A stretch of DNA of 64,000 nt from an uncultured Opitutia bacterium (lineage in GTDB: Bacteria > Verrucomicrobiota > Verrucomicrobiia > Opitutales > Opitutaceae). A program made the position numbers and the translations under genes. Shown one piece after another: positions 1-64,000 of this stretch (its first letter is position 1; each line of letters opens with the position of its first letter). The DNA is taken from NCBI GenBank assembly GCA_903902745.1, contig CAIUWA010000007.1:1-64000 (forward strand). The letters run 5' to 3'. The notes beneath the pieces were generated by a model. It was not told the DNA's origin. It was given only the letters and a program-made list of their open reading frames with translations, and searched no databases.

Positions 1-544
1 CTGGACCAACGTGACCGCTAATTAGGCGGCCAGGGGCATTTCTTCGTAGTTGCCTATTATTGTTTTGAAGGGGGATTCACGAGAGACCGTCACTCTCGAC
101 TGGCAACGGCGCACTCCAACCAAGGGTCGAATCCGGAACACCCCCAAAAGACGGTGGACAGGGGACGGGTGAAGGGATTCCGGCACCGGGCCGCTGTCAG
201 GAAACGATTGGTTTGTGGGCCAATCAAAGAACGGGAGCGGAACCATGCGCCGCATCCGCCCGATTGCAAGGGCAGAGCCGGAAGGATAGTGGTCCAATTT
301 CACGCAGAGGCGCGGAGGACGCAGTGATCGATTCCAATGCCTTACTCTGCGTTCCCTGCGCCTCTGCGTGAAATTCCGGGTTCCCAGCCCAACCTCCTGT
401 CTTACTCCGCGGCTTTGCGCCTCTGCGCGACACCTGCTTGGATTTTCCGGGCGGAGGGGATTTCAGTTTGCCTCAATCCGCCACTCGGCCCATTTCTCAT
501 CTCGCAATCCGCCACCAACCCCGACTGAGGAAAGGGAACCTACC
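1..544. other. Intergenic stretch before the amidohydrolase
   Basis: No convincing gene is visible. The first 25 bases may hold the 3' end of a gene that starts outside the window, since two frames reach a stop here (positions 19-21 and 23-25), but the remnant is too short to judge. The rest holds an inverted repeat at 296-375 and a third partial copy of its arm near 400-430. The promoter of the amidohydrolase should lie close to 545. Confidence 0.5.
296..375. repeat. Long imperfect inverted repeat, CGCAGAGGCGC family
   Basis: The left arm (296-317, core TTTCACGCAGAGGCGC) and the right arm (355-375, core GCGCCTCTGCGTGAAA) are complementary and enclose about 37 bases. It belongs to a set of related long hairpins found between genes throughout this window, with arms variously reading like CACAGAGGCACGGAGAGCACGG or CACGAAGAGGCACGA. 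Confidence 0.8.
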
Positions 545-1732
545 ATGGCCAACAAAATGTCTCGCCGGCAATTCCTGGGCACCGCCGCCATCACGGGCGC
601 CGCACTTTCCGGCATGGGTAACGCCCTCTCCGCCGCGCAGGCCCCCCAGGGCGCTGCCGATTGGGATGAAAAAAACGGCCCGGCTCCGGCCGCGCCGGAT
701 GCCCCGCAGGCCCTGCCGCTGCAGCCGGGCGCCGTGCCCATCATCGACAGCCATATTCACCTCTTCGACCAAACCCGTCCCGTCTTCAGCGGCTACACGG
801 GCGGGCTGTTCTACCGGCAGGTGAACAAGCCGTCGACGCCCGCGGCGTATGCGGCGCTGGCGCGGCCCGCCGGAATCGTCGGCGCCATCGTGGTGGAATC
901 CGCCGCCCAGTTCATCGACGACAACCTCTGGTACCTGGAGGTCTGCCGCGACAATCCCTTCATGGTCGGAGTCTCGGGGAACCTCGATCCCGGCTCGACC
1001 GATTTCACCAAGTATCTGAACCACTTTCATCGCGACCCGCTCTTTCGCGCCATCCGCTCCAGCCGCTTCTACACCAAGGACGCCGGTGGCAAGTTGGCGC
1101 TCAATCCGACTCAGGTCGCCAACCTGAAGCTGCTGGCGGAGGCCGACCTGGCGCTGGACACCGCCAACCCCAGCATGGACCTGATGAACGCCAACGTGCT
1201 GCTGGCCGACGCCGCGCCCGACCTGCGCATCATCATGGACCACCTGCCCAGCTTCGATCCCACGCCCGAGAACCAGGCGGCCTACGACGCGGTGATCAAG
1301 GAGATGGCGGCGCGCCCCAACATCTTCGTCAAGCTCACCGAGGTCTATCATCCCAAGCCCGGCGACAACGGCATCATCGTGAAGAACTATGAGTTCCTGC
1401 GCGAGCGGCTGGAGTACTTGTTCCAGGCCTTCGGCGAGGACCGCGTCATGTTCGGCACGGATTATCCCAACAGCTACGGCGTGGCCACGATCCCCGAGGA
1501 GGTCGGCCTGATGCAGCAGTTCTTCTCCACCAAGACGCGCGCGCAGCAGGAGAAGTATTTCTGGCAGAACTCCTCGAGGATCTACAAGTGGGTCAAGCGC
1601 TCCGACGACCAGCCCACACCGCTCGCCCAGGGAAAACCCGCTCCGCCTCTGCCCGCCCGTGGCGGCGGAGGAGGCCGGGGAGGCCCAGGAGGTCCTGGTG
1701 GTCCGGGAGCGCCGGGCGGCGGAAGGCCCTAG
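545..1732 (+). CDS. Tat-exported amidohydrolase family protein
   Basis: A 395-residue metal-dependent hydrolase of the TIM-barrel amidohydrolase-2 type. The start at 545 is chosen because it gives a twin-arginine signal peptide (SRRQFLG at residues 6-12, then a hydrophobic stretch ending near SAAQA); upstream in-frame starts give no sensible N-terminus. A first metal-ligand motif, IIDSHIHLFD, follows the mature N-terminus; IIMDHLPS and MFGTDYP further on match the later histidine and aspartate ligand regions. The last 33 residues are almost pure Gly/Arg/Pro and are not part of the fold. The substrate cannot be read from sequence; members include lactonases and decarboxylase-like hydrolases. 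Confidence 0.85.
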   Translation: MANKMSRRQFLGTAAITGAALSGMGNALSAAQAPQGAADWDEKNGPAPAAPDAPQALPLQPGAVPIIDSHIHLFDQTRPVFSGYTGGLFYRQVNKPSTPAAYAALARPAGIVGAIVVESAAQFIDDNLWYLEVCRDNPFMVGVSGNLDPGSTDFTKYLNHFHRDPLFRAIRSSRFYTKDAGGKLALNPTQVANLKLLAEADLALDTANPSMDLMNANVLLADAAPDLRIIMDHLPSFDPTPENQAAYDAVIKEMAARPNIFVKLTEVYHPKPGDNGIIVKNYEFLRERLEYLFQAFGEDRVMFGTDYPNSYGVATIPEEVGLMQQFFSTKTRAQQEKYFWQNSSRIYKWVKRSDDQPTPLAQGKPAPPLPARGGGGGRGGPGGPGGPGAPGGGRP

Positions 1733-1840
1733 GGCTAAGGTCGAGCGGGATGGTCTCACGCGACCGGTCACGTCAACCCGTCACGCCAGAGCTTCAGCGG
1801 AGGCGGAAGCTTCAGCGGCGGCGGGGGTCGCGAAGTCGAT

Positions 1841-1867
1841 CTTGAGGTCGCAATTTGCGACCTCAAG
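1841..1867. repeat. Perfect 27-base palindrome
   Basis: Two perfect 13-base arms (CTTGAGGTCGCAA and its complement) surround one central base. Such a short-spaced perfect palindrome is typical of a protein-binding operator or a small mobile hairpin. It lies 110 bases downstream of the amidohydrolase and 300 bases before the ubiquitin-like locus. Function unknown. Confidence 0.8.
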
Positions 1868-1897
1868 TTTGCAACCTGCTTTTCAGTAGCGGCTACC

Positions 1898-1930
1898 GAA
1901 CTTGATGTTCCAACTTGGAATATCAAGTTC
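1898..1930. repeat. Second near-perfect palindrome
   Basis: The arms GAACTTGATGTTCCA and TGGAATATCAAGTTC are complementary except for one mismatch. It shares the TCAAGTT/AACTTGA motif with the palindrome 30 bases upstream, so the two look like a pair of related sites. Confidence 0.7.
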
Positions 1931-2044
1931 CGCCCCTCGTATCACGCGAAGCCGCAGTCGGACGGAGGCTGGGGTTCGATCCCTAAAAATAAAATCTTCG
2001 CGCACTTCGCGGCTTCGCGTGAACCAAGCTCCCGATCGGAATTA

Positions 2045-2116
2045 AACCACGAAGACACGAAGGTACGAAGATGGGACTTTCAGAGGTTTTCTTCGTCCCT
2101 TCGTGTCTTCGTGGTT
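2045..2116. repeat. Long inverted repeat, CCACGAAGACACGAAGG family
   Basis: Left arm 2045-2070 and right arm 2091-2116 are almost perfectly complementary over 26 bases. It is another member of the intergenic hairpin family of this window. Its right edge coincides with the point where the reading frame of the ubiquitin-like gene loses homologous sequence, so it may mark the 5' breakpoint of that locus. Confidence 0.85.
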
Positions 2117-2154
2117 AACATCCGTCCTCCGGCACTCGGCCCCGACAATACCCG

Positions 2155-2586
2155 GTGGGCGAGAACGACACGGTCGAGGCCGTCTTACAGCTGCTCATCA
2201 AAGACGGTAATCTCGGCAGCACCAAGTTGGAGGAGATCTTCCTCTTCGAGGAAGACTCCGACGACGAGCTGCCCAGCCATCACAAGATCACGCCCCAGCA
2301 CCACGGGAAGCGCTTCCACGCGCACACCTGCCGGCACGTTGAGGTTGTGTTCAAGTATGTCGATCAGCCACCGGTGGCACATTCCTTCCGACCGGGCGCG
2401 ACCATTCGAAAACTCATCAAGTGGGCCAAGGAGCACTTCAAGCTCGACCCGAAAGAAAAGTTTGACCTCCGCCTCAGCGCCGAAGGCGAGCCGTTGCCGC
2501 TGGACGCGCACATTGGCACCTACGCCGACCGCCACACCTGCAAGGTTACGGTCTATCTGACGCCGACCCACCGGATTAACGGATGA
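2155..2586 (+). CDS. Ubiquitin-like modifier protein, probably 5'-truncated
   Basis: A 143-residue protein from the only available start (GTG at 2155, no visible ribosome-binding site). Residues about 62-136 look like a ubiquitin beta-grasp domain: strand VEVVFKYV, hairpin, helix ATIRKLIKWAKEHF, then FDLRL and KVTVYL strands. The protein ends on a bare glycine (residue 143), the group an E1 enzyme would activate. Residues 1-45 (helix TVEAVLQLLIKDG, strand IFLFEE) resemble the second half of another beta-grasp domain whose first hairpin is missing, and the same frame stays open upstream to a stop at 2116-2118 inside the inverted repeat. I therefore infer an originally two-domain, ISG15-like modifier that has lost its 5' end. 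The next gene overlaps the stop (ATGA). Confidence 0.7.
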   Translation: MGENDTVEAVLQLLIKDGNLGSTKLEEIFLFEEDSDDELPSHHKITPQHHGKRFHAHTCRHVEVVFKYVDQPPVAHSFRPGATIRKLIKWAKEHFKLDPKEKFDLRLSAEGEPLPLDAHIGTYADRHTCKVTVYLTPTHRING

Positions 2587-3053
2587 TTCTCGACGAGGCA
2601 TGTTATCAGGAGCACGTCGCGGCTCCGTCATTTCAAGACGGAGTCGCGCGTGGCTGGTGGCTCGAGTGCCCGGCGGCCGCGCAATGGCCGCATGTCATCA
2701 TCAAGCTCATGCTCCCGCCGCGCATCAACAGCGCCGACTTCCTCCACCTTCGGTTTGAACTCTCCGGCTATCCCGGCGCGGGGCTCACTGCAACGCTCTG
2801 GGATATTGCCCGGAACGCGAAGCTAGAAGCCGGCAAGTGGCCCAAGGGCACGGGCGACGTCGCAAAAGTTTTTAGGACAGATTGGAACGACATGGTAGCA
2901 CTCTACGCGCCGTGGGATCGGCTGGCCTTCGTCGGCCACACCGACTGGCCGGAAAAACACCGCGGCCGCTGCTGGAAACCGACCCACACAATCGCCCACT
3001 ACCTTCGGTTCACCCGCGAGCTCCTCGACTCAGATGAATACCAAGGCTGCTAA
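2583..3053 (+). CDS. E2-like candidate in the ubiquitin-like locus
   Basis: A 156-residue protein whose start overlaps the modifier stop as ATGA. I do not recognise it outright. Its position between a ubiquitin-like gene and a JAMM peptidase gene is where E2-type conjugating enzymes usually sit, and the pattern fits a UBC fold loosely: strands (HVIIKLMLP, LHLRFEL), a YPG turn after them, a Trp/Pro-rich middle, and a cysteine at residue 130 in GRCWKP followed by a helix. Cys130 is the best candidate for a thioester cysteine. A metal-binding or adaptor role is an alternative; few His/Cys pairs support that. The E2 assignment is inference from context. Confidence 0.5.
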   Translation: MILDEACYQEHVAAPSFQDGVARGWWLECPAAAQWPHVIIKLMLPPRINSADFLHLRFELSGYPGAGLTATLWDIARNAKLEAGKWPKGTGDVAKVFRTDWNDMVALYAPWDRLAFVGHTDWPEKHRGRCWKPTHTIAHYLRFTRELLDSDEYQGC

Positions 3054-3495
3054 GCTCGAACTCGACCGCCTGATGTGGCGGCAACTTATGCTCGAGCTTT
3101 GGCGTCGTGGCGGCGGCGTCCGTGAGAGTGGCGCTTTCATCTTGGCTCCTAGGGACTCAATTCGGGCCGCGCACTTCGTCTACTATGATGACCTTGACCC
3201 AACTTGTCTCGAAGCCGGTTATGTTCGACTGAATGGAGGTGCCTACGTCAGCCTGAGTAACATCTGCGAGACCGGCGGCCTCCGCGTTATCGCTGACGTG
3301 CACACTCATCCGGGGAACTGGACAGGGCAGAGCCCCTCTGACCGCGCACATCCGATGATGTCTCGCGCGGGCCACGTCGCCCTCATCGTTCCACGGTATG
3401 CTCAAGGAAACCGAGTAGGCTTGTCCGGCGTCGGCGCGTTTGAATACCTTGGGAACGGTCGATGGCGGAATTGCCGGTCGGAGGTGTGCCTGTAA
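3034..3495 (+). CDS. JAB/JAMM metallopeptidase, deubiquitinase-like
   Basis: A 153-residue JAB/MPN+ domain protein. The complete JAMM signature is visible: Glu31 in ESGAF, then His90 and His92 in HTHPGNWTGQS, Ser100 and Asp103 in SPSD, with the exact spacing HxHx7SxxD. In this family a zinc ion held by these residues cleaves the isopeptide or peptide bond after the C-terminal glycine of a ubiquitin-like protein, so it would process or remove the modifier encoded two genes upstream. The gene overlaps the preceding one by 20 bases and appears intact and catalytically competent. Confidence 0.88.
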   Translation: MNTKAAKLELDRLMWRQLMLELWRRGGGVRESGAFILAPRDSIRAAHFVYYDDLDPTCLEAGYVRLNGGAYVSLSNICETGGLRVIADVHTHPGNWTGQSPSDRAHPMMSRAGHVALIVPRYAQGNRVGLSGVGAFEYLGNGRWRNCRSEVCL

Positions 3496-4337
3496 CCGCC
3501 ATGATGAACCCATCTACAGCCAATCGCCTGGCCATTGGCTTTGCCCGAGCATTTGGCATCTCATACGAAGAGGCCGAGCGGAGGCTTCGCTTGTTGAGCG
3601 TGCGCATCGTCGCAGACGCCGACACCTGCGCGCGGGCCTCGGGGCAGGCCGCCGTATTGACCGCGCTCAATACCGCTCACCGCGCGTTTCTCGGTGGGGT
3701 AGACCTTCAGTTGCCCACCGGCATTCCGCTTCGGCTACCAGTGCGTGGCATGAAGTCCCTTGACGAAGCCGTCTCCATCACCGCCTGCCGTCCATCGCTA
3801 GACCGAGAGCCAACCATTTCAATCTTTGTGACCGCACAAGCCGCAGGCGCCGGGCCAGACGACGTTCTCGTCCACTGCGACGGGTGGCGGGGCGGAGCGA
3901 GTGATGTTGCCAACCCGGCTGCATTCCAAGTAGGCGATGTGGATGACTTCTGCCTCGGCGGAATCTTCGCAGGAGCAGCCGCAGTGCACCGCGCTTTCGT
4001 GAAGGTGGCGCGCCTGCCGGCGCAATGTCTCGATGGGCCGTTTGGCCTCTCACTCTGGGAGCCCGGTAAGGATTGGCTGGCCCCTGTCACCGTCCGACAT
4101 TTGCACAATATCCCGACGAGATTCTGGATGCTTGGTCTCGGCCACCTCGGACAGGCTTCCATCTGGAATCTGGCGCTGCTCCCACATCCCAACCCGGCGA
4201 TAGTGGAATTTCTCCTGAACGATTTCGATATCATCGAGGCCTCCAATCATGGCACCGGGTTGCTATGTTCGCTGGACGACGTGAACTTGAAGAAGGCGCG
4301 CCACTGCGCTGACTGGCTCGAGCGGCTACCCACCTGA
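3462..4337 (+). pseudogene. E1-like ThiF-family activating enzyme, truncated at its 3' end
   Basis: The 291-residue product has an N-terminal region of about 215 residues of unknown fold, then the start of a ThiF/E1 Rossmann domain: MLGLGHLG (nucleotide loop, residues 223-230), FLLNDFDIIEASN (acidic strand that contacts ATP and Mg) and KKARHCADWLE. It stops about 70 residues into a domain that normally runs over 200, so the rest of the adenylation site and any catalytic cysteine are absent. After LERL (about 4325) the DNA is continuous with a hicA gene on the other strand, showing that the end was lost by rearrangement. The start could be 3462 or the ATG pair at 3501/3504 after the JAMM stop. 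Adenylation activity is unlikely. Confidence 0.8.
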
Positions 4338-4414
4338 TTGACCTGTCGGTAATCCCATTGCCGGCATAAGGCCGCTGCCAAGTCGCGCCCGTACAGGTCG
4401 CGCGGCAGTTTCAT
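4247..4414 (-). pseudogene. hicA-type mRNA interferase gene, truncated
   Basis: The reverse strand from 4414 encodes a 55-residue peptide beginning MKLPRDLYGRDLAAALCRQW, a HicA N-terminus, and runs to YRQVNQVGS (residue 30). There a HicA protein would continue into its conserved glycine-histidine region, but from about 4328 the sequence is simply the antisense of the truncated E1 gene until a chance stop at 4247. The conserved histidine is therefore lost and toxicity is not expected. The start overlaps the hicB stop (ATGA), the usual coupling in such pairs. Confidence 0.75.
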
Positions 4415-4614
4415 GCGAGCACTTCGTCGCGCACCAAGTGCAGGCGCACGCGGGCCGGGGCGGGCCGGTCGAAATAAAACGCCGTCACGGCCTCGCGCAC
4501 GTTGCGGCGCAGCTCATCCCAGGAGTCTGCCTGCGTGAAAATGCTTTCCCCGAGTGCCTCGGCGACAAAGCCGCCGTCGCCCTCCTGCGTGACTTGAAAA
4601 ACGAGTTCGTTCAT
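4411..4614 (-). CDS. hicB: HicB-like antitoxin
   Basis: A 67-residue protein (start ATG at 4614) with the compact HicB fold: strand NELVFQVTQE, GGFVAEALGESIFTQADSW, then helix DELRRNVREAVTAFYF. Such short HicB proteins bind and silence a HicA mRNA interferase encoded immediately downstream. Here the downstream hicA is broken by a rearrangement junction, so hicB is an orphan antitoxin. A longer open frame upstream exists but its N-terminus is low-complexity repeat sequence. Confidence 0.8.
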   Translation of the reverse strand: MNELVFQVTQEGDGGFVAEALGESIFTQADSWDELRRNVREAVTAFYFDRPAPARVRLHLVRDEVLA

Positions 4615-4664
4615 GCCGGCAAGCTGACGCACCGGCCGGTTCATCGCAAGCCTGTCAAGGGATC

Positions 4665-4800
4665 CCGCCTTCGCCCGGTTCGACAAGCTCAGGGCTACGG
4701 CGAGGCAAGGGGGCGGAGGCCGGACGCCGGACGCCAAGGGACAGTGGACCGGGGACGGGGGACAGGTTGAGCGGTCGGATGGGTGGATGATCCGATGGTC
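4665..4800. repeat. GGAC-rich spacer with CCGCCTTCGCC element
   Basis: The stretch begins with CCCGCCTTCGCC, then GGCTACGGCGAGGCAAG, and continues into repeated GGACGCCGGACGC and GGACCGGGGACGGGGGACAG units, ending in GATGG/TCGGATGG repeats. The same composite (TTCGCC..GCTACGGCGAGGCAAGCGGG plus GGAC-rich tract) recurs near 8660-8735 and 11493-11634, and the tract alone at 7828-7912. Confidence 0.7.
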
Positions 4801-4830
4801 TGATGGTCAGAGCGTCGGATGGCGACCTCC

Positions 4831-6417
4831 TCACATCTCGCGCCGATCGACATTCGGGATCTTCGTGTCCGGCAATGGCGTGCAACCGCGGGCTGTGAAG
4901 TCTTTGACGTTCTTCAGCACGATCGTCGGAACACCGGCGGCTTTCTGCGCTTTGACGTGCTGGAAGTCCGCGCCGCTCACGTCGTCGAGGACGAAAGCCG
5001 GCCGGCGGTCCTCCTGCATGAACCTGACCTCGACGTTGTTCAGCTCGATCCCCTTGGCGTGGCGGATGAAAAACCCGTAGGCGGGCAACAGGCCGAACAT
5101 GGATGGCTCGGGATACTCCTTCTCTTGCTCCGGGGTATCGAACGGCTCCCGCGTCGGCGCGCCAGCACCGCGACCACCGCGGCGCCCGCCTTGAACGAAA
5201 AAGAACGTATTGATCAGATCCGCCGGCTGCTGGGCCACCTGATCCAAAGTCAGGCCGCCGCGACTGAAGATGCGGATGTCGCTGAGCTTGATATCCTCCA
5301 CGTCGTGGCCGGGAATTCCGGTGATGATCGACGGATAACGTGGGTCGGCGTTGTAGACGACCACGTTGCTGATGCTAATGCGGCGCGCCGTGCCGATCGG
5401 CGTCCCCGCCGTCGCCCACATCATGCGGCTGCCCAGCCGGATGAAGATCGGGCTGTTCGTGACGTCCCGCATGGTGATGTTGGAAATCGTAATGTCTTCC
5501 AATTGCCCCCCGTCCACGCATTCGAGGGCCAGCCCGCGGCAGCAGTCGAACACCACGTTGGAGATCGTGATATTCTTGAAACCGCCCGCGCTGCCCGTGC
5601 CCATCTTGATGCGACCGGTGGCGCCATCGCGATCCGGCGCCAGCTTAAAGGTGCGCTTGAAGGTGCCATCGAGCAGCGAACCGACTTCGTAGCCGCTGAC
5701 CAGGCAATTGGTGATGGTTATATTCTCACAGGTGTACGCAATTCCTTCATCGCTGTTGGATTTCAGGCAAAGGCCATCGTCGATGGGCGAGTTGACGCTC
5801 GTGTTGGAGATTCTGATGTTATTGCCACCGACATCGATCCCGTCGCGGATGGTGTCCACCTTGACGTTGTCGATCGTCAGATTTTCCATTTCCACCACCG
5901 TGATCGCGGAGTGCCCGCCGTCCGCGACGGAGAAGTCGCGCAAGGTCACGTTGCGGCAGTGTTTCAGTCCGATCGCCTTGTCGCCATTGAGGGTGCCGGG
6001 GCTTTTTTGCCGGGTAAGAACATCCGTGCCGGTGATCAGGCCGCTGCCCAGGATCGAGACGTTTTCAAGGCCTACGCCCCAGATCAGGGCGCTCATGGTT
6101 TGGTCGATGGTGGAGGTATCCTTCGACGCTTTGATGACGCAGCCCGAGTCGAGCTGCAAAGTGATGTTGCTGCGCAGGCGGATCGAGCCGGTAAGGTAGG
6201 TTCCGGCGGGAAAGTACACGGTGCCGCCGCCGGCCGCCGCCGCCGCGTCGATCGCCCGGTTGATTGCGTCCCGGTCGGGCGTCGTACCATCGGCCTTGGC
6301 GCCGAACGCCTTGACATCCAAAACTGCGGCGCGCCCTTCGAGCGGCGCACCCAGTAAATGCGCCACAGCGGCGCAGCAAACGAGAATATTATTTTTTATA
6401 TGGCCTCCTAGGATCAC
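4831..6417 (-). CDS. Glycoside hydrolase family 28 (polygalacturonase-like)
   Basis: A 528-residue secreted right-handed beta-helix enzyme acting on pectin backbones. The N-terminus VKAFGAKADGTTPDRDAINR is the usual GH28 opening, and repeated ITISN-type coils follow. Catalytic-region motifs are IDDGLCLKS (Asp213/Asp214) and RIKMGTG (269-275); RDGIDVGGN stands where NTD is usual, and the GHG histidine motif is not evident (GYEVGSLLDG instead). The GTG at 6417 overlaps the stop of the upstream lyase gene (GTGA). A strong AGGAGG lies three codons inside this start, so initiation at a non-canonical codon further in is possible; the hydrophobic signal segment follows either way. A Gly/Arg-rich insert sits near residues 405-425. 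Confidence 0.85.
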   Translation of the reverse strand: MILGGHIKNNILVCCAAVAHLLGAPLEGRAAVLDVKAFGAKADGTTPDRDAINRAIDAAAAAGGGTVYFPAGTYLTGSIRLRSNITLQLDSGCVIKASKDTSTIDQTMSALIWGVGLENVSILGSGLITGTDVLTRQKSPGTLNGDKAIGLKHCRNVTLRDFSVADGGHSAITVVEMENLTIDNVKVDTIRDGIDVGGNNIRISNTSVNSPIDDGLCLKSNSDEGIAYTCENITITNCLVSGYEVGSLLDGTFKRTFKLAPDRDGATGRIKMGTGSAGGFKNITISNVVFDCCRGLALECVDGGQLEDITISNITMRDVTNSPIFIRLGSRMMWATAGTPIGTARRISISNVVVYNADPRYPSIITGIPGHDVEDIKLSDIRIFSRGGLTLDQVAQQPADLINTFFFVQGGRRGGRGAGAPTREPFDTPEQEKEYPEPSMFGLLPAYGFFIRHAKGIELNNVEVRFMQEDRRPAFVLDDVSGADFQHVKAQKAAGVPTIVLKNVKDFTARGCTPLPDTKIPNVDRREM

Positions 6418-7769
6418 TGGTTGGGGATTTCCACGGCGTAGACGTTGTTGGCGGTGCCCTTGAGGTGCACGGTCAGCACGATCCAGTGGAAATCGGGCGT
6501 CAGGTGGGGATTGGGTTCGATGTACTCGGCCTTCGGGTTTTCGTAGGTCCCGGAGAAATCGCAGATGCGCACGACGGGCACTTCCAGGGTCTTTGGGTCA
6601 CGCTGGTCGAGCCGGTAGATGCAGAGCCACGGGTTGGTATGCTGGAATCCATCGCCGACCGCCCACTTGGCGCCCGGGCCGATGGCGTAATGGATGGATC
6701 GATTGCTGGATCGGTTGGCGGCGGTGACGGTCGCGCCACCATAGGAAGACGGGGCGACCGACACGCCGCCGTAGGAATAGCGCGTCTCCACGCCGGTTTT
6801 CAGGTCCAGGTGGGCGAGCGCCCCCGCGCTGCTGATGTCGTACCAGACGGATTCGCCGTCGCGGTCCCAAAACTCATGCGTGATGCCCTCGGCCTCCAGC
6901 GCCGCTCCCGTCCGCGGCATGGTCACCTGCGCCGTCGTCAAGTCGAGCAGGCGCAGGCGATTCTTGATGTGCACCGAGACAAAGCCCTCGTGGATGAAGA
7001 TCGCCCGGTTCGGATTCGTGGGCGAGCCCTGCACGTGTCCCAGCCAGTTGTTCTCCTTGTCCTCGAACACCACGGCGAGCTTTCCGGAGTCGATGTCGAC
7101 CGAATAGATGGCGTTGTGCCGCTGCATGTGTTCGTACGCCTCGACCCAGTCGACGCGCCGCAGATGCGGGTCTTCCATCACGGGCTTGGCCTTCACCAGC
7201 GCGGCGTGCTCCTCGGCGAGCCCATCGCAATAGGCGAAGAGCAGTTTGCTTTCATCCGCGGTGAAGGCGAAGCCCGCACCTTGATCCAGCCGGCCGTGCG
7301 GGACCGTCGCGATCTTGCGGGTCACGCCGGTGTCCAGGTTCAGCAGGAAGATGTCGTCGCCCCGGTCGAACGCCGCGCTCCGCCGATGCGGCAGCACGAC
7401 GAGGTGCGCGCCGGTCTGCTGGGTGAGTTGGCGGATTTCGCCGGTCCGGAGGCTCAAGGCGAAGTAACCCTGGTCCTGGCCGCGCTTGCCGCTGAAGAGC
7501 ATCAGGTCGCCGTCGGCGGTGAAGATGTTCTGATGGAAATAGAACACGCTGGCGCTGTCGAAGCCGCTCGTGAGGTTGACGACCCGGGTTTGGGAGGTGG
7601 GATCCCGCCAGGCCACTTCCGGGTTGCTGGCATACTTTTGCCAGATCGCACCGATGGTCCCGGACGAAGGCGGGGGCGTGGCGGACTCGGCTCCAGATCC
7701 AGTGAGAGCAACTCCGAAAGCCAGGGCGAGGCCGGCGAGAAAACGGATGGGGTAGGGGGGAGATTGCAT
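6414..7769 (-). CDS. ogl: Oligogalacturonate lyase (PL22)
   Basis: A 451-residue beta-propeller lyase that cuts short galacturonate oligomers to unsaturated monomers by beta-elimination. The start at 7769 is chosen because it gives a clear signal peptide (hydrophobic FLAGLALAFGVALTG) immediately before the mature protein; the longer open frame upstream is spacer repeat. Family features include FHQNIFTADGDLMLFSGKR, repeated blade motifs (NLDTGVTRKIA, DIDSGKLAVVFED) and ITHEFW, with the histidines expected for metal binding. The gene is translationally coupled to the GH28 gene downstream, so the pair forms a pectin-fragment operon. The exported location is unusual compared with cytoplasmic Ogl of enterobacteria. 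Confidence 0.88.
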   Translation of the reverse strand: MQSPPYPIRFLAGLALAFGVALTGSGAESATPPPSSGTIGAIWQKYASNPEVAWRDPTSQTRVVNLTSGFDSASVFYFHQNIFTADGDLMLFSGKRGQDQGYFALSLRTGEIRQLTQQTGAHLVVLPHRRSAAFDRGDDIFLLNLDTGVTRKIATVPHGRLDQGAGFAFTADESKLLFAYCDGLAEEHAALVKAKPVMEDPHLRRVDWVEAYEHMQRHNAIYSVDIDSGKLAVVFEDKENNWLGHVQGSPTNPNRAIFIHEGFVSVHIKNRLRLLDLTTAQVTMPRTGAALEAEGITHEFWDRDGESVWYDISSAGALAHLDLKTGVETRYSYGGVSVAPSSYGGATVTAANRSSNRSIHYAIGPGAKWAVGDGFQHTNPWLCIYRLDQRDPKTLEVPVVRICDFSGTYENPKAEYIEPNPHLTPDFHWIVLTVHLKGTANNVYAVEIPNQ

Positions 7770-7827
7770 AGGGTGAATAGGTAGACGCGCGGCGTGGGGA
7801 AAAGGTGTGGGATTGGGGCGGGTGGGC

Positions 7828-7912
7828 GGAGGACAGAGGACAGAGGACAGAGGACGGGAGTCGGGCGAGGGGGGACGGATGCCAGACGCCGGAGGCCGGA
7901 CGCCGGAGCGGA
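7828..7912. repeat. GGACAGAGGACAGAG tandem spacer
   Basis: Short tandem units GGACAGA repeated about four times run into GGACGGGAG and then GCCAGACGCCGGAGGCCGGACGCCGG. It resembles spacers at 4699-4800 and 11493-11634. It lies upstream of the oligogalacturonate lyase gene and before the divergent kinase gene, so both promoters must be inside or next to it. Confidence 0.75.
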
Positions 7913-7967
7913 GAGTTGGAAATAACTGCAAGATTCGGTTGAGAAACCCCGTTTCAAGCGGTGACTC

Positions 7968-8477
7968 ATGCCACGCTGTCTCGTCATCGCCGGGCCTAAC
8001 GGGGCGGGCAAAACTACCTTTGCCCAGGAGTTTCTCCCCCGGGAGGCGGGTATGCTGCATTTTGTGAATTCCGATTTGCTGGCCGCCGGCCTGTCGCCGC
8101 TGGCTCCCAACGCTGCCCGGGTTGCGGCCGGCCGGCTGTTCCTCCGCGAACTCGACCGGCTCGCAGCGCAACGGGAAGATTTTGCGTTCGAAAGCACGCT
8201 CAGTGGAACCGCTCATCTGGGACGACTCGCCCGCTGGCGCTCCTCCGGCTATCGCGTCGAAATTGTTTATCTAAAACTGACGGAAGTGGAGGTGGCCTTG
8301 CAAAGGATCGCGGGACGAATCCGGATGGGCGGGCATGGCGTGCCGGAAACGGATGTCCGCCGTCGGTTTGCGCGCAGCTGGGTGAATTTCATCCATCGCT
8401 ACCGGCCTCTCGCGCATCGAAGCTGGGTGTTTGACGTCGACGGGCCCGGTCACATTCTGCTGGAGGAAAATCCATGA
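7968..8477 (+). CDS. Zeta-toxin-like P-loop kinase
   Basis: A 169-residue P-loop protein. The Walker A motif is GPNGAGKTT (residues 9-17), followed by FVNSDLLAAGLSP (the acidic substrate residue of zeta toxins and related kinases) and FESTLSG. Later arginines (RIAGRIRMGGHGVPETDVRRR) form a lid typical of the family. Known zeta toxins phosphorylate UDP-N-acetylglucosamine; whether this chromosomal form is toxic cannot be told from sequence. It overlaps a 55-residue gene at its stop (ATGA). Confidence 0.82.
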   Translation: MPRCLVIAGPNGAGKTTFAQEFLPREAGMLHFVNSDLLAAGLSPLAPNAARVAAGRLFLRELDRLAAQREDFAFESTLSGTAHLGRLARWRSSGYRVEIVYLKLTEVEVALQRIAGRIRMGGHGVPETDVRRRFARSWVNFIHRYRPLAHRSWVFDVDGPGHILLEENP

Positions 8478-8641
8478 AAGCGCTCGCCCCTGAACGCCGG
8501 CCCGCCAAGCCGGAATACACGACCGAAGATGTACGCCAGGCACTACTGCGGGCAAGGCGAGCAGCGGTGAAGTTGGCCCGGCTGCACAAGGTGCCACTGG
8601 TTTACCTCGAGAAAGGTCGCGTGGTCCGGCGGGTGCCGTGA
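8474..8641 (+). CDS. Small basic protein coupled to the zeta-like kinase
   Basis: A 55-residue protein starting MKALAPERRPAKPEYTTEDV, with a helix (VRQALLRARRAAVKLARLHK) and a short strand (VPLVYLEKGRVVRRVP). Its start overlaps the kinase stop as ATGA, so the two are made together. The size, charge and coupling fit an antitoxin or regulator, but its position after the kinase is the reverse of classic epsilon-zeta order and I recognise no family. Confidence 0.65.
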   Translation: MKALAPERRPAKPEYTTEDVRQALLRARRAAVKLARLHKVPLVYLEKGRVVRRVP

Positions 8642-8735
8642 TTGGCCATGGGACATCCGCCTTCGCGAAAAGCTTCCGCCTTCGCTAAAGCTACGGCGTG
8701 ACAAGACGGCGAGGCAAGCGGGGGTTGGTCGGGTG
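8641..8735. repeat. CCGCCTTCGC..GCTACGGCG spacer copy
   Basis: Two partial copies of the TTCGC(C)AAGGCTACGGCGAGGCAAGCGGG element are visible (CCGCCTTCGCGAAAAGCTT, CCGCCTTCGCTAAAGCTACGGCG, then GGCGAGGCAAGCGGGGG). Related copies are at 4665-4716 and 11515-11550. Confidence 0.65.
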
Positions 8736-8833
8736 CGCCGACGGGTGATTGCTTGGGCTTTCGGGTGGTATGGGATCACCCCGCCTTGATCACCCCATAG
8801 TCGGGCACCGCACGCGGGTGTATCCTCGGCGCC

Positions 8834-9313
8834 ATGATCAACAATATCACACAGCCCCGCCATCTGATGGCCTCGGTTTCTCTGCTCGTTCCCTCGCTCG
8901 CGCTTTGCGCTTTCATCGGCCTTCAAGCCGGTTGCGCCTCGGAGCCGGAGTCCCACCTCGTTTCCGCCCCGCCGCCGTCGGCGCCATCCACTACGATGAT
9001 GACGACCACGACGACCACCACGCCTGCGGCGATGGTCGTGGCTCCCACCTATGTCGCGACCGTTCCGGCGGCGCCCGTCATGACCACGGTGGTCGTGACC
9101 CAGGCCCCGCCGGCCATGCAGGCCGACGTGGTGATCGCGCAGCCGAGCACCAAGCATGTGTGGATCGCGGGCCATTACACCTGGCGCGACAATCAATATC
9201 AGTGGATGACCGCCCATTGGGAGCTGCCCCCGTACGCGAACGCGACGTGGGTGAACCCGACCTCGGAGCAGCAAGGCAATGCCTACAAATTTACCGAGGG
9301 TTATTGGAACTGA
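8834..9313 (+). CDS. Lipoprotein with WXXGXW repeats
   Basis: A 159-residue protein with a signal segment ending in a lipobox (LQAGC at about residues 30-34), a Thr/Pro/Val low-complexity linker, and a C-terminal region with repeated aromatic motifs (VWIAGHYTW, YQWMTAHWELPP) of the WXXGXW/YXWGXW type. Such proteins are small outer-membrane or periplasmic lipoproteins of unknown function. A strong terminator follows at 9367. Confidence 0.8.
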   Translation: MINNITQPRHLMASVSLLVPSLALCAFIGLQAGCASEPESHLVSAPPPSAPSTTMMTTTTTTTPAAMVVAPTYVATVPAAPVMTTVVVTQAPPAMQADVVIAQPSTKHVWIAGHYTWRDNQYQWMTAHWELPPYANATWVNPTSEQQGNAYKFTEGYWN

Positions 9314-9366
9314 GCGGAGTTAGCCCGAACGTTAAACCGCACCGCCCGACACCGGGCACTTTAGGG

Positions 9367-9403
9367 GCCCCGCCTAGCTCGCAAGAGCGCAGCGGGGCTT
9401 TTT
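9367..9403 (+). terminator. Rho-independent terminator
   Basis: GCCCCGC (9367-9373) pairs with GCGGGGC (9392-9398) and is followed by five T residues. It ends the lipoprotein transcript 50 bases after its stop. Confidence 0.85.
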
Positions 9404-9460
9404 CGTGGAGAGATTTTTGCCACAGAGGCACGGAGAGCACGGAGCCGAGCCCGGAAGATT

Positions 9461-9550
9461 TTGCCACGGAGGCAAGGAGAGCACGGAGTAGGGAGGAATA
9501 GTTAAAACATCATTTTGATTTCTCGGTGTCCTCCCTGCCTCTGTGGCGAA
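9461..9550. repeat. Left copy of a 90-base repeat flanking the ORF6N gene
   Basis: Begins TTGCCACGGAGGCAAGGAG and ends CCTCTGTGGCGAA; the two ends are an imperfect inverted repeat, so each copy forms a hairpin. It matches the copy at 10321-10410 over its full length without gaps, about 87 percent by eye. A third, partial copy (TTGCCACAGAGGCACGGAG) lies just upstream at 9418-9443. Confidence 0.85.
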
Positions 9551-9577
9551 ACCGGTTCGAGGCTGCCTCTGATTGAC

Positions 9578-10216
9578 CTAGTCGCTGCCGCGATGAAATC
9601 CGATTTTGCGATCATGATCGGGGCCGGGAGCGGCGAGCATGTTGCGCAAGGTGCTGACAATATCCGCGATCACAGCATCGTGGCCTTCCAATTTTTGCTC
9701 AAGCTCTGCGAGCTTGGCGGCAAATTCGCGATGGGTCGCGAGCACCTCGCGGAGACGAACAAAGGCGCGCACAACAAAAAGGCCCATTTCAACGGCACGG
9801 GGAGAATGGAGAACTTGGGCGGCCATGAGCGCTCCGTGCTCGGTAAAAACCCATGGGAGATAGATGGCGCCACGGTGCTGGTGTGAACTCATCGCAGATT
9901 GCGATGAGTTATGTTTATCTGATTTTACATCAGTCACTTCCATGCTTGGACTCGCGGCTTGCGCCTTCAAGTCGGCGAACTCCTGCTGGCTGAGCTGAAA
10001 GCGAAAATCTCCCGGAAAACGGCCGCCGTTGCGCTTGACCGCTTCATTGAACCGGAACGTCGGCACGCCGTAAAGTGCCGCTAGGTCGGAATCGAGGAGC
10101 ACGCGCTGCCCACGGATCAACAGGATGCGCTGATCGAGCTCAGCGGATGAAGGGCCCCCATTGGGCGCATCGACCGATGTCTTTCGTCGCCGGGAATCAT
10201 GATTATGGCCGCGCAT
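9578..10216 (-). CDS. ORF6N-domain protein
   Basis: A 212-residue protein with the ORF6N (KilA-N related) DNA-binding domain: ILLIRGQRVLLDSDLAALYG, then TFRFNEAVKRNGGRFPGDF and FQLSQQEF, and later WVFTEHGALMAAQVL followed by a helical C-terminus (FAAKLAELEQKLEGHD) likely to dimerise. The domain is common in phage antirepressor-like proteins and in scattered bacterial mobile loci. The gene stands alone between two direct copies of a 90-base hairpin repeat, which suggests it moved in or has been maintained as a cassette. Confidence 0.85.
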   Translation of the reverse strand: MRGHNHDSRRRKTSVDAPNGGPSSAELDQRILLIRGQRVLLDSDLAALYGVPTFRFNEAVKRNGGRFPGDFRFQLSQQEFADLKAQAASPSMEVTDVKSDKHNSSQSAMSSHQHRGAIYLPWVFTEHGALMAAQVLHSPRAVEMGLFVVRAFVRLREVLATHREFAAKLAELEQKLEGHDAVIADIVSTLRNMLAAPGPDHDRKIGFHRGSD

Positions 10217-10320
10217 ACAGATGGAAACGCGGATGAGATGGGAAATATTTCAGAAAAGAGGGACAAAGGTGTGCTACGCTCTGGAAGACGCCGGAAATAA
10301 CCTATCCCTATCGGGTCACT

Positions 10321-10410
10321 TTGTCACGGAGGCACGGAGAGCACGGAGTAGGGCAGAATAGTTAAACCATTATTGTGATCTCTCAGTGCCCTCTGTGCCT
10401 CTGTGGCGAA
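10321..10410. repeat. Right copy of the 90-base repeat flanking the ORF6N gene
   Basis: Direct repeat of 9461-9550 in the same orientation, exactly 860 bases away; the identity continues slightly beyond the hairpin (GAAACCGG.TCGA). The ends TTGTCACGGAGGCACGGAG and CTCTGTGCCTCTGTGGCGAA pair with each other. Confidence 0.85.
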
Positions 10411-10492
10411 ACCGGCTCGAAACGAAATGGACAATCCCTCTCTCCGGACGCAGTTTGCCCCGCCTGTTGCGTAGTGTCTTTAACCCCGCCCC

Positions 10493-11482
10493 ATGATGAA
10501 GACGTTCCTCTCCTCCGGTTTGCTGGCCTTGTCCCTGGTTTGCTCCGCCTTTGCTGCGCCGCGCCAGTTTGCGGTGGTCACGCTCTCCAACCCGCGCGCG
10601 GTCGCGGTGGATCGCGCCGGCAATCTTTATGTCGGCGAGGTCGATGCTGGGAAGGTATTCAAGCTGACGCCGGCCGGTGAGGTCACGGCGCTCGGGGCCG
10701 GCGGCCCGGAGATCAAAGATCCGGTCGGCGTGGCGTTGGGTCGCGACGGGACGGTTTACGTGTCCGACGCCGACGCCAATACCATCTACCGGATCGCGCC
10801 CGGCGGCGCCGCGACGCTGCTGGCCAAGCCGTCGATGGCGATGACCGAAACGAGTCTCTCCACGCCGACCAGCGTGGTCGTTGATGCGGCTGGGAACGCC
10901 TTCGTCACGAACAACGGCGCCAATACCATTCTTAAGATTACGCCCGAGGGCGTCGTGTCGGTCTTCGCCGGAAAATCGGGCGCGGCCGGGAGCGCGGACG
11001 GGACCGGCGCGGCGGCGCGCTTTGCCACGCCCCGCGGCATTGCCATCGACGCGGCGGGCAACCTCTACGTGGCGGACGAGGGCAATTCGAACATCCGCAT
11101 GATCACTCCGGCCGGCATGGTGACCACCCTCGCCGGCGCGGCGGGATCATCGGGCCGCACCGACGGCACCGGGACGGCGGCGCGGTTCGGCGCCCCGCGC
11201 GGAGTGGCGGTGGACGCGGCGGGCAACAACGTTTACGTGGCGGACACGGACAACCACGTCATCCGCAAGATCACGAAGGCGGGAGTCGTCACCACCCTGG
11301 CGGGCCGCGCGGGCGACAACAGCAACGCCGACGGCCCGGCGGGTGCGGCGCGATTCAGCGAGCCGCGCGGGATCGCGGTGGACGCGGCGGGGAATGTCTA
11401 TGTCGCCGATTCCGGCAACGGCGCGATCCGCCTGATCACGCCGGAGGGCGTGGTGACGACGATCGCGGCGGCGAAGCGGTGA
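10493..11482 (+). CDS. Secreted NHL-repeat beta-propeller protein
   Basis: A 329-residue protein with a signal peptide (MMKTFLSSGLLALSLVCSAFA) and about five to six NHL repeats, each reading roughly PRGIAVDAAGNLYVAD followed by IRKITPAGVVTTLAG. NHL propellers are binding scaffolds; no catalytic residues are evident. It lies between pectin-degrading genes and could bind carbohydrate at the cell surface, but that is only context. The repeated DNA units are highly similar to each other, which suggests recent internal duplication. Confidence 0.82.
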   Translation: MMKTFLSSGLLALSLVCSAFAAPRQFAVVTLSNPRAVAVDRAGNLYVGEVDAGKVFKLTPAGEVTALGAGGPEIKDPVGVALGRDGTVYVSDADANTIYRIAPGGAATLLAKPSMAMTETSLSTPTSVVVDAAGNAFVTNNGANTILKITPEGVVSVFAGKSGAAGSADGTGAAARFATPRGIAIDAAGNLYVADEGNSNIRMITPAGMVTTLAGAAGSSGRTDGTGTAARFGAPRGVAVDAAGNNVYVADTDNHVIRKITKAGVVTTLAGRAGDNSNADGPAGAARFSEPRGIAVDAAGNVYVADSGNGAIRLITPEGVVTTIAAAKR

Positions 11483-11492
11483 GAGCGAGCGC

Positions 11493-11634
11493 GGGAAGCC
11501 GGAGGCCAGAGGACCCGCCTTCGCCAAGGCTACGGCGAGGCAAGCGGGGCGACGGGGGATAGGAGACGGGGGACGGAGGACGCATGCCGGAGGACGGATG
11601 CCAGATGCCGGAGGACTGAGGACGGAGGATCTAG
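11493..11634. repeat. GGAC-rich spacer
   Basis: Contains GCCGGAGGCCAGAGGAC, the CCGCCTTCGCCAAGGCTACGGCGAGG element (11515-11550), then GGGGGATAGGAGACGGGGGACGGAGGACGC and repeats of GCCGGAGGACGGATGCCAGAT. It is the longest copy of this spacer family in the window. Confidence 0.75.
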
Positions 11635-11649
11635 GACATCATACTTGTG

Positions 11650-11716
11650 TCACGCGAAGGCGCGAAGGGCGCGAAGTTACGGGCCTTTCCTTCGCGACCT
11701 TCGCGGCTTCGCGTGA
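11650..11716. repeat. Long inverted repeat, CACGCGAAGGCGCGAAG family
   Basis: Left arm 11650-11675 (TCACGCGAAGGCGCGAAGGG) and right arm 11691-11716 (ending GGCTTCGCGTGA) are complementary with few mismatches. It lies 20 bases after the pectinesterase stop and could also end its transcript. Confidence 0.8.
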
Positions 11717-11736
11717 AAATTCGGAATCTTCCGGCC

Positions 11737-13221
11737 TTACTGGAAGATCAGCGCCTGCTTGGGGTTCCAGTCGTGGCCGAGGAAGTATGCCGGGCTGCTG
11801 TAGTCGCGAATGAGGGCGGCATCGTCCGGCTGCTTCAGCTGGCGCGAGGCGGGGAGGCGCTGGCTTACGTCGATCACGGCGCCGGCCTCGGTGTGGCTGT
11901 GGTATTCCCAGAAGTGGACCTGCGCCGGCGTGATCGGAGCTTCGGGCGCGGCGGGATTTTTTTCGAGCAGCCAGCCGGCGGGCGCGATGCTGGCGCCGAG
12001 GATGCAGTCGAGCAGGACGACTTCGCTGGCGGGGAAGCGGCCCGGCGCGATGCGCGCGAAGAAATTGTCCTTCACCCCCGAGGAGCCCTCGAAGGTGCAG
12101 TGCAGAAAGGCGTAGCCGTGGTTCGTGGCGGGGTTGCGGATCTGGGTGTAATACCCATTGGAGCGGACTGAGCGCGCGGTGCAGTCCTCGAAGAAGCACG
12201 GCCCCGTGCCCCACATGAAGTCCACGTCGCCCTCGACCACGCAGCCGCTGAGGTAGGCCTGACCGTTGATCTGGAGGGTGTCCTGAAAACTATAGAGCTC
12301 CACATTCTTGAGGATGGCACGGGCCTCGGGCGTGCCGTTGAGGATGAGAGCCTCGGCCTGCGAGCCGCCCTGTGGGGTCGAGTTGCGCAGCGTGATAGTT
12401 GAGATGGTGAGATCGTTGACATGGTGGGCGAGAATCATGCCGCGACGGTAAATGTTGCCACCTGACGGAGCCTCGGCGCTGGGATTGGGCGCGCTGCCGG
12501 CGAACGGGTTGCCGCCACTCGGGTTGAGATTGGCGTTGTTGGGGTAGGTGATGATGGTCTGCCGGCGGTCCTCCCCGAGGAGCGTGATGGCGTGCTTGTT
12601 GGTGAAGAAGATGATCTCCCGGTAGACGCCCTCGCGAATCAGGATCGTGGTCGGCGTGGTGTTGCCGTCGGGGATGAAGTCGAGCGCCCCCTGCACCGTG
12701 CAGAATTCGCCGGTGCCGTCGGCGGCGACCTCCAGCTCGGTGCTGCCGGTGGTCGGTGGCTTCCGCTTGGTGTTAAAGCGCCAGGGCGCGGCCTCGGTGA
12801 ATCCGGGATGGGCCTCGCCGGCGGTCGTGAACGTGCCCGGATCGATCGTGACGTAATAAGCCTTGTTGTAGGCGAGGCTGCCGTTCTTCGGGAAGATGGC
12901 TGCCTCGTTGCCGGTGATGATGACCGGATAATATTTGAAGCCGGGCAATCCACCGATGGTCTTCGTGGCGGTGGGCGAGCTGACATCGATCGTTTCGACC
13001 ACGGCCTTGGTGGCGGTCTCGCAGATCTGGATTTTTCCGCTGGCGCCGAGGACGGGAGGGGAGGCGAAGGTGAGCTTGAGCGGAGTATCAGGACTGATGC
13101 CGACCGCATTCTGGGCGGGGAAAAGCTTGGGGACGCCCTGCGCGGCGGCGAGGCCGAGGCTGGGGACCAGCAGCAACAGGGCGGGGACGGCAAGTTTCAG
13201 CAGATAGGAGGGGATTCTCAT
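11737..13221 (-). CDS. Pectinesterase (CE8) with N-terminal Ig-like domain
   Basis: A 494-residue secreted enzyme that removes methyl esters from homogalacturonan, opening it to lyases and hydrolases. After the signal peptide (residues 1-27), residues about 30-150 look like a bacterial Ig-like domain (PQNAVGISPDTPLKLTF pattern). The CE8 beta-helix starts near ELEVAADGTGEFCTVQGALD (163-181). The catalytic residues are visible: Gln288 in QGGSQAEAL, Asp314 in SFQDTL, nucleophile Asp334 in GDVDFMWG. The usual LGRPW arginine motif appears in altered form (IAPGRFP). It is a single gene between repeats, not in an operon with the other pectin genes. Confidence 0.9.
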   Translation of the reverse strand: MRIPSYLLKLAVPALLLLVPSLGLAAAQGVPKLFPAQNAVGISPDTPLKLTFASPPVLGASGKIQICETATKAVVETIDVSSPTATKTIGGLPGFKYYPVIITGNEAAIFPKNGSLAYNKAYYVTIDPGTFTTAGEAHPGFTEAAPWRFNTKRKPPTTGSTELEVAADGTGEFCTVQGALDFIPDGNTTPTTILIREGVYREIIFFTNKHAITLLGEDRRQTIITYPNNANLNPSGGNPFAGSAPNPSAEAPSGGNIYRRGMILAHHVNDLTISTITLRNSTPQGGSQAEALILNGTPEARAILKNVELYSFQDTLQINGQAYLSGCVVEGDVDFMWGTGPCFFEDCTARSVRSNGYYTQIRNPATNHGYAFLHCTFEGSSGVKDNFFARIAPGRFPASEVVLLDCILGASIAPAGWLLEKNPAAPEAPITPAQVHFWEYHSHTEAGAVIDVSQRLPASRQLKQPDDAALIRDYSSPAYFLGHDWNPKQALIFQ

Positions 13222-13645
13222 GGCAGTCCGGGGAAGACGCGGGGGTGGAAAAGCGCCGACATTCGGACACCGGGGTGGGGCGGAGGCGAGGAAAACCCTT
13301 TCAAAACCGGACTAGGACCAAGGAAAACCCAATGGGTAAAATCCAGGGGCCGATTTTCCGTAAATCGCGTCTATCAAACATTGGGCAAGCAAATGGGGGC
13401 CGCACTCAAGATCGCGGAGCCCATCGGGACAGAAGAAGGGGCAGAGCAGCTCGTGCCCCGCAGACCAGCGATGTTTGATGATGGCTGCGGCGACATTCTT
13501 AACGGCCCTGATCGTCAAACGCATGTGGCAGTCTTGTCACCCTGAGGCATTGGTCTCCGTAATGCGCGTTGGCGATCTTTGGGACATGAAGTTCCACGGC
13601 CGACATTTGCCAGCCTTGACTCCTGCGCTTAGGCAATGTCCCTGA
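13222..13645. other. Gap without a supported gene
   Basis: No open frame here has a believable start, ribosome-binding site or family resemblance. The stretch includes an AT-richer segment near 13370-13390. It must contain the promoters of the divergent pectinesterase and hydroxylase-family genes. Nothing else is recognised. Confidence 0.5.
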
Positions 13646-14476
13646 ATGATCGCCGTGCCTCTTTCTACATCCTTTTTCGCGGAGCATGACACGGCGGCTC
13701 AAGTCCTACTGTATGCAGGGCTCTTGACCACGCTCTGGGTCATCGAGCTGATCATTTCCGCCGGACCGATCGGAGTAAAATGGGCTCATACCCGGCTGAA
13801 TGCGACCCTCATTCTCCTGACGCTGCCGGTGCAGTTGGTCATGACGATCTTTGTCGTTGCGACGGCGACGTGGGTGACGGTTCACCATTGGGGGCTTTTG
13901 CAGGTGCTGCCCGGCAGTTCAAGCGCGTGGAGCAAATATGTCATCGCGTTTGTGCTCCTGGATTTCTGCGACTACGTCTATCATGTCACCATGCACAAGC
14001 TTGGCTGGCTGTGGAAGTTTCACCTCGTGCATCACAGCGACCAGGAAGTCGACGTTTCCACCACGGTGCGCGAGCATCCCGGGGAAACGGCGGCGCGGGT
14101 AGGCTTCCTCATCCTCTGGGTGCTGCTGCTCGGGGTGGGTTGGGAGGTGCTGCTGCTGAGACAGACGTGTGAAACCATTTTCAATCTCACCTCGCATTCA
14201 AAGTATCGGCTGCCGCTCCGGCTCGATCGCATATTGGGCTGGATCTTTATCACCCCCAATCTCCACCACGTGCATCATCACCATCGGCGGCCTTACACCG
14301 ACCGCAATTACGGCGATATATTCAGTATATGGGACCGCCTGTTTGGGACCTATGCCGAGCTGCAGACGAACGAGACCGTATTTGGGATCGATACCCATCC
14401 GGGCAAACATATCACGGAAAACCTCCGGCAAATTGTGATGATACCGTTTCGCCGGCAGCCCCGTCGAAAGAATTGA
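13646..14476 (+). CDS. Sterol desaturase / fatty acid hydroxylase family membrane protein
   Basis: A 276-residue integral membrane di-iron oxygenase-type protein. The characteristic histidine clusters are present: HVTMH, HLVHH, and HHVHHHH, with NLTSH between them. Four or more hydrophobic segments precede and separate them. Family members hydroxylate or desaturate lipids using oxygen and a di-iron centre; the substrate here is unknown. The gene stands alone. Confidence 0.85.
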   Translation: MIAVPLSTSFFAEHDTAAQVLLYAGLLTTLWVIELIISAGPIGVKWAHTRLNATLILLTLPVQLVMTIFVVATATWVTVHHWGLLQVLPGSSSAWSKYVIAFVLLDFCDYVYHVTMHKLGWLWKFHLVHHSDQEVDVSTTVREHPGETAARVGFLILWVLLLGVGWEVLLLRQTCETIFNLTSHSKYRLPLRLDRILGWIFITPNLHHVHHHHRRPYTDRNYGDIFSIWDRLFGTYAELQTNETVFGIDTHPGKHITENLRQIVMIPFRRQPRRKN

Positions 14477-14570
14477 ACCCGGCGATCCCGTTTCCGGCCG
14501 GCAGCGGGTCGCTTGCCTTGGCCGTGAATATGGTGGTTCGGAATCGAGGCCGAGCCGCGCAACCAGTCCC

Positions 14571-15506
14571 TTAGTTGGTTAGCGCGATCTTATCCGGGCG
14601 GAAATCCGGCTGCTTGCGGGAGGCCACGGCATATTCCACCTCGGCCCCCGCCGGGTTGCCTTGTTTCTCGAGAATATTGCCGAGGCGATAATGGATGCTC
14701 GCCTCGGTTGGCAGGCCATCGCCTTCCGGTGGTGTCAGGTGGAGGCAGCGGCGCAAGGCCGCCGCCCCCCGGTCAAGTTGTTCGCCACTCAACGCCGCGC
14801 ACCGACCAACGTGATAGAGCGCGAGAAAATCGTCCGGCGCCGTGCGCAACACGGCGTCGAATTCGGCGAAGGCCGCGCCGTTTTTCTTTTCCGCGAGATA
14901 GAGGGTGGCAAAGGCGACTCGGCCGGCCATCGCATCGAGCTCCCGAATCGCAGCGGCCTGGGCGAACGCCTTGCCGTACCCGCCGCCGGCAATGACGGGA
15001 GCCAGGATATAGTAGCCGAGGAGGCCCCGGCGACACGCCAGGTTTTCAGGGGCGAGCCGCACTGCGAGTTCGTGGGCCGTGAGACATTTCTTCGCCCAAC
15101 CGAACTTGGCGAGGAGTCCCGCATCCAGCGCTTCGAGCCCGTAGGCGTCGCCCAGCGCGTTTTGAATCCGCGCGTCCTGAGGGGCGTTGTGCGCCGCACG
15201 CTCGAGATGCATGACCGCCTCATGGTCATCATCAAACCACCACGCGAGCCGGCCGAGATAGAAATCGAGCTCGATGTCATTCGGTCGCTCGGCCGCCAAC
15301 TGCGCGAAGCGGACGCGTGCTTCTGTATAGTGGTGCGAATTGTAGAGCCCAACGGCCTGCGAAAAATCGCCCCATGGTCCCGGCGCAGCCAATGCGGCCA
15401 CGGCCCAGAAGAGCCAGGCTATCGATACGGCATAATGCAGCGGGAACGGCCGGCCACCCGCTGCGGCAGGAGCTGACTTCACCGTATGCGGGTAACAGCC
15501 GTTCAC
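14571..15506 (-). CDS. Exported TPR-repeat protein
   Basis: A 311-residue protein. A hydrophobic segment (AVSIAWLFWAVAALAAPGPW, about residues 26-45) acts as signal or anchor, and the rest is helical tetratricopeptide-like repeats (for example YTEARVRFAQLAAERPND, EAVMHLERAAHNAPQDARIQNALGDAYG). The start is a GTG at 15506; a later start nearer the signal is possible. Such proteins are scaffolds; no partner is apparent. It is divergent from the PIG-L operon. Confidence 0.75.
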   Translation of the reverse strand: MNGCYPHTVKSAPAAAGGRPFPLHYAVSIAWLFWAVAALAAPGPWGDFSQAVGLYNSHHYTEARVRFAQLAAERPNDIELDFYLGRLAWWFDDDHEAVMHLERAAHNAPQDARIQNALGDAYGLEALDAGLLAKFGWAKKCLTAHELAVRLAPENLACRRGLLGYYILAPVIAGGGYGKAFAQAAAIRELDAMAGRVAFATLYLAEKKNGAAFAEFDAVLRTAPDDFLALYHVGRCAALSGEQLDRGAAALRRCLHLTPPEGDGLPTEASIHYRLGNILEKQGNPAGAEVEYAVASRKQPDFRPDKIALTN

Positions 15507-15760
15507 CGCTGAACTTTGCTCCCTCCACCGTGGTCGGTCAACCCCGCGGACGGGTCGCCCGTAGCCTTCGGCGGGTCACAATTACCCAAGGAACTTCGGC
15601 AAATAGTCAGCTGCCGGACTGGCGAATTCGGTTGTTCGGGATCGAAGCCAAGCCACACCATCACCCCCTCCCCGTTCTATTATCCCGGCTTTCTTTTGTT
15701 GGTTTTCGATGTAAAAAGCGTCCCCTCGTCCCCAGTGCCGCGTCTTGCCGCCTATCCCCC

Positions 15761-18295
15761 ATGTCCCACCCCCGCCTGTCCGCCTTTTTCGCTTGTTGTC
15801 TCGCCACTCTGGCCGCGCTTCCGCTTCGCGCGGCCATGCCCGAGGCGATGCCGGTGCCGGCGGTTTTGCAGGAGCTGCGCAGCTTCCACCAGATGGGCAG
15901 CGTGCTCATGATCGCGGCGCATCCCGACGACGAGAACACCCAGCTGATCGCCTATCTCTCGCGGGGCCGCAATTACCGCATGGCCTACCTGTCGGTGACG
16001 CGCGGTGACGGCGGGCAGAACGAAATCGGGCCCGAACTCGGCTCCGAACTGGGCGTGGCGCGCACGCAGGAATTGCTCGCGGCCCGGCGCGTGGACGGCG
16101 GCCGGCAGTTTTTCACGCGGGCGCTCGACTTCGGTTACTCCAAGAGCCCTGTCGAAACCCTCGCCATCTGGGACCGCCAGCAGGTGCTGGGCGACGTGGT
16201 GCGCGTCATCCGCACCTTCCAGCCGGACGTGCTGGTCACGCGCTTTTCGCCGCTGCCGAGCAACACGCACGGCCATCACACGTCGTCGGCCATCCTGGGA
16301 CTGGACGCCTTCAAGCTCGCCGGCGACCCGACGGCGTTTCCCGAGCAGATCGCCGGCGGCCTGGCTCCGTGGCAGCCGAAACGGATTTTGATGAATGGCG
16401 GCGGTGGTGGCGGTCGGGGCGGTGCCGCTCCGGCGGGCGCACCGCCGTCCGGCACCGTGCGGATCGACATCGGCGGCAATGATCCGGTGTCGGGCGATTC
16501 GTTCAGCCTCATCGCGGCCCGCAGCCGCGGCATGCACAAAACGCAGGGCTTCGGCTTCAATGGCGCGTTGTCCGGCCGCAGCGGCCCGCAGCTGGAATCC
16601 TTCCAGTTGCTCGACGGGGTGCCCGCGACCACCGACATCATGGACGGCGTGGACACGACCTGGGCCCGCGTGCCCGGCGGGGCCGAGGTGGGGCGCCTCA
16701 CGGAGGAAGTCATGGCAAAATTCAACCAGCAGGATCCCGCGGCCAGCGTGCCGGCGCTGCTGGCGATCCGCAGCAAACTGGCGGCGCTGCCGGCCGATCG
16801 CCTGCTCGATGAAAAGCGGCAGCAGCTGGACCGCATTTTGCAGGCGTGCCTCGGGCTTTCCGTGGAAACCACCCTGGACCAGGCTGAGGTGGTGCCGGGC
16901 GAGGAATTCAAGCTGCATCACGCCGCGCTGGTGCGCTCCAAGATTCCTGTCCGCTGGGTGGGCGTGCGTTATCCGGCGCTGGGGATCGCCTTCCCGCCGA
17001 CGGCGGCGGTGAACCTGGTGTCCGGCCAGGCCGCGACGCGCGAAGCGACCGTCGCGCTGCCCCCGGGCACGCCGGCCAGCCAGCCGTACTGGCTGCGCGA
17101 GCCGGGCACGGCGGGTATGTTCCGCGTGGATGATCCGAAGCTGATCGGCCGCCCGGAGAATCCGCCCGCCTTTCCCGTCGAGCTGGTTTTCGAAACCGGC
17201 GGCCAGACCTTCGCGGTGTTGGACGAGCCCGTGCTCGTCACGACCGACGCGACCAAGGGTGAAACCCGCCGCCGGCTCGATGTGATCCCGCCGGTCACGC
17301 TGCATTTCGCCACGGAGGTGCGGCTCTTCGCCCCTGGCGCCTCGCGCCCGGTGGAAGTCGAGGTCAGGGCCAACCGTGCCGCGACCGCCGGCACGCTCCA
17401 GCTCGATGCGCCCGCCGGCTGGAAAGTCTCGCCGGCGACGCAGTCGTTCCGCCTCGGGGCGGTGGGCGAGAAGGTGAAACTCACGTTCACTGTCACGGCG
17501 CGCGCCGACGCGGGCACGAACAGCATCACGGCGGCCGCGATGGTCAACGGCCAGCGCTTCGGCACCGACCGCACGGAAATCCGCTACGCCCACATCCCGC
17601 TGCAAGTGCTGCAGCCCACCGCGCGCCTGACGGCGGTGAGCCTGAACCTCGCGATCCGCGGGGAGAAGGTCGGCTACCTGCCGGGCGCGGGCGACGACGT
17701 GGGCGAGTGCCTCGCGCAGATGGGCTACGCGGTGACGACGCTGACCGGCGCGGACCTGACGCCGGAGAAATTGCGCGGGCTCGACGCCGTGGTGATCGGC
17801 GTGCGCGCGTTCAACGAGCGAACCGACTTCGCGGCCAACCTCCCGGGACTGTTCGCCTACGTCGAGGCGGGCGGCACGGTTATCGCGCAATACAACCGGC
17901 CGAACGGACTCACCACCAAGCAGCTCGGGCCGTACGAGCTCAGCATCCAAGGCCCGGCGCCGGACCTGCGCGTGACGGATGAAAACGCGCCGGTCACGTT
18001 GCTGGTGCCCGGCCACGCTGCGTTCACGACGCCGAACCGCATCGGGCCGTCCGACTTCGATGGCTGGGTGCAGGAGCGCGGGACGTATTTTCCCAGCTCG
18101 TGGGACAAGGAGCATTACATCTCGCTACTCGCGATGAGCGACCCGGGCGAAAAGCCGCTGACGAGTTCGCTGCTGGTCGCGCAATATGGCCGCGGGCATT
18201 TCGTGTACACGGGCCTCACCTTCTTCCGGCAGCTCCCCGCGGGCGTGCCGGGCGCCTACCGCCTGTTCGCGAACCTCGTGGCCCTCGGGAAATGA
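15761..18295 (+). CDS. Large secreted PIG-L family deacetylase
   Basis: An 844-residue protein with signal peptide (residues 1-25). The N-terminal PIG-L/LmbE domain carries AHPDDENT (53-60) and HGHHTSS (about 170-176), the zinc-binding and catalytic motifs of N-acetylglucosamine deacetylases and bacillithiol-type amidases. A Gly-rich insert (about 211-233) interrupts this domain. A beta-sandwich of NEW3 type (about 530-610) and a C-terminal domain resembling class I glutamine amidotransferase/ThuA folds (DAVVIGVRAFNERTDF, AGGTVIAQYNRP) follow. The start at 15761 fits the signal peptide. It heads a run of overlapping genes that ends in bacillithiol genes, so an extracellular role on thiol conjugates or on amino sugars are both possible. 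Confidence 0.85.
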   Translation: MSHPRLSAFFACCLATLAALPLRAAMPEAMPVPAVLQELRSFHQMGSVLMIAAHPDDENTQLIAYLSRGRNYRMAYLSVTRGDGGQNEIGPELGSELGVARTQELLAARRVDGGRQFFTRALDFGYSKSPVETLAIWDRQQVLGDVVRVIRTFQPDVLVTRFSPLPSNTHGHHTSSAILGLDAFKLAGDPTAFPEQIAGGLAPWQPKRILMNGGGGGGRGGAAPAGAPPSGTVRIDIGGNDPVSGDSFSLIAARSRGMHKTQGFGFNGALSGRSGPQLESFQLLDGVPATTDIMDGVDTTWARVPGGAEVGRLTEEVMAKFNQQDPAASVPALLAIRSKLAALPADRLLDEKRQQLDRILQACLGLSVETTLDQAEVVPGEEFKLHHAALVRSKIPVRWVGVRYPALGIAFPPTAAVNLVSGQAATREATVALPPGTPASQPYWLREPGTAGMFRVDDPKLIGRPENPPAFPVELVFETGGQTFAVLDEPVLVTTDATKGETRRRLDVIPPVTLHFATEVRLFAPGASRPVEVEVRANRAATAGTLQLDAPAGWKVSPATQSFRLGAVGEKVKLTFTVTARADAGTNSITAAAMVNGQRFGTDRTEIRYAHIPLQVLQPTARLTAVSLNLAIRGEKVGYLPGAGDDVGECLAQMGYAVTTLTGADLTPEKLRGLDAVVIGVRAFNERTDFAANLPGLFAYVEAGGTVIAQYNRPNGLTTKQLGPYELSIQGPAPDLRVTDENAPVTLLVPGHAAFTTPNRIGPSDFDGWVQERGTYFPSSWDKEHYISLLAMSDPGEKPLTSSLLVAQYGRGHFVYTGLTFFRQLPAGVPGAYRLFANLVALGK

Positions 18296-18310
18296 GGCCC
18301 GCATCTTCCC

Positions 18311-18371
18311 GTGGTAGGGCGAACCGTCCCGGTGAGCTGTTGAGCGGTGACCAAACCCAACGCGCCCTACC
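18311..18371. repeat. Inverted repeat, GGTAGGGCG family
   Basis: GGTAGGGCG at 18313 and CGCCCTACC at 18363-18371 are perfect complements around about 40 bases. A related element with TTAGGGCG and CCGCCCTACC ends lies at 35162-35241. It sits in the 80-base gap between the PIG-L gene and the next small gene. Confidence 0.65.
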
Positions 18372-18374
18372 GCG

Positions 18375-18521
18375 ATGAAGCCGGTCGATAAACCCGACAC
18401 CGAGTCCGAGACCACCGGCCTGCCGTGGCCGCATAGCTGGCGCGGGGTTTACCTTTTTGTCACCGGGGTGTTTGTGCTCTGGGTGGGGCTGCTGACCCTG
18501 TTCATGAAGCTGTTTGCATGA
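18375..18521 (+). CDS. 48-residue single-span membrane peptide, symporter partner
   Basis: The start ATG at 18375 opens a 48-codon gene whose stop overlaps the symporter start (ATGA at 18518). The product has a charged N-terminus (MKPVDKPDTESETTG), the motif LPWPHSWRGVYLF, and one transmembrane segment (VTGVFVLWVGLLTLFMKLF). The tight coupling suggests a small subunit of the SSS transporter, by analogy with known small partner proteins of SSS carriers. I recognise no named family. Confidence 0.65.
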   Translation: MKPVDKPDTESETTGLPWPHSWRGVYLFVTGVFVLWVGLLTLFMKLFA

Positions 18522-20233
18522 CGCCGCTGGATTACGTCGTTCTGTTTGGCACGATCCTCGGCATCGCCGCGTATGGCACGTGGCGCACGCGGGACCGCCG
18601 CGACCTGCACGCGCATCTGAAGGGCGCCGGCAGCACGCGGTGGTTCACCATCGGGCTCTCCGTGATGGCGACCCAGGCCAGCGCCATCACCTTCCTGTCG
18701 ACCCCCGGGCAGGGCTTCGAAAGCGGGATCGGTTTCGTGCAGAATTATTTCGGCGCACCCTTTGCGCTGATGCTCATCTGTATTTTCTTCCTGCCGATCT
18801 TCCGGCGGCTGAACGTCTACACCGCCTACGAATATCTCGGCCGGCGTTTCGACGCGAAGACGCGGCTGCTGGGCGCGGCGCTGTTCCTGTTCCAGCGCGG
18901 CATCGGTGCCGGCATCACGATCTACGCGCCGGCGATCGTGCTCTCCACCGTGATGGGCTGGCCGCTCGACCTCACCATCATCTGCAGCGGGCTCGTGGTC
19001 ATCGTCTACACGGTGGTTGGCGGCAGTGACGCGGTGAGCCTGACGCAGCGCTATCAGATCGGCGTGATCTTTGCGGGGATGCTCGCGGCGTTTTTCGTGA
19101 TGCTGGCGCGGCTGCCCGCGGGGCTCACGCTGACGGATGCGCTGACGGTGGCCGGGGGCTTCCACAAGCTGGAGGCGGTGGATTTCTCCCTCGATTTCAG
19201 CAAGCGCTACACCTTTTGGTCGGGTATGTTCGGCGGCATGTTCCTGGCGCTGTCGTATTTCGGCACGGACCAGACGCAGGTGCAGCGCTACCTCCATGGC
19301 AGCTCGCTGCGGGAGAGCCGGCTGGGCCTGATGTTCAACGCGGTCTTCAAGATCCCGATGCAGTTCTTCATTCTCGTGCTCGGGGCGCTGATCTTCGTGT
19401 TTTACCAGTTCCAACCCCAGCCCGTGTTCTTCAACCAGACGGTGTGGAACCGCGAGGTGCAGGCGGCGGGCGGGCCCGGGCTGCGCGGGCTGGAGCAGGA
19501 GTTCAACGCGGTCCACGCCGAGAAGCAGCAGGCCATCGGGCACTGGCTCGCCGCACGCCACGGCGGTGACGCCACGGCCGAGGCGGCGGCGAAGGCGGAG
19601 GCGCGCGCGGCCTATGACCGCAGCGAGGCGGTGCGGGCCCGCACGAAGGCGGCGCTCACGGCGGCCAATCCCGCGGTGGCGACGAAGGATTCCGACTATG
19701 TCTTCATCACCTTCATCTTGAATTATCTGCCGCATGGCGTGATCGGCCTGCTGGTGGCGGTCTTCTTTGCCGCCACGATGTCGTCCAAGGCCGGCGAGTT
19801 GAACGCCCTCAGCTCGACGACCCTTGTGGATGTCTACCGCCATGTCGTGCGGCGGGACGAGACCGACCATCACTACGTGGTGGCGTCCCGCTGGTTCACG
19901 GTGATGTGGGGCGTGATCGCGATCGCCTTCGCCCTCCTGGTGAAGATGTCGGAAAACCTGATCGAGTTCGGCAACATCGTCGGCTCGATTTTCTACGGCG
20001 TGCCGCTCGGGCTGTTCCTCATCGCCTTCTTCCTGAAACGCATCGGCGGCACCGCGGCCTTCTGGGCGGCGGTGCTGACGCAGGTGCTCGTCATCGCCGC
20101 CTATTTCGGCGACATCGGCGTCAGTTACCTTTGGCTCAACCCCCTCGGCTGTGCAGCCTGCGTGGTGCTGGCCCTCGTGCTGCAAGCGGTGCTACGTGAC
20201 GACACGCGCCCCGCTCCCGCGGCAGAAGCATGA
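18518..20233 (+). CDS. Sodium:solute symporter (SSS family)
   Basis: A 571-residue membrane transporter with about 12-13 hydrophobic spans. Family hallmarks are the N-terminal LSVMATQASAITFLSTPG segment that forms part of the sodium site, YTVVGGSDAVSLTQRYQ, and YFGTDQTQVQRYL. A soluble Ala/Lys-rich insertion of about 90 residues (around 310-400) lies between two spans. The substrate cannot be inferred from sequence; the position between a PIG-L gene and a bsh gene hints at uptake of an amino sugar, thiol or their breakdown product. Confidence 0.88.
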   Translation: MTPLDYVVLFGTILGIAAYGTWRTRDRRDLHAHLKGAGSTRWFTIGLSVMATQASAITFLSTPGQGFESGIGFVQNYFGAPFALMLICIFFLPIFRRLNVYTAYEYLGRRFDAKTRLLGAALFLFQRGIGAGITIYAPAIVLSTVMGWPLDLTIICSGLVVIVYTVVGGSDAVSLTQRYQIGVIFAGMLAAFFVMLARLPAGLTLTDALTVAGGFHKLEAVDFSLDFSKRYTFWSGMFGGMFLALSYFGTDQTQVQRYLHGSSLRESRLGLMFNAVFKIPMQFFILVLGALIFVFYQFQPQPVFFNQTVWNREVQAAGGPGLRGLEQEFNAVHAEKQQAIGHWLAARHGGDATAEAAAKAEARAAYDRSEAVRARTKAALTAANPAVATKDSDYVFITFILNYLPHGVIGLLVAVFFAATMSSKAGELNALSSTTLVDVYRHVVRRDETDHHYVVASRWFTVMWGVIAIAFALLVKMSENLIEFGNIVGSIFYGVPLGLFLIAFFLKRIGGTAAFWAAVLTQVLVIAAYFGDIGVSYLWLNPLGCAACVVLALVLQAVLRDDTRPAPAAEA

Positions 20234-21006
20234 GCGCCACGCCCATCATTGCCTTCGGCCAGCAACCCTGCGGATTTTTCCCGCGGCGGTTCCTGTTCGC
20301 AAAATTCCAGACCGCCCGCCGGCTGCAGGCGGAGATCGGCGGCGAGATCGTCTTCTTTTGCCACGACAGCGACCACGATCCGCGGGAGACGCAGACGACA
20401 CTCCGCCACCGCAAGACCGGCGAGCCGATGACGCTGAACTTCGCGTTCGAGAACAAGCTGCAGCGGAAGTTCTCGCCGCAGTACCTGAAACGCATCCCCG
20501 CTGGTTGGCGCGAAAACACGGCGCGCCAGCTCGGCGCCTTCGTTGCGCCCTGCTGGGTCGAGGCCTTCAAGGCGACCACGGCGGCGACGGTGGCGGACTT
20601 TTGCCTGGAAATGTACACGCGCATGGGCCTGCTCGAGGGCATCCGGGTCGTGCGCTCAAGCGACCCGGCGGTGCGCGCCGCGGCGTGCGACGTGACGGAA
20701 TTCTTCGTGGATGTGCCCCACGGCGGCGAAACGGTGCGCGCCCGCCTGATGGACGGTGGCCTGAAGCTGCACGAGGGCGGCGACGCCTACACGGCGCTCC
20801 CGGAGGCGAAGTTCGCGAAGGAGCAGGTCAGCCCGGCGCGCGACTCGCGCTTGCGCTGGATGCAATCGGTGTTGCACTGCACCCACTACATCGCCGGCGC
20901 CGGCGAGCAGGCCTACCTGAACCACGCCGACGCGCCGGAGATCACGTTTGTCAACCGCGACCCCATTGACCGCTCCGATGAAGCCTACACGGACCTCCCC
21001 GCCTGA
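20230..21006 (+). CDS. Short BshC-like protein, putative cysteine-adding enzyme
   Basis: A 258-residue protein that overlaps the symporter stop (ATGA) and the bshB1 start. I see three blocks resembling BshC, the last enzyme of bacillithiol synthesis: an N-terminal FGQQPCGFFPRR (compare the GQQ-GLF-GP motif), then IVFFCHDSDHD (compare the FW..EDHD motif), and a C-terminal YIAGAGEQAYL (compare the Y..GPGE..Y motif). BshC proteins are usually about 540 residues, so this is half size, with the central region and most of the coiled-coil missing. The location directly before bshB1 and near bshA supports the role. The match is from memory of motifs, not alignment. Confidence 0.6.
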   Translation: MSATPIIAFGQQPCGFFPRRFLFAKFQTARRLQAEIGGEIVFFCHDSDHDPRETQTTLRHRKTGEPMTLNFAFENKLQRKFSPQYLKRIPAGWRENTARQLGAFVAPCWVEAFKATTAATVADFCLEMYTRMGLLEGIRVVRSSDPAVRAAACDVTEFFVDVPHGGETVRARLMDGGLKLHEGGDAYTALPEAKFAKEQVSPARDSRLRWMQSVLHCTHYIAGAGEQAYLNHADAPEITFVNRDPIDRSDEAYTDLPA

Positions 21007-21715
21007 CCGCGCGCCCCTGCTGGCGTTTGGCGCGCATCCCGACGACATCGAGTTCGGCTGCGGCGGCGTGATCGCGCGCGAGACCCGCGCCGGGCGCGCG
21101 GCGCACTTCGTGATCTGCTCGCGCGGCGAGGCCGCGACCCACGGCACGCCGGCGCAGCGCGGGCGCGAGGCCCGGCGGGCGGCGGCGCTGCTCGGGGCGA
21201 CGGTGGAGTTCATCGAGCTCGACGGGGATGCGCACCTCGAGATTCGCGCCGCCCATGCGATCAAGCTGGCAGCGGTCATCCGGCGCGTGCGGCCCGGCGT
21301 GGTGCTGGTCCCGAGCGTGGTCGAGAACCAGCATCCGGACCACGCGAAGCTCGGCCGGATGGTGCGCGACGCCGCCCGGCTGGCCCGCTACGGCGGGCTG
21401 AAGGAGCTGCGCCGGGCGAAGCCGCACGCGATCGGGCAGTTGTTTTTCTACGCGGTCGCGCCCGAGGCCGAGCCCGCGGACCTGGCGAAAGTGCTGATCG
21501 ATGTTTCAGCGCCCGAGATCATGGCGGCGTGGACGGCTGCGATGGAGGCGCACGCCTCGCAGATGCCGACGCGCAATTATGTCGAGCTGCAGGTCGCGCG
21601 CGCCCGCGTGCACGGCCTGCGCGCCGGGGTGGGGCACGCGATCCCGCTCTTTGCGAACGACGCCCTGGTCTTCGATTCGCTCGCGACTTTGGGCCGCGCC
21701 GCGCGTCAGTTCTGA
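20978..21715 (+). CDS. bshB1: BshB1-type deacetylase, bacillithiol synthesis
   Basis: A 245-residue cytoplasmic PIG-L/LmbE enzyme that removes acetyl from GlcNAc-malate. Motifs: FGAHPDDIEFGCGG near the N-terminus (metal and catalytic residues), RGREARRAAALLGA, and ENQHPDHAKLG (histidine pair), followed by the DVSAPEIMAAWTAAMEAHASQ block typical of BshB1. The start at 20978 gives the usual short N-terminus; an earlier start at 20948 exists. It overlaps the BshC-like gene by 29 bases. Confidence 0.85.
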   Translation: MKPTRTSPPDRAPLLAFGAHPDDIEFGCGGVIARETRAGRAAHFVICSRGEAATHGTPAQRGREARRAAALLGATVEFIELDGDAHLEIRAAHAIKLAAVIRRVRPGVVLVPSVVENQHPDHAKLGRMVRDAARLARYGGLKELRRAKPHAIGQLFFYAVAPEAEPADLAKVLIDVSAPEIMAAWTAAMEAHASQMPTRNYVELQVARARVHGLRAGVGHAIPLFANDALVFDSLATLGRAARQF

Positions 21716-21730
21716 TCGGAATCAGATTTT

Positions 21731-21829
21731 CGCCACGAAGAGGCACGATATGACACGAAAAAATACCATTGATCGGATTCGAGCCAAAGCGGTTTTCTTT
21801 TTGTGTCATTTCGCGCCTCTTCGTGGCCA
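21731..21829. repeat. Long inverted repeat, GCCACGAAGAGGCACGA family
   Basis: The left arm starts CGCCACGAAGAGGCACGATA and the right arm ends GCGCCTCTTCGTGGCCAC, with further complementary TGACACGAAAAA / TTTTTGTGTCA segments inside. It fills the gap between bshB1 and bshA. Confidence 0.8.
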
Positions 21830-21860
21830 CAATGGTTCGGATTTTCCGGCTGCCTGAGCG

Positions 21861-23003
21861 ATGAACGAGCGGCCTCTCAAGATCGGCATCACCTGCTATC
21901 CGTCGGTCGGCGGCAGCGGCATCCTGGCGTCGGCGCTGGGGGAGGAACTCGCGCGGCGCGGGCATGAGGTGCATTTCATCAGCTATGAGCGGCCATTCCG
22001 GATCGCGGCCGATTCGCCGCAGATTTTTTTCCACCCGGTGGTGATCAACGATTACGGGCTGTTCAAATATCCGGATTACACGCTGCCGCTGTCCGTGAAG
22101 ATGGCGGAGGTGACCCGCGACCACGGGCTCGACGTCCTCCATGTCCACTACGCCGTGCCGCACGCGACGGCGGCGATCCTCGCGCGGTCGATGCTGCCGC
22201 CCGCGCAGCAGCCGCGGGTCGTGACGACCCTGCATGGCACGGACACCACGCTGCTCGGCCGCGATCCGGGTTACGGACCGGCCATCACGCACGCGCTGGC
22301 CTGCTCGGATGCGGTCACGACGGTCTCCGCCTATCTGCAGCGCGAAACCCGGGAGCTGCTGGCGGTCGACCGGCCGATCGACGTCATCCATAATTTCTTC
22401 GCCCCGCGCCCGCCACGGCGCGCGCGCGAGGAAGTGCGCCGCGAACTCGGGCTCAAGCCCGGCGAGGCGATGCTGCTGCACCTGTCGAATCTCCGGCCGC
22501 CGAAGCGGATCGACCTGCTGTTGAAAACCGCCGCGAGCCTCAAGCTGCGCGACGGCTTCAAGCTCGTGATCCTCGCGGGCGCCGACTTCACGCCCTTCCT
22601 GGACGAAGTGCGCCGGCTCGGGCTCGAGCAGCGGGTGATCGTCCGCGAGAAGGTCACGGACATCGAGGACTACCTGCAGGCGGCGGATGTCGGGCTGTTC
22701 ACGTCGGAAATGGAAAGTTTCTGCCTGAGCATCCTGGAGACGATGTGCTTTGGCTGCCCGAGCGTGGCGACGGCGGTGGGCGGCATTCCCGAGGTGATGG
22801 AGGACGGAGTGACGGGCCTGCTCGTGCCCTTCGGGGACACCGACGGCATGGCCCGCGCGGTCGAGTCCCTGATCCAGGATCCCGCGCGCCGCGCCGCGAT
22901 GGGCCAGGCGGCGCGGACCCGGGCCGGAAAGCTGTTTTCCGCGGATGCGATCGTACCGCTTTACGAGGCGCTCTACCGGCGCGTCTGCGCCGCGCGCACC
23001 TGA
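21861..23003 (+). CDS. bshA: BshA, N-acetylglucosaminyl-malate synthase
   Basis: A 380-residue GT4 glycosyltransferase making GlcNAc-malate from UDP-GlcNAc and L-malate, the first step of bacillithiol. The N-terminus KIGITCYPSVGGSGILAS is diagnostic of BshA, as are FHPVVINDYGLFKYPDY and LDVLHVHYAVPHA. The GT4 donor-site glutamates are in MESFCLSILETMCFGCPS. Length matches the family. It is separated from bshB1 only by a hairpin repeat and probably belongs to the same operon. Confidence 0.92.
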   Translation: MNERPLKIGITCYPSVGGSGILASALGEELARRGHEVHFISYERPFRIAADSPQIFFHPVVINDYGLFKYPDYTLPLSVKMAEVTRDHGLDVLHVHYAVPHATAAILARSMLPPAQQPRVVTTLHGTDTTLLGRDPGYGPAITHALACSDAVTTVSAYLQRETRELLAVDRPIDVIHNFFAPRPPRRAREEVRRELGLKPGEAMLLHLSNLRPPKRIDLLLKTAASLKLRDGFKLVILAGADFTPFLDEVRRLGLEQRVIVREKVTDIEDYLQAADVGLFTSEMESFCLSILETMCFGCPSVATAVGGIPEVMEDGVTGLLVPFGDTDGMARAVESLIQDPARRAAMGQAARTRAGKLFSADAIVPLYEALYRRVCAART

Positions 23004-23065
23004 TTTTTGCTCGCGCGCCGCTCGACGGAGCGCAATCTTCCCTCCCTCAACCCCGAAATTATCCC

Positions 23066-23665
23066 ATGCGTAAAATCATCCCCCTCCTCCTTGTTGTTTC
23101 CACGTTCGTTGGCGGCCGTCTGGCCGCGGCCGAGCCGATGGCTGCAGCTGCCGCCGCCAAAGTCGCCTCCAGCGGAGGTGCCAGCCCGCACGAGACGATT
23201 GGCGCGGTCATCGGCGACCGCCGCACCGGCAACCGGGTCACCATCACTTACGGACGGCCCTTCTCCAAGGACCCCAAGACCGGCGCGATGCGCAAGATCT
23301 GGGGCACGCTGGTGCCGTGGGAAAAAGCGTGGCGCCTTGGCTCGGACGAAGCCACGACGATCATTTCGGAACAGCCGATCGACCTCGGCGGAGTGACGCT
23401 GCAGGGCGGAGTCGCCTACACCCTTTACATGGTGCCCTCGGAAAACGGCGTGTCGAAGCTGGCGATCAGCACCCGCATCGGCAAGTGGGGCATCCCGGTG
23501 GACGAGACGAAGGACCTTGGCCGGGTGGACCTGAAGAAGGAAGCGATGGACAAGCAGGTCGACGAACTCACGCTGGCCGTCGAGAACGTCCCCGCCGGCG
23601 GCGGCCTCATCAAGATCATGTGGGAAACCACGCAGTACTCGGTGGCCTTTGCGGTGAAGAAGTAA
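23066..23665 (+). CDS. Exported DUF2911 protein
   Basis: A 199-residue protein with a signal peptide (IIPLLLVVSTFVGGRLAAA) and the DUF2911 beta-sandwich: VTITYGRPFSKDPKTGA, KIWGTLVPWEKAWRLGSDEAT, YTLYMVPSENGVSKLAIS and the C-terminal MWETTQYSVAFAV. Function is unknown; the family is widespread in Bacteroidetes and Verrucomicrobia. It has its own terminator 20 bases downstream. Confidence 0.85.
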   Translation: MRKIIPLLLVVSTFVGGRLAAAEPMAAAAAAKVASSGGASPHETIGAVIGDRRTGNRVTITYGRPFSKDPKTGAMRKIWGTLVPWEKAWRLGSDEATTIISEQPIDLGGVTLQGGVAYTLYMVPSENGVSKLAISTRIGKWGIPVDETKDLGRVDLKKEAMDKQVDELTLAVENVPAGGGLIKIMWETTQYSVAFAVKK

Positions 23666-23684
23666 GCGAAACCATTCTACTCTC

Positions 23685-23717
23685 GGCCGCCGCTATCCAG
23701 CGGCGGCCTTTTTTTGG
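23685..23717 (+). terminator. Rho-independent terminator
   Basis: GGCCGCCGC pairs with GCGGCGGCC around CTATCCA and is followed by seven T residues. It ends the DUF2911 transcript. Confidence 0.9.
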
Positions 23718-23750
23718 CCGGCCCGCGATGGCTCGTCCGGCGGACCTCAA

Positions 23751-23778
23751 TCATCGCGGCGTAAAGCCGCTCCTACAG
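23751..23778. repeat. Single arm of the REP-like GTAGGAGCGGC repeat
   Basis: Reads TCATCGCGGCGTAAAGCCGC then TCCTACAG, identical in core to the right arms at 27165-27191 and 31163-31190, but no left arm is present here. Itself it can fold through GCGGC..GCCGC. Confidence 0.8.
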
Positions 23779-23844
23779 AGATGCCCCTGACTTCACTCTT
23801 TTCTGTTCGGGGTGAGTCTGCCTAGAATTCCGTCAGGATACCCC

Positions 23845-26800
23845 ATGATTACCCGACTCTTGTTTCTGCTGGCTGCGTTTTCCCTGACCAGTCCGCTTAA
23901 TGCCCAAACTGTTTCTCCGGTTCGCCTCGCGGGGCTTACCACCGAGCATGAGCGGAATCCGATCGGGCTGGGCGTCGTCCAGCCGCGGCTTTCGTGGAAG
24001 CTCGTCTCGGGCCGTAATGGCGAGGCGCAGACTGCTTATCAAATTCGGGCTGCGGCGAATCTGGCCGGGCTCGCGGCGAACCAAGCAGGGCTCTGGGATT
24101 CTGGCAAGGTGGCCTCTGCCGAATCCGTGCTCGTGCCGTGGGGTGGGCCGGCGTTGGGGTCGCGGTCGCAGGTTTTCTGGCAGGTGCGGGTGTGGGACAA
24201 GGACGGCGCGCCTTCCGCGTGGAGCGAGCCGGCGTCGTTTGAACTCGGTTTGCTTGCGCCCGCGAAGGAATGGAAAGGGCGGTGGATCACTGCGGACTTG
24301 CCGCGCTATGACATTATGCAGCCGGCGCTGGGCGGTGCCTCGTGGATTTCGGCGGGCTCCATTTCGAATCAGGCAGCGGCCGCTCGTCTGGTCCTTGAAC
24401 TTCCGGCCGGGGCGAAAGTGCTCGGGGCCACGATCGATGCCGCGGCAGACGGGCTGATCGCCTTTTATGTCAACGGCCAGCCCACATTGCAGGGCAGCAC
24501 CAGCCACACGGCGCCGTTCCATGCGGACTTTGGCGGCCAGCTGGTTGCCGGCAAAAACATCATCGGGATCGGAGCGTCGGCCGTGCGCCTGTCCCGGGGC
24601 GGCGGACGGAACGCATTGGCGGCCCATGGCGACATCGAACTCGAAGGTGGCCGGCACATCACCTTCAACACGGACGGCGCCTGGAAGGCCGCGGTGGCTC
24701 CTGCGGCAGGTTGGTTTGAGACGGCCTTCGATGATTCGGCCTGGCCCGCAGCCAGTGTGCTCGGGGGCTATCATGCGCAGGATCTGGCGGACAACGCCGG
24801 CGGCATGATCGGACCCGGCCGGTACCTGCGGAAAACTTTCACGGTCAAGGGTCCGGTGGCCAAGGCGCGCCTTTATGCGACGGCGCTCGGGGTCTATGAG
24901 GCCTCGATCAACGGCCAGCGGGTCAACGACCACCAGCTCGATCCCGGTTTCACGGATTACAACCAGCGCGTGATGGTGCAGACGGCCGATGTCACCGCGC
25001 TGCTCACGCCCGGCGCGAACGCGGTCGGGGCGCTGTTGAGCGACGGCTGGTTTGCCGGCCGCCTGGGCTGGATGGGGCTCGCCCAATACGCCAAGGTCAG
25101 CAGCCGGCCGCTGTTCAGCGCGCAGTTGGAAATATTTTATGCTGACGGCTCCACCGAGGTCATCGCGACCGACGCTTCATGGAAGGGCGGCGCGGGCGAG
25201 ATCGTGGGCGCCGATGCGCAACTGGGCGAAGTCATCGACGGGCGCAAAACGATGCCGTGGGACCGCCCGGTGTTCAACGATGCCGGATGGACGCCGGTGG
25301 CGCTCGAGACGCATGAGGGCATTGCGCTGGATCCGCAGCGCGGGCCGCCGGTACGCCGGCTGATGGAACTGGCGCCGAAAGCCATCACGAGGCGCGGCAA
25401 TGTCTGGATCGTCGACCTGGGGCAGAACATGGTCGGGCACGTCCGCCTGACTGCCCGCGGGCCGGCCGGCACCACCATCACAGCGACCCACGCGGAGATG
25501 ATCAACGCGGACGGCACGCTCTACGCGGAAAATCTCAGGACGGCCCTTTCCATCGACACCTTCACGCTCGGCGGCGCGGGCCGTGAAACCTTCGAGCCGC
25601 ACTTCACCTTCCACGGTTTCCGTTATGTTGAGATTGCGGGTTATCCCGGCGCACTCACCGCGGCCGACATCCGCGGCATTGTCGTGGGATCCGACACGCC
25701 GGCGACCGGGACCTGGGAAAGCTCGGACAAGGACCTCAACCAGCTGTTCTCGAACATCATTTGGGGCCAGCGCAGCAATTTCCTGAGCGTGCCCACCGAT
25801 TGCCCGCAGCGCGACGAACGCCTCGGCTGGATGGGTGACGCCCAGGTCTTCGCGCCCACCGCCGTGCGCAATGCGGATGTCGCGGGCTTCTTCACCAAGT
25901 GGATGGTGGACGTGAACGATGCCCAGGGGCCGAATGGCGAGTTCTCAACCGTCTCGCCGCGGGCGAACCAGAACAATTCGTGGCCGGTGTGGGGGGACGC
26001 GGGCGTCATCATCCCGTGGGTCATGTACGTGGCCTACGGCGACAAGGCGTTTCTGGCGGACAACTACGACCACATGGCGAAGTGGGTGGATTTCTGCCAG
26101 CGCTCGTCCAACAACCTGATTCTCACGGGCGGGGTCGGCGACCACCTTGCCCCGAAGCCCACGCCGACGAACATCGTGGACACCGCGTTTTTTGCGAAGT
26201 CCGTGCGCATTGTCGCGCGGGCTGCGTCGATCCTCGGCAAGACGGAGGACGCCGCGAAATATGACAAGCTGCGCCAGGATATCGTGACGGCCTTCAACGC
26301 CGCGTACGTCGGGTCTGACGGTTCAATCACGGCGGTCGGTGGTGCGCGGGGCGCGCGTGGCGGCGGCGCCCCGGTCGCGAATGCGGGCCCCGAAGTGCGC
26401 TCGGGCAATACCCAGACGGCCTACATGCTCGCGCTGAAGTTCGATCTGCTCCCGGCCGAACTGCGCCCTGTCGTGGCGCGGCGCCTGGCCGAGGATGTCG
26501 AGCAAAGCGGGCATCTTACGACCGGTTTTGTCGGTGTCGGGTTGATCTGCCCCATGCTCACGGAAATCGGCCGCTCCGATCTCGCGTGGAAGCTCGTGTT
26601 TACCGACAGCTATCCCTCCTGGCTTTTTTCCGTGCGGAACGGGGCGACCACGATCTGGGAGCGCTGGGACGGCTGGACCCCGGAGAAGGGCTTCCAGGCC
26701 TCGTCGATGAATTCCTTCAACCACTACTCGCTCGGCTCGGTCGGCGCGTGGCTCTACTCCGGCGCCGCCGGGATCCAGGCCGACGAGGCGCAGCCCGGCT

Positions 26801-27093
26801 TCAAGCATTTCACGCTCGCGCCGCAATTCACGGCGCGGCTCTCGCACGTCAAGGCCACGCTCGACACGCCCTACGGCGTCATCGGCTCCCACTGGCACGC
26901 CGAGAACGACCAGATGATCTACGATGTGACCGTGCCGCCGAACACCTCGGCGGACATCGTGCTGCCGGTTCCGCCGCGGGAAGTCCGGCAGGGAGGTCAG
27001 CCGGTGGCGGGAGCGGAGGGAGGCACGACGAAGGTCGCGCTGGCGGCCGGCGCGTATCGGTTTTCGTTTCCGCGGCAGAGCATCAAGTTCTGA
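23845..27093 (+). CDS. Alpha-L-rhamnosidase (GH78)
   Basis: A 1082-residue secreted enzyme releasing rhamnose from rhamnogalacturonan or similar glycans. The start at 23845 yields a clean signal peptide (MITRLLFLLAAFSLTSPLNA). Domain order: fibronectin-like N-terminal domain (VSPVRLAGLTTEHERNP), beta-sandwich domains, (alpha/alpha)6 catalytic domain and C-terminal beta-sandwich. Catalytic-region motifs are CPQRDERLGWMGD (Asp657/Glu658, general acid region) and TIWERWDGW (Glu939, general base). A Gly/Arg/Ala insert (about 830-850) disturbs the catalytic domain between helices. It fits the pectin-utilising genes 10 kb upstream. Confidence 0.92.
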   Translation: MITRLLFLLAAFSLTSPLNAQTVSPVRLAGLTTEHERNPIGLGVVQPRLSWKLVSGRNGEAQTAYQIRAAANLAGLAANQAGLWDSGKVASAESVLVPWGGPALGSRSQVFWQVRVWDKDGAPSAWSEPASFELGLLAPAKEWKGRWITADLPRYDIMQPALGGASWISAGSISNQAAAARLVLELPAGAKVLGATIDAAADGLIAFYVNGQPTLQGSTSHTAPFHADFGGQLVAGKNIIGIGASAVRLSRGGGRNALAAHGDIELEGGRHITFNTDGAWKAAVAPAAGWFETAFDDSAWPAASVLGGYHAQDLADNAGGMIGPGRYLRKTFTVKGPVAKARLYATALGVYEASINGQRVNDHQLDPGFTDYNQRVMVQTADVTALLTPGANAVGALLSDGWFAGRLGWMGLAQYAKVSSRPLFSAQLEIFYADGSTEVIATDASWKGGAGEIVGADAQLGEVIDGRKTMPWDRPVFNDAGWTPVALETHEGIALDPQRGPPVRRLMELAPKAITRRGNVWIVDLGQNMVGHVRLTARGPAGTTITATHAEMINADGTLYAENLRTALSIDTFTLGGAGRETFEPHFTFHGFRYVEIAGYPGALTAADIRGIVVGSDTPATGTWESSDKDLNQLFSNIIWGQRSNFLSVPTDCPQRDERLGWMGDAQVFAPTAVRNADVAGFFTKWMVDVNDAQGPNGEFSTVSPRANQNNSWPVWGDAGVIIPWVMYVAYGDKAFLADNYDHMAKWVDFCQRSSNNLILTGGVGDHLAPKPTPTNIVDTAFFAKSVRIVARAASILGKTEDAAKYDKLRQDIVTAFNAAYVGSDGSITAVGGARGARGGGAPVANAGPEVRSGNTQTAYMLALKFDLLPAELRPVVARRLAEDVEQSGHLTTGFVGVGLICPMLTEIGRSDLAWKLVFTDSYPSWLFSVRNGATTIWERWDGWTPEKGFQASSMNSFNHYSLGSVGAWLYSGAAGIQADEAQPGFKHFTLAPQFTARLSHVKATLDTPYGVIGSHWHAENDQMIYDVTVPPNTSADIVLPVPPREVRQGGQPVAGAEGGTTKVALAAGAYRFSFPRQSIKF

Positions 27094-27118
27094 AAAGGAT
27101 GATGAGGTGACTGGAAAC

Positions 27119-27191
27119 TGTAGGAGCGGCTTTATGCCGCGATGATTGGGTCCTTCGCGTGAACCATCGCGGCGTAAAGCCGCTCCTACAG
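27119..27191. repeat. REP-like long inverted repeat
   Basis: Left arm CTGTAGGAGCGGCTTTATGC (27119 on) and right arm ending AAAGCCGCTCCTACAG (27191) are complementary over about 27 bases. The same element recurs at 31116-31190. The core GTAGGAGCGGCTT resembles REP sequences known in other bacteria. Confidence 0.88.
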
Positions 27192-27314
27192 TTCGGGCAT
27201 CGTGTTCCGTGGTTCTGAACCCTGTCATCCGCCCTTATATGCGCGGGGCGCGGGATTTTAACGGTGGATAGGGTTGAAGTTTCCCGGTGATGGCTAGAGT
27301 GTGGCTCTCCCCTC

Positions 27315-27974
27315 ATGTTTCCGCGCTCTTTCCGTCTGTTTTTACTCGCGCTGCCGCTGGTCTTCGTCGCGTGCCGCGAAGCCAAGGTGGCCTCTTATCG
27401 TGTGCCGAAGGAAAAGGACCCGGAGATGACCCCGGTTGCGGCCACCACCGCTGACTCCACTCCGCCGGCGGTCGGGCCCTTCATGCAGGCTGCGGGAGCT
27501 GGTGGCGGCATGGCGGCGACCCCGGTGGCCACGGCCAGCGGGCCGGGCTTGGGCTGGACGGCACCCGCGCACTGGGTGGCCAAGACGGCCTCGGCCATGC
27601 GCAAGGCGACTTACGCGGTGCCCGGCAATGGCGCGGGCGCGGACGGCGATTTCTCGGTGACGGCGTTTCCCAGCGATGTCGGCGGCGAACTCGCGAACGT
27701 CAACCGGTGGCGCGGCCAGGTGAAGCAGGAGCCGCTGACGGAAGCGGACCTCGCGAAGGCCGTCACCCGGATCGAGCAGAACGGGCTGCGCATCGCCTAC
27801 GTCGATGTCGGCGGCGGCGACGGCCCGACGGCGCGCATGCTCGGGGCGATCGTGCCGTACGCAGGCTCCACCTGGTTCTTCAAGCTCGGGCCGGCCTCGA
27901 GCGCGCTGATCGCCCGGGAGAAGCCGGCATTTGAGGAATTCCTCAAGAGCCTCAAGCCCGCCGCGTCACCATGA
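27315..27974 (+). CDS. Lipoprotein encoded with cytochrome c maturation genes
   Basis: A 219-residue predicted lipoprotein: signal LFLLALPLVFVAC with the lipobox cysteine at about residue 20, a Pro/Ala/Gly linker, then a globular domain from GLGWTAPAHWVAK onward including TYAVPG, VNRWRGQV and GSTWFFKLGP. The domain pattern (WTAP..W, then F.V..FPG-like elements, NRWR.Q) occurs in exported proteins next to Ccs genes. It overlaps the resB-like start (ATGA), so it is co-expressed, but its role is unknown. Confidence 0.75.
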   Translation: MFPRSFRLFLLALPLVFVACREAKVASYRVPKEKDPEMTPVAATTADSTPPAVGPFMQAAGAGGGMAATPVATASGPGLGWTAPAHWVAKTASAMRKATYAVPGNGAGADGDFSVTAFPSDVGGELANVNRWRGQVKQEPLTEADLAKAVTRIEQNGLRIAYVDVGGGDGPTARMLGAIVPYAGSTWFFKLGPASSALIAREKPAFEEFLKSLKPAASP

Positions 27975-29155
27975 ACGCCACGGTGCGCCAGTTTCGCGAC
28001 TTCTTCGTCTCGCTCCGCCTCACGGTGGTGCTGCTGGGCTTGTCGATCATCCTGATCTTCGCCGCGACCCTCGACCAGGTGAACCTCGGCGTGTGGGCGG
28101 TGCAGCAGAAATACTTCCAGACCTTCTTCGTGCTCTGGAAATTCGGCGAGGTGCCCGTGCCGATCTTTCCCGGCGGCTATTTCGTCGGCGGCCTGCTCTT
28201 CGTCAACCTCATCGCCGCCCACGTCTACCGGTTCAAGCTCACGTGGCGGAAGGCCGGGATTTTCCTGACCCACCTTGGCGTCATCCTGCTGTTGCTGGGC
28301 GAGCTGTTCAGCGGGCTCATGCAGGAGGAGTACAACATGCGCATCGAGGAGGGGGAGACGAAGAACTACGCGGAGAGCTACCAGTTCTACGAACTCGCCA
28401 TCACCGACACGACGGACCCGAAGTTCGACGATGTCGTGGTCATCCCCAAGGAGCTGCTCGAGAAGGGCGCGGCGATCCAGCATCCGAAGCTGCCGTTCCG
28501 CGTCGTGCCCAAGGCGTTCTTTTCGAACATCAACCTGGGGCGGCGCAGCGACGAGCCCACCGCGCCGCCGTCGCCCGCGACGACCGGTTTCGGGCCCAAC
28601 TTCGTCGCCACACCCATCGCCTTCAACTACAAGCCCGACGCGCTCAACATCCCCGCGGCCTATGTCGAGCTGGCGGGTCCCGAGGGCACCCTGGGCACGT
28701 GGCTCACGGTCTACATTCCGCCCCAGATGATGACCATGCCGCCGCAGACCTTCTCCACGCCGGACGGCCATACCTGGAAAATCGCGCTGCGGCCGCAGCG
28801 CGCCTACAAGCCGTATGCGCTCACGCTCCTCAAGTTCAGTCACGACGTCTACGCCGGGACCGACATCCCGAAGAACTTCTCCAGCCGCATCCGGCTCGCG
28901 ACGCCCGACGGCCGCGACGACCACGAGGTGCTCATCTACATGAACAACCCGCTGCGCTACGCCGGCCTCACGTTTTTCCAGTCGGGCTATGACGGCGACC
29001 ACACCACCGTCCTCCAGGTCGTGCGCAACCCGGGCTGGGTGCTGCCCTACATCGCCTGCATCCTGATGGCCGTGGGCCTCGTGGTGCAGTTCGGCATCCA
29101 TCTCACCGGGTTCTTCCGCAAACGCCGCGCCGCGGCCGTCCCCGCCGCCGCATGA
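27971..29155 (+). CDS. ResB/CcsB-like cytochrome c biogenesis protein
   Basis: A 394-residue membrane protein with three N-terminal spans (VVLLGLSIILIFAATL, YFVGGLLFVNLIAAHVY, FLTHLGVILLLLGELFSG), a large periplasmic domain and a final span (VLPYIACILMAVGLVVQFG). This is the ResB/Ccs1 arrangement for system II cytochrome c maturation, in which ResB and CcsA carry haem across the membrane and attach it to apocytochrome. HLGV in the third span is a candidate haem ligand. Gene overlaps on both sides (ATGA) indicate an operon with the lipoprotein and ccsA. Confidence 0.88.
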   Translation: MNATVRQFRDFFVSLRLTVVLLGLSIILIFAATLDQVNLGVWAVQQKYFQTFFVLWKFGEVPVPIFPGGYFVGGLLFVNLIAAHVYRFKLTWRKAGIFLTHLGVILLLLGELFSGLMQEEYNMRIEEGETKNYAESYQFYELAITDTTDPKFDDVVVIPKELLEKGAAIQHPKLPFRVVPKAFFSNINLGRRSDEPTAPPSPATTGFGPNFVATPIAFNYKPDALNIPAAYVELAGPEGTLGTWLTVYIPPQMMTMPPQTFSTPDGHTWKIALRPQRAYKPYALTLLKFSHDVYAGTDIPKNFSSRIRLATPDGRDDHEVLIYMNNPLRYAGLTFFQSGYDGDHTTVLQVVRNPGWVLPYIACILMAVGLVVQFGIHLTGFFRKRRAAAVPAAA

Positions 29156-31113
29156 AAAAATTTCTCCCGCTCCTCGTGCTGCTGGCCGCGCTCGCCTACG
29201 TCGGCATGTCGCTCGTGCCGCCGCACAACACCGATGATTTCGACCTCGTGGGTTTCGGCCGCCTGCCCGTGCTCGTCAACGGCCGCATCAAGCCGCTCGA
29301 CACCGTGGCCCGCACCTCCCTGCTGATCCTGCAGGGCCGCCAGCGGGTGGCCGACCCGACGATCCCCACGCCCATGGTGGCGTCGCCCGCGGAGTGGCTC
29401 GCGGACGTGCTCTTCGCGCCGGCGAAGGCCGACGCCTATCCGACCTTCCGCATCAGCAGCACGGATTCGCCCGAGCTGGTCTCGCTCATGGGCCTGACCG
29501 ACGAGCAGACCAAGATTTCCTACGACAACGCGTCCTCGCGCATGATGGCGATGGCCGACTTCCTGCCGAAGACCCGCTCGCGTTTCTCGTTCAACCAGCT
29601 GGCGCCGAAGATCCCGGAACTGGACAAGCAGTACAAGCTGGCCCAGCCGGTGGACGCCGCGGTGCGCACCCCATTCCAGAAGGGTGTCATCCAGCTCTAC
29701 GACAGCCTGGTGCTTTACCAGCGCCTCCAGCACAGCCTGGTTCCTCCCGGGGAGGATGACTTTCTCAGCCGGCTCCTCAGCCTGCAGAAAACCCTGCCGG
29801 CGGGAGTCGAGGCCATCCGGGCCAAGCAGGCGGGCCAGCCCTACGACGAGGAGCTCGCCAAGCAGATGCTGGAGGTCGGCAACGAATTCGTCCTGCTGGA
29901 CCAATATTCATATCTCCGCGCCGTGCCGCCCGCGGCCGACGCGAAGGACCAGACGGCCTGGAGCAACACCGGCAGCGCGCTGCTTGATGGCTACGGGACC
30001 GGCCGGCTCAATCCGACGGCGCTGACCTACGCCGCCATGGCGCAAACCTGGCGCGCGCACCAGGCGGATCAGTTCAACCACCTCGTTGGACTGCAACGGG
30101 ACGACTTGCAGAAGCGCTTTGCGCCGCAGCTGGCCAAGAGCGACGCCGAGGCGCGCTTCAATGCCGCGGAGCCCTTTTACCGGAGCACGATCCTGTACGC
30201 CTTTGCCTTTTTCCTGGCGGTCATTTCCTGGCTCAAGTGGCCCGAGACGCTCGGCCGCTGTGCGTTCTACCTGGTGCTGGTGGCGTTTCTGGCGGCCACC
30301 GCCGGCATCGCGACCCGCATGTGGCTCGAGGGGCGGCCGCCGGTCACCAACCTTTATTCGTCGGCCCTCTTCGTCGGCTGGGGCGCGGTGGGGTTGTGCC
30401 TGATCCTGGAGCAGATCCACCGCAACGGCATCGGCTCCGCCGCCGCCGGCATGGTCGGCTTCATCACCCTCATCATTGCGCACATGCTGTCGCTCAGCGG
30501 TGACACGCTCGAGATGATGCGCGCCGTCCTCGACACCAACCTCTGGCTCGCCACGCATGTGGTGGTCGTGACGTCGGGCTACGCCTCCACCTTTCTGGCG
30601 GGATTTCTCGCGCTGATTTATATCTTCCGCGGTGTGTTCACCCGGTCGCTGGACAAGCTCACGGCCGACACGCTGACGCGGATGGTCTATGGCATCGTCT
30701 GTTTTGCCACGCTGTGCAGCCTGGTTGGCACCGTGCTGGGCGGCATCTGGGCGGACCAGTCGTGGGGCCGCTTTTGGGGCTGGGACCCGAAGGAAAATGG
30801 CGCGCTGATCATCGTCATCTGGAACGCCATCATCCTGCACGCGCGCGCGGGCGGCATGATCAAGCAGCGCGGGCTGATGTGCATGGCGGTCTTCGGCAAC
30901 ATCGTCACCAGCTGGAGCTGGTTCGGCGTCAACATGCTCGGGATCGGCCTGCACAGCTACGGCTTCATGGACGCCGCCTTCTGGTGGCTGCTGGTCTTTG
31001 TCATCAGCCAGATCGTGATCATCGTCCTGGCGAACCTGCCACTGGAAAAATGGCGGAGCTTCCGGAGTGTGGCCACAGTGCGCCCGGCCGGCACGGCTGC
31101 GGCCCGGGTTTAA
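29152..31113 (+). CDS. CcsA/ResC-like haem lyase subunit
   Basis: A 653-residue membrane protein. The N-terminal half is periplasmic (NGRIKPLDTVARTSLLILQG and following), and the C-terminal half has the CcsA core with about eight spans. The tryptophan-rich WWD haem-binding motif is seen as WGRFWGWDPKEN, flanked by conserved histidines (THVVVVTSGY, IGLHSYGF). It is longer than typical CcsA because of the fused soluble region, a form known in Bacteroidetes-type ccs genes. It overlaps the ResB-like gene. Confidence 0.9.
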   Translation: MKKFLPLLVLLAALAYVGMSLVPPHNTDDFDLVGFGRLPVLVNGRIKPLDTVARTSLLILQGRQRVADPTIPTPMVASPAEWLADVLFAPAKADAYPTFRISSTDSPELVSLMGLTDEQTKISYDNASSRMMAMADFLPKTRSRFSFNQLAPKIPELDKQYKLAQPVDAAVRTPFQKGVIQLYDSLVLYQRLQHSLVPPGEDDFLSRLLSLQKTLPAGVEAIRAKQAGQPYDEELAKQMLEVGNEFVLLDQYSYLRAVPPAADAKDQTAWSNTGSALLDGYGTGRLNPTALTYAAMAQTWRAHQADQFNHLVGLQRDDLQKRFAPQLAKSDAEARFNAAEPFYRSTILYAFAFFLAVISWLKWPETLGRCAFYLVLVAFLAATAGIATRMWLEGRPPVTNLYSSALFVGWGAVGLCLILEQIHRNGIGSAAAGMVGFITLIIAHMLSLSGDTLEMMRAVLDTNLWLATHVVVVTSGYASTFLAGFLALIYIFRGVFTRSLDKLTADTLTRMVYGIVCFATLCSLVGTVLGGIWADQSWGRFWGWDPKENGALIIVIWNAIILHARAGGMIKQRGLMCMAVFGNIVTSWSWFGVNMLGIGLHSYGFMDAAFWWLLVFVISQIVIIVLANLPLEKWRSFRSVATVRPAGTAAARV

Positions 31114-31115
31114 AT

Positions 31116-31190
31116 TGTAGGAGCGGCTTTATGCCGCGATGGTTGAGGATCTGGCGTGTAATTCATCGCGGCATAAAGCCGCTCCTACAG
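31116..31190. repeat. REP-like long inverted repeat, second copy
   Basis: Left arm TGTAGGAGCGGCTTTATGCC and right arm ending AAAGCCGCTCCTACAG flank about 20 bases. It lies between convergent ccsA and the altronate dehydratase gene and probably acts as a transcription end for both. Confidence 0.88.
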
Positions 31191-31201
31191 CGACCATGCC
31201 C

Positions 31202-33919
31202 TCAGGTCGACACGCCGAGCAGACCGCGGGTCAGCTGGAAATCGGTGAAGCCCTGCGTGGTGACGGCGGGAGTTTGTTCGCGCTGCGCCACGGCCATGAT
31301 CAGCCGCTGCAGGGCGATCTCGTCCGCGCCGGCCTCGCCGGAGAGGAAGGCGTCGATGTCGTCGGCCGGAAGGGTGCCTCGTTGATCGGCCTCGCCGACC
31401 TGGATCACCGGGAGCAGGGGATGTCCCTGCCGGGAGTGATCGCGGACGACCGTGAGAAACAGATGCGCCCCGCAGCCGCCGAGGCCGGTGAGATTTTCCA
31501 CCCAGTGGTCGGTTTCGGTCGCGATCACGTGGAAACCCTGCTTGGTCACCGGCTGGCCGTAGGCGAGCGTGGCATGCGGCGCGGTGGCGCCGAGCACGGC
31601 TGCGCGGAAAACATTATTCGCCAGCAGCGGATCGCCTTCCGGCAGCAAGACCGAGCCGCCCGCGCTGACGACACGGCGCGTGATGGCCGCGAGTGCGGTG
31701 GCAGTCGGGGCAGAAACGGGAGCGGCGGTGAGGAGACCGAGCGTGAGGGCGCCGAGATCAGCGGCTGCGGTGGTGGACGGCGGCAGGGCGGCAAATTTTT
31801 CCAGGAACCAGGCCTCGACCTTGGCGAGCGCTTTCTCGATGCCGCCGTCCAGTTGGACGCTGGCCCAGCCGAAGCGCTCGAGCGGCACACCGGCCGTCTC
31901 GAGCTGGCGGCGCATCAGGTCGTTCGGCACCTTCTCGCAACCGTGCTCGAGCAGCAGGGCGGCGACGACGTTGGGATGCGTGATGTAGGCGCGATAGGTC
32001 CGGTGCAGCAGCTGGTGCATCGATTCGCCGCCGAAGCCGCAGCCCTCCGTGTGGGCGAGCCCGACGAAGCGCGAAATCCCCTGCGCGCGGCCGAGGCCCT
32101 TTTCATTCATGCGGTCGGCGGCGAGCCGGGCGATCTGGGCGGCGCACAGGCTCGTGGGCAGCACGAGTCCGACGCGTTCCGTGGCCCAGCCGGATTCGTT
32201 GCGGGGCAACTGCATCAACGTTGAAACCGCGCGCGCCGGTGACCCGCCCTTGGCCGACACGGAGAGCGGCACGCCATCGGGGGCGGTCCGCGCCCGCAGG
32301 GTGGTCAGCCGGGAGGAATCGGTCTGCTGCCAGTTGCGCCAGAGTGAAACCTGCGAATGGCCCGCATGCTCGCCCTTGGTCTTTTTCCCCGATGCGGTGG
32401 CGAGGAGGAGATCAAAGGCCTCGGCGGTCAGCGCCTCCATCGGCGTGCCGTCGAGGTAGCGCCCGGCGTTGATGTCCATCTCATGGATGAGCAGCTCGTG
32501 GCGGCGCGTGGTCGTGGTGATCTTCAGCGTGGGCACGAACGGGAAGTTCGTGATCGAGCCGTTGCCCGTGACAAAGATGAGCAGGTTGCAGCCGGCGCCG
32601 ATTTGCCCGGCGATGCCCTCGAGGTCGTTGCCCGGGCTGTTCATGAAATAGAAGCCGGGCGCGGTCATCGGCTCCGCGTAATCGATGACGGTGTCGACGC
32701 GGGTGCGCGGGTCCTTCTTGTGGGCGGCGCCGAGCGACTTGAGCACGATGTTGTAGAGTCCGCGCAGTTTGTTGCCGCCGGACGGATTGCTCTCGGGGGT
32801 GACGCCATGCCAGCTGAGCCGTTCCTTGAAGCCCTCGATTTTCGCCAGCAGGGCGCGGGCGGTGGGCAGATCCTTCACCTTGGACAACACGTAGGCCTCC
32901 GCGCCGACGAGCTCATCGGTTTCGCAGAGATTGGCGGAGCCGCCCTGCCGGATGACTTCATGTACCATCGTGCCGGCGAGGGGATTGCCAGAGATGCCGG
33001 AAAAAGCATCCGAGCCGCCGCATTGCAGGGCGATGCGCAGGCCGCTGACCGGCTCATCGGTGCGCCGCAGCGCGTTCACGGCGGGCAGCCAGCCGCGCAC
33101 GATGCGCTCGCCCTCGGCCAATCCCGCCGCGAGTCCGCCGCGGAGGGTGAGAAACTGGTGAGGCACATCGTCGAGGGGATCGCCGCGCTCGCGCATGAAG
33201 GCCTGAAGGCGCGCGTTGTTCACCGGCTCGACACCATAATCCACGGCGAGCACGGCGCCGACGTTGGAGTGGGTCATGAAGCCGGCGAGGGCGCGCAGCA
33301 CCTCGGTGGCATTGTTGGGCTGGCCCGGGCCGTCGCCCTCGGTGTGCGCGATGGCCACGATGCCGTCGATGCCGGGATGCACCCGGGCGAGCGGTTGCAG
33401 ACGGGCGGCGAGCTGGCGCGCATAGCTGGCGGTGCGGGAGGTCGTGCCGAGGATGACGATGAAATTGCGCGTGCCGGTGCCGCGGCGGCCGGGGCGACGA
33501 TAGCCGGCAAAGGTCCGCGGCACCGCGGCGAGCTCGGTGGGTGGCGCGGGGCGAAAGGCGCGCTCATCCAGCTGGAACGCCACCAGGCGATCCGCGAAGT
33601 TCGGCTGGGTGGGCAGGCTGGCGCCCGTCTTGCGAATCGCGAGCGCGTCGAGGATCGACTGGTTGGAAACATAGTCGCCCGGCTGGATATCGGTGATGGC
33701 GACCCCAAACGGAAGTCCCCACGAAAGCAGGGACGCACCCTTGGCAATGGGGCGCACGGCGAAGCGGTGTCCCTCGAGCACCGTGTGGGCGATCGTCCGC
33801 GGCGTGCCGTTGATCAGGAGGACGGTGCCGGCCTCGATCCGGCGGATGGCAATCGCGACATTATCCGCGGGTGCGGGCAGGCGGGCGGCGGCGGTGAAGT
33901 CGAGCGGAGCGGAAGACAT
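31202..33919 (-). CDS. uxaA: Double-length altronate dehydratase (UxaA family)
   Basis: A 905-residue protein where UxaA enzymes have about 500. It would dehydrate D-altronate to 2-keto-3-deoxygluconate in galacturonate catabolism. Residues 15-100 form the SAF domain (AIAIRRIEAGTVLLINGTPR). Residues 140-500 and 575-850 are two copies of the main domain, aligned through HTEGDGPG (191) / HTEGCGFG (622), FMTHSNVGAVLAVDYG / YITHPNVVAALLLEHG, and GFYFMNSPGND / GFHVIATETDH. The CGGSD motif (299-303) is kept only in the first copy. Cys591, Cys626 and Cys660 occur only in the second, where the first copy has Arg161, Asp195 and Val229. Either the two halves share one active site, or each has specialised. 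Confidence 0.82.
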   Translation of the reverse strand: MSSAPLDFTAAARLPAPADNVAIAIRRIEAGTVLLINGTPRTIAHTVLEGHRFAVRPIAKGASLLSWGLPFGVAITDIQPGDYVSNQSILDALAIRKTGASLPTQPNFADRLVAFQLDERAFRPAPPTELAAVPRTFAGYRRPGRRGTGTRNFIVILGTTSRTASYARQLAARLQPLARVHPGIDGIVAIAHTEGDGPGQPNNATEVLRALAGFMTHSNVGAVLAVDYGVEPVNNARLQAFMRERGDPLDDVPHQFLTLRGGLAAGLAEGERIVRGWLPAVNALRRTDEPVSGLRIALQCGGSDAFSGISGNPLAGTMVHEVIRQGGSANLCETDELVGAEAYVLSKVKDLPTARALLAKIEGFKERLSWHGVTPESNPSGGNKLRGLYNIVLKSLGAAHKKDPRTRVDTVIDYAEPMTAPGFYFMNSPGNDLEGIAGQIGAGCNLLIFVTGNGSITNFPFVPTLKITTTTRRHELLIHEMDINAGRYLDGTPMEALTAEAFDLLLATASGKKTKGEHAGHSQVSLWRNWQQTDSSRLTTLRARTAPDGVPLSVSAKGGSPARAVSTLMQLPRNESGWATERVGLVLPTSLCAAQIARLAADRMNEKGLGRAQGISRFVGLAHTEGCGFGGESMHQLLHRTYRAYITHPNVVAALLLEHGCEKVPNDLMRRQLETAGVPLERFGWASVQLDGGIEKALAKVEAWFLEKFAALPPSTTAAADLGALTLGLLTAAPVSAPTATALAAITRRVVSAGGSVLLPEGDPLLANNVFRAAVLGATAPHATLAYGQPVTKQGFHVIATETDHWVENLTGLGGCGAHLFLTVVRDHSRQGHPLLPVIQVGEADQRGTLPADDIDAFLSGEAGADEIALQRLIMAVAQREQTPAVTTQGFTDFQLTRGLLGVST

Positions 33920-33964
33920 GGTGGGAATTCAAGCCGGGCAACGACCCCGGTGTCGAGCGGACGC

Positions 33965-34393
33965 TCATGTATAACTGGCGATGACGGGCAGATCGGCCGG
34001 AGCCAGATCGAATGCGGGCAATGCCGCCGGGGTCACCCATTGCAGGGCGACATGCTCGAGCGGCCGGGGTTCGGGGCTGCCGGGGACCAGGCGGCAGACG
34101 AAAGGGATCATCTCGATGACGACCGCGTAGGCGTGGGTGAAGCGCGGCAGGGCGCGGGTGATAAGGATGTCGCAACCGAGCTCCTCCTTGATTTCGCGCA
34201 CGATGGCGGCCTCGGGTCGCTCGCCCGGCTCGACCTTGCCGCCGGGGAACTCCCATTGCAGCGCGAGGTGTTTGTTCGCCGGGCGCTGCGCGATGAGAAG
34301 GAGGCCGTCGCGTTCAATCAAAGCGCAGACAACAGGGATGGCGGAGGAAGGGCCCACGGAACAAACAGAGGATGTGAAAATGAAAACGGGCAA
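33965..34393 (-). CDS. Nudix hydrolase, MutT-like
   Basis: A protein of up to 142 residues with a full Nudix box, GGKVEPGERPEAAIVREIKE followed by ELG. The preceding AQRPANKHLALQWEFPGG is typical of MutT/8-oxo-dGTP pyrophosphatases, which cleanse the nucleotide pool of oxidised GTP. The first 12-15 residues are doubtful; a GTG at about 34357 (before GPSSAIPVVCALIERDG) is a more natural start. Divergent from the next gene. Confidence 0.88.
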   Translation of the reverse strand: MPVFIFTSSVCSVGPSSAIPVVCALIERDGLLLIAQRPANKHLALQWEFPGGKVEPGERPEAAIVREIKEELGCDILITRALPRFTHAYAVVIEMIPFVCRLVPGSPEPRPLEHVALQWVTPAALPAFDLAPADLPVIASYT

Positions 34394-34462
34394 GCCGGGG
34401 AGGAGGCCGGAAGTTTGCTTTCAGGCTGGCGGCGTGGCGGGTTCCGGCTTCGCTCGGTTTGA

Positions 34463-35158
34463 ATGACGGATGAACTTCCCTCCAGCATTGTCGCGGGTAT
34501 CAGCTTCATCGGGCGCGCGGGCGGCATGGTGAAGACGCTCGGCGGGTTCAGGAAGGGCCATCACACGCTGCCCGATGCGGCCAATGCGACGACGAACGCC
34601 TTCCTTGGAAAAATCTGCGCTGCGGAACTGGCGGAAAAAGCCGAGGCGTTGTTTCAGCGGGTGCGGGCGGAACTGGATTATAAGCGCAAGGAAGTCTCGC
34701 TCAGCCTGACCAGCCCGGCCGCGATGCTTGTGGCGAAGGATTTCACGGTGGAAATCACCTACGCCCTCGAGGAGGCGGCCCCGGCGCGTTACACGGTCAC
34801 GTCGACGCTGCGCGCGCTGCGCAACGCGGAACTGGCCCGCACGGAAGAATTTTCGGCGATCTTTGCGCGGGCCTTTGGCGAGATCTCTTTCGAGCTGAAG
34901 AAAGGCGTGCGGGTGGAAGACATGGTGGACGCCATTGAAGCGCTCAACGGCGAGGGTGGGCTGACGGTGACCTATCCCTCGGATTGCCGCGAATGCAGCA
35001 TAGGTATCGACGGACTGGACGCCCAGGTGCGCTGCACGGGGACGACGCTGGATGTTGTTTTTGCCCGACCGGGTGCGCCGCGTGAATTGATGACGGAGTT
35101 CGCGACGGTGCGGGCGGCGTTCGATGCCAGCCCGAAACTGGCAGCGATGATCGGGTAA
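34463..35158 (+). CDS. Unknown cytoplasmic protein
   Basis: A 231-residue protein without signal peptide or membrane segment. It begins with a Gly-rich region (SSIVAGISFIGRAGGMVKTLGG), has a central helical segment (AAELAEKAEALFQRVRAELDYKRKEVSL) and a beta-rich end (KDFTVEITYALEE, ARYTVTSTLRAL, TLDVVFARPG). Two cysteines sit close together (DCRECSIGIDGLD). I recognise no family. It lies alone between a divergent Nudix gene and convergent mdh. Confidence 0.7.
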   Translation: MTDELPSSIVAGISFIGRAGGMVKTLGGFRKGHHTLPDAANATTNAFLGKICAAELAEKAEALFQRVRAELDYKRKEVSLSLTSPAAMLVAKDFTVEITYALEEAAPARYTVTSTLRALRNAELARTEEFSAIFARAFGEISFELKKGVRVEDMVDAIEALNGEGGLTVTYPSDCRECSIGIDGLDAQVRCTGTTLDVVFARPGAPRELMTEFATVRAAFDASPKLAAMIG

Positions 35159-35161
35159 GCG

Positions 35162-35241
35162 GTTAGGGCGCGCTATCTCGAACGCGCCGGTTGGACGTGG
35201 CAGGAGTCAAGCGCGGCGGATTAGGGATAGTCCGCCCTACC
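35162..35241. repeat. Inverted repeat, TTAGGGCG family
   Basis: GTTAGGGCGCGCTATCTCGAACGCGCC on the left and GCGGATTAGGGATAGTCCGCCCTACC on the right share complementary ends (TAGGGCG / CGCCCTA) and inner arms (CGCGCTATC / GATAGTCCG). Related to the element at 18311-18371. Confidence 0.6.
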
Positions 35242-35270
35242 AAAAAAAGCGGCGCTCCGAGGAGCGCCGC
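35242..35270 (-). terminator. Rho-independent terminator of mdh
   Basis: On the minus strand GCGGCGCTCC pairs with GGAGCGCCGC across two bases and is followed by seven T residues (the A-tract at 35242-35248 on the plus strand). It lies 30 bases after the mdh stop. Confidence 0.9.
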
Positions 35271-35301
35271 GCGGAAATCAGAAGTGGGCGAAACCTGAGG
35301 T

Positions 35302-36285
35302 TCAGCCGAGCAGCTCGGTGACCATGGCGCGCTCGTCGACCAGTTCCTTGTTGGTCGCGGCGATCTTCGACTTGGCAAAGTCGTCCATCGCATAGCCGGT
35401 GATCACTTCGTAGCTGCCGGGCGTCGTGGTGCGGACGGGCATGCCGGCCCAGACATTGGCGTCGAAGCCGTAGAGACCATTCGATTTCACGGCCACGGAA
35501 TGGATGGCGCCGGGAGTCACGAGACTGCGCACGTGGTCAACGAGGGCGTTGGCGGCGGAGGCGGCGGAGGAGGCGCCACGGGCGGCGATGATGGCCGCGC
35601 CGCGCTTGCCGACGGTCTCGCAGAACGGCCCCTGCAGCCAGGCGGAGTCCGTGATGACCGCAGGCACCGGCTTGCCGCTAATGGTGGCATGCGCGAAGGA
35701 CGGAAACATCGTGGGGCTGTGATTGCCGTAGATGAAGATGTTCTGCACGGCCGTGAGATCGACGCCGGCCTTCTTCGCCAGCTGGGTCTGGGCGCGGTTC
35801 TGGTCGAGCCGCACCATGGCGGTAAAGCGCTCGGCGGGCAGGCGCTTGGCGTGGCTGGCGGCGATCATGCAGTTCGTGTTGGCGGGATTGCCGACGACGG
35901 CGACGCGGGCGTCGGTCGCGGCCACGCTGTCGATGATCTGGCCCTGCGTGGTGAAGATCTTGCCATTGTCCTTCAGGAGATCGGCGCGCTCCATGCCGGG
36001 GCCGCGCGGCTTGGCACCGATGAGGAGGCACCAGTTGGCGTCCTTGAAGCCGACGCTGGCGTTGTCGGTGAGGACCATGCCCTTGAGCAGTGGGAAGGCG
36101 CAGTCGTCGAGTTCCATCGAGACGCCCTCGAGCGCCTTCATGGCCTTTTCAATGGGGGCCTCGATGAGCTGGAGGATGACCGGCTGGTCGGGGCCGAACA
36201 TGGCGCCGGACGCGATGCGGAAGAGGAGGGAGTAACCGATTTGACCGGCTGCACCGGTGACGGCGACGCGGATGGGGGATTTCAT
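35302..36285 (-). CDS. mdh: Malate dehydrogenase
   Basis: A 327-residue NAD-dependent malate dehydrogenase of the cytosolic/type-2 family, interconverting malate and oxaloacetate in the TCA cycle. The nucleotide loop is [26 protein letters not shown], the substrate arginine in MVRLDQNRA, and the proton-relay histidine in [10 protein letters not shown] are all visible. Length is normal. Malate is also the acceptor for BshA in the same window, although the genes are not linked. Confidence 0.95.
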
Positions 36286-36299
36286 GGGAGCTTGGTTCT

Positions 36300-36333
36300 T
36301 AACACAGAGGACGCGGAGGGCACGGAGGAAATG
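36300..36333. repeat. Single arm of the CACAGAGGACGCGGAG repeat
   Basis: AACACAGAGGACGCGGAGGG followed by CACGGAGGAAATGA is related to arms at 9418-9480 and 10321, but no complementary arm is near it. It lies between mdh and the DAHP synthase gene. Confidence 0.55.
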
Positions 36334-36411
36334 ACGAGGCGGGAAAGATTAAGGCGGGGAGGGGGTTTCGCGCAGCAAACTTAATGGCCGGGTCGGCCAT
36401 CCAGCCAAAAA

Positions 36412-37467
36412 TCAGGCAAAGCGCGGGGCAAGGGCGGCGTGGATTTCGCGGACGAGCTTTTCCGTGGTCGGCCAGTCGATGCAGGCGTCGGTGATGGAGA
36501 CGCCATAGCGCAATTTTTCCCTGGCCTGGGGGAAGGGCTGGCTGCCGGCGCTGAGGTTGCTCTCGATCATGGCGCCCATGATGGACGTGTTGCCCGCCGT
36601 GACCTGGGCCAGCAGCTCGCGCATCACTTCGGGCTGGCGCTCCGGCTGTTTGGCGGAGTTGTCGTGCGAACAATCCACGAGGATGGACTTGAACAGGTTG
36701 GCCTTGCCGAGCAGCTGCTCGGTCTGCGCGATATGGGCGGGCGAGTAATTGGGACCGCCGGTGCCGCCGCGCAGGACGACATGGCAGTTGGGATTGCCCC
36801 GCGTGACGATGGCGGAGGCGCGGCCATCGAGATCGATGCCCAGGAAAGTATGCGGCTGGGCGGCGGCCTTGATCGCATTGATGGCGGTGAGGATCGAACC
36901 GTCGGTGCCGTTCTTGAAGCCGAGCGGCATCGATAGCCCCGAGGCCATCTGCCGGTGGGTCTGGGATTCGGCCGTGCGCGCACCGATGGCCGACCAGCAG
37001 ATGAGGTCGGCAATGTATTGGGGCGTGATGGGATCGAGCAGTTCCGTGGCGGTGGGCAGGCCGAGATCAAGAATGTCGCGTAGAAACGTGCGCGCGAGCC
37101 GCAGTCCGGCGGTGATGTCATGGGATCCGTCCAGGTGCGGATCCATGATGAGCCCCTTCCAGCCGACGGTGGTGCGCGGCTTCTCAAAATAGACGCGCAT
37201 CACGATCATCACGCGGTCGGAAACTTCACGCGCGAGCGCCGCGAGGCGGCGTGCATAGTCACGGCCGGCATCGAGATCATGGATCGAGCAGGGCCCCACA
37301 ATGAGCAGGAAACGCTTGTCGTCGGTGAAGATGATCCGGTGGATTTCCCCGCGGGCCCGGCTCACAAACTCCGCCTCGGCCTCGGTCTTGGGCAACTCCG
37401 CCAGTAGCGTGGCGGGTGAGGGCAGGGGGCGCGTTTCGACGACGTTGATGTCGGAGGTTTTTTGCAC
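36412..37467 (-). CDS. 3-deoxy-7-phosphoheptulonate synthase, class I
   Basis: About 351 residues, the length of E. coli AroG/F/H. It condenses phosphoenolpyruvate and erythrose 4-phosphate, the first step of aromatic amino acid synthesis. Conserved blocks: LLIVGPCSIHD, MRVYFEKPRTTVGWKG, TATELLDPITPQYIADL, IGARTAESQTHRQMASGLS, GFKNGTDG, and the metal ligands in LRGG and DCSHDNS. The GTG at 37467 (VQKTSDINVVE) gives the family length; the TTG at 37500 is less likely. A GC-rich hairpin lies in the upstream leader at 37551-37580. Confidence 0.92.
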   Translation of the reverse strand: MQKTSDINVVETRPLPSPATLLAELPKTEAEAEFVSRARGEIHRIIFTDDKRFLLIVGPCSIHDLDAGRDYARRLAALAREVSDRVMIVMRVYFEKPRTTVGWKGLIMDPHLDGSHDITAGLRLARTFLRDILDLGLPTATELLDPITPQYIADLICWSAIGARTAESQTHRQMASGLSMPLGFKNGTDGSILTAINAIKAAAQPHTFLGIDLDGRASAIVTRGNPNCHVVLRGGTGGPNYSPAHIAQTEQLLGKANLFKSILVDCSHDNSAKQPERQPEVMRELLAQVTAGNTSIMGAMIESNLSAGSQPFPQAREKLRYGVSITDACIDWPTTEKLVREIHAALAPRFA

Positions 37468-37550
37468 GGCCGGCCAACCTGCGGGCCGACGCCGTGGCAA
37501 TCAAGCCTCGACCTTATCCGTCCCAGAGCCCTGTTTTTGGGCAAAAATAA

Positions 37551-37580
37551 GGCGGGCCGCCTACCCCTAAGCGGCCCGCC
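37551..37580. promoter_or_regulatory. GC hairpin with CTACCCCTAA loop
   Basis: Perfect 10-base stem GGCGGGCCGC / GCGGCCCGCC around the loop CTACCCCTAA, preceded by AAAAATAA and followed by ATTGCTTTCTTA. It lies in the divergent region between the DAHP synthase and YgfZ-like genes. A second hairpin (CTCCCGC-TAG-GCGGGAG, 37605-37621) follows. On the minus strand the run of T residues after the stem could act as an attenuator for the DAHP synthase transcript. A structural twin occurs at 45138-45168. Confidence 0.6.
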
Positions 37581-37744
37581 ATTGCTTTCTTAGTTACCCC
37601 AAAACTCCCGCTAGGCGGGAGAAGTGAGAAATTTGATGAGTTGAAAGATAGGCGATCTTGCGGCATGGTCAAACAAAAGTTCTCAAAATCTCCCAGTTTT
37701 TTACTCAACCTATTGGTCAGTAGAGCAATGAATATTGTAATCGC

Positions 37745-38608
37745 ATGACAATTAGAAATGCACCCAAGCTCCATTTCTGGCGGCCGGCCGCCTGGCTGAG
37801 CGTGAGCGGGCCGGATGCGTTCACTTTTCTGCAGGGCCAGTTCACCAACGATCTTGGCGCGCTCAAGACGAGTCCGGCGGTTTACGGGCTGTGGCTGAAT
37901 CAAAAGGGTCGTGTGTTTGCCGATAGTTTTGTCGTGCGTGGAAGCACGGCGGAGGAGTTTTGGGCCGGCAGTTATTTTTGCCCTGCGGCGGTGATCCTTG
38001 AGCGGTTGGAAAGTCATATCATTGCGGACGAAGTGACGGTGGTGGACGAATCGGCGGATTGGTTTGGCACGGCGCTGGTGGGGACGGATCTGATCGGGCA
38101 GGCGAGAGCGGCCGGTGAGGGAATATTTTTCCCGGGACGACGCGGGCTCGGCGAACAAGTGGAATGGATGACGCTCACGCCGCCCAAAATGACCGGTGGG
38201 GCGATCCTCACGGCCGGCGACATGGAGCATGCCCGCATTCTGGCAGCCATCCCTGCCATACCGGGCGACATTGGCCCCGCCGAACTGCCCAACGAGGGAG
38301 GGCTCGAGTCTGATGCGATTTCCTACACCAAAGGCTGCTACCTTGGCCAAGAGGTGATCGCGCGATTGAAATCGATGGGCCAGGTGCGACGCCGATTGGT
38401 GCGAGTGACTGGCACGGGGGCGCCACCCGCCTGCCCGACGAAGCTCTACCAAGGCGCGCGACAGGTTGGCGAACTCCGCTCGGTTGCGACCGAGGGCGCC
38501 GGCTTCATCGGCCTCGCCTTGCTCACGTTGCTGCATTGGCAGCAGGACGCGGCCCTCGGCCTGGCGGCGGACGCCGCCCCCACCATCACGCCGGCCGTCG
38601 CATCATGA
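37745..38608 (+). CDS. YgfZ/GcvT-like folate-binding protein
   Basis: A 287-residue protein of the tRNA-modifying/Fe-S repair YgfZ family. The family signature KGCYLGQEVIAR, with the essential cysteine, is at about residues 197-208. The N-terminal FTFLQGQFTNDL and LNQKGRVFADSF are the usual folate-binding core. Such proteins help assemble or repair iron-sulphur enzymes. Its stop overlaps the galK start (ATGA). Confidence 0.88.
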   Translation: MTIRNAPKLHFWRPAAWLSVSGPDAFTFLQGQFTNDLGALKTSPAVYGLWLNQKGRVFADSFVVRGSTAEEFWAGSYFCPAAVILERLESHIIADEVTVVDESADWFGTALVGTDLIGQARAAGEGIFFPGRRGLGEQVEWMTLTPPKMTGGAILTAGDMEHARILAAIPAIPGDIGPAELPNEGGLESDAISYTKGCYLGQEVIARLKSMGQVRRRLVRVTGTGAPPACPTKLYQGARQVGELRSVATEGAGFIGLALLTLLHWQQDAALGLAADAAPTITPAVAS

Positions 38609-39975
38609 CTGAACTGGAACAGCTCATTCAGCTTTGCGAACGGCTCGGCGCCGGCCCGGCGCAGGCAGCGGCGATGGCGGGACAAATGCAGAAGCGAGCA
38701 GGGCAGCTCTCAGCCGAACGCGGGATCACCCGGGAGGCGGCGATGAAGTATCTGCTGGAAGTCCTCGTCAAAGGCCGGCATGGCGAGATTTCCGCCGACA
38801 GCATGCCGGAACGCCCGGCCCCCTCCATGCGCGAAAAACTCATTGCCCTGTTTCATGCCAGCCACGGCCGCGCGCCGGAGATCTTCACGCGCGCCCCGGG
38901 CCGCATTGAATTCATTGGCAACCACACCGACTACAACGGCGGCACCGTGCTGGGCGCCGCGATCGACCGCGGTGTGTGGGTTGGACTGGCCCGACGGACG
39001 GACGGACTCAGGACTTTCCTCAGTGATCAAAGTCAGGGGATCGTCACGCTGCCGGCTACGGGGAAACTGGAAAAGCTGACGGGTGCGCAGAGCTGGGTGA
39101 ATTACCCGCTGGGCATGCTGGACGCGCTGCCGGTGTTCGGGCAGCCGGTCCCGGACGGGTTTGACTACGTGGCGGTGTCCGACCTGCCGAGCGGGGCGGG
39201 CCTGAGCAGCAGCGCGGCCATCGAACTGGCCTCCGGCCTGGCTTTTCTCGAGGCGGTGGACCGGCATCCTGAGCGCGAGATCCTCGTGAAGGCCGGCAGG
39301 CACGCGGAAAACAATTTTGTCGGCGTGCCCTGCGGCATCCTCGATCAGGGTGTCTCGGGCTTCGGTCGGAAGGACCACCTTGTCTTCATCGATTGCCGCG
39401 GGCCGCGCTTTGCGACCGTGTCCTTGCCGGCAGATGCGCACTTTTGGATCTTTAATACCCACACCAAGCATGCGCTGGTCGACGGACTTTACGCCGAGCG
39501 CCATCGCGAGTGCATGGAGGCGGCGAAAGCGCTCGGAGTTTCCCTGTTGGCCGAGGTTGCGCCGGCCGCGCTGGTGGATGCCGCCACTCGCCTGCCGCCG
39601 ACCATTTACAAGCGGGCGAAGCACATCATCGAGGAGATCGCCCGGGTTGATGCGACCGTGCGGGCGCTGGAGGCCGGCGATCTCCCGGAAGTGGGCCGGC
39701 TGCTGACGGCCTCCCATCGCAGTTCGCAGCATCTTTTTGAAAACAGCACGCCTGAGCTGGATTTTTTGGTCGATGCGCTGACGGCAATCCCGCAGGTCCA
39801 TGGGGCGCGGCTGACCGGTGGTGGTTTCGGCGGCGCGGTCATGGCGCTGACCGGCGCCTCATTAGGCGAGGCGCAAGCCGCCAGTGTGGTGGCCGCCTAT
39901 GAAAAGAAATTCGGCCGCCGTCCTGATGTGCTGCATGCCCTCACCGGCGACGGGGCCCGGGTTATCGCCCCATAG
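38605..39975 (+). CDS. galK: Galactokinase-like GHMP kinase with N-terminal extension
   Basis: A 456-residue GHMP kinase, translationally coupled to the YgfZ-like gene. Motif 1 is RAPGRIEFIGNHTDYNGG, motif 2 SDLPSGAGLSSSAAIE, motif 3 GARLTGGGFGG, giving galactokinase as the best call (galactose + ATP to galactose 1-phosphate). The first 75 residues are an extra helical region (LEQLIQLCERLG, AAAMAGQMQKRAGQLSA, AAMKYLLEVLV) not found in typical 380-400 residue GalK proteins. Related sugar kinases cannot be excluded. Confidence 0.85.
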   Translation: MTELEQLIQLCERLGAGPAQAAAMAGQMQKRAGQLSAERGITREAAMKYLLEVLVKGRHGEISADSMPERPAPSMREKLIALFHASHGRAPEIFTRAPGRIEFIGNHTDYNGGTVLGAAIDRGVWVGLARRTDGLRTFLSDQSQGIVTLPATGKLEKLTGAQSWVNYPLGMLDALPVFGQPVPDGFDYVAVSDLPSGAGLSSSAAIELASGLAFLEAVDRHPEREILVKAGRHAENNFVGVPCGILDQGVSGFGRKDHLVFIDCRGPRFATVSLPADAHFWIFNTHTKHALVDGLYAERHRECMEAAKALGVSLLAEVAPAALVDAATRLPPTIYKRAKHIIEEIARVDATVRALEAGDLPEVGRLLTASHRSSQHLFENSTPELDFLVDALTAIPQVHGARLTGGGFGGAVMALTGASLGEAQAASVVAAYEKKFGRRPDVLHALTGDGARVIAP

Positions 39976-39982
39976 AATCCGC

Positions 39983-40909
39983 TCACTTCATGGTGAAGAT
40001 GGCGGCGGTCTGTTCCAGGTAGGCGTCGATCCACCGGTGGAGGAACAGGAAATACAGCGCCCCGGCGATCGCGAGCATCGGGCCGAAGGGGACGTGCATG
40101 CCGAAGCCGATCTCAGCTGGCTGTCCGTCGGGCGTCTCGGCTCGGGGGGCGACCGGCGCGGGCTGGCCGGAGATTTTTTTCCAGACTTGGGCGAGGCCGA
40201 CCCAGATCGTGCCCACGAGCGCGCCGCCGAACACGCAAAAGACGGCGCCCTGCCAGCCGGCGAACGCCCCGATGGCGCCGACAAATTTCACGTCGCCGAA
40301 GCCCATCGCTTCCTTTTTCAGGACGGCTTCCGCAATCAGGGCGATCCACAGGACCAAGCCTGAGCCGATGAGCAATCCAATCAAAGCGCTCAAGCCGGAC
40401 TGCAGGCTGGCAACGACAAAGATCTCGTGCTGCTGGCCATGCAGTGTGGGGACGAAAAAAGAAAGCAGGACGCCGAGGACTCCCAGTCCGATAGTGAACA
40501 CATCGGGGATGACCATGTGGTCGAGATCGATGAAGGTCGCGCACATGAGCGCGCTGAGAAACAGCATGCCGCACAGCGCCTTGGCGTGGTCGGGAAAGAG
40601 CAGCCAGCATGCGAGAAAGAGCAGGGCCGTCAGCAGCTCCACGGCCGGATATCGAACCGAAAACGGCCGATGGCAGCAGCGGGCCCGTCCGCGGAGAATG
40701 AGCCAGGAAAGTATCGGGATGTTATCGTACCACGCGATAGGCTGTCCGCAACCGCAGTGGGAGCCGGGAGTGACGATGGATTTCCCGGCGGGAATCCGGT
40801 AGATGCAGACATTGAGGAAGCTGCCAATGCACGCGCCGAAGATAAAAACCACGATGGGAAAAAACCACGGAAAGGCGGCGGCGACTTCAGCCATGGCGGT
40901 GGAATTCAT
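39983..40909 (-). CDS. pilD: Prepilin peptidase (A24 family)
   Basis: A 308-residue polytopic membrane aspartyl peptidase/N-methylase that matures type IV pilin or type II secretion pseudopilins. The two catalytic aspartates are in ATFIDLDHMVIPD and MGFGDVKFVG. The N-terminal methylase region is present (GSFLNVCIYRIP, NIPILSWLILRGRARCC), with the zinc cysteines in a slightly altered arrangement (HCGCGQ and RCCHRPFS). A loop of about 45 residues separates the last spans. No pilin genes are adjacent. Confidence 0.9.
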   Translation of the reverse strand: MNSTAMAEVAAAFPWFFPIVVFIFGACIGSFLNVCIYRIPAGKSIVTPGSHCGCGQPIAWYDNIPILSWLILRGRARCCHRPFSVRYPAVELLTALLFLACWLLFPDHAKALCGMLFLSALMCATFIDLDHMVIPDVFTIGLGVLGVLLSFFVPTLHGQQHEIFVVASLQSGLSALIGLLIGSGLVLWIALIAEAVLKKEAMGFGDVKFVGAIGAFAGWQGAVFCVFGGALVGTIWVGLAQVWKKISGQPAPVAPRAETPDGQPAEIGFGMHVPFGPMLAIAGALYFLFLHRWIDAYLEQTAAIFTMK

Positions 40910-40969
40910 GCAGGAGGCCGGTGGGCAGGGCGACGTTCGCCAACGAAGCAGTCCCGTGCAAGCATGCTC

Positions 40970-41887
40970 CTAGGCTCCAAGGGCGGCCCGGGCGGCGGCC
41001 TGCATGGCGGGAGCGGTGCGGGCGGCGGGAATGCCGCTCCAGATCTCAAGGGACTTGGCTCCCTGGTGCACCAGCATCGAGAGTCCATTGGCGCAGGGAA
41101 TGGAAAGCGATTCCGCCTGGCGCAGAAGCGGGGTGCGCGCGGGGTTGTAGATCATGTCGAAGACGGCGGCCGGACGCGAGAGGGTGGCCAGATCGAGAGG
41201 GGAAGGATCATCAACCCGAAGGCCGGCGCTGGTGGCGTTGATGACGAGGGCCCCGGAGGGAAGCTTGGCGGGTGGCTCATCCGGGGCGAAACCATGTAGC
41301 GGGATGCCGGCCGCGAGCGGAGCGAGCCGGGCCAGGAGCGCGGCGAGGTTTTCGGGCGTGCGATTGGCGATCCAGAGGGAGGCGCAGCGGCGCTGCAGGC
41401 ATTCCACGGCGGCTCCCCGCGCGGCGCCGCCGGCGCCGAGGAGCACGATATGGGACCCTGCCAGCTGGCAGCCCAGCGTTTCATGCACGGCGGTATTGAG
41501 GCCGTAGCCATCGGTGTTGAAACCGTGCCAGTTGGCGCCCGTCCGGCGCAGCGTATTGACGGCCCCGACCGGCCGGGCGGCGGGATCGATCTCCGCGACC
41601 CGATCGAAGGCGATGACTTTGTGCGGCACGGTGAGATTGATGCCGTGGAAATTTTTTGCGTGTGCCAGCTCGAGCGCCTGGGGCAGTTCGTCCGGATGGA
41701 TCTCGAAGCGGAAATATTTCCAGCTGGCGAAGCGCGCATCATCGCGGGCGAGATCCGCGAGCGCGGCGTTGTGCATCGGCGGGCTGAGGGAGTGCCCGAT
41801 GGGGTGGCCAAACACCGCCAGGGCGGTGCCGGGGAACGACCACGATTCAAGGTCGCGCAGAGTGGGGACGGGACTGGCAGAGCTCAT
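40970..41887 (-). CDS. aroE: Shikimate dehydrogenase
   Basis: A 305-residue enzyme reducing 3-dehydroshikimate with NADPH. Substrate motifs: FGHPIGHSLSPPMHN, NLTVPHK (catalytic lysine) and GFNTDGYG; nucleotide loop VLLGAGGAARGA and ANRT; C-terminal NGLSMLVHQGAKSLEIW. The start at 41887 is chosen by length and by the motif distance from the N-terminus. Together with the DAHP synthase it places two steps of the shikimate pathway in the window, though they are not in one operon. Confidence 0.93.
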   Translation of the reverse strand: MSSASPVPTLRDLESWSFPGTALAVFGHPIGHSLSPPMHNAALADLARDDARFASWKYFRFEIHPDELPQALELAHAKNFHGINLTVPHKVIAFDRVAEIDPAARPVGAVNTLRRTGANWHGFNTDGYGLNTAVHETLGCQLAGSHIVLLGAGGAARGAAVECLQRRCASLWIANRTPENLAALLARLAPLAAGIPLHGFAPDEPPAKLPSGALVINATSAGLRVDDPSPLDLATLSRPAAVFDMIYNPARTPLLRQAESLSIPCANGLSMLVHQGAKSLEIWSGIPAARTAPAMQAAARAALGA

Positions 41888-41936
41888 GCGTTCGGCCCGA
41901 GACAACGCGGAACGCCCGCCGGAACGCGAATGAATT

Positions 41937-42812
41937 TCACGGCGGCACGTGCCGCTTGTAGGTGGCCTCGAACTCCTCGACAAAGCCGGCGAAAAGCCGG
42001 GCATGGGCTTCATTGCCCGCAGCCTGATAGTGGTTCACGAGATTGCGGCAGCTCCGGCACAGCACCTCACGCACCGGCGTGGGGGCCAGATCGGTGACCT
42101 TCGGCATGATCTGATTGGCCCGGAGCGCGGAAAAAATCTCCTCGGCGGTGCGGAAGACACCGCCGTCGAAGGGATCGATGAAAAACGGCGCGTCATCCAG
42201 GTAGCAGCCGACAACAAAACGCCCGGGCAGGCCGACCGGTTCCAAGGTGAGGCCGACGCGTTCCGCCACGAGCAGATAGATGACGCTCAGCGAGATGGGA
42301 ATACCGGTGCGGCGCGCGAGCACCTGGTCGATGAAGCTGTTGCGCGGATCGGTGTAGTCCTCGACGTTGCCGTGAAACCCGCCCTCGTGGAACAGCACGC
42401 GGTTGAGCACGCGGCATTTTTCCCGCGCGGAGCTGGGCTCGACGATCAGTTCGCGGCAGCGGTCCGCCAGCTGGTCGAGCGCCAGGCAGCACGCGGCCAC
42501 GTCGAGATCGGGCGACACCGTGCGGCTGAGCAGCAGGGCGCCGGTTTCGAGCTCGTAGTTGAGGGAGCGGATGAAGCCGCGAAACTCGGCCACGGGATCC
42601 GCGAACCGGAGTTCTTCGAGGAACCAGCGGGCGTGCCAGGCCATGATGCGGTGGGGGCCGCGTGCAGTGTCCTGGAGAAAATGCATCGCGGCCGGACCCT
42701 GCTGAGTGAATTGGGCGAGCAGGGCCTTGCGCACCGGTTCACTGGTGTCGTCGAGCAAACTCAGAAGGGCCTCGCGCAATCCTTCACTGAGTCGTTCAGT
42801 TGGCACGTGCAT
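41937..42812 (-). CDS. SirB1-like transglutaminase-fold protein
   Basis: A 291-residue cytoplasmic protein of the SirB1/YchA type. The conserved core is visible: LNRVLFHEGGFHGNVEDYTDPRNSF broken here into FHGNVEDYTDPRNSF, followed by IDQVLARRTGIPISLSVIY, VGLPGRFVVGCY and PFFIDPFDGG. These make a transglutaminase-like fold whose biochemical role is not settled. The start at 42812 (MHVPTERLSEGLREAL) fits the upstream helical domain. It lies 50 bases upstream of aroE and may be in its operon. Confidence 0.82.
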   Translation of the reverse strand: MHVPTERLSEGLREALLSLLDDTSEPVRKALLAQFTQQGPAAMHFLQDTARGPHRIMAWHARWFLEELRFADPVAEFRGFIRSLNYELETGALLLSRTVSPDLDVAACCLALDQLADRCRELIVEPSSAREKCRVLNRVLFHEGGFHGNVEDYTDPRNSFIDQVLARRTGIPISLSVIYLLVAERVGLTLEPVGLPGRFVVGCYLDDAPFFIDPFDGGVFRTAEEIFSALRANQIMPKVTDLAPTPVREVLCRSCRNLVNHYQAAGNEAHARLFAGFVEEFEATYKRHVPP

Positions 42813-42896
42813 GAGACGAAAAAGGTTTCGCCCTGCTGGCAATCAGGAAACGGGCCAACGCGAAAAAAATTCCGCGGATTTTCTTGAGCCGGAAGC

Positions 42897-43592
42897 TTAT
42901 TCCCGTGCGCCGAAGAGGGCGGTGCCGACCCGCACGATCGTGCTCCCGGCGGCGACCGCCTCGGCAAGATCCCCGCTCATCCCCATCGAGAGCTCGCGCA
43001 GCGGCGTGCCGAACCGGGTGGCAAGTTGATCACGAAGCAGGCGCAGGCTGGCGAAGGTGCGCCGGGCGACCTCGGGATCGGTGGAAAGCGGGGCAATAGT
43101 CATGAGGCCATCGACGCGCAGATTCTTCCCGGCCAGCGCGGCCTCCAGCAGCGGAGGAGCCCCGGCGGGATCGACGCCGTGCTTGGCCGGATCATTGCCG
43201 GCGTTGACCTGAAGCAGGATGGGGAGGGTTTTGCCCAGCTCGGCGGCGGCGCGGTCGAGCTGGAGGACCAGCTTCATGCTGTCGACACTCTGCACGCGGT
43301 CAAAATGCCGGGCGGCGAGCCCGGCCTTGTTGGACTGGAGGTGGCCGATAAGTTCCCAGGCAATGGCGGCGGTGGACTGTGCGCGCTTTTCCACCCCCTC
43401 CTGCACCCGGTTTTCACCCACGGCCCGCAACCCATAGCGGGCGGCATATTCCACCGCTGCCGGGGGGTGAGTTTTGGTCACGGCCAGCAGCTCGACCCCG
43501 AGGGGATCCCGGCCCGCCAGGCGGCAGGCCGCGGTCATCCGGGCCCGAATTTCATCGGTCCGGCGGGCGAATTCCTCATAGGGGATGAACAT
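42897..43592 (-). CDS. YggS-family PLP-binding protein
   Basis: A 231-residue pyridoxal-phosphate homeostasis protein with an alanine-racemase-like barrel. The PLP lysine is in LLAVTKTHPP; other conserved segments are VGENRVQEG, WELIGHLQSNK, LLQVNAGND, RVDGLMTIAP, and the C-terminal phosphate-binding SMGMSGDL followed by GSTIVRVGTALFG. The family controls vitamin B6 pools rather than catalysing a reaction. Divergent from the LysR gene. Confidence 0.92.
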   Translation of the reverse strand: MFIPYEEFARRTDEIRARMTAACRLAGRDPLGVELLAVTKTHPPAAVEYAARYGLRAVGENRVQEGVEKRAQSTAAIAWELIGHLQSNKAGLAARHFDRVQSVDSMKLVLQLDRAAAELGKTLPILLQVNAGNDPAKHGVDPAGAPPLLEAALAGKNLRVDGLMTIAPLSTDPEVARRTFASLRLLRDQLATRFGTPLRELSMGMSGDLAEAVAAGSTIVRVGTALFGARE

Positions 43593-43671
43593 GGTCTGAC
43601 TTTAGCTAATCTAATTAAGCATTTACGGCGCGGAGGCTTCTTTATTCTATGGGCAACAACGCGGGCTTATC

Positions 43672-44571
43672 ATGCAAATTGAAAATTTCAAAATCTTCGC
43701 CGACTTGGTCGAGACCAAGAGCTTCTCCAAATCGGCCAAGCTGAACGGCATTACCCAGTCAGCCGTCAGCCAGCAGGCGCGGGCGATGGAGCGGCACTTC
43801 AAGACACTCCTGATCGACCGGAGCCAGAAGCAGTTCCAGCTGACGCGCGAGGGACTGCGCGTGTACGACTCGGCGAAGGAGATCCTGCATACCTACGACA
43901 AGCTACTGAGCGAATTGCAGGAGATGAAAAAGGTGATCAGCGGCACCATCCGCATCTCGACCATCTACTCGATCGGCCTGCATGAGCTGCCGCCGTACAT
44001 CAAGAAATTCCTCCATGACTACCCCTCCGTCAATGTGCGGGTGGAATACCGCCGCTCGAACCTAGTCTACGAGGACATCCTGCACAACTCGGTGGATTTC
44101 GGGCTGGTGGCCTTTCCCATCAAGCAGCGCCAGATCGAGGTGCTGACCTTCCGCAGCGACCACCTGGTGCTCATCACGCACCCCAATCATCCGCTCGCGA
44201 AGCGGGGGGAGATCGAGGTAAAAGATCTGGCCGATCATAAATTCATCGGCTTCGACCCGGACATCCCGACCCGCAAGGCGGTGGACCAGATTTTCCGGGA
44301 GAACAAAATCGAAAGCGAGCCGGTGATGGAGTTCGACAACATCGAGACCGTGAAGCGCGCGGTGGAGATCGACCACGGCATTGCGATCGTGCCACAGGCG
44401 ACGGTCCAGCAGGAGTCGAAGGCGGGTACGCTGGCGGTGCTGCCCTTCAAGGGACGGAATTTTACGCGGCCTCTGGCCATCCTGCACCGCAAGGGCCGCG
44501 TGCTCACGCCGGCGATGAAGAAATTCATCGAGACACTGGGGCTCGACCTGCCCGAGGCGCGCGACACCTGA
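43672..44571 (+). CDS. LysR-family transcriptional regulator
   Basis: A 299-residue regulator: N-terminal winged helix (FADLVETKSFSKSAKLNGITQSAVSQQARAME), linker helix, and periplasmic-binding-like effector domain (ISGTIRISTIYSIGLHELP onward). The overall pattern is closest to CysB/CbbR-like members. It is divergent from the yggS-type gene across 79 bases, the usual place for a LysR operator, and is followed after 5 bases by a TlpA-like gene, suggesting co-transcription. The inducer is unknown. Confidence 0.9.
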   Translation: MQIENFKIFADLVETKSFSKSAKLNGITQSAVSQQARAMERHFKTLLIDRSQKQFQLTREGLRVYDSAKEILHTYDKLLSELQEMKKVISGTIRISTIYSIGLHELPPYIKKFLHDYPSVNVRVEYRRSNLVYEDILHNSVDFGLVAFPIKQRQIEVLTFRSDHLVLITHPNHPLAKRGEIEVKDLADHKFIGFDPDIPTRKAVDQIFRENKIESEPVMEFDNIETVKRAVEIDHGIAIVPQATVQQESKAGTLAVLPFKGRNFTRPLAILHRKGRVLTPAMKKFIETLGLDLPEARDT

Positions 44572-44576
44572 GTTTT

Positions 44577-45083
44577 GTGGAAATTTCCCGCCGCTTCGTT
44601 GGGCTGGCCTTGGCCATATTTTTGCTCGGTTTGACCGCCTGTCAGCCGGCGGTCCAGCTGCCCAGGCTCGGCCGGGCACCCGCTTGGAAGCTGAAGGATC
44701 TCGATGGCAAGGAGGTCTCGTCCGAGCAATTTCGCGGCAAAGTGGTGATCGTCGATTTTTGGGCCACCTGGTGCGTGCCATGCGTCGAGGAGATCCCCGG
44801 CCACATCAAGCTGCAGGAGAAATACGGCAAGGACGGCCTCGTCGTCGTCGGGGTCTCGCTGGACGAAGCCGGGCCGGATCACGTGCGGGCGTTTGTGAAG
44901 GCGAAGGGCATGAATTATCAGGTGGTCATGGCCAAACTCGAGGCGGTGGAGGCGATCTTTGGCGGCATGGTGGTGCTGCCAACCAAACTGATCATCGACC
45001 GCACAGGCGAGATTCGCGACCGACAGGTTGGCGCCGAGCCGGCGGCCGATATCGAAAAAAAGGTCAGGGCGGTCCTGAAGTAA
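44577..45083 (+). CDS. TlpA-like thiol:disulphide lipoprotein
   Basis: A 168-residue thioredoxin-fold lipoprotein. A GTG start gives a signal segment with lipobox (LLGLTAC), then the TlpA/ResA domain with active site FWATWCVPCVEEIPG and the cis-proline region VLPTKLIIDRTG. Such membrane-anchored reductases keep cysteines of apocytochromes or other exported proteins reduced. It is read from the same transcript as the LysR gene. Confidence 0.9.
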   Translation: MEISRRFVGLALAIFLLGLTACQPAVQLPRLGRAPAWKLKDLDGKEVSSEQFRGKVVIVDFWATWCVPCVEEIPGHIKLQEKYGKDGLVVVGVSLDEAGPDHVRAFVKAKGMNYQVVMAKLEAVEAIFGGMVVLPTKLIIDRTGEIRDRQVGAEPAADIEKKVRAVLK

Positions 45084-45137
45084 AACGGGACGGGCCCTGA
45101 TACAGTCCGTCGAGAGGGGCGGAGGCCGGAAAAATAA

Positions 45138-45168
45138 GGGCCCGCCGGTAACCCCTAACGGCGGGCCC
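45138..45168. promoter_or_regulatory. GC hairpin with GTAACCCCTAA loop
   Basis: Stem GGGCCCGCCG / CGGCGGGCCC around GTAACCCCTAA, preceded by AAAAATAA and followed by A-C-TATTTTCTTA. The stem sequence differs from that at 37551-37580 while the loop and flanks are nearly the same. It lies between convergent genes and could serve as a bidirectional terminator; a small hairpin (TCCGC..GCGGA) follows at about 45181-45195. Confidence 0.6.
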
Positions 45169-45353
45169 ACTATTTTCTTATCCGCCTGGCGCGGACATCC
45201 ATGTCTCCGTGAAACCCCACCGAAGCAGGACTTCGCAGAATGGATTTATTTCAGCATCGTCCATGCCAAGGCCCGATCCGGAATGGAATTTGAGCTACTT
45301 TTCGCCGGCTACGGGGAAAAGCGGCGAGGTTGGGACCTTGCGGTCGATCCGGC

Positions 45354-46961
45354 TTAAAAAAAAGGCGTCTGCGTTTCCGCGGTGAACCGGGTGAGATTCG
45401 ACAATTCATCCGCGACTTCCCGGTCGCTCCGGCAGCGCGGCATTTTATTCTGGCCGCCCCATTTGCCCTTCTGCCGCATCCAGTGCTCAAAGACCCCCGG
45501 AATGACCAGCCGCACCACGGGCATTTCCAAGCCGCCGCCCTTGCGCTTGGCCTCGTAGTCCTCGTTGTTCCGCTGGAGTTCGGCGTCGAGCTCGGGGGCC
45601 ATGATGGGGCCGGTGGGGGTTTCGGCCGTACCAGGCTTGAGCTCGATCCACCATTCGTGGCGGCCGCGCTTCTGGCCGGTGAGCGAACTGGCGAACACCG
45701 GGGCGACATGGAAATTCACGATCTGCCAGCCATGGCGCTGGCAAACGCCGAAGAGCGCATCCGTGAGCTCCTTCTCGATGACATGCTCGCCGAACGCGCT
45801 GAGCTGGAGGTTGGTCCGGCCCACATAAATCAACCGGGGCGGCTCCGTGGAAATAAACCGCACCACGTCACCGATCACATAGCGTGAGAGCCCGGCGGGA
45901 GTGGTCAGCAGCAAGGCGTAGTCCACGCCGACCTGCACCTCCTCCAGCGGCACCACCTTGCCGCCGAGGCCCGCCAGCTTGGTGCCGTCAAAATCCTTCA
46001 TCGGCAGGAACTCGAAGAAAATTCCCGCATCGGTCATCAACCTGAGGCCGAGGGCGCTGTCGGCGTCCTGGGCGGCGATGAAGGCCTCCGAGGCCGGGTA
46101 GACCTCGTGGAAATTCACCGTCGGGCCCAGCGCGGCGCGCAGTTCGTCCGCGAAGGGTGTGATGGGGACGCCGCCATGCACGAGGCACTCCAGGTTGGGC
46201 CAGAGTTCCTGCAGGTGGTTCAACCGCGTCCGGTCGGAGTCGACCCGGAGGCGAATCTGCTCGGCGAGGATAAGGATCCAACTGGGAATGCCGGCGACCA
46301 TGGTGATGTCGCGATTCCAGGTCCGCTCGACAATGGCGTCGATTTTAGCCGGCCAGTTGGACATTTGCGCGATCTGCGTGCCGGGTTCGTAAAGATGCTC
46401 CTCGACCCAGGAGGGCAGATTGAGCGCGGCGAGGCCGCTCAGGTCACCGCCATAGGCGACGAAGGGGGCCGACTCCGGCAGCGGGGCCAGGGTCGTCGAT
46501 CCGCCCAGGAAAAGATGCCGCCCACGAAAAACCCCGGCATGGCCCGTGCGAGCGGCGTAATAGAGCAGAGAATCGAGGCCGGTCTGGCGGAAGTGCTCCA
46601 TCATCTCCGCCGTGACTGGCAGATACTTGGTCCGGCCCGCAGTGGTGCCGGAGGACACGGCATAATAGGCGCACTGGCCGGGCCAGAGCACATCGGCTTC
46701 GCCGAGCTTCATCCGCTCGATGTAGGGCGCGAACTGCTCGTAAGTTTGGGGCGGCACTCGCTCGCGAAAGGCGGAGTATTTCATCCCCTTCTCCAAACCC
46801 GCCTTGTGTCCGTAGGTGGTGGCGGACATTCGGGCCATCAGGCGCCGCCAAATGCGGGTCTGAGCCGCCCCGGATTTTTGCGGACGCCGCAACCGGCGCG
46901 CCGCGCGCGCGGTCAAAAAATCCGCGCCGAGATAAAAAAGGCTTTTGGGCAGGGCCGGCAT
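45354..46961 (-). CDS. GH3-family acyl-adenylating enzyme
   Basis: A 535-residue protein of the GH3 auxin-responsive family, part of the ANL adenylating superfamily. The ATP motif is AVSSGTTAGRTKYLPVT, followed by EVYPASEAFIA (adenylate-binding region), RYVIGDVVRFI and the C-terminal hinge region (VGRTNLQLSAFGEHV). Plant GH3 enzymes join amino acids to hormone acids; the bacterial substrate is unknown. It lies just upstream, in the same direction, of nothing but downstream of an alpha/beta hydrolase gene across a 65-base gap, so the two may share a transcript. Confidence 0.88.
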   Translation of the reverse strand: MPALPKSLFYLGADFLTARAARRLRRPQKSGAAQTRIWRRLMARMSATTYGHKAGLEKGMKYSAFRERVPPQTYEQFAPYIERMKLGEADVLWPGQCAYYAVSSGTTAGRTKYLPVTAEMMEHFRQTGLDSLLYYAARTGHAGVFRGRHLFLGGSTTLAPLPESAPFVAYGGDLSGLAALNLPSWVEEHLYEPGTQIAQMSNWPAKIDAIVERTWNRDITMVAGIPSWILILAEQIRLRVDSDRTRLNHLQELWPNLECLVHGGVPITPFADELRAALGPTVNFHEVYPASEAFIAAQDADSALGLRLMTDAGIFFEFLPMKDFDGTKLAGLGGKVVPLEEVQVGVDYALLLTTPAGLSRYVIGDVVRFISTEPPRLIYVGRTNLQLSAFGEHVIEKELTDALFGVCQRHGWQIVNFHVAPVFASSLTGQKRGRHEWWIELKPGTAETPTGPIMAPELDAELQRNNEDYEAKRKGGGLEMPVVRLVIPGVFEHWMRQKGKWGGQNKMPRCRSDREVADELSNLTRFTAETQTPFF

Positions 46962-47026
46962 GGGCGGTGCGCCGCGCCGGGCACCGGATCAAGGCAGCGC
47001 GGCGCAAGGTGGAGCGGCAAGCGAAT

Positions 47027-48136
47027 TCAGGCCCTGGCGCCGAGCTTACCCTTTTTTAGCCCCCGATAAAACGCCCGGATCGGTGGCAGAAAGTTAAAAA
47101 CATGGAAAATCAGCGAGGCATGCTGCACCGGGGTTCCGCGGGGATTCGTGACCACCCGCACTGTTCCGTTCGAAAAATACGCGCGGGGCGCCCGTTCCAG
47201 TGCGAAGCGGGTGGGCGAATTTTCCGCCAGGGCCGAGGCCTCCTTCTCGGCGTAGAGAATCAGGGCCGGGGCGTCCGAAAGCGGCAGGTTTTCCGGTGAA
47301 AAATAGTCCGCCGGCGACGGCATCCCCTTCAGGGCCTGCACGCGTTCGCAGGCCCCGGCGGCATCGATACTCTGGATGGCATCCAGCACGCCGTGGCGCA
47401 GGCGCTCGAGCTCCCCGCGGGTCATCAAGGTGTGGAGCGACTCCTTGTTTTGCGCCCCGGCCTCGAACATCTTCCGGAAAACCGCCCGGGATTTCTCGAT
47501 GCCCGCGTCGGTCACGGTGCCCTCGAAATACGGCTTGAGGGCCCGGCCCACGAGGGTGGTGGGTTTGTGCGTGCCCGGCTCGAGCAAATCCTCCGCGCAG
47601 GCCACCGGGCTGACCAGAATCATGCCGCCCAGGCCGTCCGGCCGGCCGGCGCGGCGCCGGCGGCGCAGCCACTCCAGCAACAGGCCACAGCCAAAGCTCA
47701 CCGTGAACAGCACCGGCTGCTGGCCATGGAGCACGCGGAGTTCCTCCACCAGGTCGTCGAGCTGGGCACAGAACAGGTCGACGGAAAAGCCGTGCCGCGA
47801 ATAATTGAAGTAATAGAGGCTGCCAAACTTCAGCAGGCGGCCGCGCAGCAGATAAACCTGCTCGGTCGCATCGGGGACAAAGCCACCCATCACAATGGTC
47901 GGCACGCCTCCCTTGCGCTGCTCATGGAGCACGGTGGATTTCTGGCGGGGATGGGCCAGGCCGCTTTCCAGCACGGCTTCCTGGGCATGTCGCATGGTCG
48001 GCGAAAAGGGCAGCGGACGAGGCGGGCGCAGCTTGTAGCCGGCGGTCCGCACAAAAGTCCGGATCGAAAGTGCAGGCGGCCATTGGCTCATTTGAGCCAG
48101 CAAGTGCAGGGCGGGAGATAAACTGAGCTCAGGCAT
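47027..48136 (-). CDS. Alpha/beta hydrolase family protein
   Basis: A 369-residue predicted alpha/beta hydrolase. The start at 48136 (MPELSLSPALHLLAQM) is preferred; the longer frame upstream runs antisense through the pseudouridine synthase gene. The core shows VPTIVMGGFVPDATEQVYLLR, YFNYSRHGFSVDLFCAQL and a nucleophile-elbow-like VLFTVSFGCGLLLEWL, with GMILVSPVAC and ALILYAEKEASAL as later strands. No substrate is evident. It probably shares a transcript with the GH3-family gene downstream. Confidence 0.75.
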   Translation of the reverse strand: MPELSLSPALHLLAQMSQWPPALSIRTFVRTAGYKLRPPRPLPFSPTMRHAQEAVLESGLAHPRQKSTVLHEQRKGGVPTIVMGGFVPDATEQVYLLRGRLLKFGSLYYFNYSRHGFSVDLFCAQLDDLVEELRVLHGQQPVLFTVSFGCGLLLEWLRRRRRAGRPDGLGGMILVSPVACAEDLLEPGTHKPTTLVGRALKPYFEGTVTDAGIEKSRAVFRKMFEAGAQNKESLHTLMTRGELERLRHGVLDAIQSIDAAGACERVQALKGMPSPADYFSPENLPLSDAPALILYAEKEASALAENSPTRFALERAPRAYFSNGTVRVVTNPRGTPVQHASLIFHVFNFLPPIRAFYRGLKKGKLGARA

Positions 48137-48283
48137 GGGGTTGACGGCGAGCAGTCTGGATAGTGGAGGCTGGCACAGGCAAAGGCAAATCAAGGCTGCC
48201 ACGGAATATTCACCACGATGGCACGCCCATGTGACTTTTCCCTTTGCGTGCGGTTCCACCCCGGGAGAGAAAGGCTGCCGCGC

Positions 48284-49069
48284 ATGCCACTTCCCCCTGT
48301 CATCCATGAGGACGCCGCGCTCATTGCCTTCGACAAGCCCAGCGGGATGCTGGTGGCGCCTGATCGCTGGGACAAGACGCGCGAGAACCTGATGGGCCTG
48401 GTGCATGCCCGGCTCGGCCAGGGCGTCGCCAACGTCCACCGCCTGGATGCCGACACCAGCGGTTTGCTGCTGTGCGCGAAAACCAAGCCCGCGCTGGATT
48501 TCCTCAGCGGCCAGTTCCAGTCCAAGACCGTGGGGAAAAAATATCACGCGCTCGTCGTCGTGCTGCCCACCGACGAGGCGATGAAGGTGGTGACGCCGGT
48601 CAGGGCGCCGGAAGGCGGCCTGCCCGCGGCGTTTACCGTGGACCTTGCGCTCGGGGAGGACGAAAGGCAGCCCGGCCGGATGCGCGTCTTCAAAAAACGC
48701 GGCGGCAAGGCCAGCCTGACGGAGTTCCGGGTACTGGAACAGCACGGGAGGTTTGCCTTCGTCGAGTGCCGGCCATTGACCGGGCGCACCCACCAGATCC
48801 GGGTTCATCTCGCCGCCGCGGGAGCTCCGGTCCTGAACGACCCGTTTTATGGCGATCCGGAAATCAAGCTCCTCCTGTCCGACCTGAAACGCCGCTACAA
48901 GGGCCGCGAGGAGGAAAAGCCGCTGATTGCCCGGCTGGCGCTGCATGCGAGCGAATTGACCATCACGCATCCGGACACCCGCGAGCCGATCACCCTGCAG
49001 GCTCCCTTGCCACGCGAGTTCGAGGTGGCGCTGAAGTACCTGAGAAAATTTCCGGCGGGGCGCCGCTGA
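48284..49069 (+). CDS. RluA-type pseudouridine synthase
   Basis: A 261-residue enzyme that isomerises uridine in RNA. The catalytic motif HRLDADTSGLLLCAK carries the essential aspartate; DKPSGMLVAP, KKYHALV and GRTHQIRVHLAAAGAPVLND are other family blocks. There is no S4 domain. The start at 48284 follows a clean N-terminus PVIHEDAALIAFDKPSG. The RNA target cannot be told from sequence. Confidence 0.9.
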   Translation: MPLPPVIHEDAALIAFDKPSGMLVAPDRWDKTRENLMGLVHARLGQGVANVHRLDADTSGLLLCAKTKPALDFLSGQFQSKTVGKKYHALVVVLPTDEAMKVVTPVRAPEGGLPAAFTVDLALGEDERQPGRMRVFKKRGGKASLTEFRVLEQHGRFAFVECRPLTGRTHQIRVHLAAAGAPVLNDPFYGDPEIKLLLSDLKRRYKGREEEKPLIARLALHASELTITHPDTREPITLQAPLPREFEVALKYLRKFPAGRR

Positions 49070-49075
49070 TCCAGC

Positions 49076-49831
49076 TCAGCCGTTGAGCCGGGCCAGCGCA
49101 TCCCGGGCCCGCGTCTTGGCGGCTTCGTCGTGTTTCTCGCGCGAGGGCATGGCCAGCCCCTTTTCAATATTCTTGCGGGCCTGCTCCTTCTGTCCGGCTG
49201 CGAGATAGGCGAGGCCCAGCTCTAGCTGATGCTCCAGCTGGCCCGGCTCCAACGCCACGGCGCGCTGCAGATGCTCGATTCCCTGCTCCACGGTGGCAGC
49301 GGGCAGGCCGCCGTAGAAGAGCTTCACAAAAAAGCGCGCCCCGGCGCCGAGCGACGCAACCTCATAGTTCCAGCGGCCGACCAGATGGTGTGCCCAGGCA
49401 TAGTCCGGGTCGAGGGCCAGCGCCCGGTCGGCCTCCTCCTTCACGAGCCGGGAATATCTCACCTTGTCACGGGTGCCGCTGATCTCGGCGAGCTTCCCGT
49501 GGCAGACTGCAAGGGAAAGGGCGTTGACGGCACTCTTCGGATCGAGGTCGACCGAACGCTGGGCATAAGCGAGCGCGTTCTCAATGGACTTTAGTTTCTC
49601 TTCCTCGGTCGGGAGGTCGACCACCATGTCGGAATACTGGTGCGCGATTTTCTGGAGGATGAACGCGTCATTGGGGCGAACTTTGTCGGCGGCCAGAAAA
49701 AGTTGCAGCGCACCATGGGAATCGAGGCGAGCCTCGGCGGCGAGGGCGTCCTTCACGAGCAGGTCGGCATCCGCGGCGGCCACGGCCAGAGGCAGGATAA
49801 GTCCGAGGAATAGCGGACGAATAAATTTCAT
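49076..49831 (-). CDS. Exported TPR protein, last gene of the lipid cluster
   Basis: A 251-residue protein with a signal peptide (FLGLILPLAVAAADA) and tetratricopeptide repeats (ALQLFLAADKVRPNDAFILQ, ALAYAQRSVDLDPKSAVN, GIEHLQRAVALEPGQLEHQL). Spacing to the methyltransferase gene upstream is 10 bases, so it is likely the end of that operon. The family resembles proteins related to RMD1-like TPR proteins of eukaryotes; function unknown. Confidence 0.78.
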   Translation of the reverse strand: MKFIRPLFLGLILPLAVAAADADLLVKDALAAEARLDSHGALQLFLAADKVRPNDAFILQKIAHQYSDMVVDLPTEEEKLKSIENALAYAQRSVDLDPKSAVNALSLAVCHGKLAEISGTRDKVRYSRLVKEEADRALALDPDYAWAHHLVGRWNYEVASLGAGARFFVKLFYGGLPAATVEQGIEHLQRAVALEPGQLEHQLELGLAYLAAGQKEQARKNIEKGLAMPSREKHDEAAKTRARDALARLNG

Positions 49832-49841
49832 GGCGGAGCCA

Positions 49842-50861
49842 TTATGCCGTCAGGGGCTTTTGAAAGAGGTAGTGGCTGACCAGCCACTCCTCGCCATGGT
49901 GATAGCCCCAGAGCTCTGCGCAACTCATGTAGAAAACACGCCAGTAGGCCCACCATTTCACCGCTTGGTCACGCCCGTAGGTGGCGGCGAAGAGGGGCAT
50001 GATTTCAGCCCGATGGGCATCCATGTTTTTCAGCCAATGCTCCGCGGTCTGCTGATAGTGCCGGCCATTGACCTTCCAGTCCGACACCAGCTTCAGGTCA
50101 TCCTGAAACTGTGGGAGCAGGTCGTGGGCGGGCATCTGGCCGCCGGTGAAAAAATAGCGGCTCATCCAGTCGCCGGGGCCTTCCGCGACGAAGTGATAGG
50201 AGAAGCGGTGGTGGGTAAAAATATGGGTGAACAGCAGGCCGCCGGGCTTGAGCCAGCGGGCGATGTTCGCGAAGAGGCGCTGGTAATTCTTGAGGTGCTC
50301 GAACATCTCGACCGAGACGACCCGGTCGAACTGGCCGGGCGCGGTGTCAAAGGCGTTGATGTCACAGGTGATGATCCGGAGATTGGTGAGGCCGCGCCGG
50401 CGGGCTTCGCCGTCGATGTGCTCCTTCTGGGTCCGGGAGTTGGAGATGGCGGTGATCTGCGCGCGCGGAAACTTTTCCGCGTTATAAAGCGCAAGCGAGC
50501 CCCAGCCGCAGCCCAGCTCAAGGATGTGCTGGCCGTCGGCGAGCTGGGCCCGTTCGGCGTAAAGCGCGAGCATGTGCTCCTCGGCTTGGTCGAGGGTCTC
50601 GGCGCCGGTGAGATAAAGGCAGCCCGAGTATTTGAGGCGCCGACCGAGGCAGAGCTGATAGAATGGCGTCGGCACCTCGTAGTGCTGTTCGTTGGCGGCC
50701 GCGGTTTGCTCGGCGAGCGGGCGGGTCCGGAGATCAGCGACGTAAGCGGTGCGATCGTAGCGTGCGGCCTCGTCGCGGAGGCGCTGCGCGAGCAGGCGGC
50801 GGATCCCGACGCGGATCAGCCAGTCCGGCAGCAGGTTTTTTTCGAGCAGGGTATCGATCAT
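49842..50861 (-). CDS. Cyclopropane-synthase-like SAM methyltransferase, short form
   Basis: A 339-residue class I methyltransferase. The SAM loop is ILELGCGWGSLALY; ISNSRTQKEHI, VVSVEMFEHLKNY and the NEQHYEVPTPFYQLCLG segment before it place it with CFA-type enzymes, which alkylate the double bond of phospholipid acyl chains. It lacks the N-terminal domain of the longer CFA synthase encoded 1.3 kb upstream. Its start overlaps the DUF1295 gene stop (ATGA), so they are made together. Confidence 0.85.
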   Translation of the reverse strand: MIDTLLEKNLLPDWLIRVGIRRLLAQRLRDEAARYDRTAYVADLRTRPLAEQTAAANEQHYEVPTPFYQLCLGRRLKYSGCLYLTGAETLDQAEEHMLALYAERAQLADGQHILELGCGWGSLALYNAEKFPRAQITAISNSRTQKEHIDGEARRRGLTNLRIITCDINAFDTAPGQFDRVVSVEMFEHLKNYQRLFANIARWLKPGGLLFTHIFTHHRFSYHFVAEGPGDWMSRYFFTGGQMPAHDLLPQFQDDLKLVSDWKVNGRHYQQTAEHWLKNMDAHRAEIMPLFAATYGRDQAVKWWAYWRVFYMSCAELWGYHHGEEWLVSHYLFQKPLTA

Positions 50862-51652
50862 GCGCGGGGCTTCCGGGGAAACCAGGGCACAAAGGCGCTC
50901 GTGGACTCCTGATATCGGCGATAGGCGTCGCCGCGGCTGCGCAGACTTTGTTCCTCGGTCATGGGTATGCCTGTTACGCGCAGCAGCAGGTAAAGGATGC
51001 TGGCAGGGCCGATGACGGCGATCCAGCCCCCGGGTGACGCCAAGGCGAAGACAAAATAGGCCACCCAGATGAGCCATTCAAAAAAATAGTTTGGGTGACG
51101 GCTGTAGCGCCACAGGCCGGTATCGCAGACACGGCCCTTCCGGGCCGGGTCGCGCTTGAAGGCGGCGAGCTGTCGGTCGGCGAGCGCCTCACCCGTGATG
51201 GCGACCAGCCACAGGACGGCACCGGCAATTTCGAGCGGGTGCAATCCGGGCGCGGGATTCAGGCTGGAGAGTAGAAAAGGCACGCCCAGCAGGACGACGG
51301 AGCCGGCCTGCATCTGGAAGAACCCGAACATCCGGGTGGTGAAGTTAGTGGCCCAGTCCCGGCGGAGCTGCTGGTAGCGTCCGTCCTCGACGGGATGATG
51401 GCCAAGCACCCGGATGCAAAGATGGGTGCCAAGGCGCAGGCTCCACAAGGTCACCATCGCCGCGATGAGCGCGCGCCGTGCGGGCCAGCCCGGGCCGAAC
51501 AAGGCATAGAAAACAGCTAGCAGGCCGAAGGCATAGGACCAGGCGATGTCCACGATGCCATAGTTGTCCATGCGCCGAGCCACCGCATAAAGCCCCGCGA
51601 AGGCGACGCAGAGCGAACCGAGAGCGCAGAGGATCAGCAGGGTCGCACTCAT
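50858..51652 (-). CDS. DUF1295 membrane protein (steroid reductase/ICMT-like)
   Basis: A 264-residue protein with six or seven membrane spans and the C-terminal GLWRYSRHPNYFFEW motif shared by steroid 5-alpha reductases and isoprenylcysteine methyltransferases. N-terminal DNYGIVDIAWSYAFG is typical of DUF1295. The motif binds NADPH or SAM in relatives. Placed between two CFA-type genes and overlapping both neighbours by four bases, it could reduce a methylene intermediate to a methyl branch; that is an inference. Confidence 0.85.
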   Translation of the reverse strand: MSATLLILCALGSLCVAFAGLYAVARRMDNYGIVDIAWSYAFGLLAVFYALFGPGWPARRALIAAMVTLWSLRLGTHLCIRVLGHHPVEDGRYQQLRRDWATNFTTRMFGFFQMQAGSVVLLGVPFLLSSLNPAPGLHPLEIAGAVLWLVAITGEALADRQLAAFKRDPARKGRVCDTGLWRYSRHPNYFFEWLIWVAYFVFALASPGGWIAVIGPASILYLLLRVTGIPMTEEQSLRSRGDAYRRYQESTSAFVPWFPRKPRA

Positions 51653-52056
51653 GACCGTGGCCAGCCGAGGGCAACGACGGCCACGCCCAATCCAGCCAGC
51701 GTGAGGCCAAGCGCACCGGGTCCGCTGCGCCGGGCAGTCAGCACGTCAGCCAGCCGGCCTTCGCGCGGCAAGTGGAAGAGCTCGTTGACGCAATAGGCGG
51801 ACATGGCGATGTTCCCGAGCAGCATGATGGCGACAAACCACGCCAGCCGCGCGACCCAAGCCGTCTGCTTGTAGCAGACCCAGACAAAAAACGTCGTGAA
51901 GCCCCAATAGGCGTCAAACATCGTCGCGATAAACCACGGATGGGTGAACACCTCCCGTGGCACCGCGAAGAGCGGGCATTGCAAACTCGCCCAGGTCGTG
52001 ACCCAGAGCATGGAGGCGATGACGACGATAAAAAGGCCGCGCAAAAAAAGAATCAT
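51649..52056 (-). CDS. DUF1475-like small membrane protein
   Basis: A 135-residue protein with four hydrophobic spans (LRGLFIVVIASMLWVTTW, WGFTTFFVWVCYK, RLAWFVAIMLLGNIAMSAY, LGLTLAGLGVAVVALGW). The segment HPWFIATMFDAYWGF is characteristic of DUF1475. Start at 52056 is set by the first span. It overlaps the DUF1295 gene (ATGA) and follows the CFA synthase gene after 112 bases that contain a CGGAGG-rich spacer. Function unknown; the association with CFA genes is seen in other bacteria. Confidence 0.8.
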   Translation of the reverse strand: MILFLRGLFIVVIASMLWVTTWASLQCPLFAVPREVFTHPWFIATMFDAYWGFTTFFVWVCYKQTAWVARLAWFVAIMLLGNIAMSAYCVNELFHLPREGRLADVLTARRSGPGALGLTLAGLGVAVVALGWPRS

Positions 52057-52168
52057 ACTGGATCGGAGGAGAAAAACGGAGGAAAGAGGCCGGAGAACGG
52101 AGGAGGGTGGGGGTGTCGGTGAAATCGAAGCTTTGTATTTCTGCCGCGGCCTCGGACAAAACCTTGGG

Positions 52169-53470
52169 CTAGAACGCGAGGTTGTTGGCCCGCGTGTGCA
52201 GGGTTTGCACCACCGAAATGTTGCGGAGGGCGAACGCCGCTTCGCAGTAACCGAGATAATAGGTCCATTTGCGGATGAACCGTTCGTCGAACCCAAGCGA
52301 CCGCACCTGATCCACCCGGGCGCGGAAATTGTCGTGCCAGAGCTGCAGGGTGCGGGCGTAGTCCGGGCCGAAATCGTCGACGGTGTGCACCGAGAAACCA
52401 CCGGCCCGGGTGAGGTGTTCGTTCACCCGGTTGAGGGAGAGCAGCAGCGACCCGGGAAAGATGTGCTTCTGGATAAAATCGATGCCCTTCCGGAACTGGC
52501 CGTAACGCGCATCGGGGCACGTGATGAACTGCAGCGCCAGCAAGCCGTCGCGCTTGAGCACGCGGTCGAGGACGGCGCAGAATTCCGGCAGGTAGCGGTG
52601 GCCGATGGCCTCCATCATCTCAATGGAGACAATCTTGTCGAACCGGCCGTCGAGATCCCGGTAATCGCGCAGCTGCACCTCCACTCGATCGGCAAGGCCG
52701 GCCGCGGCGATGCGCTGGCGGGCGAGGTCATGCTGCTCGCGGGAAATCGTGACCGTGGTCACGCGGCAGCCATAAGTCCGGGCGGCGTGCAGCGACCAGC
52801 CGCCCCAGCCGGTGCCGATCTCGAGCACATGGTCGGCGGGGGTGAGCCGGAGCCGGCGGCAAAGGGCGTCGTTCTTCTCGCGCTGCGCCTCCTCGAGAGT
52901 GAGATCCGGCCGGGTCCATTTCGCCGCCGAGTACATCATTGAAGGATCAAGGAAGAGGGCGAAGAAATCGTTGGAGAGGTCGTAGTGCTCCCGGATGTTG
53001 CGCCGGGCATTGACGCGGGAATTGGGCCGGAGGAGATGGCCGAGGCGGTTGGCGAAACGCAGGCCGTTGAGCGCGAATGAGCGGGCCTTCTGCGAACCGG
53101 AGAGCATGGGCGCATCGTCGAGATTGAGGATGAACCACGCGATGACCGCGGTCAGGTTGGCCGTCTCCCAGTCGCCGTCGATGAAGGACTCGGCAAAGCC
53201 AATGTCCCCCGACAGCACGCATTTCCGGAAAAACACTTCGCGGCGCACCCTTATGTGCGCGGCGGCGGGGATGGCCAGCGGGAGCGGGCGGGCATGGGCA
53301 TCAGCGTGGCTGCCGAAATCGCGCACAGCGCCATCGGGCAGCTCGATGCGAAGGTGGCCACGCTTCATGCCGGCGAAGGCGTTGAGGGCCATTTCGCGCA
53401 AGAGGGAGGGCCGGGTGCGCTCGGCAAAGGCGGGGGCTGTGGTGGTGGAAAGCGAGGGTGGGAGGCTCAT
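52169..53470 (-). CDS. cfa: Cyclopropane-fatty-acyl-phospholipid synthase
   Basis: A 433-residue full-length CFA synthase. The N-terminal lipid-binding domain is followed by IREHYDLSNDFFALFLDPSMMYS, SAM loop VLEIGTGWGGWSLHA, ISREQHDLARQRI, IVSIEMMEAIGHRYL, FIQKHIFPGS and the C-terminal WTYYLGYCEAAF. It transfers a methylene from SAM to unsaturated acyl chains of phospholipids. Six bases separate it from the DUF1365 gene. Confidence 0.93.
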   Translation of the reverse strand: MSLPPSLSTTTAPAFAERTRPSLLREMALNAFAGMKRGHLRIELPDGAVRDFGSHADAHARPLPLAIPAAAHIRVRREVFFRKCVLSGDIGFAESFIDGDWETANLTAVIAWFILNLDDAPMLSGSQKARSFALNGLRFANRLGHLLRPNSRVNARRNIREHYDLSNDFFALFLDPSMMYSAAKWTRPDLTLEEAQREKNDALCRRLRLTPADHVLEIGTGWGGWSLHAARTYGCRVTTVTISREQHDLARQRIAAAGLADRVEVQLRDYRDLDGRFDKIVSIEMMEAIGHRYLPEFCAVLDRVLKRDGLLALQFITCPDARYGQFRKGIDFIQKHIFPGSLLLSLNRVNEHLTRAGGFSVHTVDDFGPDYARTLQLWHDNFRARVDQVRSLGFDERFIRKWTYYLGYCEAAFALRNISVVQTLHTRANNLAF

Positions 53471-53475
53471 GGGTA

Positions 53476-54405
53476 TCAGAGTGTTTCCGCCTTCACGGCT
53501 GCGGGCGTGGTGCCGGACTGCTCAAGCCGAGGGGATCGGGCGATGGAGGCATGTGGACGATGGAGAGACCTCTGGTCATGGGCGCGGGCGGCCTTGGCGA
53601 ACCAGGGAACGCGTTTCAACCAGAGCAGGAGCGCATGCCAGTGGATCAGGGAGATGATACGAAGGGTGATGAGCGGGTATTTCAGCGTAAACCACGCCAG
53701 CCGTGCATTGGTGAGTTCATGGCGCGAGCCCGTCAGCGTGCTGGTGAGCGTGCGGGTTGAGCCGGCATAGTCGTCAATCTGGATGGAAAGCCGGTCACCG
53801 GGTGGATGCAGGATGAAGTCAAAATCCAGATTCACGTCCGAGTACGGGGAGACGTAAAAATATTTTGGCGTGCGCAGGCGGAACGCAGGGGATGGGGGAC
53901 AGGCGACGGGCGAAGGGATGGCAGGGTGCACCAGGCATTCCGGCCCGAGGAAGAAGGGTTTCATTTCCTTGAACGTGTTGGTCACCTCGGCGACAGACGC
54001 GACAGGCACGCCGGAACGATCATAGCAAAAATAGAAGGAGACCGGGTTGAAGAGGTAGCCCAAAACCCGGGGCAGGGTGATGAGCACCACGCGCCCGCCG
54101 GACAGATCCACGCCGCGGGCGGCGAGAAAAGCCGTGACCCGCTCTTTCAGCGAGGCCGCGGGACTCGACGGAGCCAGATCGGCCGGGCGCGGGCCATTGT
54201 GCACGGGTTCATGGGTGGGCAGATAGTCGCGGTCGCGGAAGGCGTAGGGGGCCGGCCGCCTGATCGAAAAAAATGCCAGCCGCTGCTGCAACCGGTCGAG
54301 TTCATCGAGATCGATGGCAAAAAGAAAGATGCGATACAGAAACCGGTGCGCCTTGGGGGCGAAGCGGTGGTGCATGACATGGCATTCGTAGAGGCAGGAC
54401 TGCAT
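53476..54405 (-). CDS. DUF1365 protein
   Basis: A 309-residue protein opening SCLYECHVMHHRFAPKAHRF, with LFAIDLDELD, VLGYLFNPVSFYFCYD and EVTNTFKE, all standard for DUF1365. It is nearly always found beside a CFA synthase and a FAD-dependent amine-oxidase-type gene; here the CFA gene follows after 6 bases, but the FAD gene is 1.25 kb away because of an insertion. Biochemical role unproven; probably acts on the same lipid. Confidence 0.85.
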   Translation of the reverse strand: MQSCLYECHVMHHRFAPKAHRFLYRIFLFAIDLDELDRLQQRLAFFSIRRPAPYAFRDRDYLPTHEPVHNGPRPADLAPSSPAASLKERVTAFLAARGVDLSGGRVVLITLPRVLGYLFNPVSFYFCYDRSGVPVASVAEVTNTFKEMKPFFLGPECLVHPAIPSPVACPPSPAFRLRTPKYFYVSPYSDVNLDFDFILHPPGDRLSIQIDDYAGSTRTLTSTLTGSRHELTNARLAWFTLKYPLITLRIISLIHWHALLLWLKRVPWFAKAARAHDQRSLHRPHASIARSPRLEQSGTTPAAVKAETL

Positions 54406-54528
54406 GCGTGGGCGGAAAGAGGGACAGCCTTGTTACGGGCGGAAGCACCGGATGGATGCGCCCCGAAGAAGTTATTGGCAGGAGGCTCACGCCGGGGGAA
54501 GTAAATCCCGGCGCTAAATCCCGGCGCC

Positions 54529-54786
54529 TTAGCGCGGACGGGCCGAGGTGGACCGGGCGCGTGGCTTGTCCGCCGGGGGTGGATCTTCCGCCGCCATTAA
54601 ATCGGATGAGTCCCGCTCATTAAAAACAATCGGATCACGCGCGTGCAGATCCTTCTCGATGCACTTTTGCACATAGGTGCTGAAGGGCAGCCCCAGACGT
54701 TCGGCGCGTTGCTTGGCCCGGCCCAGCAAGTCGGGGTGAAACGAAATGCTCTGCGTGACGAAAGTTCGGCCTTTTTCGGTGGGCAT
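54529..54786 (-). CDS. Ribbon-helix-helix protein
   Basis: An 85-residue protein: strand GRTFVTQSISFH, helix DLLGRAKQRAERLG, helix PFSTYVQKCIEKDLHA, then a disordered Pro/Arg/Ser tail. This is the MetJ/Arc ribbon-helix-helix layout of small DNA-binding regulators and antitoxins. The start at 54786 (MPTEKGR) is preferred to an upstream one. It is divergent from a second such gene 95 bases away; no toxin gene is adjacent. Confidence 0.7.
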   Translation of the reverse strand: MPTEKGRTFVTQSISFHPDLLGRAKQRAERLGLPFSTYVQKCIEKDLHARDPIVFNERDSSDLMAAEDPPPADKPRARSTSARPR

Positions 54787-54881
54787 GATGGTCGCGGAAA
54801 AAACCTGCCCTGAACAACCGGGAATGAGAAGTATGAACAAATCATTGACAGTTAATAACGGATAACATCAATCGCACTGCC

Positions 54882-55061
54882 GTGAGCGCCAAGCCCGTAA
54901 TCAAGCGCGTAAAACTGCCCTTGAAAACGTGCGGGCAGTTGCAGCGCGAGGCGCGGCGCCGGCGGTGCTCGATCAGCGCCCTGGTGGCTGGCGCGTTGCG
55001 GCGCGATCTGGACGAGAAGGCCGTGCCTGGCTGTGAGAAGACAGCAAAGTCACATGACTGA
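54882..55061 (+). CDS. Second small ribbon-helix-helix-like protein
   Basis: A GTG start at 54882 opens 59 codons: MSAKPVIKRVKLPLKTCGQL, then helix QREARRRRCS and ISALVAGALRRDLDEK. The VKLPL strand followed by two helices separated by a CSISAL turn fits a ribbon-helix-helix repressor. The stop overlaps the next gene's start (ATGACTGA), so the two are coupled. No ribosome-binding site is obvious, which lowers confidence in the exact start. Confidence 0.6.
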   Translation: MSAKPVIKRVKLPLKTCGQLQREARRRRCSISALVAGALRRDLDEKAVPGCEKTAKSHD

Positions 55062-55647
55062 AATCCCACGATGGTTTGCCGGCGTGCTGCTAGTGGGCGT
55101 TCTGCTTGGCGGTCTGGCACTGCTTTGGAGTACGCGCCGCGGCATGCAGCGGAAAAAAACGGCCCTGCTGGTGCTGAATGGCGCAAAATCCATCCTGGGT
55201 CCAAAGGTAGCATTGCTGACCGAATTGCTGTATCGCCGCGTGGTCGCGCGGGGATTGGTCCCACATCGATTGAAGAGCGTCCCCGTCACCGCCCTGCGGG
55301 AAGAAAAGTCGGCCTGTCCCTCCGTGGTGTTGCAGGGCGCACGTGCGCTGGGCGCGGATTATGCGCTCGTGGTCTCGATGGATGATCTGAACTGCCAGGT
55401 GGATGAGTCCCGGATGGGAGATCTCGAGTCCTTGCGGGTGAACACCACCCTGTGTGTCGCTTATCAGGTGGTTGAAATCGTATCGGGGCGGCTGTTGCTC
55501 GGCCAAACACTCGCGTTATGTCGGACGACTTCCCCGATTGTGAACGGCACCAGTGTGGGCAGTGAGATTCTCGACGGATTGCTGGCCGAGGCCGCGAACC
55601 GAATTTCCGAAAACCTGGGAGCTCTGCACCTCGACCTTGCGGCCTAG
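55054..55647 (+). CDS. Membrane-anchored unknown protein
   Basis: A 197-residue protein with one N-terminal span (WFAGVLLVGVLLGGLALLW, residues 7-25) and a globular domain outside or inside the membrane with alternating strands and helices: ALLVLNGAKSILGPKVALLTELLYRRVVARG, GADYALVVSMDDL, LCVAYQVVEIVSGRLLLGQ, and a C-terminal helix LLAEAANRISENLG. The pattern recalls LpoB-type or TolB-N-like alpha/beta domains but I cannot assign a family. It is coupled to the preceding ribbon-helix-helix gene. Confidence 0.6.
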   Translation: MTEIPRWFAGVLLVGVLLGGLALLWSTRRGMQRKKTALLVLNGAKSILGPKVALLTELLYRRVVARGLVPHRLKSVPVTALREEKSACPSVVLQGARALGADYALVVSMDDLNCQVDESRMGDLESLRVNTTLCVAYQVVEIVSGRLLLGQTLALCRTTSPIVNGTSVGSEILDGLLAEAANRISENLGALHLDLAA

Positions 55648-55655
55648 CCGTCGGG

Positions 55656-56939
55656 TCATGCCCAGGGGTCCCGCCCCAGCAACAATTCGCTGAGGCGCAC
55701 CGCGCTGAGCAGGCCGTCCTCATGAAAACCGTAGCGCTGCCAGGCGCCGGCAAAGTAGGTCTCGGATGTGCCACGGGCCGCGGCGTTAAGTGCTGGAATC
55801 CCCGCTTGGGCGGCGACGGCGTCCAAGCTGAAGAGGGGATGCTCGTAGTGGATCCGGCGCAGGACTTTTCCCGGCGCGATGCTCTCGGGCCGGTTGATGG
55901 TGACGAAATAATTTTCCCGATCCGACACTCCCTGGAGCGAATTCATCCAGTAGTGGGTGGCGGTCGAGCTGCCGCCGCCAGCGGTCGGGGCGATTTCGTA
56001 GTTCCAACTCGACCAAGCGAGGCGGGTGCGCGGCATGACAGCGGCGTCGGTATGCAGCGTGGCGATGTTGGGCTGGTATTTGAACTCACGCAGGAGTCGC
56101 GCTTCCTCCGGCGTGGGATTGACCAGCAACCGGAGAGCCTGATCGCCATGGCAGGCGAGGATGACGTGGTCGAAATGGTGCGCCTCGCCGTTGGAGGTCA
56201 TCACCGTTGCCCCCTTTGGCATCCGAACGACGCTCAACGCCGCCTGCCCCAGGCGCAGACGATCGCGCCAGGGCGCCGAGATTTTTTCCACGTAGGTTTT
56301 GGCTCCGCCAGCCACCGTCCACCAGGGGTGCTGCGTATCGAGACCGAGAAACCCATGGTTGTGAAAAAAACGCAGCAAGGTCGTGGCGGGAAATGACAGC
56401 ATCATTTCCGGCGGCGTGCTCCAGACGGCGGAACTCATGGGCACGAGGTAGAGGTTGAAGAAATCCTCTCCATAGCCCCGGCGCCGCACATACTCGCCGA
56501 GGGTCTCGTTTTGAACGGCCGGGTTGTTCAGCGCGACCACCGCCTCGCGGTTGAAGCGCTGGATCGCTGCGAGCATCCGGTAGAAGCGCGGGCGGAAGAG
56601 ATTCCGGCGCTGCGCAAACAGATGGTTGAGCGATGAGCCGCAGAACTCGAGACCGGTGCCGGCATGGCGCACGCTGAAGGACATGGCCGCCGGCTTGATC
56701 GGAACCTTGAGTTGGGTGAAGAGCCGAGTGAGCAGCGGGTAGGTGACCTGGTTGAAGACCATGAAGCCCGTGTCGATGGGTAGCGGGCGGCCGGTGCCGG
56801 GCTCGTCGGCCGTCACCGTGTTGGTGTGGCCGCCGGCGTAGTCGTTTTGCTCGAACAGCGTGATCTCGAAGTGCCGGTGGAGAAAATGCGCGCAGCCGAG
56901 ACCGGCGATGCCGGTGCCAATGATCGCGAGACGGGACAT
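55656..56939 (-). CDS. FAD-dependent amine-oxidase-type oxidoreductase
   Basis: A 427-residue flavoprotein. The dinucleotide-binding motif is IIGTGIAGLGCAHFL, followed by TLFEQNDYAGGHTNTV and IDTGFMVFNQVTYP; the C-terminal FAD contact is TYFAGAWQRYGFHEDGLLSA. This subgroup accompanies DUF1365 and CFA synthase genes in many bacteria and is thought to oxidise or desaturate acyl chains. Here it is separated from DUF1365 by an insert with three small genes. The acyl desaturase gene lies 50 bases upstream in the same direction. Confidence 0.88.
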   Translation of the reverse strand: MSRLAIIGTGIAGLGCAHFLHRHFEITLFEQNDYAGGHTNTVTADEPGTGRPLPIDTGFMVFNQVTYPLLTRLFTQLKVPIKPAAMSFSVRHAGTGLEFCGSSLNHLFAQRRNLFRPRFYRMLAAIQRFNREAVVALNNPAVQNETLGEYVRRRGYGEDFFNLYLVPMSSAVWSTPPEMMLSFPATTLLRFFHNHGFLGLDTQHPWWTVAGGAKTYVEKISAPWRDRLRLGQAALSVVRMPKGATVMTSNGEAHHFDHVILACHGDQALRLLVNPTPEEARLLREFKYQPNIATLHTDAAVMPRTRLAWSSWNYEIAPTAGGGSSTATHYWMNSLQGVSDRENYFVTINRPESIAPGKVLRRIHYEHPLFSLDAVAAQAGIPALNAAARGTSETYFAGAWQRYGFHEDGLLSAVRLSELLLGRDPWA

Positions 56940-56989
56940 GCGGGAGAGTGGGTTGAGGGAAAGCGCGGAGAAATGCGCGCGTCCCTCAC

Positions 56990-58204
56990 CTACGTCCCGT
57001 GCGAGCTGCCGGATGCAGGGGAGGGCGAAGGGCGGTCGGGATATTGCGGCCCCAGCTCATGAGCGAGCTCGGTGACATCCTTGTGGATGGCCGGGTCGTC
57101 GTGCCTGCGTGGCATGGTGGCATGGGCCGCATTGACCGTGGCCACGGCGATGGCCGCGGCCGCCGGCACAACCCGGCGCAAGGTAGAGTACTCGGGATGC
57201 ACGAGCGCCGCCCGGCGCGCGGCGGCGATGGAGGTGGCGTGATCGGCCCGGGCGGCTTCCTCCAGGATGGAGGGAGGCACGGGCTTGAGGTCGCGGATCA
57301 GGCCGGTGTAGGAAAGGGCCTTCAGGCCATAATACGTGATGTCGATTTCCCACCAGTAGAAGCCCTGGCGCGTGGCGCTCATGTAGCGGTGGTGGTTGTT
57401 GTGCCAGCCCTCCCCGAGGGTGATGAGCGCGAGAATGAAACTGTTGCGCGAGTCATCATCGGTCTGAAACCGGCGACGGCCCATGAGGTGGGCCATGGAG
57501 TTGATGCATGAGGTTCCGTGGAACAGCGCGGTAGTGCTGATGAAGAATCCCCAGGTGAGCAGCTGCCACTTCGTGGTATGCAGGCCGGGCGCGTAAATCT
57601 CGAGCAGCCAGCCGAGGCCCCAGATGGAGACGGCAAAAAGGATGGGAATGACCGTGTCGAAGCGGTTCAGAAGCACCAGCTCGGGAAACTTCGCGAGGTC
57701 CTTCACCTTGGAGTAGTCGGTCGGAAAATTCCGTTTGCTCGTGATCCAGCCGATATGGGACCACCAGAAGCCGTGCACGTGAGGGGAGTGCGCATCCTCC
57801 GGATCGTCCGAGTGCTGATGGTGGTGGCGGTGGTGGTAGGCCCACCAAAGCGGGCCACGCTGCACGGTGGTGCCACCCCAAAGGGCCAGCAGGAACTGGC
57901 CGGGGCGCGAGGTGCTGTAGGTCTTGTGCGAAAAATAGCGGTGGTAGATGCCGGTGACGGCAAACATGCGCAGGAAATACAGGGCCACGGCGGTCCAGAC
58001 GGCAAACGGGCTCCAGCCGGCCCAGATCACGCCCAGGCAGCCGGCGTGGAGAATGATGAAGGGGATGCACCGCATCCAGTCAACGCGGTCGGGAGCCGCC
58101 CGCATCTTTTCGGCCCCTTCGGGCATGTAATCGGCGTCAAACCACTGCACCAAGGCGGCGGCGCGGCGCCGGAAGGCAGTGAGCAGGGGGCTGAAAATAG
58201 GCAC
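56990..58204 (-). CDS. Acyl-CoA/acyl-lipid delta-9 desaturase
   Basis: About 404 residues; integral membrane di-iron desaturase. The three histidine boxes are HRYFSH, HRHHHQH and HNNHH, with hydrophobic spans between. It would introduce the double bond that the two CFA-type methyltransferases in the same cluster need. The GTG at 58204 is taken as start (VPIFSPLLTAF); a TTG at 58213 is the alternative. The C-terminal 90 residues are an extra Ala/His-rich tail with low complexity. Confidence 0.9.
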   Translation of the reverse strand: MPIFSPLLTAFRRRAAALVQWFDADYMPEGAEKMRAAPDRVDWMRCIPFIILHAGCLGVIWAGWSPFAVWTAVALYFLRMFAVTGIYHRYFSHKTYSTSRPGQFLLALWGGTTVQRGPLWWAYHHRHHHQHSDDPEDAHSPHVHGFWWSHIGWITSKRNFPTDYSKVKDLAKFPELVLLNRFDTVIPILFAVSIWGLGWLLEIYAPGLHTTKWQLLTWGFFISTTALFHGTSCINSMAHLMGRRRFQTDDDSRNSFILALITLGEGWHNNHHRYMSATRQGFYWWEIDITYYGLKALSYTGLIRDLKPVPPSILEEAARADHATSIAAARRAALVHPEYSTLRRVVPAAAAIAVATVNAAHATMPRRHDDPAIHKDVTELAHELGPQYPDRPSPSPASGSSHGT

Positions 58205-58792
58205 GGTGGTCAAAAGAAGGGTTTAGGGGAGTGGTTTTGGCGGGACACGGCAAGCAGCGTTTCGCGAATTTTTTTCATGCCGGCAGCTAGATGCATACGC
58301 ACCAGCACCAGCAAACGGATGCGAAAGTACCCGGCTGAACGCCGCCAATTTTCGATCAGCTCGCTCTATGGGAGTACCTTCCCCAGCCTATGAACAAATG
58401 CAGATCCGTCAAATCAGGGCACGCGGTACGACGCCCCCTTTCCCGCTCTGTAACATTTGGGTATCGGAGGGGAGCGAGACTTGACTGTGACCGGCATGTC
58501 GCCTGCTTACGTTGAGGTGTGGCGCGAGTGTGCCGCTTGCTTTCAAAGGACACCCTGAACGTTCTTTGATCCGCTTTGGCCGGAATCCGGCGAAGCCTGT
58601 TAAATTTCGGGCGGTGCGTGGGCGAGTCGCGCCCTGTCCGAGCTTGGTCCTCTGGACACAATTTGGCTGCGGGGGTCCGTACCCCGCGGTCGAAAACGCC
58701 CGGACGTTGTCCCACCCATGTGCGGACGGTGCGAGGGTGCTTAACCAGAGAAACAGAAGCCAAACTCTCCGCCTCGTGCGGAGTTTATAAAC
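58205..58792. other. Gap without a supported gene
   Basis: No reading frame is convincing. A GC hairpin (GCGGGG..CCCCGC, 58669-58687) and GGCCGGAATCCGGC at about 58576-58590 are visible. The last 100 bases include a CTCCGCCTCGTGCGGAG hairpin directly before the start of the TonB-C gene (about 58768-58784), which could influence its translation. Confidence 0.5.
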
Positions 58793-59188
58793 ATGAAAAC
58801 AGCAACTAAACTCGCCATCCTGCTTAGCCTGGGCGTGCTCGCGGTGCCCTTCGCCTCGGCGAAGACATCCGAGCAGGCCTATCTCGAGTCCTGCCGCAAG
58901 GATGCCGGTGTACCCGTTCCGGTGACCGTGGTCAGTCCCACGGTTTCCGAACAGTATGTCGGTTCCGCGGTCGAGCTCAAGTTCGTCGTGGATGCGACGG
59001 GCAAGCCGGTTGATCTCAGCGTGAAGTCCCCCGTGGACGCCGCGCTGGCATCGGCCGTCGTGGATGCAGTGAAGCAATGGCGGTTCACGCCGGCAATGCG
59101 CGATGGTGAACCGGTGGCGGCGAAAGTCGTCCTCCCGGTGAAGATCATCGACCAGAAGCCGACCGCGGCCACCTATGCGATGAAGTAA
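58793..59188 (+). CDS. Exported TonB C-terminal domain protein
   Basis: A 131-residue protein: signal peptide (ATKLAILLSLGVLAVPFASA), then a single TonB-C-like domain (VELKFVVDATGKPVDLSVKSPVDAAL broken as VELKFVVDATGKPVD and VVDAVKQWRFTPAMRDGEPV). It lacks the membrane anchor and Pro-rich spacer of true TonB, so it is probably a free periplasmic domain of unknown partner. A terminator follows 15 bases after the stop. Confidence 0.82.
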   Translation: MKTATKLAILLSLGVLAVPFASAKTSEQAYLESCRKDAGVPVPVTVVSPTVSEQYVGSAVELKFVVDATGKPVDLSVKSPVDAALASAVVDAVKQWRFTPAMRDGEPVAAKVVLPVKIIDQKPTAATYAMK

Positions 59189-59203
59189 GCAAAGAAAACA
59201 ACC

Positions 59204-59244
59204 AAGGGCGTCCCTGCTTCGGCGGGGGCGCCCTTGTTAATTTT
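59204..59244 (+). terminator. Rho-independent terminator
   Basis: AAGGGCGTCCC pairs with GGGGGCGCCCTT around TGCTTCGGC, followed by GTTAATTTT. It ends the TonB-C transcript. Confidence 0.85.
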
Positions 59245-59551
59245 AAGCCCGGGTGGACGATGGAGCTTTGCTCAGGCCAGTGGCTGGCCAACGCAGTCCA
59301 CCGGTCGGTTGCCACCGGGGTTGGCAGTGATCGGTTTCAACAGGCAACATCTCATCAGAGCAGAAACCGCACCCGACGGGGAGATGAAGGGAGATGGCTC
59401 GGTCGTGAATTGAGCCAAGGCAGATCGGGGGGCGTTAAATGGGGGCATTCCATCGCAACGCAGATGGCGAAAGAAAAATGAACTTCGTTGAAAGAATGAG
59501 GCTCGTGGTCTCGTTCCGTCAGCTTGGGACCTTTGCAACCGTCCCACCCAC
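59245..59551. other. Spacer before the unknown 59552 gene
   Basis: No gene is seen. A sequence CCGTCCCACCCACATG just before the next start resembles TTGTCCCACCCATG at 58708, upstream of the TonB-C gene, so the two regions may share a short motif. Otherwise nothing is recognised. Confidence 0.45.
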
Positions 59552-60106
59552 ATGAATACAAAAAAGAAAAATGCCAGATCCGCCGCCGGCGCCGTCAAGG
59601 CCTTGGCCGCTGCCAGTGAAACCGTCCTCCCGCTCGAACTCATCAGCACGGCGCAGGTGAAAATTGTTGGAGGCGTCTCTGTGACCTGGACATCACTGCG
59701 TTCCGTCGGGGCCAGTCCGTCGGACAAGCCGGCCTTCTTCATCAATACCCTGCCTGGCAATGCCCCGGTCGGGACCCCGAGCAGCTATGACCTCCGTTCC
59801 ATCGCGGTGCAGGCACGCTATTTTGAAATTGAGCTTACGGCAACCGACCGGGATGTCGTGTATTTCGTAACACCGCCGACCGGTGTCACGCAACGTGTGC
59901 CGGTCTCACGTGGAGCGATCTTCCTGGTGCCGAAGCGGATTTCGGATGAAGGGGTGACGAAAATTGAACTCACCTTCGACGGTGAGTGCTGCACCATCAG
60001 GGCGGTGCCGAAGCCGCTGGTACCACCCGATGGAGGGCGATCAAGTACACCGGGAGCGCTGAGGGATCCGACAAGTGATGATGTCCCATCAGGCCCGCTG
60101 CCTTGA
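59552..60106 (+). CDS. Unknown protein next to the WD40 kinase
   Basis: A 184-residue protein without signal peptide or spans. The N-terminus is Lys/Ala-rich (MNTKKKNARSAAGAVKALAA); the middle is beta-rich (ARYFEIELTATDRDVVYFVTPP, GVTKIELTFDGECCTIRAVP); the C-terminus is Pro/Gly/Ser-rich and likely disordered. I recognise no family. It is convergent with the kinase gene, 40 bases apart. Confidence 0.6.
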   Translation: MNTKKKNARSAAGAVKALAAASETVLPLELISTAQVKIVGGVSVTWTSLRSVGASPSDKPAFFINTLPGNAPVGTPSSYDLRSIAVQARYFEIELTATDRDVVYFVTPPTGVTQRVPVSRGAIFLVPKRISDEGVTKIELTFDGECCTIRAVPKPLVPPDGGRSSTPGALRDPTSDDVPSGPLP

Positions 60107-60146
60107 TGGCACAATCCCGAAGGATTCGACTGGCTCGCGTCGGACG

Positions 60147-63134
60147 CTACTGGCGCCAGACGCGCAGCCGGCTGTCGTTCAGATAAGCTGCCATGATGCG
60201 ACCATCGTCACTAAACACGATGTTATCTATCTCATTGTTGCCGGAGGTATTCCTGCTGTCCGCCATCAACGTGGTGACCTCGCGCCAGTCATCCGTGGCA
60301 TAAACCTGCAGCAGCCCACCGGGCCCGCCGCAGACGAGACGGGAGCCGTCCGGAGAAAACGCCAGCGCGGTCACACTAGTGTTGTTGGACTGCAAAATGT
60401 GCTTCAGGGCGGGTGACTTCAAATCGTACAAATTCACCGAGCCTTGATTGAGGCTGACCGCGAACAGGTCCCCTCTTGGGGAGCAGGTGACAGTCACGGT
60501 AGCGCTTTCCGTCCGCAATGTCGCGCGGAGGCGTCCGGTGCGGGTTTCCCAAACTTTTACTTTTTTGTCATCGCCCACGCTGATGAGTGATTCTCCGTCG
60601 GGTGAAAATGCCAGTACCATGGCGAGAATCTTGTGCGCCTGTTGTTCGAAGATAAGTTGCTTCGTCAGCCAGTCCCAAACCTGGATCCGCCCGCTGAAAT
60701 CGGCGGTGGCCAGCCAATGCGCATTGGCCGACAACTCCACTCGGCGGGCGGCGCCATCCTTGAACGGGATGAATTCCTCGAAGGTCGGATCAGTCAGATC
60801 GAGCCGCCATGCTTTCAGTCGCCCCCGGGGGGTCAGGACCAGCAATTCCCGGCCGGCATTGAGAAAGGTGACTGGACGCATGGCATCAGGAAGTTTGCTC
60901 TCCACCGTGAGAGTATCCGTCGCCAGCACCTTCACCTGCGTGCCATCAAGGGAAACCGCCAGATGCCGGCCATCACGGCTGGTGCGAACCGCCCCATAAA
61001 GACTGTTTTTCTCAGAATTCCATTCGCCCTTCATCAGCTTCTGCGTCGGGCGCAACGGCTCGCGCCATAAGCGCACATTGCCCGAGTTGCTCGCTGACGC
61101 CAGCATCTGTCCATCAGACGACCAAGCCAGATCGGTCACGGTACCTGACTGACCATGCAAAGTGCTGAGCCGTTCACCGGTGGAAGACTCGACGACATTG
61201 ACCATGGAATCACGTCCGGCCACGGCGAGCAGGGCGCCGTCCGGCGAGAACGAAAGCGTTTCAGGCGGGCTTGGGCCGTAGGATTGACGCCAGAGCCAGA
61301 CGCCGGTTGAGAGATTGCGCATCTGCACCTCGGAGACATCGCGAGCCACGATCGCCAGTCGGGTGCCATCCGGCGAAAAGGCCAGGCAGGAGGGAGAGTG
61401 AAGGTATGGCTCGGCCCAAGATTTCCCCCGATCGGCCAGCCCCCAAGTCTGTAACTGGTATTTGGCTTCGTATGCGCGGCCCGTGATCAATACGATGGCG
61501 CACAGGCGATTGTCAGCAGACACGTCTGCAAGATAGAAATCCCAGTGAGCCCCATCGGCATTGGCCGGTATGGGCAGACTCATTACCTCCGCATGACGGC
61601 CGAAATCCCATATCCGCAGGGCGTGCGGAGCGATACCGTCCTCGCTGTCGGTGAAACAAACGCCGCACTCGCCATTGGTGAATGCGGCCAGCGGGCGATT
61701 GAGCCGAGATGCCGGCTGGGTGTCAGGCAGTCCGGTGTCGACGGACCAGCGCTGAAAGGCGGCATGCGTATCCACCCCGACCAGCCATCGCCCATCTGCG
61801 GAAAAGCCGGCGAGTTTGTACATGCTTTCGATCGTCCGCACAGGTTTGTGGGCAGGGACATCCCAAAGAAGGACGCGCATGTCGGCGCTCTGCCACGCGA
61901 GCAGGTGATTGTCGGGCGAAAAGCGGATTTTTTCCACGGCTGAACCGGTTTCCTGCAGCACCTCGGCCGGATCACCCTGGGCCTCAGCCTTCAGCATGTG
62001 CCACTCGAAGCCCCGGAGATCGGGTGCGCCACCCCGTGGCACCAGTTCGCCGAGCTGGCTGCGGGCCTGGCCAAAATTGCCCAGATCAATCGCGCGCTGC
62101 GCCCGGGCGAGGCCGGCGGAATACACGGTCTTGCGTGCCAGGTCATCGCGCTCGGCCTCGGCGTTGCGGCGCAAGGCATTTTCCTGCTCGGCGCGCTGGC
62201 GTTCCAGATAGACCCCGGTGCCAGCGATCACCGCGATCAGGCCCAACGCGGTGCCGACTCTGACCGCCCGGTTGAGGCTGCGCTCCGTGGCCCGCAGGCG
62301 GCGCATGGAACGCCCGGCTTGCAAAAGGAGCAGATCCTCCAGCAGGGCGTTGGCGTCGACATAACGCTTGGCCGGCGCAGGGTCGCAGGCGCGGATGATG
62401 ATCTCGTTGAGTTCAAGCAGCTGCTTTCGGTCGGGCAGCTCGCCGAGATTGGGGGGCAAGCGCGGATATTCGTGGCGGTCGAGTCCGGTGGAGATTTCGT
62501 ACAGCAGTTTACCGAAACTGAAGACGTCGGCAGTGGGCGTGCCCGGGCCTTCCGGGGGCACGAAGCCCTCGGTGCCGACGAAGGTGTGGGCCGAAGTGGC
62601 GACGGCGACCAGGCCGATATCGGCCAGCTTGGGTACGCCACCCACAAAGATCACGTTGGACGGCTTCACGTCGCGATGCACGAGGCCCCGCGCATGCAGC
62701 CCGGCGAGCGCGCGCGCCAGCTCCGTGCCGAGGGCGATGACTTGTGGTGCCGGCACGCGGCCACGCCGTTCCCGCACGACCTTCAGCGTATGCGGCACAT
62801 AGGTGGCAGGATTGATTTCGCCCCGGCTCTCGGCGTCATCCGCCAGCTCCATGATATAATAAAAAAACCCGGCGGCGTCATTCCGGCCGACGTGCAGGAG
62901 GGCAAGCTGGCGAGCCTCCGTGAGGGAGACGGTTGCAAATTCACGCAGGCCTTTGAATTCACGCTCGTAGGGCTGCCGATTTTCGAAGCGATCGCGCCAG
63001 ACGATTTTCACCGCGCGATAAAGCCCGGTTACGCCGCGGGCCAGCCAGACATCACCATAGCTACCGCGTCCGACAAGGCGGAGCAATTCGTAGTCGGGGA
63101 TGGTGGGTGCTGCTGGCGTCGCCTCCGGCGTCAC
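60147..63134 (-). CDS. Ser/Thr protein kinase with C-terminal WD40 propeller
   Basis: A 995-residue membrane protein. The kinase domain (about 14-275) has VGRGSYGDVWLA (glycine loop), AVKIVW (lysine), HRDVKPSNVIF (catalytic loop) and ADIGLV in place of DFG. One span (LGLIAVIAGTGVYL, about 300-316) is followed by a helical segment and then WD40 repeats to the end (for example VLAFSPDGESLISVGDDKKVKVWET broken as FSPDGESLISVGDDKKVKVW). The propeller is presumably outside the membrane and senses or binds a partner. Start is GTG at 63134. It lies 100 bases after the ECF sigma gene in the same direction, a pairing common in Planctomycetes and Verrucomicrobia. Confidence 0.88.
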   Translation of the reverse strand: MTPEATPAAPTIPDYELLRLVGRGSYGDVWLARGVTGLYRAVKIVWRDRFENRQPYEREFKGLREFATVSLTEARQLALLHVGRNDAAGFFYYIMELADDAESRGEINPATYVPHTLKVVRERRGRVPAPQVIALGTELARALAGLHARGLVHRDVKPSNVIFVGGVPKLADIGLVAVATSAHTFVGTEGFVPPEGPGTPTADVFSFGKLLYEISTGLDRHEYPRLPPNLGELPDRKQLLELNEIIIRACDPAPAKRYVDANALLEDLLLLQAGRSMRRLRATERSLNRAVRVGTALGLIAVIAGTGVYLERQRAEQENALRRNAEAERDDLARKTVYSAGLARAQRAIDLGNFGQARSQLGELVPRGGAPDLRGFEWHMLKAEAQGDPAEVLQETGSAVEKIRFSPDNHLLAWQSADMRVLLWDVPAHKPVRTIESMYKLAGFSADGRWLVGVDTHAAFQRWSVDTGLPDTQPASRLNRPLAAFTNGECGVCFTDSEDGIAPHALRIWDFGRHAEVMSLPIPANADGAHWDFYLADVSADNRLCAIVLITGRAYEAKYQLQTWGLADRGKSWAEPYLHSPSCLAFSPDGTRLAIVARDVSEVQMRNLSTGVWLWRQSYGPSPPETLSFSPDGALLAVAGRDSMVNVVESSTGERLSTLHGQSGTVTDLAWSSDGQMLASASNSGNVRLWREPLRPTQKLMKGEWNSEKNSLYGAVRTSRDGRHLAVSLDGTQVKVLATDTLTVESKLPDAMRPVTFLNAGRELLVLTPRGRLKAWRLDLTDPTFEEFIPFKDGAARRVELSANAHWLATADFSGRIQVWDWLTKQLIFEQQAHKILAMVLAFSPDGESLISVGDDKKVKVWETRTGRLRATLRTESATVTVTCSPRGDLFAVSLNQGSVNLYDLKSPALKHILQSNNTSVTALAFSPDGSRLVCGGPGGLLQVYATDDWREVTTLMADSRNTSGNNEIDNIVFSDDGRIMAAYLNDSRLRVWRQ

Positions 63135-63234
63135 GCGCGCCAGCGAGCCACACTATATAGGCGGCGTCCAATTTAAAAATACGCCAACGCCTTGCAGCCA
63201 AAGACTTGCACCGCAGCCCAACCCAGCCCGCAAT

Positions 63235-63858
63235 TCAGCCCAATTGGGCCTTAAGGTTCTCAACTTCGGCTTTCAATTGTTTGGTGAGCCGATGGCTGAT
63301 GAGGTAGATGGAGGCGGGATTGATGCCGAGTTCGCGTGACACGCGCAGCACCGGCCAGTTTTGGCAGGCATAGAGGTCAAACGCCTGAAACTGTTTGGCC
63401 GGTACCCGCCGGGCAAGCCGGGCGAGGGCGACATCCAGCACATTGCGCTGCCATTCATCCTCCCAAGTCGTTTCGTCACTGGTCTGCGGATCAGGTATGC
63501 GCTCGACGCTCCCCGTGGCGGTTTTGTCCCGGCCGATTGCGACATGATGCTCCTCGGGTCGCCGCGCCCGGAATTTGTCCGCCACGCGCCAACTGGTCAG
63601 ATTCATCAGCCAGCCACGGAAACTGCCACGCTGCGGGTCGGACTCGAAGCTGTGGATGGTCTCCGCCACCCGCTTGAAGACGTCCTGCATCACCTCCTCG
63701 GCTTCATTGTGGCTCAGGCCGGATCGGCGTGCCAGCCCGTAGACTAACTTGCGGTATAGGCGGTAAAACTCCTCCCAACTGGCGGCATCCTTCCAGTCCC
63801 GGAGCCGGAAAAGCAGGCTGGCCCGGGTCAGCAGCGAGTTGGATTGCTCAAATGACAT
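63235..63858 (-). CDS. ECF-type RNA polymerase sigma factor
   Basis: A 207-residue sigma-70 family protein. Region 2 is visible as WEEFYRLYRKLVYGLARRSG and NEAEEVMQDVFKRVAETIHSF, followed by RGSFRGWLMNLTSWRVADKFR (region 2.4), and region 4 near QAFDLYACQNWPVLRVSREL and GINPASIYLISHRLTKQL. The start at 63858 (MSFEQSNSLL) fits family length. It is followed by a Ser/Thr kinase gene, so the kinase may set its activity. No anti-sigma gene is adjacent. Confidence 0.88.
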   Translation of the reverse strand: MSFEQSNSLLTRASLLFRLRDWKDAASWEEFYRLYRKLVYGLARRSGLSHNEAEEVMQDVFKRVAETIHSFESDPQRGSFRGWLMNLTSWRVADKFRARRPEEHHVAIGRDKTATGSVERIPDPQTSDETTWEDEWQRNVLDVALARLARRVPAKQFQAFDLYACQNWPVLRVSRELGINPASIYLISHRLTKQLKAEVENLKAQLG

Positions 63859-64000
63859 GGTGGGAGGTGTTGCCTCCTGTAACGGAATCAGCCGGGCAAA
63901 TCTTGCAGAGAAATCGCACGAAGGGACAAGCCAGGGCAAGCATCGTGAAGATTTATTGATTTTTTTGAAAGATTCACCCGTCCGCCGACGTTTCAGGACA

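What the first reader, a model, noticed from the sequence alone, without database searches (positions are those of the whole stretch)
2155..4337. Decayed bacterial ubiquitin-like conjugation operon
Four overlapping genes encode a glycine-ending Ubl, an E2-like candidate, an intact JAMM peptidase (HxHx7SxxD seen) and an E1-like ThiF protein cut short. These are the components of known bacterial ubiquitin-like systems such as the Bil/ISG15-like antiphage operons; the order Ubl, candidate E2, JAMM, E1 differs from the Bil order as I remember it. The middle genes look intact while both ends are broken, suggesting a recently inactivated system or one reduced to a Ubl-plus-peptidase module.
Basis: partly seen in the sequence, partly recalled or inferred. 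Interest (0 to 1): 0.85.

Follow-up and report, generated by a model that had tools for sequence, protein, structure and literature searches.

The report
Broken bacterial ubiquitin-like defence operon
This is the leftover of a known bacterial anti-virus operon that works like our ubiquitin system: its first gene has lost its start and its last gene has been cut off at a point where a neighbouring toxin gene is cut too, so it very probably no longer works.

Summary

Both ends are broken. bilA lacks its start and roughly 17-20 N-terminal residues, beside a repeat palindrome. bilD stops at residue 288 of about 450, before the E1 catalytic cysteine. There it meets a convergent hicA toxin gene cut after codon ~30 of 79, so one deletion joint explains both cuts. 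The missing pieces were not found elsewhere in the assembly.

BilC keeps its JAMM residues. BilB is an open frame but has Trp at the predicted catalytic Cys. That alone does not prove decay: 9 of 28 other BilB proteins also lack this Cys, and two contain no Cys at all.

Verdict: a dead copy of a known system, of modest interest. The recurring Cys-less "E2" in Bil operons is the more interesting lead.

The parts
2155..2586 (+). bilA remnant: tandem ubiquitin-like protein without its start and leading strands; second Ubl domain and C-terminal Gly kept; homology may reach back to about 2131
   Evidence: PADLOC BilA 1.7e-32, residues 3-143 on profile 23-162 of 162; frame read from 2119 has no start codon before GTG 2155; AF2 model and fold search
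2583..3053 (+). bilB: E2-like protein, open frame, Trp at the predicted catalytic Cys position
   Evidence: PADLOC BilB 6e-45, Pfam DUF7665, alignments
3034..3495 (+). bilC: JAMM/MPN peptidase, motif residues kept
   Evidence: PADLOC BilC 8.5e-54; E, HxH, S, D present
3462..4337 (+). bilD 5' part: E1-like protein cut at residue 288; the last 3 residues and stop come from the joint with hicA
   Evidence: PADLOC BilD 1.4e-68, profile 3-278 of 453; family match ends at 4325
4319..4327 (.). joint of two truncated convergent genes, bilD (+) and hicA (-)
   Evidence: BilD match ends at 4325; HicBA DNA homology ends at 4324-4326; HicA protein match reaches 4319
4319..4414 (-). hicA remnant: residues 1-32 of a 79-residue HicA toxin
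   Evidence: the intact relative L069 is Pfam HicA_toxin 1.1e-8
4411..4614 (-). hicB-like antitoxin partner of the hicA remnant, frame intact
   Evidence: 84 and 86% identical homologues in G009 and G036; no Pfam match, so the HicB name rests on the pairing with HicA
2037..2124 (.). palindromic repeat (35-nt arms, 89% complementary) directly upstream of the bilA remnant
   Evidence: partly similar stretches elsewhere in the genome

Best explanation
A Bil anti-phage operon that has been inactivated. In an intact system the JAMM protease BilC can mature the tandem Ubl BilA, the E1 BilD adenylates its C-terminal glycine and takes it on a cysteine, and the E2 BilB passes it to target lysines (established for relatives; review passage, and recalled). 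Shown here: bilA lacks a start codon where relatives have it and lacks the leading strands of its first Ubl domain; bilD lacks its C-terminal third with the E1 cysteine; the bilD cut is a joint with a truncated convergent hicA gene. Inferred: one deletion removed the 3' parts of bilD and hicA; a second rearrangement beside a repeat removed the bilA 5' end; acquisition was horizontal (patchy presence); no conjugation is possible. BilC may still fold and cleave.
For: Family matches and order. Truncated BilD against 28 of 28 other BilD rows that keep the CG cysteine. HicBA homology ending at 4324-4326 where BilD homology ends at 4325. No second piece of HicA, and no significant match to the BilD C-terminal part, in the own genome. 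BilA model without leading strands in domain 1. No BilC or BilD match at E <= 0.001 of Bil type in same-genus G002, and none of BilC in G001, which is only 72% complete; in G002 the flanks are kept at 93-95% and the interval differs.
Against: No stop or frameshift inside 2155-4325, and the leave-one-out count of deviations at conserved columns lies within the range of relatives, so decay inside the genes is not shown. The genome is a 52-contig assembly; reads were not seen. No expression data.
Confidence: 0.87

Rival explanations
1. A reduced module: Ubl plus JAMM (with a non-catalytic E2) kept for another job without conjugation.
For: BilC and BilB frames are open, JAMM residues are intact, deviations at conserved columns are not raised, and BilA domain 2 is predicted to fold.
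Against: bilA has no start codon at the usual place and an incomplete first domain; the truncated bilD and hicA share a joint; no other genome was seen with this short form (BilC in 6 of 252 family genomes; the strong ones read, L047-L049, carry a full-length BilD); the window's end branch is long, 1.44.
Confidence: 0.07
2. The broken ends are assembly errors and the organism holds an intact operon.
For: Draft genome of 52 contigs; repeats lie beside the 5' end.
Against: Contig C52's end and C7's start overlap by exactly 141 bp, which suggests an assembly word of 141, so a false join without a long shared repeat is unlikely (inference); the missing halves were not found elsewhere in the assembly, 98.18% complete.
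Confidence: 0.04
3. A working system in which another E1 of the cell serves the Bil Ubl.
For: A further ThiF-type match exists at G000:C24:99443-99670 (E 5.1e-4).
Against: That match covers only the common Rossmann part (profile 206-286), as expected of housekeeping MoeB/ThiF; BilA has lost its start and BilB its predicted Cys.
Confidence: 0.02

Closest known systems
Bil (bacterial ISG15-like, BilABCD) anti-phage system
   Same: Four homologous genes in the same order; PADLOC models match all four; tandem Ubl ending in Gly, E2-like, JAMM, E1-like
   Different: bilA without start and leading strands; bilD without its C-terminal third and E1 cysteine; BilB with Trp at the predicted catalytic Cys
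PolyUbl operons with an inactive E2/RWD-like domain (rows 6e of Iyer et al. 2006, PMC1779556, passages read)
   Same: Bacterial tandem Ubl with an E2-fold protein lacking the Cys
   Different: There JAB is typically fused to E1; here JAMM and E1 are separate genes and the proteins match Bil models
CBASS type II Cap2/Cap3 (E1-E2 fusion and JAMM; passages)
   Same: E1-, E2- and JAMM-like enzymes in phage defence
   Different: A Ubl gene is present, E1 and E2 are separate, and none of the four proteins gave a Cap2/Cap3 or CD-NTase match in PADLOC

Membership tests
Bil system (working) | Genes in the order bilA-bilB-bilC-bilD | tested here: met
   order of names in a review passage
Bil system (working) | BilA with two complete Ubl domains | tested here: not met
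   Domain 2 beta-grasp present, domain 1 without its leading strands; profile match starts at 23 of 162
Bil system (working) | C-terminal glycine on BilA | tested here: met
   Ends THRING
Bil system (working) | BilB E2 with a catalytic Cys | tested here: not met
   Trp at the aligned position; but 9 of 28 other BilB lack it too, so it may not define the family
Bil system (working) | BilC JAMM peptidase residues | tested here: met
   E, HxH, S, D, as in 27 of 27 other BilC rows
Bil system (working) | BilD E1 with active adenylation domain and catalytic Cys | tested here: not met
   Cut at residue 288; CG cysteine absent, present in 28 of 28 other BilD rows
Bil system (working) | Conjugates BilA to targets and protects against phage | not testable with these tools
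   Needs bench work
HicBA toxin-antitoxin (neighbour) | Full-length HicA toxin domain | tested here: not met
   Only residues 1-32 of 79 remain; intact HicA in L069

The most novel reading that the evidence does not exclude
A sizeable minority of Bil operons, and perhaps this one before it broke, use an 'E2' that cannot carry a thioester at the expected place: Cys is replaced by Trp, Tyr, Leu or Ala in 9 of 28 relatives, the state changes at least 5 times on the tree (window included), and two BilB proteins have no Cys at all, while the E1 cysteine (28 of 28) and the JAMM residues (27 of 27) do not vary. Such systems would conjugate straight from E1 with BilB as a structural adaptor (as UEV/RWD proteins act), or use the Ubl without conjugation.
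Probability: 0.4. Interest if true: 0.6.

Novelty: new member of a known kind. Interest (0 to 1): 0.3.

Why it matters
It shows one way a mobile defence system is lost: a joint that also broke a neighbouring toxin gene, in an interval whose content differs within the genus. The comparison it prompted suggests that thioester chemistry on the E2 is dispensable in part of the Bil family, which would bear on how ubiquitin-like cascades began and can be tested directly with complete operons that are already sequenced.

Tried and rejected
dN/dS: not possible. blastn of bilB-bilC (window 2583-3492) against plasmids found no match; tblastn of BilC against the phage collection found none; the scan of viral contigs with the window BilD found none, and the scan with a BilD alignment found one distant operon (L096, 34% identity).

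Displaced bilA 5' end: tblastn of 27 BilA N-termini (first 60 residues of each aligned row) against window 1501-2400 found nothing convincing (best E 0.03, out of place).

Other Bil E1 proteins among 95 relatives: 28 of 95 genomes match the BilD model at E <= 0.001, the window's own included. The other 27 match only within profile 161-324 with E no better than 6.1e-7, and the model also rings in 4 of 14 control genomes, so I read them as generic ThiF/MoeB proteins (inference). The BilC and BilB models ring in 0 of 14 controls.

BilB structure: the AF2 model is weak (pLDDT 65.8, worst around the active site). Its best Foldseek rows are 8tz0 and 8tyz, bacterial E1-E2-Ubl, at E 0.075-0.16; VIA-align lists mostly E2 and UEV proteins, top Z 6.2, below the level the tool calls safe. 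No PDB chain matches BilB by sequence. So the catalytic position rests on sequence: it sits where the E2 Cys pattern (recalled by me) would put it, and the spacing C-x5-E-x-H in several BilB fits Cys138, Glu144 and His146 of the review passage; the review's His151 spacing does not fit.

BilA model: the five models range from pLDDT 68.5 to 84.1; only 6 sequences were in the alignment.

Papers: two primary Bil papers, looked up by DOIs recalled by me, are not held. In searches I saw listings, and I read passages of PMC11354881, PMC12355090 and PMC1779556; in what I saw, none mentions Cys-less BilB. Three listed papers that hold 'bacterial ISG15-like' were not opened (PMC10286901, PMC13373217, PMC11364771). 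It may well be in print.

Further plasmid hits were not fetched: 19 plasmid regions were read, 10.

The host's family name (Opitutaceae in the finding) was not tested.

Full report
What is there. The four ORFs at 2155-2586, 2583-3053, 3034-3495 and 3462-4337 overlap on the + strand. PADLOC identifies them as BilA (1.7e-32, profile 23-162 of 162), BilB (6e-45), BilC (8.5e-54) and BilD (1.4e-68, profile 3-278 of 453). Pfam gives DUF7665 for BilB (3.9e-38) and only sub-threshold ThiF, Prok-JAB and TUG-UBL1 hits for the others; NCBIfam gives nothing. A review (PMC11354881, passages read) names BilA as Ubl, BilB as E2, BilC as JAMM DUB and BilD as E1, so the order here is the ordinary one.

The 5' end. 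In four relatives looked at in detail (L022, L048, L059, L066) 22-25 residues run from the likely start Met to the segment that aligns with TVEAVL of the window; from GTG 2155 the window has 5. The window's frame has a TAA at 2116-2118 and no ATG, GTG or TTG before GTG 2155, which lies inside or at the edge of the homologous part. A palindrome with 35-nt arms, 2037-2124, partly repeated elsewhere in the genome, ends just before it. AlphaFold2 (best model pLDDT 84, 6 sequences) gives a complete beta-grasp for domain 2 and a first domain that begins at its helix. Foldseek's best hits are linear di-ubiquitin and ISG15, with 8tyx (bacterial Ubl-deubiquitinase complex) at rank 24; VIA-align hits span mainly residues 58-143.

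The 3' end. BilD homology ends at 4325. On the other strand a hicB-like gene (4614-4411) is followed by the start of hicA. DNA homology to the intact pairs of G036 and G009 (86 and 84% identity in the antitoxin protein) ends at 4324-4326. The G009 partner is a Pfam HicA toxin (1.1e-8) of 79 aa; its residues 1-32 match window 4414-4319 and nothing else in the genome matches at E <= 10. The BilD C-terminal part, searched with the L048 protein, has no significant match in the genome (best E 0.33). Two convergent genes cut at one point are most simply explained by one deletion (inference).

Lineage. In the same-genus genome G002 the flanks occur at 95% (439-1754, contig C87) and 93% (4747-7864, contig C64). 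C87's end and C64's start share 55 bp; joined there, the interval would be 2113 bp, with two ORFs that look to me like a YefM/YoeB-type toxin-antitoxin pair (no family search made). Against the window's 2992 bp it shows only one 41-bp repeat (85%, inverted) and chance-level matches. The join is an inference, since a repeat marks both contig ends. BilC was found in 6 of 252 genomes of the family: the window's own, three strong (G124, G160, G162) and two weak (G122, G225); BilB in 3 of 387 genomes drawn across the phylum: the window's own, G124, and a weak match with stops. Presence is patchy, which I read as horizontal acquisition.

The enzymes. BilC keeps E, HxH, S and D, as do the 27 other rows with BilC; the E1 CG cysteine is present in 28 of 28 other BilD rows and is lost in the window. 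BilB has Trp where most relatives have Cys (ALYAPWDR against ALYAPCDR). Counting the 27 other rows and L096, Cys is present in 19 of 28 other BilB; the rest are Trp in 4 (L047, L089, L090, L092), Tyr in 2 (L061, L063), Leu in 2 (L062, L095) and Ala in 1 (L066). L062 and L066 contain no Cys in the whole protein, and the six Cys-less proteins that I scanned, of nine, are called BilB by PADLOC at 5e-41 or better. On a BilC+BilD tree of 28 rows the state (Cys or not) changes at least 5 times, and the window sits in a supported group of 8 rows with Cys-bearing L048, L049, L022, L023, L024 and L025 and with Leu-bearing L095. So the Trp may be a lesion or a lineage trait; it cannot be counted as proof of decay. 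Cautions: for L066 the annotated BilD starts late (profile 111), and in that tree two long branches meet (L026 with L066), so its place is unsure.

State of the interior. No stop or shift occurs in 2155-4325. A leave-one-out count of deviations at columns at least 90% conserved puts the window within the range of relatives (BilA 0 of 4, BilB 1 of 15, BilC 2 of 32, BilD 3 of 25, the last among the higher values), which fits a recent break. The window's end branch is long (1.44 against a median of 0.44), which fits relaxed constraint or sparse sampling. dN/dS could not be done.

Conclusion. The finding is an inactivated Bil operon: a known kind of system in an ordinary state of loss. It fails two tests of a working Bil system (complete BilA, E1 with Cys), so I file it as a remnant of one, not as a functioning member. 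The recurring Cys-less BilB is given as the most novel reading; inactive E2/RWD-like domains in other bacterial Ubl operons were described in 2006 (PMC1779556, passages read), so the idea has a precedent.

Noticed in passing
BilB genes of L047, L061, L062, L063, L066, L089, L090, L092, L095: BilB without Cys at the predicted E2 active site in Bil operons that keep the E1 cysteine and JAMM residues; L062 and L066 BilB hold no Cys at all.
   Followed up: partly
window 1-about 140, minus strand: Looks like the 5' part of a tmRNA gene cut by the contig end: the matching stretch of L045 (G002:C87) holds a tmRNA at 1459-1811, and C52's end overlaps the window start by 141 bp. ARAGORN on the window alone finds none.
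   Followed up: partly
L046 (G002:C64), about 200-750: The G002 version of this interval carries two ORFs that look like a YefM/YoeB-type toxin-antitoxin pair; no family search was made.
   Followed up: no
window 7968-8477, + strand: Zeta-toxin/AAA-like protein (Zeta_toxin 1.1e-7, AAA_33 4.4e-8).
   Followed up: no
window 9578-10216, minus strand: Protein matching PADLOC candidate PDC-S05 models (7.4e-39).
   Followed up: no
L096 (IMG/VR contig IMGVR_UViG_2911336950_000002), 3419-6293: A four-gene Bil operon with a Cys-bearing BilB on a contig classed as viral.
   Followed up: partly
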